A stretch of DNA of 34,932 bases. Source: Candidatus Poribacteria bacterium. Its GTDB lineage: Bacteria; Poribacteria; WGA-4E; PCPOR2b. The DNA lies in contig JAJEAL010000092.1 in assembly GCA_022822785.1 (NCBI GenBank), forward strand, positions 1 to 34,932, given 5' to 3'. Below are positions 1 to 34,932 of the stretch, piece by piece (the stretch's first letter is position 1; the number at the start of each line of letters is the position of its first letter). A model generated the notes under the pieces. It had not been told where the DNA came from. It saw only the letters and a list, made by a program, of their open reading frames with translations, and did no database searches. The position numbers and the translations under genes are program-made.

Positions 1-29
1 TAGTTGCCACGCAAAATGATCTGACTAAA

Positions 30-1378
30 CTTTTAATCGAACCAGTATGGAATTGAAACGCTTGTTGCCCTTCTGTTCCGTTCTTGAAAAATGTTACTTT
101 TAATCGAACCAGTATGGAATTGAAACTTCCGCGCCTCAATCCCTTGTTCATGATTTACCCAACTTTTAATCGAACCAGTATGGAATTGAAACAATGGGCA
201 AGGAGAATTTAGGATGAGATGTAATTTTGCTTTTAATCGAACCAGTATGGAATTGAAACGCATGTAGTTCATGCCAGATTCAACATGCTTCAGATCTTTT
301 AATCGAACCAGTATGGAATTGAAACCCTCGCTTGCACACCCGCTTCACCCCGAACCAGACCCCTTTTAATCGAACCAGTATGGAATTGAAACCCGCGAAC
401 TTGTGTTATCAGCGCTTGTGCATCCTCAACTTTTAATCGAACCAGTATGGAATTGAAACGAGTCAAATCGCCGGACGATCACTTCGTCGTCGTGCTTTTA
501 ATCGAACCAGTATGGAATTGAAACAAGACTGTTGCGCTTGTCGGGGATAGATCCGTCGGCCTTTTAATCGAACCAGTATGGAATTGAAACCTGAATGTGA
601 TGTTGTTTGTGCTTCCTTTATTAGTCACTTTTAATCGAACCAGTATGGAATTGAAACTTCGAGATCGTCATCACTATTGTTCACATTATGAGGCTTTTAA
701 TCGAACCAGTATGGAATTGAAACCTTGCGATCTTTGCCAACGCTGGACATAACCCCCATCTTTTAATCGAACCAGTATGGAATTGAAACAGCACCTTTGT
801 CAGCGACTGGACAGGGATAAGCAAACTTTTAATCGAACCAGTATGGAATTGAAACCAACAGCGACAATTCACAAAACCACTGTTTGCCCCCTTTTAATCG
901 AACCAGTATGGAATTGAAACCTTCCCTGATTAAAGCGTCTCGGTCTTGGGGCTTGCTCTTTTAATCGAACCAGTATGGAATTGAAACTTGATTAAATCTC
1001 CTCTTAGATTAAGGTTAATTTGGCCCTTTTAATCGAACCAGTATGGAATTGAAACGTGAGATACTCTTTGTTGTATCCGTGAGTTCTCGGACTTTTAATC
1101 GAACCAGTATGGAATTGAAACTAGCGTCGTAGATAGCGTCAGATAGCGGACTTTTAATCGAACCAGTATGGAATTGAAACTTAGATACCGTCAGACGTCG
1201 TTAGATACCGTCAGACTTTTAATCGAACCAGTATGGAATTGAAACTGGAGTTCAAGGCGTCGATAGATGAGCGGTTTCGTCGCTTTTAATCGAACCAGTA
1301 TGGAATTGAAACTTGAGATTCAGACTGAATCCACAGCTTCACATTCCCCTTTTAATCGAACCAGTATGGAATTGAAAC
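30..1378 (+). CRISPR. CRISPR array, 21 repeats / 20 spacers, leader-distal part
   Basis: Twenty-one copies of a 30-bp repeat (CTTTTAATCGAACC...GGAATTGAAAC) start at 30, 97, 163, 230, 296, 363, 430, 495, 561, 628, 694, 760, 826, 891, 958, 1026, 1092, 1151, 1216, 1283 and 1349. All copies read as identical. Spacers are 35-38 bp except one of 29 bp (1122-1150). The repeat ends in ATTGAAAC, the 8-nt 5' handle typical of crRNAs from type I and type III systems, and it resembles repeats of the I-B/III kind. The array is therefore read on the + strand with its leader off the left edge. No cas gene lies in the window, so the subtype is not established. Short antisense reading frames inside the array are repeat artefacts. 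Confidence 0.98.
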
Positions 1379-1410
1379 TAAATGCCTTTGACGGTGATAG
1401 TAAATAGGAA

Positions 1411-1432
1411 TCCCAATATTTCAACATTGGGA
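1411..1432 (+). repeat. hairpin just after the CRISPR array
   Basis: TCCCAAT (1411-1417) and ATTGGGA (1426-1432) form a perfect 7-bp inverted repeat with an 8-nt loop, 33 bp past the last CRISPR repeat. No T-run follows directly, so it is not a classical terminator by itself. It may stabilise the 3' end of the array transcript. Confidence 0.5.
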
Positions 1433-1488
1433 GCATGTCAAATTTATTTGTTTTTCCAAACAGTTTGCCGGATGAGTTGCTTTATCAC

Positions 1489-1523
1489 ACCTCCCGCGGT
1501 TCGCAGCCGTAGGGAGGTTTTTT
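1489..1523 (+). terminator. Rho-independent terminator of the CRISPR precursor transcript
   Basis: ACCTCCC (1489-1495) pairs with GGGAGGT (1512-1518), and the stem runs straight into a T-run (1518-1523). The orientation fits a transcript coming from the left, that is, the CRISPR array. It separates the array from the promoter at 1544. Confidence 0.8.
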
Positions 1524-1540
1524 GTTGATCCGCGATCAAC
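1524..1540. promoter_or_regulatory. palindromic operator-like site next to the -35 box
   Basis: GTTGATC-CGC-GATCAAC is a perfect 7-bp inverted repeat with a 3-bp centre. It ends three bases before the -35 hexamer at 1544. Its symmetry and position fit a dimeric regulator of the isomerase genes, though it could also be an extension of the terminator structure. No regulator gene is nearby. Confidence 0.4.
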
Positions 1541-1543
1541 CGT

Positions 1544-1572
1544 TTGACTCTCTGCCAGTTTTGTGATAATCT
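1544..1572 (+). promoter_or_regulatory. sigma70-type promoter for the isomerase pair
   Basis: TTGACT (1544-1549), a 17-bp spacer and TAATCT (1567-1572) match a housekeeping promoter. Transcription would start near 1579, giving a leader of about 70 nt before the ATG at 1648. The site lies right after the array terminator. Confidence 0.55.
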
Positions 1573-1647
1573 AAGCTACCATTTATGGAATGGAAGGCGG
1601 CGGCATACGGCGTATGCCCCCTACTTTACAGAAAGGAATCATTCCCA

Positions 1648-2454
1648 ATGAAATACATCATGTTCACGAAACATTTGGAAGGGTTAGATATCGACGGCAT
1701 CATTGCTGCCCTGAAATCGGTCGGTGTGGCGGGTGCAGACCTGTGCGTGCGTCCCGGCTATCCGGTCAACCCCGAAAATGCCGAAACAGAGCTTCCAGCC
1801 GCTGCCAAACGGTTAGCTGAGGAAGGGTTGTCAATTCCACTGGTGACGACACCTACTAGCTTTCTGGATCCGCAAGACTCCGATGTGCAACGGGTATACG
1901 CGGCGTGTGGGGAGGCGGGTGTTGCCAATCTCAAGGTCGGTTACTGGCACTGGTCGAAGGGGGAGGGTGGGTACTGGGCACAGGCAGATCGCATCCGCGA
2001 AGCGCTTGACGGGTTCCAAGCCCTCTCTGCGAAACACGGTGTCCGTACCTGCCTGCACAACCACTCAGGCACGTCGATGGGATTAAACTCCTCCGGTGTG
2101 ATGCACCTTGTCACAGGGTTTGATCCGCAGCATGTAGGCGTTTTTGCGGACACCGGACACCTCTCGATTGTCGGGGAACCTATCGACATGGCACTCGACA
2201 TCGTGAAGGATTACCTCGCGGTGATGTCATTTAAGGATATGATGCGACCGCCGGGCGGTGGCACCCGCGTCGTGCGAATGGGACACGGGTTCGTCGATTG
2301 GGAAACCGCCGTCAGCACATTAACGGAGATGAACTTCGACGGTCCGGTCAGCTTCCACAGCGAATATAGTGGTGAGCCCGTGGATAGCGTCATAGATCTC
2401 GCACGGATTGATGTGCGATATATCAACAGTCTACGTGAACAGAACGGAGAATAG
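1648..2454 (+). CDS. sugar phosphate isomerase/epimerase-like TIM-barrel protein
   Basis: A 268-residue protein of the AP-endonuclease-2 / xylose-isomerase-like TIM-barrel superfamily, whose members isomerise or epimerise sugars and inositol derivatives using a divalent metal. Visible superfamily signs are CLHNHSG in the middle, FADTGHLS (Asp and His ligand candidates), MSFKDMM, and a C-terminal FHSEYSG with a Glu ligand candidate. The frame is open upstream to 1585, but the ATG at 1648 is preferred: it follows GAAAGGA (1631-1637) at good spacing and starts with MKYIMFTKHL, the expected first strand. It is followed after 13 bp by a second gene of the same fold, so the two are probably co-transcribed from the promoter at 1544. 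The substrate cannot be read from the sequence. Confidence 0.85.
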   Translation: MKYIMFTKHLEGLDIDGIIAALKSVGVAGADLCVRPGYPVNPENAETELPAAAKRLAEEGLSIPLVTTPTSFLDPQDSDVQRVYAACGEAGVANLKVGYWHWSKGEGGYWAQADRIREALDGFQALSAKHGVRTCLHNHSGTSMGLNSSGVMHLVTGFDPQHVGVFADTGHLSIVGEPIDMALDIVKDYLAVMSFKDMMRPPGGGTRVVRMGHGFVDWETAVSTLTEMNFDGPVSFHSEYSGEPVDSVIDLARIDVRYINSLREQNGE

Positions 2455-2467
2455 AAGGGAGGAACGG

Positions 2468-3280
2468 ATGAGCCAATTTACACTCGCATTGAACACTAGC
2501 ACAATTCGCCCGACAAGCCTGATGGACAAGATTCGGATCGCCGGTGAAACGGGTTACGACGCTATCGAACTCTGGAACGACGATCTCACCGCTTATGAGG
2601 AGCAGCACGGTTCGCTCGAAGATGTGAAACGTGCCCTCGACGACCACGGACTCCCTGTGGTGACCGTGATCGCCCTACACGGTTGGTTGGACAGCACCGG
2701 TGCCGAGCATCAAGAGGCAGTCGAAGAGGCGAAACGACGCATGGCGCAAGCCGCAGCCGTCGGATCAACCTACAGCATTGCAAGCCCACCGCGTGAGATC
2801 GCTGACCTACAGCTGGGCGGACAAAATTACCGTGAGCTTCTTGAATTGGGACGTGAGTTTGGCGTCAAACCGGCGATGGAGTTCCTCGGCTTCGTGGACG
2901 GGATTAATCAGGTCAAACACGCGTGGGAAGTCATGGAAGTTGCCGATCACCCCGACAGCACCATCGTCCTCGATCCATTCCACATCTTCCGCGGCGGCGG
3001 AGAAACCGACGACATGCGCGGAATCCCCGCCGACAAGATAGCGGTGTTCCACTTCAACGATGCGCCGGCGGCGCCGCCACGTGCGGAGCAGACCGACGCC
3101 GATCGTGTCTATCCTGGCGATGGCATCCTCGATTTAAAAGAGATGATCGCGGTTCTAAGAGAGGCGGGTTACGAGGGCATAATCTCCTTAGAGCTGTTTA
3201 ACCCCAGCTATTGGGAAGAAGATCCGCGGGAAGTTGCACGCATTGGCCTGGAAAAGATGAAGGCAGCAATCGGTGACTAG
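2468..3280 (+). CDS. sugar phosphate isomerase/epimerase (IolE/IolI-like TIM barrel)
   Basis: A 270-residue xylose-isomerase-like TIM-barrel protein. Strand-end motifs carry the usual metal ligands: AMEFLGF (Glu), VLDPFHIFRGG (Asp, His), VFHFNDAP (His, Asp) and a C-terminal IISLELFNPSYW (Glu). YPGDGILDL, typical of the family, is also present. The start at 2468 is set by the strong GGGAGG at 2457-2462; the longer in-frame opening from 2408 lies inside the preceding gene. It is the second gene of a two-gene unit. IolE (inosose dehydratase), IolI and hydroxypyruvate isomerase share this architecture, so the exact reaction stays open. Two different barrels side by side suggest successive steps on one sugar or inositol. 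Confidence 0.88.
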   Translation: MSQFTLALNTSTIRPTSLMDKIRIAGETGYDAIELWNDDLTAYEEQHGSLEDVKRALDDHGLPVVTVIALHGWLDSTGAEHQEAVEEAKRRMAQAAAVGSTYSIASPPREIADLQLGGQNYRELLELGREFGVKPAMEFLGFVDGINQVKHAWEVMEVADHPDSTIVLDPFHIFRGGGETDDMRGIPADKIAVFHFNDAPAAPPRAEQTDADRVYPGDGILDLKEMIAVLREAGYEGIISLELFNPSYWEEDPREVARIGLEKMKAAIGD

Positions 3281-3307
3281 GCGTGTAATCCAACCCTCCC
3301 GATTATT

Positions 3308-3323
3308 GTCGGCATCAGCCGAC
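3308..3323. repeat. small hairpin between convergent genes
   Basis: GTCGGC (3308-3313), a 4-nt loop and GCCGAC (3318-3323) form a 6-bp stem. It overlaps the stop codon of the KTSC gene and sits 27 bp after the isomerase stop. No T-run is present on either strand, so a terminator role is only possible. Confidence 0.35.
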
Positions 3324-3527
3324 TTGTGTCCAAGGATATACGTCAATAATGTATTCGTGCATATAACGCCCTTTCGATTCAGCTTCCATCAGTCCTTCAT
3401 ACTCCTCTGGGGGCACGTCATGGTACTGGTATACCCCACCACTGTTAAAGACAACTTCAAGTGTGTGGGTCTTGGAGTTGTAACCCACGGCATGGAGCAT
3501 ACTGGATTCGACAGTGGTTAATTGCAT
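3315..3527 (-). CDS. KTSC domain-containing protein
   Basis: A 70-residue protein that is almost entirely one KTSC domain. It begins with MQLTTVESSMLHAVGY and goes on with LEVVFNSGGVYQYHDVPPEE, YEGLMEAESKGRYMHEYI and DVYPW, matching the family pattern (S-S near the start, G-x-Y-x-Y, VP, A-x-S-x-G, final Y). The domain has no established biochemical role and is often seen as a stand-alone small protein or in phage-related settings. The start at 3527 is chosen because AAAGGAGGA (complement of about 3531-3538) lies at ideal distance; the frame is open further upstream to 3584 but without support. It stands alone, convergent with the isomerase pair. Confidence 0.85.
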   Translation of the reverse strand: MQLTTVESSMLHAVGYNSKTHTLEVVFNSGGVYQYHDVPPEEYEGLMEAESKGRYMHEYIIDVYPWTQVG

Positions 3528-3619
3528 AAGGTCCTCCTTTTTTGAGATGAAGGGAGACACCCAACGAGGGCACAGATTTGTCAACCTGGTTAATTGGTTA
3601 CCCGCGTGGGTGCGTTGTT

Positions 3620-3664
3620 TTAACTCTGAAATTATCTTCTAAGTCTACCATGACTCAGAGTTAA
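3620..3664. repeat. 10-bp perfect inverted repeat upstream of the porin gene
   Basis: TTAACTCTGA (3620-3629) and TCAGAGTTAA (3655-3664) are perfect inverted copies, 25 bp apart. A second small stem, TTCAAT/ATTGAA (3667-3672 and 3679-3684), follows. They lie in the 210-bp gap between divergent KTSC and porin genes and may be an operator or mRNA leader structure. Confidence 0.5.
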
Positions 3665-3737
3665 GTTTCAATATGGAAATTGAACCGGGAAAAGTAGGGA
3701 AAACAACGGTCAGATTGAGCGTTGCGAAGGAGCCGAC

Positions 3738-4910
3738 ATGACGGAAAGAGTCAAAGTTTGCTTGTGGGTTATCGTATTTCTTAACGCTCTTTGGCTCCAA
3801 GTTGCTTTCGCTGACGTAGTAGCGGAATCTAAAGAACAGCCAGCAGCGGCTACGCTCAAAGATACGGAAGTTTCTCAACTCGCAAAACAGCTTTGGGGTG
3901 CGTTTTTCTCCGCCGATGGCAGGTTCCGCCAAGAAGGTGTTTTTCGCGACGGTTCGCCGAACCGCTATCGATATCGTATCAGACTTCGTATAGGCGGCAA
4001 CTTTCCGATCCATTCAAAGGTAAATCTCGGCTTCAGAATGGTCACCGGCGCAACAGATGATCCCACCACAGGCAACGTTGATCTCGACAACTATTTCTCA
4101 AAGAAAGGATTCAATCTTGATCGACTCTTCCTCCGATATTCGCCCAGTTCGCTGCTGACGGTCACAATGGGCAAGTTCGCAAATCCGTTTGAACATGTTG
4201 AGTTGGTCTTTCATAACGACGTGCAGTTGGAAGGCGCAGCGCAGCAGTTTCGCCTCAAAGATGTAGGTCTTATCGATCAGGTACAGTTAAATCTTGGACA
4301 GTTCGTTCTAGACGAGATTAAAACGAAGCCGGATACCAATCTTTTTGCAGGACAACTGTTTGTCAAGGGATTCCATTTCAAAGGGTTATCTTTTGGCACA
4401 ACGCTCTATGAATATCGGAACGAAGATAACATCGCCCAAGCGGTCGAAGAAGGTAGGTTAGGCGGCGGGGACACAAACACACGGATTGGAACCGGCACGG
4501 GAACATCTTCCTATCTGTCTGGATTTAGGACGATTGAAGGGCTTGCAAAATATGAGTTTGAGATTGCCTCCGTGCCCTTATGGCTTCTCGGTGCCTATGG
4601 GCAGAATCTGCTCGCAGATGTCAATGATAAGGCATATTGGGCGGAAGTTGGAGTGGGACCGATACCTCGTTTGCGGGAACTAAAAGCGCTTTATCACTAT
4701 GTTTGGGTTGAACGCGAATCGATGATATCGAACTATAACAACGCCGATATATTCAACCCAAACGCACACGGACATGAACTGAAATTCGTCTTGCCTGTCG
4801 AGAAAAATATCAGTGTAGAGGTGTTATATTTCATCGCCAAGGACATTATCGCATCTGGAGCAAATCTCCATCAGCATAAAACAAGGTTACAGCTCAAGGT
4901 GAAATTCTAG
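3738..4910 (+). CDS. putative outer-membrane porin
   Basis: A 390-residue exported beta-barrel protein. Residues 1-25 form a signal peptide (basic start, hydrophobic core, cleavage after AFA). The mature part has alternating aromatic beta-strands, including RYRYRIRLRIG, NLGFRMVTGATDDPTTGN, FNLDRLFLRYSP and LTVTMGKFANPFE, resembling the 'putative porin' family. It ends in a C-terminal phenylalanine (QLKVKF), the usual signal for outer-membrane insertion. AAGGAG lies just before the ATG. The gene is tail-to-tail with the RND pump gene, 26 bp apart, so it is not in that operon, although proximity could reflect a shared role in solute or metal passage. No substrate can be named. Confidence 0.8.
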   Translation: MTERVKVCLWVIVFLNALWLQVAFADVVAESKEQPAAATLKDTEVSQLAKQLWGAFFSADGRFRQEGVFRDGSPNRYRYRIRLRIGGNFPIHSKVNLGFRMVTGATDDPTTGNVDLDNYFSKKGFNLDRLFLRYSPSSLLTVTMGKFANPFEHVELVFHNDVQLEGAAQQFRLKDVGLIDQVQLNLGQFVLDEIKTKPDTNLFAGQLFVKGFHFKGLSFGTTLYEYRNEDNIAQAVEEGRLGGGDTNTRIGTGTGTSSYLSGFRTIEGLAKYEFEIASVPLWLLGAYGQNLLADVNDKAYWAEVGVGPIPRLRELKALYHYVWVERESMISNYNNADIFNPNAHGHELKFVLPVEKNISVEVLYFIAKDIIASGANLHQHKTRLQLKVKF

Positions 4911-4936
4911 TACATTCCGCCTGTTTTTCGCTTCCC

Positions 4937-7900
4937 TTAATTGGCTGCGCCCACCCCATTCGACTCAATCCGAACAGAAAACCACTTATAAAGTGCAGGG
5001 ATCACCAATAATGTCAAAATGGTTGATGTGACCAATCCCCCGACGACTACTGTCGCTAACGGACGCTGCACCTCGCTGCCGGTGCCTTGTGAAACCAATA
5101 GCGGAATCAGTCCTAGTGCGGTAGTAATCGCGGTCATCAATACTGGTCGCAGTCGTTGGCACGCACCCTCCACCGATGCCCCATCCATTGGTGTCCCATC
5201 GCGGACGAGCCGGTTGAGATAGTGGACTAACACCATGCCGTTCTCTAACGCTATACCAAACAGAGCAATAAATCCGACAGAAGCTGGCACAGAGAGATTC
5301 TGCCCCGTTAGCCACAGTCCAACAACACCCCCAACCAACGCTAACGGGATGTTGAGAATAATTAACAACGCATTCTTCAGAGAGTTGAAACTCGAAAACA
5401 GGAGCAGAAAAACGATGAGCAGCGTTATTGGGACGACAAGGGAAAGCCGCTTGTTCGCCTCCTGTTGGAGTTCAAACTGACCGCCCCAGCTTATAAGATA
5501 GCCGGACGGAAACTGAACTCTTGCGTCGATCGCTCTCTGCGCTTCTTCGACAAAAGAACCGATGTCCCTTCCCCGAACATTGGCCTGCACCGTAATGAAC
5601 CGTTGGTTGTTCTGCCGCGTGATCTGGCGCGGGCCAACAATCTCTTCAATCACCGTTAATTCATCAAGCGGCACTTTCACACCGTCCGGTGCCGAAATCA
5701 AAATATGACCAATAGTCTCTAAACTACGGCGACTTTCAGGTGTATAGCGAACCAGAATATCAAAGCGGCGAATACCTTCAAAAATCTGTCCTGCCGCTTC
5801 CCCACCCACAGCAGTTTGAATCACACCCTGCACATCTACAACGTTAATCCCATAACGGGCAATCGCCTCGTGGTCAATGGTGATACGAAGCTGCGGTGTG
5901 CCAGTCACCTGATCTTTCTGTACATCCGCCGCGCCCTTTATCGTGCGAATGACCGTTTCGACTTCAGCGGCTTTCTTTTTCAACACCTCCATATCAGGGC
6001 CAAAGATTTTGATTGCCAACTCCGCTTTGATCCCGGTCAAGAGTTCATCGACAGCAATAGCGATAGGTTGACTGAAATTCAACTGTACGCCGGGAAAATC
6101 TTCAAAAGCATGACTCATCTTGGTGTAAAGTTCGTCAAGTGTTTTCGCTGAAGTCCATGCTCTCTTATCCTTGAGCCGGATGAAAATCTCTGCATTGTTC
6201 ACCGGATCAGCGTGCGCCCCAATCTCACCACGCCCCACCCGTGTGACGATCTGTGTCACCTCTGGAAACTTCTCCTGCATTTCGCGTTCGACGTGGAGAA
6301 TTGTATCACGGGCATCTGTTAAAGAGATTGACGGTGCCATTGTGGCACGAATCAACAAGTCCCCCTCATTGAGGCGAGGAACGAACTCCGAGCCAAGGAG
6401 CGGAAAGATAACCACACCGACGACTAGCATCAGTACCGCCAATCCCACTGCAAATAATCGAGAACGGACAAAAAAGCGTACCGCGGGTTGATATGAAACT
6501 ACGAGAAACCGAACAATTCGACTTTCATCCCGGTCGGCATCTGTATCTCCGCGTTGGCGTGGTCTTCGCATGAGAAGTAACGCCGCGACCGGAGCCATCA
6601 ATAACGCGAAAATCAACGACCCTCCCATTGCCAGTGCGACAGTGTATGCCAGCGGACGAAAGGTTTTCCCTTCAACACCACCCAAAGTGAACAACGGTAG
6701 GAAGACGATAATAATAATCGAGATTGCAAAGGTAATTGGCCGTGCGACTTCGATACAAGCACGTGCAACGACTTGACGCTGTACCTCTGATGGATCGGAC
6801 ATCCGTAGATGTCGATCGACATTTTCCACCATCACGATCGTACCATCTACCATCATGCCGATAGCAATCGCAAGTCCACCAAACGACATTAGATTCGCCG
6901 AAATCCCGTATGCGTTCATCAGAATAAAAGCAAAGAAAATTGAAAAGGGAATGGCGATTGCAGCGACCACACTCGGTCTCAGACCGCCCATGAATGCCAA
7001 AAGTACAATCGCAACGAGGATAATCCCCTGAATGAGCGCACCGGTTACCGTCTTAACACATTTGGAAATCAGCGTCGCTTGATCATAGTACGTCTTAACC
7101 TTGATTCCGGGTGGCAGCACCTTGTTGACCTGTTCCATCCGTGTTTTTACATCACGGATAACGGTTGAGGTGTTCTCACCGATCAGCTTCAGCACCATAC
7201 CCACAACGGTTTCGCCTTGACCGTTGATGGTTGTCAATCCGCGCCGGATTTCCCCACCAATAGTGACATCAGCAATCTGATGGAGATATACGGGCGTACC
7301 ATCTTCCGCTTTCAACACAATCCGTTCAAGGTCAGAGATCTTCGCCGCAAGTCCAACTGAGCGGACGATGTACTCCTCGGAGTTCTTTACGATAAACTGC
7401 GCCCCCACATTGGCGTTATTCGCCTTGACCGTTGCCACAATCTCATCAAGTGTCAAGTCATACCGTAGAAGGTCGTCGGGTCGAACGAGGATATGGAATT
7501 GCTTAACCTCCCCGCCAATGGACAGCACTTCTGTAACGCCAGGAACAGTTTGCAGATTGAATTTAATGAGCCAGTCCTGTACTGTCCTCAATTCAAATGG
7601 GTCATAAATCCCCTCCGTATTCTCCACAAAGTAAAAAAGGATCTGTCCAAGCCCGGTCGTGATGGGACCCATCTCCGGCTCGCCAAAACCTTCGGGGATC
7701 CCCTCGCGGGCGTTCTGTAGTCTTTCACCCACCAACTGCCGGGCAAAGTAGATATCCATGCTGTCCTTAAAGTAAATATTCACAACCGATAAACCGAAAT
7801 TGGAAACTGAACGGATCTCCTTGAGGTGGGGAAGTCCGTTCATGGCAACCTCGACAGGATAGGTCACATATCGCTCGACCTCCTCTGGCGCAAGCCCTTC

Positions 7901-8056
7901 GGTGAGTGTGAAGACCTGAACCAACGCCGGCGTCACATCGGGAAAGGCATCGACAGGTAGCTGACGGTAACTGTAATAACCTGCTACCATGACTAGCAGC
8001 CCGATAACAATAATTAGTAGGCGGCGACGTAGGGCAAATTCGATGATTTTCTGCAT
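4937..8056 (-). CDS. heavy-metal efflux RND pump (CusA/CzcA family)
   Basis: A 1039-residue inner-membrane proton/metal antiporter of the HME-RND family and the motor of the tripartite efflux system. It has the classic layout: TM1 near residues 10-27, a large periplasmic loop, TM2-6, a second periplasmic loop and a C-terminal TM bundle. The TM4 signature reads AIGMMVDGTIVMVEN with Asp404 and Glu411; the first Asp of the CzcA-type DFG motif is absent. By eye alignment the three periplasmic methionines that bind Cu/Ag in CusA are not conserved (for example RYGINVVDVQ where CusA has RYGM). This favours divalent ions over Cu(I)/Ag(I), but substrate class is unproved. ATG at 8056 has GGAGGAGG upstream. 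It is last in its operon, 15 bp after the adaptor gene. Confidence 0.95.
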   Translation of the reverse strand: MQKIIEFALRRRLLIIVIGLLVMVAGYYSYRQLPVDAFPDVTPALVQVFTLTEGLAPEEVERYVTYPVEVAMNGLPHLKEIRSVSNFGLSVVNIYFKDSMDIYFARQLVGERLQNAREGIPEGFGEPEMGPITTGLGQILFYFVENTEGIYDPFELRTVQDWLIKFNLQTVPGVTEVLSIGGEVKQFHILVRPDDLLRYDLTLDEIVATVKANNANVGAQFIVKNSEEYIVRSVGLAAKISDLERIVLKAEDGTPVYLHQIADVTIGGEIRRGLTTINGQGETVVGMVLKLIGENTSTVIRDVKTRMEQVNKVLPPGIKVKTYYDQATLISKCVKTVTGALIQGIILVAIVLLAFMGGLRPSVVAAIAIPFSIFFAFILMNAYGISANLMSFGGLAIAIGMMVDGTIVMVENVDRHLRMSDPSEVQRQVVARACIEVARPITFAISIIIIVFLPLFTLGGVEGKTFRPLAYTVALAMGGSLIFALLMAPVAALLLMRRPRQRGDTDADRDESRIVRFLVVSYQPAVRFFVRSRLFAVGLAVLMLVVGVVIFPLLGSEFVPRLNEGDLLIRATMAPSISLTDARDTILHVEREMQEKFPEVTQIVTRVGRGEIGAHADPVNNAEIFIRLKDKRAWTSAKTLDELYTKMSHAFEDFPGVQLNFSQPIAIAVDELLTGIKAELAIKIFGPDMEVLKKKAAEVETVIRTIKGAADVQKDQVTGTPQLRITIDHEAIARYGINVVDVQGVIQTAVGGEAAGQIFEGIRRFDILVRYTPESRRSLETIGHILISAPDGVKVPLDELTVIEEIVGPRQITRQNNQRFITVQANVRGRDIGSFVEEAQRAIDARVQFPSGYLISWGGQFELQQEANKRLSLVVPITLLIVFLLLFSSFNSLKNALLIILNIPLALVGGVVGLWLTGQNLSVPASVGFIALFGIALENGMVLVHYLNRLVRDGTPMDGASVEGACQRLRPVLMTAITTALGLIPLLVSQGTGSEVQRPLATVVVGGLVTSTILTLLVIPALYKWFSVRIESNGVGAAN

Positions 8057-8071
8057 CTGTTCCTCCTCCGT

Positions 8072-10015
8072 TTAATGGTCATGGCCATCGCCAAAAGCAC
8101 CTTTGCTCAATTCGGCTTTCAGCGTAAACGCGCCCTTCGTCACATAGCGCTGCCCCGGTTGTAACCCTTCCGTCACCTCAACATAGGTTTCAGTACTCCT
8201 CCCAAGCGTAACGGGAGCCGGCACAAAGCCCTCCTCCGTCTGAACAAAAACAGAGAGCCGGTCCTCGACCGTCTGCAGAGCGACTTTGGGAACGAGCAGC
8301 GACACATCAACTTCATCGACCGCAATTTTTGCTGTGACGAACAGCCCCGGACGCCAGTGACCATCAGGGTTTGGAAGTACGACTCGCCCCAATGCTGTTC
8401 GAGTGTGCTCATCGAGCAGTGGACTTACCCAAGTAATCCTTTCCCTTGCCGTGAGTATACCGGGTCCAGCAGAGAGCACTACGGGGAGGTCTTTCCGTAC
8501 AATGGGTAGGTCTTTCTGGTAGACGCTGATTGTGACCCACACTGAAGACAGATCGGCGATCACAAACACCTTACTATCGTCCTTTAACGCTTCGCCCAAG
8601 ACAATATGTTTTTCGACCACGACACCATCAAATGGCGCATACATCGCGGAGCGGGTCACGTCAGGACGCTGCCCAGAGGAAATATGGTCCAATGCTGCGG
8701 TTTCGTCATCGCTCAGCCCCAAAATATGGAGTTTCCGTTCAGCCGCCCACAGCTTCGAGCGTGCAACTTCAAGCGTCTGCTGTGCGACCTTCAGATTTTG
8801 CTCGGCAGCACGGACTCCCATCTCTGCCACTTGCAATGCACTTTCAGCGGCGTGCACCGCACCTGTGGCAGACTTCACCGCACCGCCGGCAGCCTTGAGG
8901 GCCTGTTCAGCTTCTTGGACATCACGCACCGTGGCATCAAGCGCCCGTTTCTTCGCCATCAAAGTCAGACGATTCTGGAACGCTAGTTCCTCGGTGGTGG
9001 CTTCAAATGAGGCTTTCGCAACGGTCCATCCCTTCTGTGCTTCAAGGTAATCAGACCCGCTAGAAATCCCTTTCTTACGAAGCGTTTTTTCGCGTTCATA
9101 TGCGGCATCGGCAAAATTCAACTCCGCATACGCTTGGAGGACGTGCTTGCGATTTTCACCAATCGGTTTGCCTTTGAAGGCATCGGTAATCTCGTCTATT
9201 GTCACGCTTTGTGCAAGCTGTTCGAGGAGTTCATCTGTATTGTCGTGCACTGTTTTACCCCATTGGTAGTCGGTCTCCGCAATCTCCGCTTCCGCTCGCT
9301 TCACATCCGCGGTTGTTTCCACTATTGACACACGGGTAACGGCAAGATCATAGTCGGTTTGAGCAACCTCTACTTGCGTTTGAGTAACACCGTGGTGTGC
9401 TTTAGCAACCTGAAGTTTGCTCTCCGCCAAATTAACGTTAGCTTGGGCAACATCAAGATCTGCTTTCGCACCGAGGTACGCCACCTGTGCCTCACCCATC
9501 TCCGGGCTATCAAGAATTGCTAGAATTTCTCCGGCGTGAACCCGGTCACCGAGTGTTTTTCTTACTTCCCGCACAACGCCGGGTACGCGCGGTGTGACAT
9601 GGGCAATGCGGTCTTCATTAACAGTAACCTTGCCGGGGAGACTGATGCCTACCGGTAGTTTCCCCGCGCTCGCTGTAGCTACCTCAATGCCGAACTTTTT
9701 CATATCAGCCTCCGAGAGCATGACCACGTCTTTATGTTCATCATGGTCCTCATGCGCGTCGTGCTCACCATGCTCGTCACGGTCTGTGTGCTCGTCATGA
9801 CCTACATGCTTACCCGCTTCGTCCTCATGCGCCTCGTGACCGCTATCTGTGTCATGGTCTGCATGGTCGTCGTGGTCGGCGGTCTTCTCAGCGTGCTCAT
9901 GTCCATCTTGAGCCATAAGGTCGTTCGTTCCAATCTGCCATGCCACGAAAAGCCCTAGCGCAGCCACAGTGATAATAAGTAATGCTTTTCGATCTTTCAG
10001 TGTCCGAATCTGCAT
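8072..10015 (-). CDS. His-rich periplasmic adaptor (membrane fusion) subunit of metal RND efflux system
   Basis: A 647-residue CusB/CzcB-type adaptor linking pump and outer-membrane channel. An N-terminal membrane anchor or signal (residues 10-28) is followed by a segment at 39-94 with 15 histidines among Asp/Glu, a probable metal-binding region. The two halves of the lipoyl/barrel-sandwich domain lie near 135-170 and 455-500, and between them is a very long Ala/Glu/Gln-rich coiled-coil hairpin (about 175-430). A beta-barrel and C-terminal domain follow, ending in GDGHDH. Typical adaptors have 380-520 residues; the extra length comes from the His-rich segment and the long hairpin. The ATG at 10015 is preferred over the adjoining TTG at 10018, with AAAGGAG eight bases upstream. 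The outer-membrane factor gene precedes it by about 97 bp. Confidence 0.93.
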   Translation of the reverse strand: MQIRTLKDRKALLIITVAALGLFVAWQIGTNDLMAQDGHEHAEKTADHDDHADHDTDSGHEAHEDEAGKHVGHDEHTDRDEHGEHDAHEDHDEHKDVVMLSEADMKKFGIEVATASAGKLPVGISLPGKVTVNEDRIAHVTPRVPGVVREVRKTLGDRVHAGEILAILDSPEMGEAQVAYLGAKADLDVAQANVNLAESKLQVAKAHHGVTQTQVEVAQTDYDLAVTRVSIVETTADVKRAEAEIAETDYQWGKTVHDNTDELLEQLAQSVTIDEITDAFKGKPIGENRKHVLQAYAELNFADAAYEREKTLRKKGISSGSDYLEAQKGWTVAKASFEATTEELAFQNRLTLMAKKRALDATVRDVQEAEQALKAAGGAVKSATGAVHAAESALQVAEMGVRAAEQNLKVAQQTLEVARSKLWAAERKLHILGLSDDETAALDHISSGQRPDVTRSAMYAPFDGVVVEKHIVLGEALKDDSKVFVIADLSSVWVTISVYQKDLPIVRKDLPVVLSAGPGILTARERITWVSPLLDEHTRTALGRVVLPNPDGHWRPGLFVTAKIAVDEVDVSLLVPKVALQTVEDRLSVFVQTEEGFVPAPVTLGRSTETYVEVTEGLQPGQRYVTKGAFTLKAELSKGAFGDGHDH

Positions 10016-10112
10016 CAAATCATCTCCTTTGAAAACATGAAAGTTTCCCAGTCAGGGTGTACCTATGTCAGCAACCCAAATGTTCAAATCCTATACTCCC
10101 TTATTCTCCTAC

Positions 10113-11465
10113 TCATTGAAGAGGCTCTCCAATCAACCGTTCCACATCAGCAAGCGCTTTGTGGTATTTTGCTAAAGCATCAATATACAAACCTCTCACA
10201 TCAAAGAGGGTTCGCTGGGCATCAAGCATCTCCAAGAAGTCAAATTTGCCGATGCGATATCCTTCGGTTACAGCATCAAATGCGCTTTGAGCACTCGGCA
10301 GCACTTCGTCTTTCAAGGACGAAACGGTGCCGGTGGCGGTAGAAAGTTCACCATAAGTAGTAGCGAAGGCTGTATGAATCGCAACTTCCGCCGATCTTCG
10401 CTCCTCCAACGCCTGTACGAAATCGTATTCAGCCTCAAGTATTGCTCCTTGGTTCCGACCAGAAAGCGGAAGCGGAAGGGATACCCCAAAGACAAATGCA
10501 ACATCGTCACTCTCGTTGAAGTACTTCATTCCGCCATTGATAGACAGGCCGGGAACACGCCTCGACCGTTCTAGCTGAACTACCGCCCGACGGTGTGCCA
10601 TCTCTACCGGCCAACGTGCTAGGTTTGGGTGTTGGGAAAGCCGATTTACTAAATGCTCGACAGTTGGAATGGGTTTGGCAGTGTCAAGTTGCCCTTCTAA
10701 CTTTTCAAACGCAGGTGATGTACTACCCCAAGTGGCAGCCAACACAAAACGTGCCCCTTCAAGCCCACGTTTGGAAGCCTCGAGGGCAATTCGGCTGTTC
10801 ACCAGTTCCACTTGAGTCCGCATCTGTTGAACAGGCGAAACCTTTCCTGCCTCAACCTGTGCTTTGACAGTATTGAAAACCTGTTCCGCTAGCCTCACCA
10901 ATTCCGCATTCAAAGCGACCACCTCCTGCGCCGCAAGCACATCAATAAAAGCTTGGTTTACTCGGGTCACCACATCAAGACGTTCCGCTTCATAGTCCCA
11001 GCCGGCGAGTTCCGTCTCTAGAGCAGCGACCTGTCTCTCTTTCCCACGTACCCCACCGAGTTCAAGCGGAATACCGAGTTGAATCGCCGTTTCAATTGCG
11101 CGGAGACCACTCAGATCCCCCGAACCACCGAACTCCTCGATTTCAGTTTCTAATTCCGGGTTCGGACGAAGTCCAGCTTGGAGCGTTTTTGCTTCTCCAG
11201 CACGGACTTCCCAAGAAAACGCTTTTAAGCCAGGATTGTGCATTAGTGCCAGCGCGAGGGCTTGGCGTAGATTTATTGTCCCCGTTGGCTCTTCCAGTTG
11301 GGACGATTCCTCAACCGTTGGTGGACGAATTGGGGGTTTTGGGGTTGTCAGGTCCTTGCCCAAAGGACGGGCTTCTTGCCAAGCTACATCTACTTGGTGG
11401 GCACCGCAGCCAGTGAACAAAATCAGCAGCATGGTGCCAAAGGACATAATGATCTTCTGTCGCAT
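10113..11465 (-). CDS. TolC-like outer-membrane factor lipoprotein (CusC/CzcC family)
   Basis: A 450-residue outer-membrane channel component. The N-terminus is a lipoprotein signal with lipobox LFTGC, giving lipidated Cys20. Two outer-membrane-efflux repeats follow: the first opens with LRQALALALMHNPGLKAF and has LQAGLRPNPELETEI and GIPLELGGVRGKE; the second includes VSLPLPLSGRNQGAILEAE and GYRIGKFDFLEMLDAQRTLF, all common in CzcC/CusC proteins. It acts as the exit duct for the adjacent adaptor and pump. Its Shine-Dalgarno GGAGG (11471-11475 complement) sits five bases before the ATG and is inside the 3' arm of a 13-bp inverted repeat, so translation may depend on the upstream gene. Confidence 0.93.
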   Translation of the reverse strand: MRQKIIMSFGTMLLILFTGCGAHQVDVAWQEARPLGKDLTTPKPPIRPPTVEESSQLEEPTGTINLRQALALALMHNPGLKAFSWEVRAGEAKTLQAGLRPNPELETEIEEFGGSGDLSGLRAIETAIQLGIPLELGGVRGKERQVAALETELAGWDYEAERLDVVTRVNQAFIDVLAAQEVVALNAELVRLAEQVFNTVKAQVEAGKVSPVQQMRTQVELVNSRIALEASKRGLEGARFVLAATWGSTSPAFEKLEGQLDTAKPIPTVEHLVNRLSQHPNLARWPVEMAHRRAVVQLERSRRVPGLSINGGMKYFNESDDVAFVFGVSLPLPLSGRNQGAILEAEYDFVQALEERRSAEVAIHTAFATTYGELSTATGTVSSLKDEVLPSAQSAFDAVTEGYRIGKFDFLEMLDAQRTLFDVRGLYIDALAKYHKALADVERLIGEPLQ

Positions 11466-11467
11466 AG

Positions 11468-11578
11468 GATCCTCCGAAATACATACAACGAAATATTAAT
11501 TGGATGAACTTACCAATTGAGGTGTATATAGACACAATTCACCCATACATTAGAAGCTGTCGTGAATTTCGGAGGATC
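11468..11578 (-). promoter_or_regulatory. inverted repeat sequestering the Shine-Dalgarno of the outer-membrane factor gene
   Basis: On the transcribed (minus) strand, GATCCTCCGAAAT (11578-11566) is perfectly complementary to ATTTCGGAGGATC (11480-11468), 13 bp with an 85-nt intervening region. The first base of the 5' arm is the last base of the TAG stop codon of the small upstream gene. The 3' arm contains the GGAGG ribosome-binding site of the outer-membrane factor gene. The intervening RNA holds a further 6-bp stem (AATTGG/CCAATT, 11498-11518) that would bring the arms together. A ribosome finishing the upstream gene would cover the 5' arm and free the site. The pairing is visible; coupling is inferred. 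Confidence 0.65.
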
Positions 11579-12036
11579 TAGATTAGAAGGGTAACAGTAC
11601 GAAGGGAAACGAGTGTGGGATTAACTCTTAGTTGAAAATTGAGAAGGAAAGTATCGGTTGAGATTGAATTTAAGATAGGTTGAGTGACCGGAATCGCCAA
11701 CGTGTTAAATTGTGGTATGTTCTTTTGGATCGGAACAATATACGGTCCTTCAGCACTCGAAATAAAAATAGGTAAGTCTAAACATTGCCCACAGTGAGAC
11801 TGAATCGGCGGAGGCTGATAGGCAGACAGAAAATTGGAAGGCTTCTGCTGCGTTGCCGTCAGAAATGAAGCACACCGTCCATCGTGTGCCGCCTCAATCT
11901 CCACATGACCATCGGCACCGATACATAGCATCATGGTCGGTAGCGGTCCCTGGCTTGCAAAAACGCAGATGAGCAACCACACCAATAGGATAGCTTTTTT
12001 GTTGGGTGTGTAAGATAAAGATTTCATAAAATCCAT
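11578..12036 (-). CDS. small exported Cys/His protein at head of the metal-efflux operon
   Basis: A 152-residue protein of unknown function. A hydrophobic segment at residues 15-31 (AILLVWLLICVFASQG) looks like a signal peptide or anchor. After it come MLCIGADGHVEIEAAHDGRC (Cys38, His44, His51, Cys55) and HCGQCLDLPI (His81, Cys82, Cys85), a set of residues able to bind a metal or form disulfides. Short proteins with a C-x-G-x-DGH and HCG-x-C pattern are, from memory, found beside CzcCBA-like genes in other bacteria, but no function is known to me. AAGGAG lies upstream; ATG at 12036 or 12027 could be used. It is first in the operon, and its stop codon touches the inverted repeat before the channel gene. 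Confidence 0.7.
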   Translation of the reverse strand: MDFMKSLSYTPNKKAILLVWLLICVFASQGPLPTMMLCIGADGHVEIEAAHDGRCASFLTATQQKPSNFLSAYQPPPIQSHCGQCLDLPIFISSAEGPYIVPIQKNIPQFNTLAIPVTQPILNSISTDTFLLNFQLRVNPTLVSLRTVTLLI

Positions 12037-12175
12037 CTACTCCTTCTCACTAAGTAGACGACTGCATAGCACAAAGGTTGAGTTGAGTGGAGCCAATAAA
12101 GAAATACCAAGCATCGTACTGCAATATCAGAGAACATCACAAATCGGTAGAGACAACCAAAAGGATTGCCCTACC

Positions 12176-12231
12176 GTAGGTCGATTTTCCAAAATCGACA
12201 ACTTTCTGTCGAAATATGAATCTCGACCTAC
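12176..12231. repeat. small palindromic intergenic element
   Basis: A 56-bp element bounded by GTAGGTCGA (12176-12184) and TCGACCTAC (12223-12231). Inside are GTCGATTTT/AAAATCGAC (12180-12188 and 12191-12199, 2-nt loop) and CGACA/TGTCG. The right end shares TATGAATCTCGACCTA with 29642-29657. It lies between priA and the efflux operon and could also act as a terminator-like structure after priA. It is probably a REP/MITE-like repeat. Confidence 0.6.
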
Positions 12232-12255
12232 TAACGACCCAATGAACTAAAAGAC

Positions 12256-14712
12256 TTACAACACGCTTATTGGATCAATATCCACGATCAGATCAATATT
12301 CGCGGATGATGTCTCCGAAACCGCACACTGAATCAACTCACGCAGTTCCTCCACATCCTCAGATCTCAACAGAAAATGCCACCGAAATTTATTCCGAATC
12401 CTAGCAAGCGGCGCGGGAACGGGACCCCGAATCTCAACTGAAGGGAAACGGGCCGACTTAAAGACTTCCAGTTGATCCAGCAGGTTGTTGGCGATCTGGA
12501 CAACCTCAGCCTCAACCTCTCCGCGGAGCAGGATGGTTGCGGCATGGCTCAACGGTGGGTAGAGCAGCGCCTCCCGATAGCCGACCTCCTCGTGATAGAA
12601 ACGGAGATAGTCATGACCTTGTGCTGCTTGGATACTATAGTGTTCAGGCATGTAGGTTTGGACAATTACGTTGCCACCCGCCTCACTACGGCCAGAACGG
12701 CCAGCGACCTGTGTCAGTAAATTAAATGCGCGCTCGCCTGCACGAAAGTCTGGCAGATTGAGCGCGGTATCGGCAGAAATCACGCCGACAAGGGTCACAT
12801 TCGGAAAATCTAATCCTTTCGCAATCATCTGCGTTCCCACCAAAATATCAATCTCCACAGCTTTGAAAGCGTCAAGTATCTTCTGATGCGCGTCTTTGCG
12901 ACCCGTCGAATCGGCGTCCATCCGCTTGACCCTCGCGTTGGGAAATGCCTTGACCACCTCCTGTTCAACCTGCTCGGTGCCGAGTCCAAAATAGCGGATG
13001 TACACGCTGCCGCATTCCGGACAGACCTGGGGAGTTGGACGCTCATAACCGCAGTGGCGGCAGCCCATCCGTTTGGTATGGAAATGGAATGTCAGTGAAA
13101 TCGAGCAGTTGTCGCACCGCTCAACATAACCACAAGTTCTACAAAAAACGTGAGTAGAGAATCCCCGCCGATTCAGGAACAGAATAATCTGTTGACCTTT
13201 AGCAAGCCGATCCTCGATTGTGCTGCGGAGGGAGGCGGAAAAAATCGTGCGATTGCCCCTTTTTAACTCCTCGCGCATGTCCACAACTTCGACGGGCGGC
13301 ATCTCAATATTCGATACGCGGGACGGGAGGTTCAAGAGGGTATATTCCCCCTGCGCTGCACAGTAAAAACTCTCCAATGATGGCGTGGCGCTGCCCAGAA
13401 TCAGTGGACAGTTTGCTAGCGCGGATCGCTGCACAGCGACATCGCGGGCATGATAGAACGGTTGTGCGGTGTCCTGCTTATATGAGGTCTCGTGTTCTTC
13501 ATCGATGACAATCAGTCCAAGATTTAGCAACGGTGCGAAGATAGCGGATCGCGGCCCGACAACGATGTCTGCCGCTCCCATCCGAATCTGCTGCCACTGA
13601 TCGTATCGTTCACCGTCCGAAAGATTGCTGTGGAGGACAGCGACCCGCGCCCCAAAACGCCCGACAAACCGAGAAACCGTCTGGGGGGTTAGAGAGATTT
13701 CGGGAACGAGCACAATCACCCGTTTGCCCCGATCCAAGACGGAAGCCATCGCTTGCATGTACACCTCTGTTTTACCGCTCCCGGTGACCCCGTGCAGGAG
13801 AAACAGTTCCCGTCTATCCGAATCGATTGCTCCTTGAATAGCCTGTAGCGCGGTCGCCTGATCCGGGTTCAGGGTGAGTGGCTCCGTGCGAGGCACGGGG
13901 TCCAAACTCAACGGATTCCGCACAATTTGGACAGATTCAAGATGGACTAACCTTTTCCCTTCAAGGGATTGCAATCCTGTTACAGATGTGTTTGCACGTT
14001 TGGTTAGCTCTGTTGTGGTCAACGTTTCATTGTCGCAGTTGAGGAGGATGCGGAGCATTTCTGCCTGTTTCGGGGCACGGTTGGCTTCTAACTGGAAAAT
14101 CTGCTTCTCAACCTCCGAGACGGGTTTGGCGAGTGAAACGATTGAGATTGTTTGTGGTCGCGCTTTGGATTTGAAGTTCGACCGCAGTTCAACAAGTCCC
14201 TTGTCCTGTAAGGTAACCAACGTCGGGCGGAGCCTTGATACGCCTACCCCGATCCGTCTTGCAATCTGATGGAAGGACAGCCCATCTTCCGCGTTAAGTA
14301 CCGACAAAATCTCCGTTTGACGTGATTGCCGCATACTCGCAATCTGCTCATCGGTCGCTAGCAAATGCACGAGGCGCTGTTGACGCGTCCTTACCGCGGC
14401 AGGCGCAGCACAGCGCAGCGCCTCGCCCCACGACGATAGGTAATATTCCGACAACCATTTCGTTAAGGTAAGCAGGTCGTCCGAAAATGTAGGGGTATCA
14501 TCTAAACAGTCGGTGAGGTTCTTGATTTTTATCGAATCGTCAGGGAGATCGGGTTCATCCATCAAATCGACGATGACCCCTTCCCGTGTACCCTCTCCCA
14601 AAGGCGCGAGTACACGGCTGCCACGCTGCGCGCTGGACTGAAGGCGGTCAGGAATTGCGTAAGAGAAGGTGAGGTCTTGGGGGAGCGGGAACACAACGCG
14701 AGCGTATTTCAT
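12256..14712 (-). CDS. priA: primosomal protein N', replication restart helicase PriA
   Basis: An 818-residue superfamily-2 DNA helicase that recognises stalled forks and reloads the replisome. The N-terminal 3'-DNA-binding domain begins KYARVVFPLPQDLTFSYAIP. A winged-helix segment follows near 131-180. Walker A is GVTGSGKT (308-315), the DEEH box is at 404-407, and GSATPS is at 440-445. Eight cysteines bind two zincs (524, 527, 533, 536, 551, 554, 564, 567). The helicase C-terminal motifs LVGTQMIAKGLDFPNVTLVG and QVAGRSGR are intact. Length is slightly above E. coli PriA (732) and near the Bacillus form. It is the last gene of the minus-strand housekeeping run; an octamer-repeat gap separates it from the UDG gene. 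Confidence 0.97.
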   Translation of the reverse strand: MKYARVVFPLPQDLTFSYAIPDRLQSSAQRGSRVLAPLGEGTREGVIVDLMDEPDLPDDSIKIKNLTDCLDDTPTFSDDLLTLTKWLSEYYLSSWGEALRCAAPAAVRTRQQRLVHLLATDEQIASMRQSRQTEILSVLNAEDGLSFHQIARRIGVGVSRLRPTLVTLQDKGLVELRSNFKSKARPQTISIVSLAKPVSEVEKQIFQLEANRAPKQAEMLRILLNCDNETLTTTELTKRANTSVTGLQSLEGKRLVHLESVQIVRNPLSLDPVPRTEPLTLNPDQATALQAIQGAIDSDRRELFLLHGVTGSGKTEVYMQAMASVLDRGKRVIVLVPEISLTPQTVSRFVGRFGARVAVLHSNLSDGERYDQWQQIRMGAADIVVGPRSAIFAPLLNLGLIVIDEEHETSYKQDTAQPFYHARDVAVQRSALANCPLILGSATPSLESFYCAAQGEYTLLNLPSRVSNIEMPPVEVVDMREELKRGNRTIFSASLRSTIEDRLAKGQQIILFLNRRGFSTHVFCRTCGYVERCDNCSISLTFHFHTKRMGCRHCGYERPTPQVCPECGSVYIRYFGLGTEQVEQEVVKAFPNARVKRMDADSTGRKDAHQKILDAFKAVEIDILVGTQMIAKGLDFPNVTLVGVISADTALNLPDFRAGERAFNLLTQVAGRSGRSEAGGNVIVQTYMPEHYSIQAAQGHDYLRFYHEEVGYREALLYPPLSHAATILLRGEVEAEVVQIANNLLDQLEVFKSARFPSVEIRGPVPAPLARIRNKFRWHFLLRSEDVEELRELIQCAVSETSSANIDLIVDIDPISVL

Positions 14713-14730
14713 GGCGTGAAAGATCGGTGA

Positions 14731-14800
14731 TTCATTGGTTCATTAGCAAATTTGTGCATCGATGAACCAATGAACAGGTGAACGAATGAACTAACTAACT
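14731..14800. repeat. degenerate octamer repeats with 13-bp inverted repeat
   Basis: TTCATTGGTTCAT (14731-14743) and ATGAACCAATGAA (14762-14774) are perfect 13-bp inverted copies. The right part reads as consecutive degenerate octamers: gatgaacc, aatgaaca, ggtgaacg, aatgaact, aactaact (14761-14800), running into the stop codon of the UDG gene. Related octamers occur at 12241, 16572, 27436, 28325 and 29731. Confidence 0.6.
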
Positions 14801-15472
14801 GTTTAGCTCCGCCATTACTTTCTGCATGTCTTCCCATACATCTCGTTTGCCGTTCGGATTGCGGAGCAGATAGGCGGGATGGTAAGTTGCCATCAGTTTG
14901 CAGCCGTGATAATCGTGGAACCGACCACGCAATGAGGAGATGCTCTGTTTGGTGCCGAGCAGCGTTTGGGCAGCAAAGGTGCCGAGCGCACAGATAACCT
15001 TGGGCTTGATTAACTCAATCTGTCTGAGCAGGAAAGGTTCACAACTCTCAATCTCGATCGGCTTCGGGTTCCGATTGCCGGGCGGACGGCACTTAATGAC
15101 ATTGGCGATATAGACATCTTCGCGCTTCATCTCCATCGCCTCAATAATCCGTGTGAGCAGTTGACCCGCGCGTCCGACGAAAGGCACACCCTGAGCGTCT
15201 TCCTCTGCCCCGGGCGCTTCACCGACAAACATCAGGTCTGCCTCTTCGCTTCCGACTCCGAAAACGACCGTGTTTCTGCCTTGATGCAATTCGCACCGCT
15301 CGCAGCCCATCGCTTCATCGCGCACCTGTTCGATATCAAGCTGGGCAAATTCCGATTCCTCTTCTGGCTCAATTAATTCTGCGAAACCGAGCTGTATTTG
15401 TTCTTCCACGTATTCCCTCACTGTTGCGACAATTTGTAAGTATCCGTTGACAGCTTCATTCTGATCTGACAT
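14795..15472 (-). CDS. uracil-DNA glycosylase, family 4 (Fe-S type)
   Basis: A 225-residue family-4 uracil-DNA glycosylase that removes uracil from DNA at the start of base excision repair. Four cysteines at 57, 60, 128 and 144 match the 4Fe-4S ligands of this family. Motif GEAPGAEED (84-92) with downstream VPFVGRAGQLL forms the active site, and HPAYLLRN (198-205) is the second motif. The first 50 residues are an extra acidic, helical N-terminal extension often seen in bacterial members. No strong ribosome-binding site is seen before ATG 15472; a 7-bp hairpin lies between it and the isomerase stop. It is part of the minus-strand run between the PGI/PMI gene and priA. Confidence 0.93.
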   Translation of the reverse strand: MSDQNEAVNGYLQIVATVREYVEEQIQLGFAELIEPEEESEFAQLDIEQVRDEAMGCERCELHQGRNTVVFGVGSEEADLMFVGEAPGAEEDAQGVPFVGRAGQLLTRIIEAMEMKREDVYIANVIKCRPPGNRNPKPIEIESCEPFLLRQIELIKPKVICALGTFAAQTLLGTKQSISSLRGRFHDYHGCKLMATYHPAYLLRNPNGKRDVWEDMQKVMAELNS

Positions 15473-15484
15473 AGAGCATAGCGC

Positions 15485-15501
15485 AAAACGCTTTGCGTTT
15501 T
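15485..15501. repeat. short hairpin between PGI/PMI and UDG genes
   Basis: AAAACGC-TTT-GCGTTTT is a perfect 7-bp stem with a 3-nt loop, overlapping the stop codon of the isomerase gene. An alternative stem CGCAAA/TTTGCG is possible. Its role is unknown. Confidence 0.4.
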
Positions 15502-16558
15502 ACGTCTCCAATCGGCGTTTGAGTTCTTCAATTCGTTCAACAGGTGTTGGATTCTGTTCGTAAAGGATTGCAAGATAGTAGCTGGTCCAATCGCCAATCG
15601 CAACCAACGATAACAGGCGTGCGAGCAGTGAGCTGCCCTGTGAATGCACCGCCGTAACGCCGGCGGTATGTGGTTCAATCAGTTCCGCCGTGATATCCAT
15701 CCGACGTTGCGTTTGAGGCGGGGCGATCGGGTCGTGGAGTTGGATAACGTGACACCTTTGTGTCAGTGCTGATGGATGCTTCCAACCCTCAATTTCGTTG
15801 TGGTTCATCTCAGGATACACGCTGCAGTACGCGAGCGATTTGCTATTTTCATTCATCTGCCCCTTCCATCGTGTGGCAATCGCCTCAAGCTCTTGCGGGG
15901 CGTAGATGATAGGCAATTTCCCGTGTAACGTTCCTGCGAGTCGCTTGGGCAGACTCTCTGTTATCCCCGGCTGAAAATCTGCTGCCAACTGTGCGAGCAG
16001 GTCGATTGTCTCATCCAAATCGCTTTGGAAATTGAAATCTGGGATAAGTCTGAGCCGATCCAAGATGGACAGGATTGGCATCAGCAGATAGCCGAGCGAC
16101 GCTCTGGGCGGTTGTCCGGCTGGGATTGTCACACAGGGAAGATTGTGTGCTTCCGCGAAAGCCTTGAGTTTGCCGCCGCTGGTAACTCCCAGAATGTTCG
16201 CACCTTGTGCCGCCGCTTGTTCAACCGATAGGAGGGTCTCTTCGGTGTTACCGGAATAACTGACGGCGATGAAAAGTGTCTGCGCTGTCACGAACGCGGG
16301 AACGGAATAACCCCGGTTGACAATAATTGGGCAGGTGGATCGCGCTCCAATCACCGCTTTCGCCAAATCACCGCTAATGCCAGATCCGCCCATCCCTGCG
16401 ATGACGATGTTGCTAGGCGGCTGCCCATCGTCTCGATCTAGCTTAAACGATTCACCAATCTCCCAGCCACGCTTACACTGCTCGGAGAAGCCGGACAATA
16501 GGTGAAGCATGTCGTCGGAATCATATTGGTTGATTTGAGCGGGATTCAGGGTCGTCAT
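15500..16558 (-). CDS. bifunctional phosphoglucose/phosphomannose isomerase
   Basis: A 352-residue SIS-domain isomerase that interconverts glucose-6-phosphate, mannose-6-phosphate and fructose-6-phosphate in the cytosol. The first SIS domain has GMGGSGISGD (55-64) and the phosphate-binding SYSGNTEET (100-108). PRASLGY (151-157) and PEMNHNEIEGW (249-259), with the catalytic Glu/His region, are hallmarks of the bifunctional PGI/PMI family. Length fits that family (about 320-350). It lies between rseP and the UDG gene on the minus strand. No convincing Shine-Dalgarno precedes ATG 16558. Confidence 0.92.
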   Translation of the reverse strand: MTTLNPAQINQYDSDDMLHLLSGFSEQCKRGWEIGESFKLDRDDGQPPSNIVIAGMGGSGISGDLAKAVIGARSTCPIIVNRGYSVPAFVTAQTLFIAVSYSGNTEETLLSVEQAAAQGANILGVTSGGKLKAFAEAHNLPCVTIPAGQPPRASLGYLLMPILSILDRLRLIPDFNFQSDLDETIDLLAQLAADFQPGITESLPKRLAGTLHGKLPIIYAPQELEAIATRWKGQMNENSKSLAYCSVYPEMNHNEIEGWKHPSALTQRCHVIQLHDPIAPPQTQRRMDITAELIEPHTAGVTAVHSQGSSLLARLLSLVAIGDWTSYYLAILYEQNPTPVERIEELKRRLET

Positions 16559-16571
16559 CGGCTTAATATGA

Positions 16572-16593
16572 GTTCATTGATTCGTTAACGAAC
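16572..16593. repeat. octamer-family repeat with 12-bp palindrome
   Basis: GTTCATTGATTCGTTAACGAAC lies in the short gap before the PGI/PMI start. TTCGTTAACGAA (16581-16592) is a perfect palindrome. The left half matches the TTCATTGRTTC motif of 14731. Confidence 0.45.
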
Positions 16594-16635
16594 CGACCGG
16601 GCTTCCTAACTGCTCCACGTTCCCGATCTTTTGGG

Positions 16636-18270
16636 TCATACAAGGAAAACGCGCAGGAGATCGTAAAATGTGATGTATAAAAACAGACCTGCCAGTAAAA
16701 CAATGCTGACCTGCTGAATAATCATCTGATTACGGATGCTCAACGGCTTGCCTCGCAATTTCTCAAGCGCGAAGAACAGGATTTGACCGCCATCCGCAAT
16801 CGGAATTGGCAACAGGTTCACAATGGCGAGATTAACACTGATGAACCCTACGAAGAAAAGCAAGCTTCTCAGACCAAATCCCACAACCCGGCGTGTTGCA
16901 TCCACAATCCCAATAGGGCCCGTGAGGTGCTTCGTTTTAACTTCGCGGGTAACGAGTCGCGTGAGCACCTTCGTGACCATTTCGAGGATTAGCCAATTCG
17001 TATGGACCCCTTCGCCTACCGCTGTAATGACATTATATTTCGGAATTGGAACGGCGGGCACCGCAAGCGTAAGTCCATCTAGTGACAACTGCCAATGCAA
17101 CCCTTGGAGGTTAAATTGGTTAGTTTCGCTGCTAATGTCGGGTGTCAGTGTCGCAGTTAGCGGTTCGCCGCTGCGGAGTAATCCAATTTCAATAGGTACA
17201 CCGGGATTTGTTGTGGCGAGGTCGTATAGTTTTGGGTATAGCTCGAAATTCTTTACAGATTCACCGTTAATTGAAACAATCTCATCCCCGCTTTGAATTC
17301 CTGCCCGTTCCGCTTCGGTTCCCTCTGCGATAAGGGCGTGAACCTTCCAATTGATAGGCACGTTGACTGTTAACGATTCGGACCCGCGGCGAATTCCTAG
17401 GGCGACTTCGCCGTTTTCGCTTTCGTTGACTTCATTGTAAAACCGCCGATGTGCTGACGCAAAGGGGTAAGTCGCATCCCAAATCACCGAACCGAATTCA
17501 GGTACATGATAAATCTTTCGGCCGTTGACACTTTCAATCAAATCTTCTGCTCGGATGCCAGCTTTGGCAGCTAGGCTGTTTTCGGTGATATTTTCAACCA
17601 CCGTTGATTGGCGAGCGGAGACCCGAATCTGCCCGATTCCCTTCCTGTCAAGACTTCTCGGCGTTACATAGAGTGTCTGGGGCTGACCATCGCGGGAAAC
17701 GACAATTTTGAGTTCCTCATCGGGGTGGGTCAGGATGGTTGTATTGAAATCTTGCCAATTTTTTATCTTCCGATCATTGATTGAAACGATGGTGTCGCCC
17801 GGCTTAATACCTCCCTGCTTTGCAGGACTATCGTCAGCGACCAACCCAATTTGAGCCTGCCGATCTGACCGTCCAACTAGCATCTCCATCAACCACATCG
17901 TGCCGTGATCCAACCCTGCAAGATAGACGAACGAAAAGAGAATGATCCCCAGCAGAACATTCATTGCGGGCCCCGCAATTGCCACGAAAATGCGATGTCC
18001 AACGGGCGCTGAAGCGAATTCCCCCACTTCGCCTTTCTGCTCGTCGGGGCTCTCGCCCGCCATTTTCACAAACCCACCAAACGGCAGCGCGGATAAACAG
18101 TAGTCGGTGTCCCCGCGGCGAAAGCCGAAGATCCGGGGACCGAAACCGATTGAAAAGGTCTCCACGCGAATCCCACACCGTTTTGCTGCAAGGAAATGCC
18201 CTAGTTCATGAATAAAAATCAGGAAGCCTAGGGAGAGGATTGCGAGGAGAATTGTTGCAGAAAAAATCAT
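16636..18270 (-). CDS. rseP: RIP metalloprotease RseP (site-2 protease) with three PDZ-like domains
   Basis: A 544-residue inner-membrane zinc protease that cleaves transmembrane segments such as those of anti-sigma factors. HELGH (21-25) gives the zinc-binding residues in TM1, and NLLPIPIADGG (485-495) supplies the third ligand motif. PDZ-like units appear at about 140-200 (SPAKQGGIKPGDTIVSIN), 222-305 (SLAAKAGIRAEDLIESVNG) and 312-378 (TEAERAGIQSGDEIVSING). E. coli RseP has 450 residues and two PDZ domains, so this protein appears to carry one more. The start at 18270 is chosen because it follows the dxr stop by 5 bp and has AAGGG eight bases upstream; the frame is open to 18321 inside dxr. 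It is downstream of dxr, as in many bacteria. Confidence 0.94.
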   Translation of the reverse strand: MIFSATILLAILSLGFLIFIHELGHFLAAKRCGIRVETFSIGFGPRIFGFRRGDTDYCLSALPFGGFVKMAGESPDEQKGEVGEFASAPVGHRIFVAIAGPAMNVLLGIILFSFVYLAGLDHGTMWLMEMLVGRSDRQAQIGLVADDSPAKQGGIKPGDTIVSINDRKIKNWQDFNTTILTHPDEELKIVVSRDGQPQTLYVTPRSLDRKGIGQIRVSARQSTVVENITENSLAAKAGIRAEDLIESVNGRKIYHVPEFGSVIWDATYPFASAHRRFYNEVNESENGEVALGIRRGSESLTVNVPINWKVHALIAEGTEAERAGIQSGDEIVSINGESVKNFELYPKLYDLATTNPGVPIEIGLLRSGEPLTATLTPDISSETNQFNLQGLHWQLSLDGLTLAVPAVPIPKYNVITAVGEGVHTNWLILEMVTKVLTRLVTREVKTKHLTGPIGIVDATRRVVGFGLRSLLFFVGFISVNLAIVNLLPIPIADGGQILFFALEKLRGKPLSIRNQMIIQQVSIVLLAGLFLYITFYDLLRVFLV

Positions 18271-18275
18271 CAATA

Positions 18276-19451
18276 TTACCCTTCTGTTTGGATTAATTGG
18301 TGCGCCACGGATCGCGCCCATTGATCAGCATCAAGAATATCATCAAGCGTTGGCTGAAGTGTTACATCATGTCGAGTCATCACTTCCTCAAGATAGTTTG
18401 GAATGTCCATAAATCCAATTTGCTCGTTCAGGAACGCTTGCACAATTACTTCATCAGCGCTGCTTAGGACCGTCGGTAAGGTCCCGCCAACTTTTGCAGC
18501 GCTATAGGCGAGTTCTAGGCACGGAAATTTTTCAGAATCAACCGGCTCCATGTGGAGCGCACCAATTTGGGATAGGTCCAGCCGTGGCACGGATGTCGGA
18601 AAACGGGAGGGATAGGTCAATGCGTATTGAATTGGCAGGCGCATATCCGAAACTCCCAGCTGCGCGAGTAGTGAACCGTCAACAAATTCAACCATCGAAT
18701 GAATAATACTTTCCGGGTGAATCACAACCTCGATTTGCGACAGGTCCACATCAAAAAACCATTTCGACTCGATGACCTCAAATCCCTTGTTCATCATTGT
18801 TGCTGAATCAATTGTAACTTTTTCCCCCATCTTCCAATTTGGGTGCTGCAGAGCCTGTTGAGGCGTTACCGAGTTTAGCTGTTTCAACGGTGTTTCACGG
18901 AAAGGCCCGCCGGAACCTGTGAGGATGAGTCGATGAATTTCAGCACGCTTACAATCATCCCCATTAACGTCAGAAAGGCACTGAAAGATGGCACTGATTT
19001 CGCTGTCCACCGGTAAAAGGCGAACGCCGTATTCCTTCGCTGTCTCGGTAATCAGCGAACCGCACATGACCAACACCTCTTTGTTGACAAACGCGAGGTC
19101 TTTTCCGGATTGAATCGCCTCTAGTGTTGGTAAGAGTCCTGCACTGCCCCCCATTGCTTCAAGGACAAGGTCCACCTCTGCCATCGTCGCAACTGCTGAT
19201 AGCCCTTCAGATCCTGAAAGGACTTCAACGGCGTCGACATCCTCCAACCGTTTCCTCAGTTGGTTCGCAGCTGCGTCCTCCCTTACTGCTACCAGCCGTG
19301 GACGGAACTGACGCACTTGCCCTTCGATCCGGTCAACGGAGGTTTTGGCAGCAAGGCCGGAAACGACGAATTGATCGGAATGGGTCGCCACGACGGAAAG
19401 TGCATTTTGCCCAATAGATCCCGTGGAGCCGAGGATAGCGAGGTGTTTCAT
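18276..19451 (-). CDS. dxr: 1-deoxy-D-xylulose 5-phosphate reductoisomerase
   Basis: A 391-residue NADPH-dependent enzyme that converts DXP to MEP, the first committed step of the non-mevalonate isoprenoid pathway. The N-terminal Rossmann motif is GSTGSIGQNAL (8-18). NKEVLVMCG, LPVDSEISAIFQCL (metal-binding Asp/Glu), LTGSGGPFRE and HPNWKMGEKVTIDSATMMNKG are all intact active-site segments. Length is standard. The ATG at 19451 has only a weak ribosome-binding site. A 443-bp repeat-rich gap separates it from cdsA, so it may have its own promoter. Confidence 0.97.
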   Translation of the reverse strand: MKHLAILGSTGSIGQNALSVVATHSDQFVVSGLAAKTSVDRIEGQVRQFRPRLVAVREDAAANQLRKRLEDVDAVEVLSGSEGLSAVATMAEVDLVLEAMGGSAGLLPTLEAIQSGKDLAFVNKEVLVMCGSLITETAKEYGVRLLPVDSEISAIFQCLSDVNGDDCKRAEIHRLILTGSGGPFRETPLKQLNSVTPQQALQHPNWKMGEKVTIDSATMMNKGFEVIESKWFFDVDLSQIEVVIHPESIIHSMVEFVDGSLLAQLGVSDMRLPIQYALTYPSRFPTSVPRLDLSQIGALHMEPVDSEKFPCLELAYSAAKVGGTLPTVLSSADEVIVQAFLNEQIGFMDIPNYLEEVMTRHDVTLQPTLDDILDADQWARSVAHQLIQTEG

Positions 19452-19563
19452 AACAAGGTCAACAATGACAGCACAGCAAGCTTTGGATACCGCCGTACAA
19501 GGTAGTAGACACCCTCCGTCGTGCGGTAACCTGTGTTCTACATCACATTGGACGTATCAACAT

Positions 19564-19669
19564 GTAGGTTGGGTTGAACGAAACCGAGAAAAAACACCGT
19601 GCAGCAGACGACAATCTCGGAGTTCAATTCTGATATGAAATCTCACAGATTGAATGAAACCCAACACTA
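19564..19669. repeat. MITE-like element with TAG(T)GTTGGGTT ends
   Basis: GTTGGGTT (19568-19575) is inverted at AACCCAAC (19658-19665), with outer bases TAG/CTA extending the ends imperfectly. Total length is about 106 bp. The GTTGGGTT...AACCCAAC pattern with GAACGAAACC beside it resembles widespread bacterial intergenic repeats. Confidence 0.55.
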
Positions 19670-19704
19670 TAGTGGATTTTGGAATTACTCAGACACTCCA
19701 AACG

Positions 19705-19817
19705 GGTGCGGTTCGATAAATCCCCGATGAATCGGGACAAGCCGAGATCAGGCAGGCGGACCAGGGTTGGAAACCGCACCTACCGGCCCCGATAAATCGG
19801 GATCGAAACCGAGGGGC
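19705..19817. repeat. palindromic GC-rich repeat cluster
   Basis: GGTGCGGTT (19705-19713) is inverted at AACCGCACC (19772-19780). Inside and to the right are two CCCGAT-N2-ATCGGG palindromes (19721-19734 and 19788-19801). The segment 19786-19817, bounded by GCCCC and GGGGC, has a close relative at 32438-32468. Confidence 0.6.
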
Positions 19818-19894
19818 GAAAGTGTCTATTTATTTTTAGAATTCACCATAAATCAGCACCTATCGCCTAATTTCAGGCACGGTGCAATACACCA

Positions 19895-20725
19895 TTACAC
19901 TGGATTTACCAAATAGGTAAAGTAGTAATAAAGCACGGGCGCCGAAAAAATTAGACTGTCGCATCGATCCAATAGTCCGCCGTGGCCCGGAATCAGATGG
20001 CCTGAATCTTTAGCATCAGCACTCCGCTTGATAATGGACTCGCTTAAGTCGCTCAGCTGACCAGCGATTCCCAACAGTAGCCCAAGAATCAGCGCGTGTG
20101 GAACGGTCAGCACATCTTTCAAGAAGAACGACCAAACGCCGACCGCGCCGAACGTGCCAAAGACCAAGCCGGCTATTGTTCCTTCAATCGTCTTGCCGGG
20201 ACTAATTGTTGGGCTGAGTTTATGGGTCCCAAACCATTTGCCGAAGAGATATGCTGCGATGTCATTTAGCCAGATGGTTACTAGCAAGAGAAAGATTAAT
20301 CCCCGACCCGCTCCACCGATATCGCGCAGCAAAAGCAGGTGATATCCAAAAGCCCAACCGATATAGATAACGCCCAGCAGCGTACTTGCAACCGAAAGAA
20401 ATGCGAAATTAACCTGATCGCGAAAAATCTGGTAGGAGAAAGAGAGAAGGAGCGTCAGGGCGAGAACAAATTCAATAGGAATTTGAAAGCCGAACGAATC
20501 AACCGCCGATAAACAGCACAGTACACCGCACACAACAATGAAAATTCGGCCGGCTTTTGCCCCAATTGACCGGGAAAGTCCCCAAAACTCAATCAGCATT
20601 AGACTGGTAGCTATAACAATCGTTGCTGAGTAGGGATACCCTCCCCACCAAACAAGGAGGATTATCAGGGGTGCTAAAATGATCGCACTAATAGCTCGCT
20701 TCCAAAACATTGGCTGTAGGGACAA
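19895..20725 (-). CDS. cdsA: phosphatidate cytidylyltransferase CdsA
   Basis: A polytopic inner-membrane enzyme that makes CDP-diacylglycerol from CTP and phosphatidate, the branch point of phospholipid synthesis. About eight hydrophobic segments are visible. The family signature near the C-terminus reads SIIKRSADAKDSGHLIPGHGG followed by LLDRCDS, with all conserved Lys, Asp and Gly-His-Gly residues. The start is uncertain: TTG at 20725 (276 aa) or ATG at 20710 (271 aa, beginning MFWKRAISAI); neither has a strong ribosome-binding site. It follows frr by about 36 bp. The uppS gene that often sits between frr and cdsA is not here. Confidence 0.95.
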   Translation of the reverse strand: MSLQPMFWKRAISAIILAPLIILLVWWGGYPYSATIVIATSLMLIEFWGLSRSIGAKAGRIFIVVCGVLCCLSAVDSFGFQIPIEFVLALTLLLSFSYQIFRDQVNFAFLSVASTLLGVIYIGWAFGYHLLLLRDIGGAGRGLIFLLLVTIWLNDIAAYLFGKWFGTHKLSPTISPGKTIEGTIAGLVFGTFGAVGVWSFFLKDVLTVPHALILGLLLGIAGQLSDLSESIIKRSADAKDSGHLIPGHGGLLDRCDSLIFSAPVLYYYFTYLVNPV

Positions 20726-20761
20726 ACAGTTTTTTGTCGAATACCATGCCTCGGCTGCTGA

Positions 20762-21319
20762 TTACAACTCAAGTAATTCTGCTTCCTTGGATTTCAGCAG
20801 TTCATTCGTTTGGTCGGTGTATTGATCCGTGAACTCTTGAACCTGGGCTTCGTAAGTATGGCGCTCGTCTTGAGAAATGTCTCTGGACTTTTCTAACTTC
20901 TGCAGCGCCTCATTTGCATCACGTCGGATGTTTCTGATAGAGACACGTCCCTCTTCAGCTAACTTTGCGACGTATCTGGTCAATTCCTGCCGCCGTTCCG
21001 TTGTCAACTCGGGGATCTGGATGCGGATCACGTTTCCATCGTTGTTTGGGTTCAATCCCAAATCGGATTGAGCAATCGCTCTTTCAACATCCTTCATAAC
21101 TGTTTTATCCCACGGTTGAATAACGATTAAGCGCGGTTCAGGGATGGTAATCGTTGCCACTTGGTTAATTGGACTCTTGGTGCCGTAATAATCGACACGA
21201 ATGTTATCCAATAGAGAAGCCGACGCCCTCCCTGTGCGTACATGTGCAAAGTCTCTGGCTGTCGCTTCCACAGCCTTCTGCATTCGCGTCTGTGCATCAC
21301 GAAGAATTGTTCTAGGCAT
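20762..21319 (-). CDS. frr: ribosome recycling factor
   Basis: A 185-residue protein, the usual length, that splits post-termination ribosomes together with EF-G. Conserved segments include HVRTGRASASLLDNIRVDYYG, TIPEPRLIVIQPWDK, SDLGLNPNNDGNVIRIQIP and LTTERRQELTRYVAKLAEE. The start at 21319 (MPRTILRDAQ) has AAAGGAG eight bases upstream; the frame is open to 21358 but that would run through a hairpin. It follows tsf by 67 bp rather than the usual pyrH. Confidence 0.97.
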   Translation of the reverse strand: MPRTILRDAQTRMQKAVEATARDFAHVRTGRASASLLDNIRVDYYGTKSPINQVATITIPEPRLIVIQPWDKTVMKDVERAIAQSDLGLNPNNDGNVIRIQIPELTTERRQELTRYVAKLAEEGRVSIRNIRRDANEALQKLEKSRDISQDERHTYEAQVQEFTDQYTDQTNELLKSKEAELLEL

Positions 21320-21335
21320 TTTGAAAACTCCTTTA

Positions 21336-21360
21336 GATTGTCCGTCAATTACGGACAATC
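21336..21360 (-). repeat. perfect 10-bp hairpin before frr
   Basis: GATTGTCCGT (21336-21345), a 5-nt loop and ACGGACAATC (21351-21360) form a perfect 10-bp stem in the tsf-frr gap. On the minus strand it is followed by TAAAGGAG, the frr ribosome-binding site, not a T-run. It may be an mRNA processing or stability element. Confidence 0.6.
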
Positions 21361-21386
21361 ACCAATCCAAATTCTTGTCCTACAAA

Positions 21387-21983
21387 CTAGTCTTGTCCCA
21401 ACACATAGAGCGAGAACCGTTTTACAACAATGTTTTCTCCAAGCTGAGCGATTGCGTCTTGGATCAGTTGTTTAACCGTTTGATCCATCTCGCGAATATA
21501 CGGTTGTTCCAATAAACACGCTTCAGCGTAATATTTGGAGAGTCTGCCTTCAACGATTTTATCCACGATATGCGCCGGTTTCCCTTCATCAAGGGTTTGG
21601 CGCCTTAAAATCTCTTTTTCCGATTCTAAGACATCTGCGGGTACATCTTCTTGGCTGATATATTTCGGCTTTGCGGCAGCGACCTGCATCGCAATTTCTT
21701 TGGTCAACTGTTGGAATTGTTCCGTGCGGGCAACAAAATCGGTTTCGCAGTTGACTTCAACCAACACGCCAATCCGGCTACCGGGATGAATATAGGAAGC
21801 AATCAGCCCTTCAGAGGTGGTGCGTCCGCCTTTGAGTTCTGAAGCCTTCAACCCCTGTTCGCGTAGGAGTTGAATGGCCGCGTCTAGATCACCATTCGTT
21901 TCGGTGAGGGCTTTCTTACAGTCCATAATCCCGGCACTTGTACGTGCGCGCAGCTCGCTAACCATCTTTGCAGTGATTTGCAT
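21387..21983 (-). CDS. tsf: elongation factor Ts
   Basis: A 198-residue guanine-nucleotide exchange factor for EF-Tu. The N-terminal UBA-like domain has LRARTSAGIMDCKKAL (11-26), with the helix that contacts EF-Tu, and the core has VLVEVNCETDFVAR (73-86). It is the short form (about 200 residues, as in Thermus), shorter than the 283-residue E. coli protein. The ATG overlaps the rpsB stop in TAATG, so the two genes are probably translationally coupled. Confidence 0.97.
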   Translation of the reverse strand: MQITAKMVSELRARTSAGIMDCKKALTETNGDLDAAIQLLREQGLKASELKGGRTTSEGLIASYIHPGSRIGVLVEVNCETDFVARTEQFQQLTKEIAMQVAAAKPKYISQEDVPADVLESEKEILRRQTLDEGKPAHIVDKIVEGRLSKYYAEACLLEQPYIREMDQTVKQLIQDAIAQLGENIVVKRFSLYVLGQD

Positions 21984-22852
21984 TAACTGTTATCCTCCAT
22001 CTGTTCCGCGGAATCTTCTTGAACTCCGTCTTGTGAATCCTCTGATTCTTGGTTCGTAACATCGTCTTCATCGGTTGCGGATGCTGTTTCCGACGTTTCC
22101 GGTTTGTCCGTGTCGGCAGCTTCAGGGTCGTCGGCACCCTCTACTTCCTGTTCATCTGCACCCTCTAGCACACTCGCCCGTCCCTCGACGACTGCGGTCG
22201 CAAGTATGGAACAGATAAGCTTAATCGCCCGGATTGCATCATCATTTGCAGGAATCGGATAATCAATCGGATCCGGATCGCAATTGGTATCAACGACTCC
22301 AACGACGGGAACGCCGAGCTTATTCGCCTCTTTAACGGCAATGTGCTCCTTACGCGTATCTGTAATAATGACGGCTTCAGGAAGTCTCCCCATCGTCTTA
22401 ATACCCGAAAGGTTATTGTTCAGCTTCATCTGTTCTCGTCTGAGGCGTATCACTTCCTTCTTGGGAAGCTGCTCAAAGATTCCGTTTGCTTCGTCTTCCT
22501 CTATTTTGATCAACCGGTTGATACTACGCCTAATTGTTTCGTAGTTGGTCAACATGCCCCCCAACCAGCGATGGTTTACATAGAACATCTGGCATCTAGC
22601 TGCTTCCTCTGCCACCGTTTCTTGGGTCTGTTTCTTCGTTCCAACAAAGAGTACCGGGGCACCTCGCGCGGCGACGTCCTGCACAAATTCATACGCTGTC
22701 TGGAGGTGGCGTAACGTTTTCTGGAGATCTATGATGTAAATCCCATTACGTTCCGCAAAGATATACGGTTCCATCTTCGGGTTCCAGCGCCGAGACTGAT
22801 GCCCAAAATGAACCCCTGCCTCCAGAAGCTCTTTCATTGTAACTGTTCTCAA
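21983..22852 (-). CDS. rpsB: 30S ribosomal protein S2
   Basis: A 289-residue ribosomal protein of the small-subunit neck. [22 protein letters not shown] (broken here as [14 protein letters not shown] + SRRWNPKM), [24 protein letters not shown] and DAIRAIKLI are strongly conserved. Residues 230-289 form an acidic, low-complexity tail rich in Asp, Glu and Ser beyond the usual end. The start is the TTG at 22852: GGAGG lies five bases upstream, and S2 proteins usually have about five residues before MKELL. The TTG sits in the 4-nt loop of GTTCT/AGAAC (22845-22858). A strong promoter is at 22993-23021. Confidence 0.97.
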
Positions 22853-22992
22853 AAGAACCTCCTTACCTAACCACTAGGTTTTTACGTCCACTCCTCTCAC
22901 ATTTACATCAGACTCTCAAAAGGGAGAGAGAACCTTCTGTGTAAATCAAGAAGTGTGATTGATTCAAATAAGTTACCTTCAAAACGGAGTAA

Positions 22993-23021
22993 ATATAACA
23001 TATAATCCAAAAGCCTGTCAA
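22993..23021 (-). promoter_or_regulatory. strong sigma70-type promoter of rpsB-tsf
   Basis: On the minus strand TTGACA (23021-23016), a 17-bp spacer and TTATAT (22998-22993). Transcription would begin near 22986, leaving a leader of about 130 nt before rpsB. Confidence 0.75.
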
Positions 23022-23318
23022 GATTGTCTTGGTTTTCGTTTAGGGTATTCCTGTGGTAGAGATCTCCTAATCTTGACACTTTCGGAAAAACATCACCCCA
23101 ATGAGCAATTTCTCATTTTCCCTGTATCATTAGGAGAAAGGAGAGAATCGGTGTCAAACCGTGGGGGCCGTGAACTCTTTGAAGAATCAATCATTATCAC
23201 TTATAAAAGAAAGCAACAATTGTTTAGCTCGATCTAAAAGTGGAAAATTAGTACGGCATTTAGTCACTCTCATTTTATCGTATTTCCTGATATAACTTCA
23301 AGAAGGGCAAAATTCATC

Positions 23319-23348
23319 TTGATAGCTAGGAAAGTTGCCATATATAAT
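23319..23348 (+). promoter_or_regulatory. sigma70-type promoter for the DHS-like gene
   Basis: TTGATA (23319-23324), an 18-bp spacer and a perfect TATAAT (23343-23348). The predicted start near 23355 falls in CATGG-CATA-CCATG, an operator-like palindrome. The leader to ATG 23563 would be about 205 nt. Confidence 0.6.
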
Positions 23349-23562
23349 AGGTGTCATGGCATACCATGGATATTGTACGCTAAAATCAGTATCGTTCCAA
23401 GGAGGAACATAGTGTGCTAAAACAATACTTTATAAATGAAGAAGGAGGCGCAGTTTCCTGCCCGCAGAGACCTGATGCTGTCGCGCTAAATTCCAGGCCG
23501 GTTGAACCATAACTATAGTGCAACACGCACGGTATTTACAGGTCCTCCACTGCGAAGATTTG

Positions 23563-24534
23563 ATGCAGAAAAATTGGAAACCTATCAATTTAGAGGGTGT
23601 CACCACCTATCCACTTGCCGATCGTGACAACAAGGTTTCAATCCGTGATTTTGCTGATCCCTCATCTAGGGGAGAATTGGATGGATTCTTATCTACTTTG
23701 CCGAAGATTCTCAAAGCTGCAGATTTTCTGGAATTTGTAGACCTCATCGTTGCGGCATATCGACAGGAGAAGCCCATCATTGTGATGTTAGGTGGACATG
23801 TCATCAAATGTGGGTTGAGTCCCATTCTGATTGATCTGATGGAACGCGGTATTATCACGGTGCTGGCTTTCAACGGTGCCACTAGCATCCACGATTTCGA
23901 GATTGCTTTGATTGGTGAAACCTCCGAAGATGTTGGACAATATCTCCAAACAGGTCGATTTGGCATGGTTGAAGAAACCGGGCATTTGATGAATGAAGCC
24001 ATCTGCGCTGCCGCTGACACCGAAATCGGTATGGGAGCAGGACTGGGTCAGAAGTTAATGGAACTTGATGCGCCCTATAACAATTATAGCCTCCTCGCTA
24101 CCGGTGCACGTTTAGGGGTTCCGGTTACGGTGCATGTTGCAGTCGGAACAGATATCATTCATCAGCATCGAGTCGCTGATGGTGCCGCGATTGGACAGAC
24201 AAGCTTCACCGATTTTCGGCTGCTCACCGCAGTTGTTGCCGACCTTGGCGACGGTGGGGTTGCTCTAAATCTCGGTTCCGCAGTCATTTTACCCGAGGTC
24301 TTTCTCAAAGCGCTAACAGTTGCACGGAACTTGGGAAATCGTGTCACACATTTTACCACTGCGAATTTCGACATGGTTCAGCACTATCGGCCATTAGAAA
24401 ATGTCATCAGACGCCCGACCGACGATGGTGGAAAGGGCTACACTTTTACGGGACATCACGAGATAATGATTCCGCTGCTAGCGGAAGCGATTATCGGAAG
24501 GCTAGAACAAAGTACGGAAAGTGGAATTGGTTGA
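23563..24534 (+). CDS. conserved protein, possibly deoxyhypusine-synthase-like fold
   Basis: A 323-residue cytosolic protein of no certain function. Notable segments are PIIVMLGGHVIKCGLSPILI, MERGIITVLAFNGATSIHDFE, ALIGETSEDV, MGAGLGQKLM, GVPVTVHVAVGTDIIHQH, and GDGGVALNLGSAVILPEVFLKA. The alternation of glycine-rich turns and hydrophobic strands, and a T/N-G-A..HDFE loop, suggest a Rossmann-type NAD-binding fold somewhat like deoxyhypusine synthase, but the catalytic lysine region of true DHS is not recognised. The start at 23563 (MQKNWKPINLEG) is preferred over GTG 23518 from the likely family N-terminus; the ribosome-binding site is weak. It is a monocistronic gene divergent from rpsB with its own promoter and long leader. 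Confidence 0.6.
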   Translation: MQKNWKPINLEGVTTYPLADRDNKVSIRDFADPSSRGELDGFLSTLPKILKAADFLEFVDLIVAAYRQEKPIIVMLGGHVIKCGLSPILIDLMERGIITVLAFNGATSIHDFEIALIGETSEDVGQYLQTGRFGMVEETGHLMNEAICAAADTEIGMGAGLGQKLMELDAPYNNYSLLATGARLGVPVTVHVAVGTDIIHQHRVADGAAIGQTSFTDFRLLTAVVADLGDGGVALNLGSAVILPEVFLKALTVARNLGNRVTHFTTANFDMVQHYRPLENVIRRPTDDGGKGYTFTGHHEIMIPLLAEAIIGRLEQSTESGIG

Positions 24535-24602
24535 GTGCTCAGGGCAGTTTGGCGCACAACCGCATAAATCGTGGGGTAATAGCTGGATAGAGTAATCGAA
24601 TT

Positions 24603-25583
24603 CTATGAAGAAGAATCTGTACCTCCTATAGTCAGATGCATAAGTTCCGAGCAGGTTTTCCATTCAACCTCCCCCGCCAATGTTTCGTTGACACGCGTAC
24701 CAACGAGGTCGAGTGCAGCCAAACCGGTCTCCAAGCCGTTTGAAAATAGCGATTGCCAATGTGTCAGCAGAATAGGAAAACCGCCGGCATCTAACACTTC
24801 ACGGACTTTGCCACCGCGCCCATCGCTTGTAAGGATCGCATCCGCAATATGTTGGACAAACTCCTCATCAGATCGCGGAGAATCGATGGTCTGCCACCAA
24901 AAATCGTCCACCGTCGAAGGGATTGACACCAATGTTGTGTTCCCTTCCTGAAACGCAATCCACGGCTTAGATGCTGGCTTGTCGTGCAGCGTGTGCAGAA
25001 AATACCATGAGCAGTGGCGACCGTATACCTCTCGTTGTGCCGCGACAATCGCGGCGATATATTCATCCTCCACATTGCTTGCGAAAGTCCACGGCGACGT
25101 TACCCCCGTTGCGTCGAACCCCGCGGCTTTCAGGTATTCCATCGCTTTCGTGATGTAAGGGGTGAGCGTGTTTCGGTCCTGCCGCTGCGACCACGGGGAT
25201 TCGCCTTCGTCGAAGTATCCACCTGCGTCCAAGTTCACAGTGAGATTGTGGGTGAGCATCTCCGGACAGGAATCGAACCGGTCACTCAGCCGATTTTTCA
25301 CCGTATCCAACCATTCATAGATAATCGCCGGATCGTGTCCCTCAATCCCCGATAAAATATCGCCACGCCCCGCAGGCACAGGTATGATCGAGAACTTTCC
25401 TGCGATACCATGTGCTTCAACCACATCGCAGAACCGCCCCAAGAATTCATTCGGAATGGTGTCTAGCAACAATCGCCCATCGCTGGTGTAGGGACGGCTG
25501 CCATGCACCTCCTCCTTATGAAAACGATAAACATGAATCAGCGGACAACTGTCATCAACTATGAGAGAAATTGGTATCGGCAT
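24603..25583 (-). CDS. polysaccharide-deacetylase-like (beta/alpha-barrel) protein
   Basis: A 326-residue cytosolic protein with no signal peptide. The start ISLIVDDSCPLIHVYRFH carries an Asp-Asp pair as in NodB-type deacetylase motif 1, and EMLTHNLTVN may be the His motif. GKFSIIPVPAGRGD and ILLTHWQSLFSNG are further barrel-strand ends. The overall look fits the glycoside hydrolase/deacetylase beta/alpha-barrel superfamily, but a full NodB metal triad cannot be confirmed by eye. It is the last gene of a minus-strand unit, 3 bp after the oxidoreductase, so it may act on the same carbohydrate-derived compound. Function is tentative. Confidence 0.6.
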   Translation of the reverse strand: MPIPISLIVDDSCPLIHVYRFHKEEVHGSRPYTSDGRLLLDTIPNEFLGRFCDVVEAHGIAGKFSIIPVPAGRGDILSGIEGHDPAIIYEWLDTVKNRLSDRFDSCPEMLTHNLTVNLDAGGYFDEGESPWSQRQDRNTLTPYITKAMEYLKAAGFDATGVTSPWTFASNVEDEYIAAIVAAQREVYGRHCSWYFLHTLHDKPASKPWIAFQEGNTTLVSIPSTVDDFWWQTIDSPRSDEEFVQHIADAILTSDGRGGKVREVLDAGGFPILLTHWQSLFSNGLETGLAALDLVGTRVNETLAGEVEWKTCSELMHLTIGGTDSSS

Positions 25584-25586
25584 AAG

Positions 25587-26570
25587 TTATAGCGGTATGT
25601 CTATCTTCTGCGGATGCCCGGTATGGATGGACTCGGTAATCTTCTCTACCAACAGCGTGGAAACAATACCGGGACGTGCCGAAACATAAGGCTCCGTATC
25701 GTTACGGATGGCTTCCACTAACAACGGCATCCGGTCAATAGGTCCGGGTGTCACGGTTTCACCGTCGCCAAAAGTAACCTTACTGAAATGCTCATACAGG
25801 ACCGCGGATCGCTCACCATCGAAGAATTCAAAGAACCATTTAGAAATGACGGTATTGCTTCCGGCATCACTCATCAGAAAGGTTGCCACAGTATCGTTGG
25901 CGAAACGGATCGTCGCCGCAGCTGTGTCCACCGTATCAGGGCTGTCTAACTCTCCATCGGGATGCGTAATCTGTCCCCCTATTGCGTAGACCTCCACCGG
26001 ATCCGCACCGTGAATCCAACAGAGCAGATCTACAGCATGAACACCGACATCATAGAGCGGACCGCCGCCCTCTTCGGCGTGCCAACGCCACCGACTCAGA
26101 TCCGCCGGTCCCATCATGCACTGGCCATGGCTCACCTTCGGCGAGCGGAGCCGCTGCTTAATTGCCCGCGCCGCCCCAGAGAAACGGATAGAGAAGTTAA
26201 TCATCAATTTCCGATCAGCGGACTTCATTGCCTCATAGATACGCAAGCAATCCGCCGTTGTCATTGCCATCGGTTTCTCTAGATAGAGATGTTTCCCAGC
26301 ATTGAAGGCAGCGACCGCCAAGTCGGCGTGAGAACTGTGGGACGTGGCGATTGAGACAATATGCACCGATGGATCGGAGAATATCCGGTCGGGATCTGCC
26401 GTATAGTAATCGCCGCCGTACTGTTCGTGAAAATGTTTTGCGGAATCTAGTCGGACATCACAGAAACCGCGCACTTCAACGTCCGGCGTGTCCGAAGCAT
26501 ACCGTGCGTGCCCATTGCCCGCACCGCCACATCCGATCAGTGCCCAACCGAGTCTATCATTGGTCCCCAT
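25587..26570 (-). CDS. Gfo/Idh/MocA family oxidoreductase
   Basis: A 327-residue NAD(P)-dependent sugar or inositol dehydrogenase-like enzyme. The Rossmann motif is GCGGAGNGH (13-21), the catalytic-lysine motif EKPMA starts at residue 98, and GGPLYDVGVHAVDLLCWIHG is the conserved G-x-D-x-G-x-H-x-x-D segment of the C-terminal domain. The ATG at 26570 follows the aldolase stop by one base, and the ribosome-binding GGAG lies in the last codons of that gene, so the two are coupled. The substrate is unknown. Confidence 0.93.
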   Translation of the reverse strand: MGTNDRLGWALIGCGGAGNGHARYASDTPDVEVRGFCDVRLDSAKHFHEQYGGDYYTADPDRIFSDPSVHIVSIATSHSSHADLAVAAFNAGKHLYLEKPMAMTTADCLRIYEAMKSADRKLMINFSIRFSGAARAIKQRLRSPKVSHGQCMMGPADLSRWRWHAEEGGGPLYDVGVHAVDLLCWIHGADPVEVYAIGGQITHPDGELDSPDTVDTAAATIRFANDTVATFLMSDAGSNTVISKWFFEFFDGERSAVLYEHFSKVTFGDGETVTPGPIDRMPLLVEAIRNDTEPYVSARPGIVSTLLVEKITESIHTGHPQKIDIPL

Positions 26571-26571
26571 T

Positions 26572-27315
26572 TTATTCCTCCGTTGCCGCTTTCAACTGCC
26601 GACCCGCTTCAGCAGCCAAGAAGCTCATGTCGTTGCTCAGGTCAAAGAACACAAACCCCTGTTCCTTCCGTTTTAGGAGATCCTCGGCGGAACCGACAGG
26701 GATGCCGCACGGTTTGCCTACCCGATTACAGGCGTCCAGAAAATGTTGAATCGCCTCCTCGTGTTCGGTGCTGCCAGCCGCAACGCCCATTTCAAGGGAT
26801 AAGTCACCGGGTCCGAGAAAGCCGATGTCAATGCCTTCGACTTGCATGATGGCATCCGCATTCTGAATTCCCTCCCGGTCCTCGATCTGCGGTATCACCA
26901 CCACTTCATCGTCGATCCATGTCCTGTAGTCGGCTCCCCAGGTTGCCGCTCGACCGGTTCCCGAAGAACGCTTGCCCCGTGGTGGGTAGCGGCAGGCGTG
27001 GGCAATCTGCGCCGCTTGCTCTGGCGTGCTGACATGCGGCGGTACAATCCCGAATGCGCCGGCATCTAACACACGCCCGATGGTCTCCGGTGCATGATCC
27101 CATACACGCGCAATAGGCGTTGCACCACGCGATTCGATCGCTCGGAACATATTCGCAATCTCTGTAATTCCCACCGGCGAATGTTCTGCATCGACAGCGA
27201 GCCAATCAAACCCGGCGGACGCCATTACTTCTGCCGCCTGTGGTGAACCGAGATTCAGCCATGACCCTATTGATACTCCTCCACCCGACAATGCTTCACG
27301 AATCCTGTTTCTCAT
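26572..27315 (-). CDS. HpcH/HpaI family aldolase (2-keto-3-deoxy acid aldolase-like)
   Basis: A 247-residue class II metal-dependent aldolase that cleaves 2-keto-3-deoxy sugar acids or 4-hydroxy-2-oxo acids to pyruvate and an aldehyde. GSWLNLGSPQAAEVMA, LAVDAEHSP with catalytic His45, IARVWDH with Arg70, IPQIEDREGI with Glu145, and FLGPGDLSLEMG with Asp171 are the expected active-site and metal residues. The start at 27315 (MRNRIREAL) matches the family N-terminus, but it has no good ribosome-binding site; the strong AAGGAGG at 27357-27363 instead serves an overlapping short frame. Upstream in-frame sequence to 27393 begins at or before the predicted transcript start. Next come the oxidoreductase and the deacetylase-like gene. 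Confidence 0.92.
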   Translation of the reverse strand: MRNRIREALSGGGVSIGSWLNLGSPQAAEVMASAGFDWLAVDAEHSPVGITEIANMFRAIESRGATPIARVWDHAPETIGRVLDAGAFGIVPPHVSTPEQAAQIAHACRYPPRGKRSSGTGRAATWGADYRTWIDDEVVVIPQIEDREGIQNADAIMQVEGIDIGFLGPGDLSLEMGVAAGSTEHEEAIQHFLDACNRVGKPCGIPVGSAEDLLKRKEQGFVFFDLSNDMSFLAAEAGRQLKAATEE

Positions 27316-27352
27316 CGAAAATCGGCGGCAGCCCTTTCTGCTGTTGAGGCAC
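27296..27352 (-). CDS. possible 18-codon leader peptide overlapping the aldolase start
   Basis: A GTG at 27352-27350 lies four bases after AAGGAGG and opens an 18-codon frame (MPQQQKGLPPIFDEKQDS) ending at TGA 27298-27296, out of frame with the aldolase and overlapping its first 20 bases. The strong ribosome-binding site fits this frame better than the aldolase ATG. It could be a regulatory leader peptide, or the region could contain a sequencing indel. No homologue is known to me. Confidence 0.3.
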   Translation of the reverse strand: MPQQQKGLPPIFDEKQDS

Positions 27353-27398
27353 CGCACCTCCTTATCGAAAGATAATTCCAACGAAATCGACAAATCCC

Positions 27399-27427
27399 AT
27401 CATATCAGAGTTGCACCGCTGCTGCAA
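27399..27427 (-). promoter_or_regulatory. promoter of the aldolase-oxidoreductase unit
   Basis: On the minus strand TTGCAG (27427-27422), a 17-bp spacer and TATGAT (27404-27399). Transcription would start near 27392, about 77 nt before the aldolase ATG. Confidence 0.6.
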
Positions 27428-27435
27428 CGAAAAAC

Positions 27436-27455
27436 AGATGAATTAATGAACCAAC
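27436..27455. repeat. octamer-family repeat
   Basis: GATGAATTAATGAACCAAC lies just upstream of the aldolase promoter and beyond the permease stop codon. It matches the AATGAACC octamer family of 14761-14800. Confidence 0.4.
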
Positions 27456-27462
27456 AGGGCAA

Positions 27463-28197
27463 TCAACGGAATAGCAACCCACCCATAATAAGCAATCCTA
27501 CGTTGACATACCCATCAAACTGCCCTTGGGGGATAAATCGATGTAATTTACTACCGAGTAATATCGCCACCAAAATGAGTGGCAGAGAAGTCACATAAAG
27601 CCTTAACACCTCAGGCGTCCACAGTCCCCCTAACCCATGACTCGCCAAAATTAGCAGACCCGTAAAAACAAAATAACTCTGCAATGTGGATCGGAAACGA
27701 TCTGGCGCCCAATCGCGGAGCGTTGCATAAATGGTAATCACGAGCCCGCTTGTGTTGTAAGCTGCACCGACGACTCCAGCAGCAAACCCAAACAGATAGG
27801 TAATTCGAGAGCCACCACTTACCCGGCGCACATCGATTATCTTGAGATAGCGATTTGTTAAGTTGTAAAGGCTGAATAGGATGACTAGGATTCCCAGAAA
27901 TACTTTCATCAGTTCTTCGGGCAGGTCTTTCAATAGGAAAAGTCCCACAGGTATCCCGAAACATGACGATAGCACTAAACGCCACACCGCACTCAAATCT
28001 ACGGCGCGCCAATTCCTTAATAGAATAACTGCGCCGATTGTCATGAGGACAAATGCGACCAATGGGGTCGCGGTCTGTAGCTCGATAACCGTTGCTAGCA
28101 AAGGCATAGCGATTAACGCCTGACCAAAACCGAAGGTCGAGTGTATGAAGGTCGAAACAAACAGAATAGCAAAAATTAGAAGATATAAATGATTCAT
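27463..28197 (-). CDS. TauE/SafE family sulfite/organic-anion permease-like membrane protein
   Basis: A 244-residue inner-membrane protein with about seven to eight hydrophobic segments. The N-terminal repeat has STFIHSTFGFGQALIAMPLL and the central part has FAAGVVGAAYNTSGLVITIY, the two conserved glycine-rich stretches of TauE/SafE transporters, which export sulfite, sulfoacetate or related anions. It precedes the aldolase by 147 bp on the same strand, with a promoter between, so it may be only partly co-transcribed. A role in moving a sulfonated or acidic sugar product is possible but not shown. It is divergent from the amidohydrolase gene (168-bp gap). Confidence 0.85.
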   Translation of the reverse strand: MNHLYLLIFAILFVSTFIHSTFGFGQALIAMPLLATVIELQTATPLVAFVLMTIGAVILLRNWRAVDLSAVWRLVLSSCFGIPVGLFLLKDLPEELMKVFLGILVILFSLYNLTNRYLKIIDVRRVSGGSRITYLFGFAAGVVGAAYNTSGLVITIYATLRDWAPDRFRSTLQSYFVFTGLLILASHGLGGLWTPEVLRLYVTSLPLILVAILLGSKLHRFIPQGQFDGYVNVGLLIMGGLLFR

Positions 28198-28324
28198 ACG
28201 TAACTATACTTCGTGTTTCACGTAAATTATTAGGGTGATAGCCGACAATGGGATGTTTCTATATCTACTTGAGTTTACAGCGTTCTTGTGCCAAAATAGA
28301 AAATGGATGGGGCTAGTCAATCCA

Positions 28325-28344
28325 ATCAACTAATGAACTAAACC
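28325..28344. repeat. octamer-family repeat
   Basis: ATCAACTAATGAACTAAACC lies just before the amidohydrolase ribosome-binding site and matches the AATGAACC-like octamer family. Confidence 0.35.
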
Positions 28345-28365
28345 TGCTTCAAGGAGGTTCCTGCA

Positions 28366-29628
28366 ATGGATACCCTTTCGACAGAACTGTTTGATGAGAT
28401 CTCTAAAATTCCGTGTATTAACTCCCACTCCCACATCAGTCCGGAGATAGACCGAATCGCAGAAGCACCCGATGCGCTTGCCTTTTTCAAGCACGCGTAT
28501 CCCGCCTCCGATTTGGTCTCGGTTGGGATGTCGACCGAGCAGATGAAAGCAGCGCTAGAGCCGGGGCGTCCACTCGGGGAACGTTGGAAAATTTTCGAAC
28601 CGTACTTCCGATATACCCGTTTGACAGGCTATTCGCAGTGTATCCTTGAAGGGTTCCGAGATCTGCTTGGATTTGCCGACTTGACCGCCGAAACGGTTGG
28701 GCCCATTTCAGATGCCCTCCGTGAGCACAGCCAGCCGGGGTTTTATCACGATGTGCTGCAGCGCCGCTCAAACATCGCGCTTACGGTGATCAATATGGAA
28801 GACCTCATCGAAGTAGATCGGACCCTATTCCTGCCGCTGCCACGCTTGAACCGTTTCAGCATGCTCCGTTCTGCCGACCAAGTTTATGCCATCGAGAAGG
28901 ATTATGATGTTTCCATTACAAGCCTCCCTCAGCACGTCGAAGTCATTCGGCAGGTATGTCGGGATTGGAAGCGGTCGACTGTCGCCGGGGTAAAGATGTC
29001 TCAATCCTATCATCGCCGCATGGATTTTACGGTACGGCAGAAGGAGGAGGCTGCGAGAGTCTTCGATGGATTGATGCGAGGCGAGTACGCCGGTCTGGAT
29101 TCCGAGGAAGGTGTTATCTTGGAAGATTATCTCGTTTTTGAGTGTTGCCGTGCTGCCGGCGACGCTGATCTGACCATCCAGTTCCATCAAGGGATACGGG
29201 CAGGGAATTACGGCAGCATGGAAGGGTGCACCCCCGCGCCGCTCGCTGAACTGTTTCAGACCTTTCGAGAGGCGCGGTTTGATCTCTCTCACGCCGGTTA
29301 CCCTTATCTTCGGGAAGGTGCCGTTCTCGGCAAAACGTTCAGCAATGTTTACCTGAACATGTCTTGGATCCATATCATCTCGCCAATCGGTTCACGGCTC
29401 GATTTGAGGGAATGGCTTCAGATGGTGCCATTTAACAAAATCATCGCTTTCGGAGATGACCTGCAGCACGTTGAGGCGGTTTATGGCCACCTCAAAATGG
29501 CGCGTCAGAATTTCGCACTCACGCTTGCCGAAATGATACGGGAAGGATTGATTTCAGAATCGGTTGCACTTGATGTGGCACAAGCCGCTTTCCACGACAA
29601 TCCTGCAGAAGTCTACGGGATAAAATAG
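28366..29628 (+). CDS. amidohydrolase-superfamily protein (glucuronate isomerase-like TIM barrel)
   Basis: A 420-residue metal-dependent hydrolase or isomerase. The N-terminal CINSHSHISPE gives the His-x-His metal site (His21, His23). GVKMSQSYHRRMDF, TIQFHQGIRAGNYGSM (metal His), FDLSHAGYPYLREG, VYLNMSWIHIISP and IIAFGDDLQHVEAVYGH (final Asp) follow in the order seen in amidohydrolase and uronate isomerase barrels. AAGGAGG lies nine bases before the ATG. It is a single gene divergent from the permease; the sugar-acid aldolase and oxidoreductase nearby make a uronate or sugar-acid substrate plausible. A GC-rich palindrome lies 60 bp after the stop codon. Confidence 0.85.
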   Translation: MDTLSTELFDEISKIPCINSHSHISPEIDRIAEAPDALAFFKHAYPASDLVSVGMSTEQMKAALEPGRPLGERWKIFEPYFRYTRLTGYSQCILEGFRDLLGFADLTAETVGPISDALREHSQPGFYHDVLQRRSNIALTVINMEDLIEVDRTLFLPLPRLNRFSMLRSADQVYAIEKDYDVSITSLPQHVEVIRQVCRDWKRSTVAGVKMSQSYHRRMDFTVRQKEEAARVFDGLMRGEYAGLDSEEGVILEDYLVFECCRAAGDADLTIQFHQGIRAGNYGSMEGCTPAPLAELFQTFREARFDLSHAGYPYLREGAVLGKTFSNVYLNMSWIHIISPIGSRLDLREWLQMVPFNKIIAFGDDLQHVEAVYGHLKMARQNFALTLAEMIREGLISESVALDVAQAAFHDNPAEVYGIK

Positions 29629-29641
29629 TAGCCAATCGAGG

Positions 29642-29707
29642 TATGAATCTCGACCTAGGGACAAAACCTACGTCGTATGATCTTGTAGGGGCGGGGTTTC
29701 CCCGCCC
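29642..29707. repeat. intergenic repeats and GC-rich palindrome
   Basis: TATGAATCTCGACCTA (29642-29657) is identical to 12215-12230. After it, GGGCGGGG-TTT-CCCCGCCC (29689-29707) is a perfect 8-bp stem with a 3-nt loop. No T-run follows, but the stem could still help end or protect the amidohydrolase mRNA. Confidence 0.6.
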
Positions 29708-29730
29708 GTCACTGGGTCCGATCCATCAGT

Positions 29731-29765
29731 TTAATGAACCAATGAATTCATGCACTAATTCGTGT
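29731..29765. repeat. octamer-family repeat
   Basis: TTAATGAACCAATGAA followed by TTCATGCACTAATTC lies directly before the stop codon of the minus-strand membrane gene. AATGAACCAATGAA is the same core as at 14762. Confidence 0.5.
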
Positions 29766-30271
29766 CATTTGGGCAACCGCCGTACCCATAGGTAGAGAGC
29801 AAGGTTCATCCCGCCCACAAAACCAAAGATGTAGGATTGAAGCCCTACCAAAAGCCAGTGAGATTGTACCACGAATAACTCGATCCAAACCGGAATACCG
29901 AGCGCAAGAATCACAAAGACTGTTGTTCCTGTGGCACCCCTCGCCTCCCAAAATCGTATCTCTCGTTTCAGGACACGCAGATAATCGTGCGCCCACATCC
30001 GCGACATCCATCTCCCTTGAATGTAACCGACAACAATCCCAACGGCAAATCCTACGCCGCACCACTGCACATCCACACGACCTGCCATTGCCACAGCTGT
30101 CGCCCACATTAGCTGTCCCCCCAGTGAAATGGTCATGAAAGCAATCAGAAAAACCGGCTTCATGTAGAACGGCAGCAAGCGACGATACAGCTTGCTCGGT
30201 TGTTGTTTGGGTGTTTTTCTGAGAGGAATATTCACCGTATTTCCTTCCGCGATGCGTGAAACGTCAAACAT
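29765..30271 (-). CDS. small multipass membrane protein of unknown function
   Basis: A 168-residue protein, not recognised as a known family. After a basic N-terminal region (PLRKTPKQQPSKLYRRLL) come four hydrophobic stretches: PVFLIAFMTISLGGQLMWAT, VGFAVGIVVGYIQG, TTVFVILALGIPVWIELFVV and LVGLQSYIFGFVGGMNLALY. A charged loop (RMWAHDYLRVLKREIRFWE) separates the second and third. It ends with RRLPK. No partner gene is adjacent; hisC lies 178 bp upstream on the same strand. The frame is favoured by its membrane pattern, but no strong ribosome-binding site is seen. Confidence 0.6.
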   Translation of the reverse strand: MFDVSRIAEGNTVNIPLRKTPKQQPSKLYRRLLPFYMKPVFLIAFMTISLGGQLMWATAVAMAGRVDVQWCGVGFAVGIVVGYIQGRWMSRMWAHDYLRVLKREIRFWEARGATGTTVFVILALGIPVWIELFVVQSHWLLVGLQSYIFGFVGGMNLALYLWVRRLPK

Positions 30272-30449
30272 AATGATCCCAATTGCCCCTCTTTTCTTTA
30301 GAATCTATTGAAGTCGTTCATACAAACGCTTGATCACCATGTTACAGATGACAAAGAAAGAACGACTCGGCTCACTATTACGAGGCAATCACTGGATAAT
30401 CGGTCACCCATTCTCTCGCTGCTTCCGTCCGGTATCCCTCTGTTTGGGA

Positions 30450-31505
30450 TCAACCCCGCAATCCCGCAAGGAACATCTCGTTGTCTTCGGGTGTTCCGAT
30501 TGTTATACGTAAACAGTTCTTTAGCGGTCCGGGCCGATCAAGGTTACGGACAAGTACGCCGTGGTCAAGCAGACGTTGAAATACATCAGGAGCCGGGGAA
30601 TCTGTTCGAAAGAGGATGAAGTTCGCATCGGTTGGGAATGGATAGATCCCCTCTATCGCTTTCAGCGCATTGAAAACCCGTTCTCGCTCACTCCGAATTA
30701 GTTGCAGATGTTGCGCTAATCGATCAGGACGCTTGAGCAAAAGTGTTGCGGCAAGCTGTGAAAAACGGTTGAGATTATACGGGAGACGGACTTTGTTAAG
30801 CTCATCGACAATCTCCGGATGAGCCACCACATAACCGACCCGCAAACCCGCCAGTCCGTACGCTTTGGAGAAGGTGCGTGTGATGACCAGATTGGGATAG
30901 CGCTCCCGTTCCGTCATGAGCGAGTGTCCGGAAAACTCGTAGTACGCCTCATCAAGAAGCACGAGCGTATCCGGACGAGCGAGGATCTCGCGAATCGCGT
31001 CAGTCGAAAAATTGGTGCCTGTCGGATTGTTCGGATATGATAGAAAGACCAAGTTAATCACGTGGGCATCAAGGTGAGCCTTCCACGCCGCTGGGTCCAA
31101 GTCGAACCGGTCATCAAGCGGTAATCCAACCGCTTCTATCTGTGCAACCTGCGCGAGAATCCCAAACATCGAAAATGTCGGGGTTGGAAAAGAGACACAC
31201 GCCTCGGGCTTCCTGAACGCTAACATAAAATTGCCGATCAATTCATCGGATCCATTGCCAACAACAATCTCTGCTTTATCAACCCGCAACTGCTCACAAA
31301 GTTGTGCTCGCAACAGATCCGAACTCGGGTCCGGATAGCGGTTAAATTGGAGTTGAGCGATAGCTTCTGTCAACTCGTGTCGTATCTCTGGCGGTAAGTC
31401 AAAAGGAGATTCATTCGCATCCGCCTTAACTCGATGCGGTGGTTGGCCAACATGGTAGGGGGTAAGATCTGTGAGGTCGTCTCGCAAAAACGGGCGAAGG
31501 TTCAT
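30450..31505 (-). CDS. hisC: histidinol-phosphate aminotransferase
   Basis: A 351-residue PLP enzyme of fold type I that makes L-histidinol phosphate from imidazole acetol phosphate and glutamate in histidine synthesis. KADANESPF, GNGSDELI (83-90), SYPNNPTG (156-163), DEAYYEF (185-191) and TRTFSKAYGLAGLRVGY with Lys214 as the Schiff-base residue are all present, as is the late LRITIGTPEDN with the conserved Arg. Length is normal. It follows purQ by 50 bp on the minus strand, so it may share its transcript; no other his genes are in view. Confidence 0.94.
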   Translation of the reverse strand: MNLRPFLRDDLTDLTPYHVGQPPHRVKADANESPFDLPPEIRHELTEAIAQLQFNRYPDPSSDLLRAQLCEQLRVDKAEIVVGNGSDELIGNFMLAFRKPEACVSFPTPTFSMFGILAQVAQIEAVGLPLDDRFDLDPAAWKAHLDAHVINLVFLSYPNNPTGTNFSTDAIREILARPDTLVLLDEAYYEFSGHSLMTERERYPNLVITRTFSKAYGLAGLRVGYVVAHPEIVDELNKVRLPYNLNRFSQLAATLLLKRPDRLAQHLQLIRSERERVFNALKAIEGIYPFPTDANFILFRTDSPAPDVFQRLLDHGVLVRNLDRPGPLKNCLRITIGTPEDNEMFLAGLRG

Positions 31506-31555
31506 TGATTAAAGTCCTTTTCTAATCAGGATTCAGTGACGACTGCCGTGACGAA

Positions 31556-32335
31556 TCAAGAGAGTCCCGATACATAATCGAGGGCATTTTGAAAAATTGC
31601 CAAACCGTCCCCTTCCTCCGGCAGGTTTTCTCGCGTCCAGCGGGGATGGTTGAGGCGTGTCAGAAAACGTTCCGGATGGGGCATCATACCGAAAATTCTG
31701 CCGGTGGGATCGCAAATCCCAGCGATGTGGTTATCGGATCCGTTTGGGTTATCGGGATATTCCGGTGCGCCGCTGTTGGTCGAAGCGTAGCGAAACACTA
31801 CCTGCCCACCGTCTTCAATCTGATTGAGTATCGGTTCCGGTGCGGTAAAGCGTCCCTCTGCATGGGCAACCGGCAGGTAAATGTGCGGTTTCAAGCCTTG
31901 CGTGAAGATACAGTTGCTTTCTTGGGTTTCCAACTGAATCCAGCGGCACTCAAACTTTGCGGAGGTGTTCATAGCGAGAGTGGCTTGCTGCCCCCGTTCC
32001 GTATTGAGACACGGCAACAACCCGGCGCGGACAAGCACCTGAAAGCCGTTACAGATGCCAATCATCAGTCGTCCTGATTCAACATAACTAGCGAGGGAAT
32101 CGGCGAGCTTGTACCTCATTTCGTTTGCCAACAAGATACCGGCGGCAACATCATCGCCATAAGAGAAACCGCCCGGAATCGCCATAATATGATAGTGCAT
32201 GAGATCTACTTCACCGGCGATCAGTTGATTGACATGGATCAGCGAGGTCTCCCCGCCCACAAGTTGAAAAGCGTAATCTGTTTCATAATCGCAGTTAGTG
32301 CCTGCGGTGCGAAGGATGAGAACCTTCGGTTTCAT
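31556..32335 (-). CDS. purQ: phosphoribosylformylglycinamidine synthase, glutaminase subunit PurQ
   Basis: A 259-residue class I glutamine amidotransferase that supplies ammonia to PurL in the fourth step of purine synthesis. RTAGTNCDYE, IPGGFSYGDDVAAG, GICNGFQVL with nucleophile Cys95, and MPHPERFL with His220 and Glu222 complete the catalytic triad. A longer loop (about 130-205) than the 227-residue Bacillus PurQ is typical of the partner of larger PurL proteins. ATG 32335 has GGAGAGAAACG upstream. It follows purL on the same strand after a 304-bp gap. Confidence 0.96.
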   Translation of the reverse strand: MKPKVLILRTAGTNCDYETDYAFQLVGGETSLIHVNQLIAGEVDLMHYHIMAIPGGFSYGDDVAAGILLANEMRYKLADSLASYVESGRLMIGICNGFQVLVRAGLLPCLNTERGQQATLAMNTSAKFECRWIQLETQESNCIFTQGLKPHIYLPVAHAEGRFTAPEPILNQIEDGGQVVFRYASTNSGAPEYPDNPNGSDNHIAGICDPTGRIFGMMPHPERFLTRLNHPRWTRENLPEEGDGLAIFQNALDYVSGLS

Positions 32336-32639
32336 CTCGTTTCTCTCCTATAAACAACCAAGATTACTGGGCTTCGGATAGCGACGCGCAGCGTTTTTTA
32401 TGTCTTATGCCTTTGTCTGATGGGACACATGTCGCCCGCCCCGATAAATCAGGATTCAAAACTGGGGCTTTAAGGTGTTTGGTGTATCACGCATACTATA
32501 AACATGCCGCCCCGCTGGGGCTAAAAAACTGAGATTCCCTTTGACTATATACATCGCGTTCTGCGAGCGATGCTTGACTCCTATCTTCCCGGTTTGATTG
32601 GCAACTTGCGTCATACTAAAGACTTTGTGCCGAGGGATG
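32336..32639. other. 304-bp gap between purL and purQ with repeats
   Basis: No gene is seen. The gap contains a repeat related to 19786-19817 (32438-32468, GCCCC...GGGGC) and a small stem GCCCC-GCT-GGGGC (32509-32521). No clear promoter for purQ was recognised. The frame opening at 32598 on the plus strand is a shadow of purL. Confidence 0.5.
32438..32468. repeat. GCCCC...GGGGC repeat, relative of 19786-19817
   Basis: GCCCCGATAAATC is followed by AGGATTCAAAACT and GGGGC. About 26 of 32 positions match 19786-19817, including both ends. The two copies lie in unrelated gaps, which marks a dispersed family. Confidence 0.6.
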
Positions 32640-34932
32640 TTACCATCGAAACGTTCCTTGCCAACTCTCCTTGAGGCGATCTATTGTCGTTTCCACTATT
32701 GTGTCCCCATCTGTACCGTTGATAACAAAATCCAGTCCCTCAACCACTGTGCCGATACACCCGATCGGGACCCCCACTATACCTTTCTCAACCGCTTCCT
32801 TGACTTGTGGCGACAACCCCGCCATCGCGGAATGGGCACCCGCCATGCACTTCTCAAACGCTTCCTGTTTTTCCGGCGTAACTTCTACGATGAATCGACT
32901 GTTGGATTCTGAGAAAAGTAACACATCGTCCGTTGTAACATTGGGGTCGCGGGGTACGTCCATGAGCGAAAGCTGCATACCAAGCCCCCCGGCAAACGCC
33001 ATTTCCGCTGCAGCCACACCAATACCGCCTTCAGAGCAATCGTGGCAGGAGCGGACAAGCCCTTGATCGATGGCAAGACTCAATGCTTCCATCGTCTGCT
33101 TCCCTTCAGTGTGCCTCACCTTCGGCGCACTGTTACCGATGAAGCCGTGGATTGCGTAGTAGTGGGACCCACCGAGTTCAGCGTAGGTCGTGCCGACCAC
33201 ATAGATTCGGTTCCCGGGCGATTTTGCATCCATCGAGACCGCTTTGCTCACATCCGGCATGACACAAATTGCAGAGATGAGCAGCGTCGGCGGAATTGCA
33301 AGTTGCTCACCGGTGGTGGTGTTGCGGTATTCGTTGTAGAGGCTATCCTTGCCGGAGATGAAAGGCGTGCCATACGCAACGGCGATGTCGTAACACGCCC
33401 TCGCTGCACGCACCAAGCCACCAAGACGGTCATGTTTGTCGGGATTACCCCAACTGAAATTGTCAAGCAGCGCGGTCTGCTCTAAATTCCCTCCCACGGC
33501 GATAATGTTTCGTAACGCCTCATCAATCGCTGCTGCTGCGCTGTGATACGGATCGATGTCCCCATATTTGGGATTAATCCCGTTAGCCACGATGACCCCC
33601 TTATGGGAACCGAGAACCGGTGTTGTGATGCAAGCGTCGCCGGGACCATCGTTTTCGCACCCCACAAGCGGCTTGAGCACTAGTCCGCCCTGCACTTCAT
33701 GGTCGTACTGGCGGATAACCCACTCTTTGCTTGCGACATTGGGACTTGCGAGGATACGGCAGAGATCTTCGGTGAGTGGTGGTGAACCGCTTTCCCCCAG
33801 TTCAGGTTCAGGGTGTTGCGGCGGATCCCAAACTGCCTTTTTTGTCTGGCGCGGCAATCCGTCGTGGAGGAAATCCATGTCGAGGTCGGCGACAACTTCT
33901 CCGTCATAGAATACGCGCAGCCTGTGGCTGTCGGTGAATGTACCGAGCACAGTGGCTTCAACCGCTTCCTGCTCGCAGACCGTCATCAATTCCTCTATAT
34001 GCTCGGGCGGTACAGCGATTACCATCCGTTCTTGTGCTTCCGATAGCCAAATTTCCCACGGGTCAAGGTCTCTGTATTTGAGCGGAATGTTTTCCAGATG
34101 GACCTCTGTGCCTGTTTCCTGACCCATCTCACCGACAGCGGAGGAAAATCCACCGGCACCACAATCTGTGATGTTGCGATAGAGGTGGCGATCTCGAGCT
34201 GCCATCAAGGCATCGACAATCTTCTTCTCCATTATTGGGTTGCCGATCTGCACAACGCTGCCAAGGCTTTCGGAGGTGTCATCCAATTCTAGGGAGGAGA
34301 ACGTGGCACCGTGAATGCCATCGCGTCCAGTGCGTCCACCGACGGCGACAATCAGATCGCCGGGCTCCACGGTCTTATCGCACCGGTCCTTGGGAATCAG
34401 GCCGACGTTGCCGCAGTAGACAAGTGGGTTCCCCGTATAGCGCGGGTCGAACAGGATTGCACCGTTTGCGGTTGGAATCCCCATACGGTTGCCGTAGTCC
34501 CGCACACCTGCGACCACACCTTTGAAAATCCGCTTCGGATGTAACGCGCCTGCGGGAAGTTCATCGTAGCGCAGATCCGGGAGACCAAAACAGAAAACGT
34601 CCGTGTTTAGAATGGGCTTCGCGCCAAGTCCCGTGCCGAGTGAGTCGCGAATCACCCCACCGATACCTGTGCCTGCGCCGCCATACGGCTCTATCGCAGA
34701 AGGGTGATTGTGGGTTTCGACCTTGAAAACGATATTGTACCCATCATCGAACTCAATGATGCCGGCGTTATCGGTGAAAACGGAGACGCACCACTCCGCC
34801 CCAATCTCCTCCGTTGCCCGTTGGATGAAGGTCTTGAACAGTCCATCAATCATTTCCGTCTCTCGCCCTTTTTCCACATACTCAATCATGCTCTTAAATG
34901 TTTTGTGGACGCAGTGTTCTGACCATGTTTGG
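32640..34932 (-). CDS. purL: phosphoribosylformylglycinamidine synthase, synthetase subunit PurL (5' end outside window)
   Basis: At least 763 residues are visible, running off the right edge. Translation of the edge gives QTWSEHCVHKTFKSM, the conserved N-terminal motif, so the frame continues beyond the internal ATG at 34889. FKVETHNHPSAIEPYGGAGT, GGRTGRDGIHGATFSS, DCGAGGFSSAVGEMG, PFISGKDSLYNEY and SCHDCSEGGIGVAAAEMAF are the catalytic and nucleotide-binding segments of the two PurM-like halves. The enzyme turns FGAR into FGAM with ATP and ammonia from PurQ. Counting from the WSEHC motif, it is longer than the Bacillus form (742 total) and likely belongs to the larger PurL class. A PurS gene is not in view. 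Confidence 0.97.
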   Translation of the reverse strand, partial: QTWSEHCVHKTFKSMIEYVEKGRETEMIDGLFKTFIQRATEEIGAEWCVSVFTDNAGIIEFDDGYNIVFKVETHNHPSAIEPYGGAGTGIGGVIRDSLGTGLGAKPILNTDVFCFGLPDLRYDELPAGALHPKRIFKGVVAGVRDYGNRMGIPTANGAILFDPRYTGNPLVYCGNVGLIPKDRCDKTVEPGDLIVAVGGRTGRDGIHGATFSSLELDDTSESLGSVVQIGNPIMEKKIVDALMAARDRHLYRNITDCGAGGFSSAVGEMGQETGTEVHLENIPLKYRDLDPWEIWLSEAQERMVIAVPPEHIEELMTVCEQEAVEATVLGTFTDSHRLRVFYDGEVVADLDMDFLHDGLPRQTKKAVWDPPQHPEPELGESGSPPLTEDLCRILASPNVASKEWVIRQYDHEVQGGLVLKPLVGCENDGPGDACITTPVLGSHKGVIVANGINPKYGDIDPYHSAAAAIDEALRNIIAVGGNLEQTALLDNFSWGNPDKHDRLGGLVRAARACYDIAVAYGTPFISGKDSLYNEYRNTTTGEQLAIPPTLLISAICVMPDVSKAVSMDAKSPGNRIYVVGTTYAELGGSHYYAIHGFIGNSAPKVRHTEGKQTMEALSLAIDQGLVRSCHDCSEGGIGVAAAEMAFAGGLGMQLSLMDVPRDPNVTTDDVLLFSESNSRFIVEVTPEKQEAFEKCMAGAHSAMAGLSPQVKEAVEKGIVGVPIGCIGTVVEGLDFVINGTDGDTIVETTIDRLKESWQGTFRW

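Follow-up and report, generated by a model that had tools for sequence, protein, structure and literature searches.

The DNA analyzed here, referred to below as the window, is the 34,932-nt contig JAJEAL010000092.1 (assembly GCA_022822785.1) from a Candidatus Poribacteria bacterium. Open reading frames and Pfam matches on its minus strand define a gene cluster in which a small gene is followed by genes for an outer-membrane factor, a membrane-fusion protein and an RND pump. The stop codon of the small gene is separated from the outer-membrane factor gene by 111 nt that end in ATTTCGGAGGATC-CT-ATG, with GGAGG located 5 bases 5' of the ATG. The features of this region are as follows, in the order of transcription.

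11578-12036, minus strand: small upstream cistron, an ORF of 152 codons (152 aa) with TAG at 11580-11578 and the C-terminus PTLVSLRTVTLLI-stop; by comparison with homologs it has an N-terminal hydrophobic segment, LCIGADGHV...C, HCGQCLDLPIF and a variable linker
11566-11578, minus strand: 5' arm (anti-Shine-Dalgarno) GATCCTCCGAAAT, starting at the last base (G) of the TAG
11481-11565, minus strand: loop region of the spacer, itself folded according to RNA folding, with the inner helix ACAGC/GUUGU below the main stem
11468-11480, minus strand: 3' arm ATTTCGGAGGATC, which includes the Shine-Dalgarno GGAGG (11475-11471)
10113-11465, minus strand: outer-membrane factor of the TolC/CusC/CzcC type, ATG at 11465-11463 (PF02321, OEP, 9.6e-44)
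8072-10018, minus strand: membrane-fusion protein of an RND pump, CusB/CzcB type, with a His/Asp/Glu-rich N-terminal stretch (PF16576, 2.2e-42)
4937-8056, minus strand: RND efflux pump of the CusA/CzcA type (PF00873, 3.1e-297)

The N-terminus of the membrane-fusion protein (window positions 9780-9960, minus strand) carries a long His/Asp/Glu-rich run, DGHEHAEKTADHDDHADHD..., which is likely a metal-binding tail. A perfect 9-2-9 palindrome, GTCGATTTTCCAAAATCGAC, is located in the gap that separates the small gene from the primosomal helicase gene (window positions 12180-12199); it overlaps a weak promoter-like site and is a possible operator, and it is not kept in the sister species.

The two arms, GATCCTCCGAAAT (11578-11566) and ATTTCGGAGGATC (11480-11468), can form 13 uninterrupted base pairs; with one mismatch allowed, the complementarity extends to 16 nt. 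A previous sequence-only reading of this DNA had described a 13-bp perfect inverted repeat in this gap (11566-11578 and 11468-11480), with the 5' arm beginning at the final base of the TAG that ends the small gene (11580-11578) and the 3' arm carrying GGAGG (11475-11471) 5 bases ahead of the outer-membrane factor ATG; each of these placements was confirmed. Its description of the locus as a metal-efflux operon with a Cys/His upstream cistron is likewise correct, as judged by the Pfam matches and by the alignment of homologs. The folding suggested by the same reading was run on the spacer RNA from stop to ATG, yielding a minimum free energy of -40.0 kcal/mol with the GGAGG arm paired, compared with -21.2 +/- 3.1 kcal/mol in shuffled sequences (z -6.1; z -6.8 with a second shuffle set). 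The entire spacer is structured, beyond the two arms, with the inner helix stacking under the 13-bp stem. Pairing of the Shine-Dalgarno (SD) with the 25 nt just past the stop has a probability of 1.00, a value matched by none of 200 shuffled spacers. As a genomic control, we used 833 kb of the bacterium's own 5.6-Mb genome with mechanical gene calls and considered same-strand junctions with gaps of 40-300 nt. Among 298 such junctions the window stem ranks first with a score of 32, and the runner-up (score 28, gap 41) is a product of overlapping test regions; pairings of 7-8 bp with the SD occur at about one-third of the junctions. A search of the spacer against Rfam matched no family, and no intrinsic terminator was called at the spacer, as there is no T run after the stem.

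Homologs of the small gene were identified in 42 of the 85 Poribacteria genomes searched, three of them being C-terminal relics, and the intact genes nearly always precede an outer-membrane factor gene. The search was extended beyond the phylum by one scan of genome contigs, which returned the sister species alone, and by a scan of a plasmid collection, which returned one operon of Salinibacter ruber; there, on plasmid pSR61, a distant homolog likewise precedes TolC, adaptor and CusA/CzcA genes, and the SD is unpaired with the post-stop region in the model. The small protein has no family match in Pfam, against which 12 members were tried, or in NCBIfam. Family-wide features include an N-terminal hydrophobic segment, LCIGxDGHV, a further Cys, HCGxCxDLxIF, and PTLxSLRTVTLLI placed directly at the stop. 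The conserved hydrophobic stretch, which was judged by inspection of aligned members, is a putative membrane or export segment, while HCGxCxD, present in almost all members, is a candidate metal-binding motif. On average, 69.4 residues (s.d. 1.08, range 67-73, n = 35, sequence relatedness uncorrected) separate the second Cys of the CxxC from the stop, and the length between the first Cys motif and the CxxC is variable, at 36-61. Conservation of the linker is poor, with a mean majority-residue fraction of 0.42 vs. 0.85 over the last 13 residues. Because the small genes differ synonymously in their last codons, and each of the three stop codons occurs in the family, the C-terminal constraint acts on the protein. 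Both the C-terminal motif and the spacing are also kept in members without the SD stem; in addition, the G070 homolog (L086) ends in SVSLRSIVLRI-stop, and its downstream neighbor resembles a gene for a peptidyl-prolyl isomerase/lipoprotein instead of an outer-membrane factor. The motif may therefore serve the protein rather than a stall. Structure prediction from two sequences gave a mean pLDDT of 35, too low to be informative. In the three relics (L083, L084, and L085, in genomes G025, G057, and G003), only the last 24-25 codons of the small gene and the post-stop bases remain, at apparent deletion junctions. A short leader peptide consisting of the C-terminal motif alone was considered and rejected, since these three matches are gene remnants with no efflux gene downstream.

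The spacers between the small gene and the downstream gene, whose start codon was picked by SD strength, range from 54 to about 460 nt across the family. In all six members with spacers shorter than 140 nt (the window, G000, as well as G004, G035, G079, G010, and G066), the 25 nt that follow the stop contain the pairing partner of the SD, with a pairing probability of 1.00 in five members and 0.77 in G010. The observed pairing was matched by none of 200 shuffles in G000, G004, and G035, by one in G079, by three in G010, and by five in G066. The genomes G000/G004 and G035/G079 are related pairs, thus the six cases count as about four lineages. The arms are GAUCCUCCGAAAU in the window genus, UCUUUUCCAUAU/AUAUGGAGAAGA in G035 (12 bp, unrelated in sequence to those of the window, and the same in G079 with one G-U), and UCCUCAC/GUGAGGA in G010 (7 bp); in G066, which has a spacer of only 54 nt, the pairing lies in the 25-nt stretch past the stop. 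The stop codon is the starting point of the 5' arm in the window, and the arm starts no more than 1 nt from it in four other short-spacer loci, G066 being the exception. The stem is not family-wide, because most members with spacers longer than 190 nt leave the SD unpaired near the stop; four modeled members of this class do have the stop-proximal pairing (G017, G013, G028, and G040). The sequence-only reading had staked its claim on the presence of the stem in homologous operons, and this part stands for spacers below 140 nt, where no stem is missing (0 of 6), and falls for most of the long-spacer homologs. The G008 genome from the window's family has kept AUCCUUC/GGAGGAU in a spacer of 201 nt, with the SD mostly pairing elsewhere in the model. 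At this locus (L036) the ribosome-binding site TTTCGGAGGATC is retained, and a GC-rich, hairpin-bearing stretch, CCCCCGATCTTCAATCGGGG, which is possibly an insertion, separates its ATG from the conserved outer-membrane factor N-terminus. In several long-spacer members (L049, L093, L039, and L061), the pair of Leu codons that precedes the stop (CUCCUCAU) shows complementarity to the SD of the next gene (GUGAGGAG/AUGAGGAG), and thus the anti-SD may lie within the coding region there.

Over 26 loci, cognate arms pair better than non-cognate ones, though modestly (p 0.019), the test being only weakly positive because the long spacers dilute it. The sister species G004 has kept 12 of the 13 main-stem pairs, with one C-G changed to U-G and the outermost pair lost; its inner helix contains one double change from C-G to U-A and one change from G-U to A-U. 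The structure is 97.5% paired across the window and G004, vs. 30-50% for slid versions, in a comparison of two sequences for which the shuffle control is uninformative. Compensatory changes, which the previous reading had looked to the homologous gaps for, are represented by that single double change in the inner helix, seen between just two sister species. Its central observation, a stem anchored at the stop that hides the next ribosome-binding site, is backed by the folding, by the same-genome controls and by recurrence with unrelated arms. The stem itself, its position, its stability and its recurrence are established by computation.

A ribosome positioned on the stop codon was modeled by barring pairing up to nine nucleotides past the stop. 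The cost of opening the window GGAGG is 18.0 kcal/mol with the ribosome 30 nt upstream vs. 3.3 kcal/mol with the ribosome on the stop, in folding models that take no account of cotranscriptional folding or Poribacteria growth conditions. This drop of 14.7 kcal/mol is the largest among 186 junctions of the own genome (gaps up to 200 nt), for which the next value is 5.7 and the median is 0. The fraction of open SD in the model with the ribosome on the stop is still only 0.15-0.39, thus the estimate describes a released block and not full exposure. Across the family, the drop amounts to 4.9-14.7 kcal/mol in the six short-spacer members vs. a mean of 2.3 kcal/mol in the longer-spacer members.

We propose, with a probability of roughly 0.72, that the spacer RNA serves as a translation-dependent switch for the outer-membrane factor gene, and that its hairpin is probably openable only by a ribosome finishing the small protein. 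As long as the end of the small gene is free of ribosomes, the SD of the outer-membrane factor would be concealed in the 13-bp stem. A ribosome that reaches the TAG, and perhaps pauses there, would cover roughly nine nucleotides at the start of the 5' arm; the pairs with GGAGG would then be peeled off, and a second ribosome could load on the efflux gene. Given the 111-nt spacer, it would be likelier for a new ribosome to load on the opened site than for the terminating one to slide. We infer one transcript for both genes, a ribosome-driven opening and the size of its effect.

As read from sequence, the layout resembles the copper-sensing CutF switch, built on a protein without detectable kinship to CutF. 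In Rhodobacter capsulatus, a stem-loop after cutF masks the cutO SD, and cutO expression requires that cutF be translated in cis and exported with its Cys and C-terminal motifs intact, a requirement that is lifted by an anti-SD mutation (PMC9973294). In both systems, a small Cys-motif protein with a conserved C-terminus, putatively exported in the present case, heads a metal-homeostasis operon, and the next SD is located in an intergenic hairpin; however, the Poribacteria family has CxxC with His instead of CxxxC, and LRTVTLLI-stop instead of a proline-rich end. A survey of CutF-like genes found outer-membrane efflux proteins among their commonest neighbors, often downstream, its criteria being PP among the final 15 residues and a length below 150 aa (PMC9973294), under which the Poribacteria family would have been omitted. 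In Bordetella pertussis, CruR-bfrG operates by stalling relief and Rho-dependent termination, with copper lowering expression (PMC9426467). CruR shares with the window protein a CXXC at a fixed distance from a conserved C-terminal motif and a metal-linked operon, its next gene being 162 nt downstream (PMC9426467), whereas the window has an SD stem and no RAPP, and about 54 residues separate the CxxC from the P of PTL vs. about 45 residues between the CruR motifs.

The traits common to CutF/CruR that we found here are the CxxC motif, the fixed spacing from Cys to the C-terminus and, except in most long-spacer members, the next SD in a stem-loop. No Pfam match to PF11162 (DUF2946) was obtained for 12 members, and nothing exceeded the cut-off in the genomes of 59 relatives. 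An hhalign comparison with a CzcI/DUF2946-type alignment, in which five of the eight members match PF11162, gave a probability of 10% over the signal segment only. A proline-rich RAPP-like C-terminal motif is absent, the end being LRTVTLLI-stop. Since both DUF2946 homology and the C-terminal proline motif are lacking, we classify the system as CutF-like in anatomy but not as a CutF.

By analogy with CutF, the upstream Cys/His protein would likely tune the switch with metal. One tentative extension is that the protein acts as a nascent-chain sensor: it would be exported while being made, metal at HCGxC would alter the dwell of the ribosome at LRTVTLLI-stop and hence the time that the hairpin stays open, and the pump would be produced at high extracytoplasmic metal; the long-spacer relatives might act in a CruR-like way, via transcription termination. 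This extension is consistent with a small protein that combines a putative N-terminal export or anchor segment with a CxxC/His motif at the head of an RND metal-efflux operon, with a CxxC-to-stop length that is fixed despite an unconserved linker, and with a C-terminal constraint that is exerted at the protein level while synonymous codons vary. There is a precedent in the cutO SD hairpin, which opens only upon translation and export of CutF with intact Cys and C-terminal motifs (PMC9973294), and three of the four criteria for arrest peptides upstream of sec genes apply here, the sec neighbor being the missing one (PMC10987492). It is countered by the C-terminus without a proline motif, by the undetected DUF2946 and the 10% signal-segment hit to the CzcI-type profile, and by the fact that members lacking an SD stem retain both the C-terminal motif and its spacing, as does G070, where a non-efflux gene comes next. 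Rather doubtful is the stronger statement that the LRTVTLLI-stop family is a metal-responsive arrest peptide unrelated by sequence to DUF2946, CutF, CruR, or SecM, in which HCGxC, 69 residues from the stop, would meet metal on leaving the export channel and set how long the terminating ribosome holds the hairpin at the RND-operon ribosome-binding site open, with another mode, perhaps termination control, in the long-spacer relatives.

A static hairpin that dampens translation of the outer-membrane factor gene, or adjusts the stability of the mRNA or its response to temperature, whatever the upstream ribosome does, appears unlikely: its modeled stability suffices to block initiation alone, but a 13-bp stem would nearly silence an essential pump subunit, and a static stem has no need for a 5' arm placed inside the footprint of the terminating ribosome, as it is in the window and four other short-spacer loci. 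The 13-bp terminal inverted repeat, the 111-nt length and the CTA flanking both sides in the window would suit a MITE-like insertion whose ends overlap the ribosome-binding site by accident; however, the own 5.6-Mb genome contains no second copy, the sister species G004 carries the element at the equivalent site, with about 18% loop changes and without the CTA flanks, and other lineages build the same stem from unrelated sequences, which leaves this origin very improbable. A multi-copy element was rejected because the own genome holds a single copy. It is similarly hard to credit a chance match between a pyrimidine-rich post-stop stretch and a purine-rich SD, for although SD complements arise easily, as do the 7-8 bp pairings at about one-third of own-genome junctions, the 13-bp perfect match is unique among the 298 junctions, is kept in G004 and recurs in four lineages.

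The proposed translation-dependent switch can also be compared with other regulated gene pairs. SecM-secA and related systems (PMC10987492) similarly involve a small upstream protein (putatively exported in our case) with a conserved C-terminal end and a stem-masked next SD that would be opened by a ribosome near the stop, but the window protein has no SecM- or RAPP-like motif and its downstream gene encodes a metal-efflux channel instead of a secretion factor. In the classical cases of MS2 coat/replicase, L35-L20, and L11-L1, a masked downstream start is opened by upstream translation (summarized in PMC9894550). Unlike in these cases, the masking arm of the window lies directly after the upstream stop and outside the coding region; a further difference is the Cys/His-rich, putatively exported upstream protein. 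The known nascent exported metal regulators are a few DUF2946 proteins, mostly from Pseudomonadota and Bacteroidota, that were spotted via the C-terminal proline motif. Should the Poribacteria family function in a similar way, the principle would have arisen more than once, proline-motif screens would miss part of its instances, and the fixed CxxC-to-stop distance would provide a sequence rule for finding further such proteins. The window hairpin is a clean and directly testable construct with two arms, one stop codon and two cysteines.

A counterpart in gene order is CzcI of the czcICBA operon in Cupriavidus metallidurans, a small exported Cys/His protein with a CxxC whose gene likewise precedes outer-membrane factor, membrane-fusion protein and RND pump genes, yet profile comparison shows no homology past the signal segment, and the hairpin after czcI begins at the stop while excluding the czcC SD. 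In the czcI-czcC spacers of Cupriavidus, Thauera, and Variovorax (L137 1207-1285, L138, L139, and L143), a strong hairpin is located right past the czcI stop, with the czcC start outside the stem; the arms in Cupriavidus are UGAUCGGCGAG...CUCGCCGA, and this post-stop hairpin might be an attenuator-like element.
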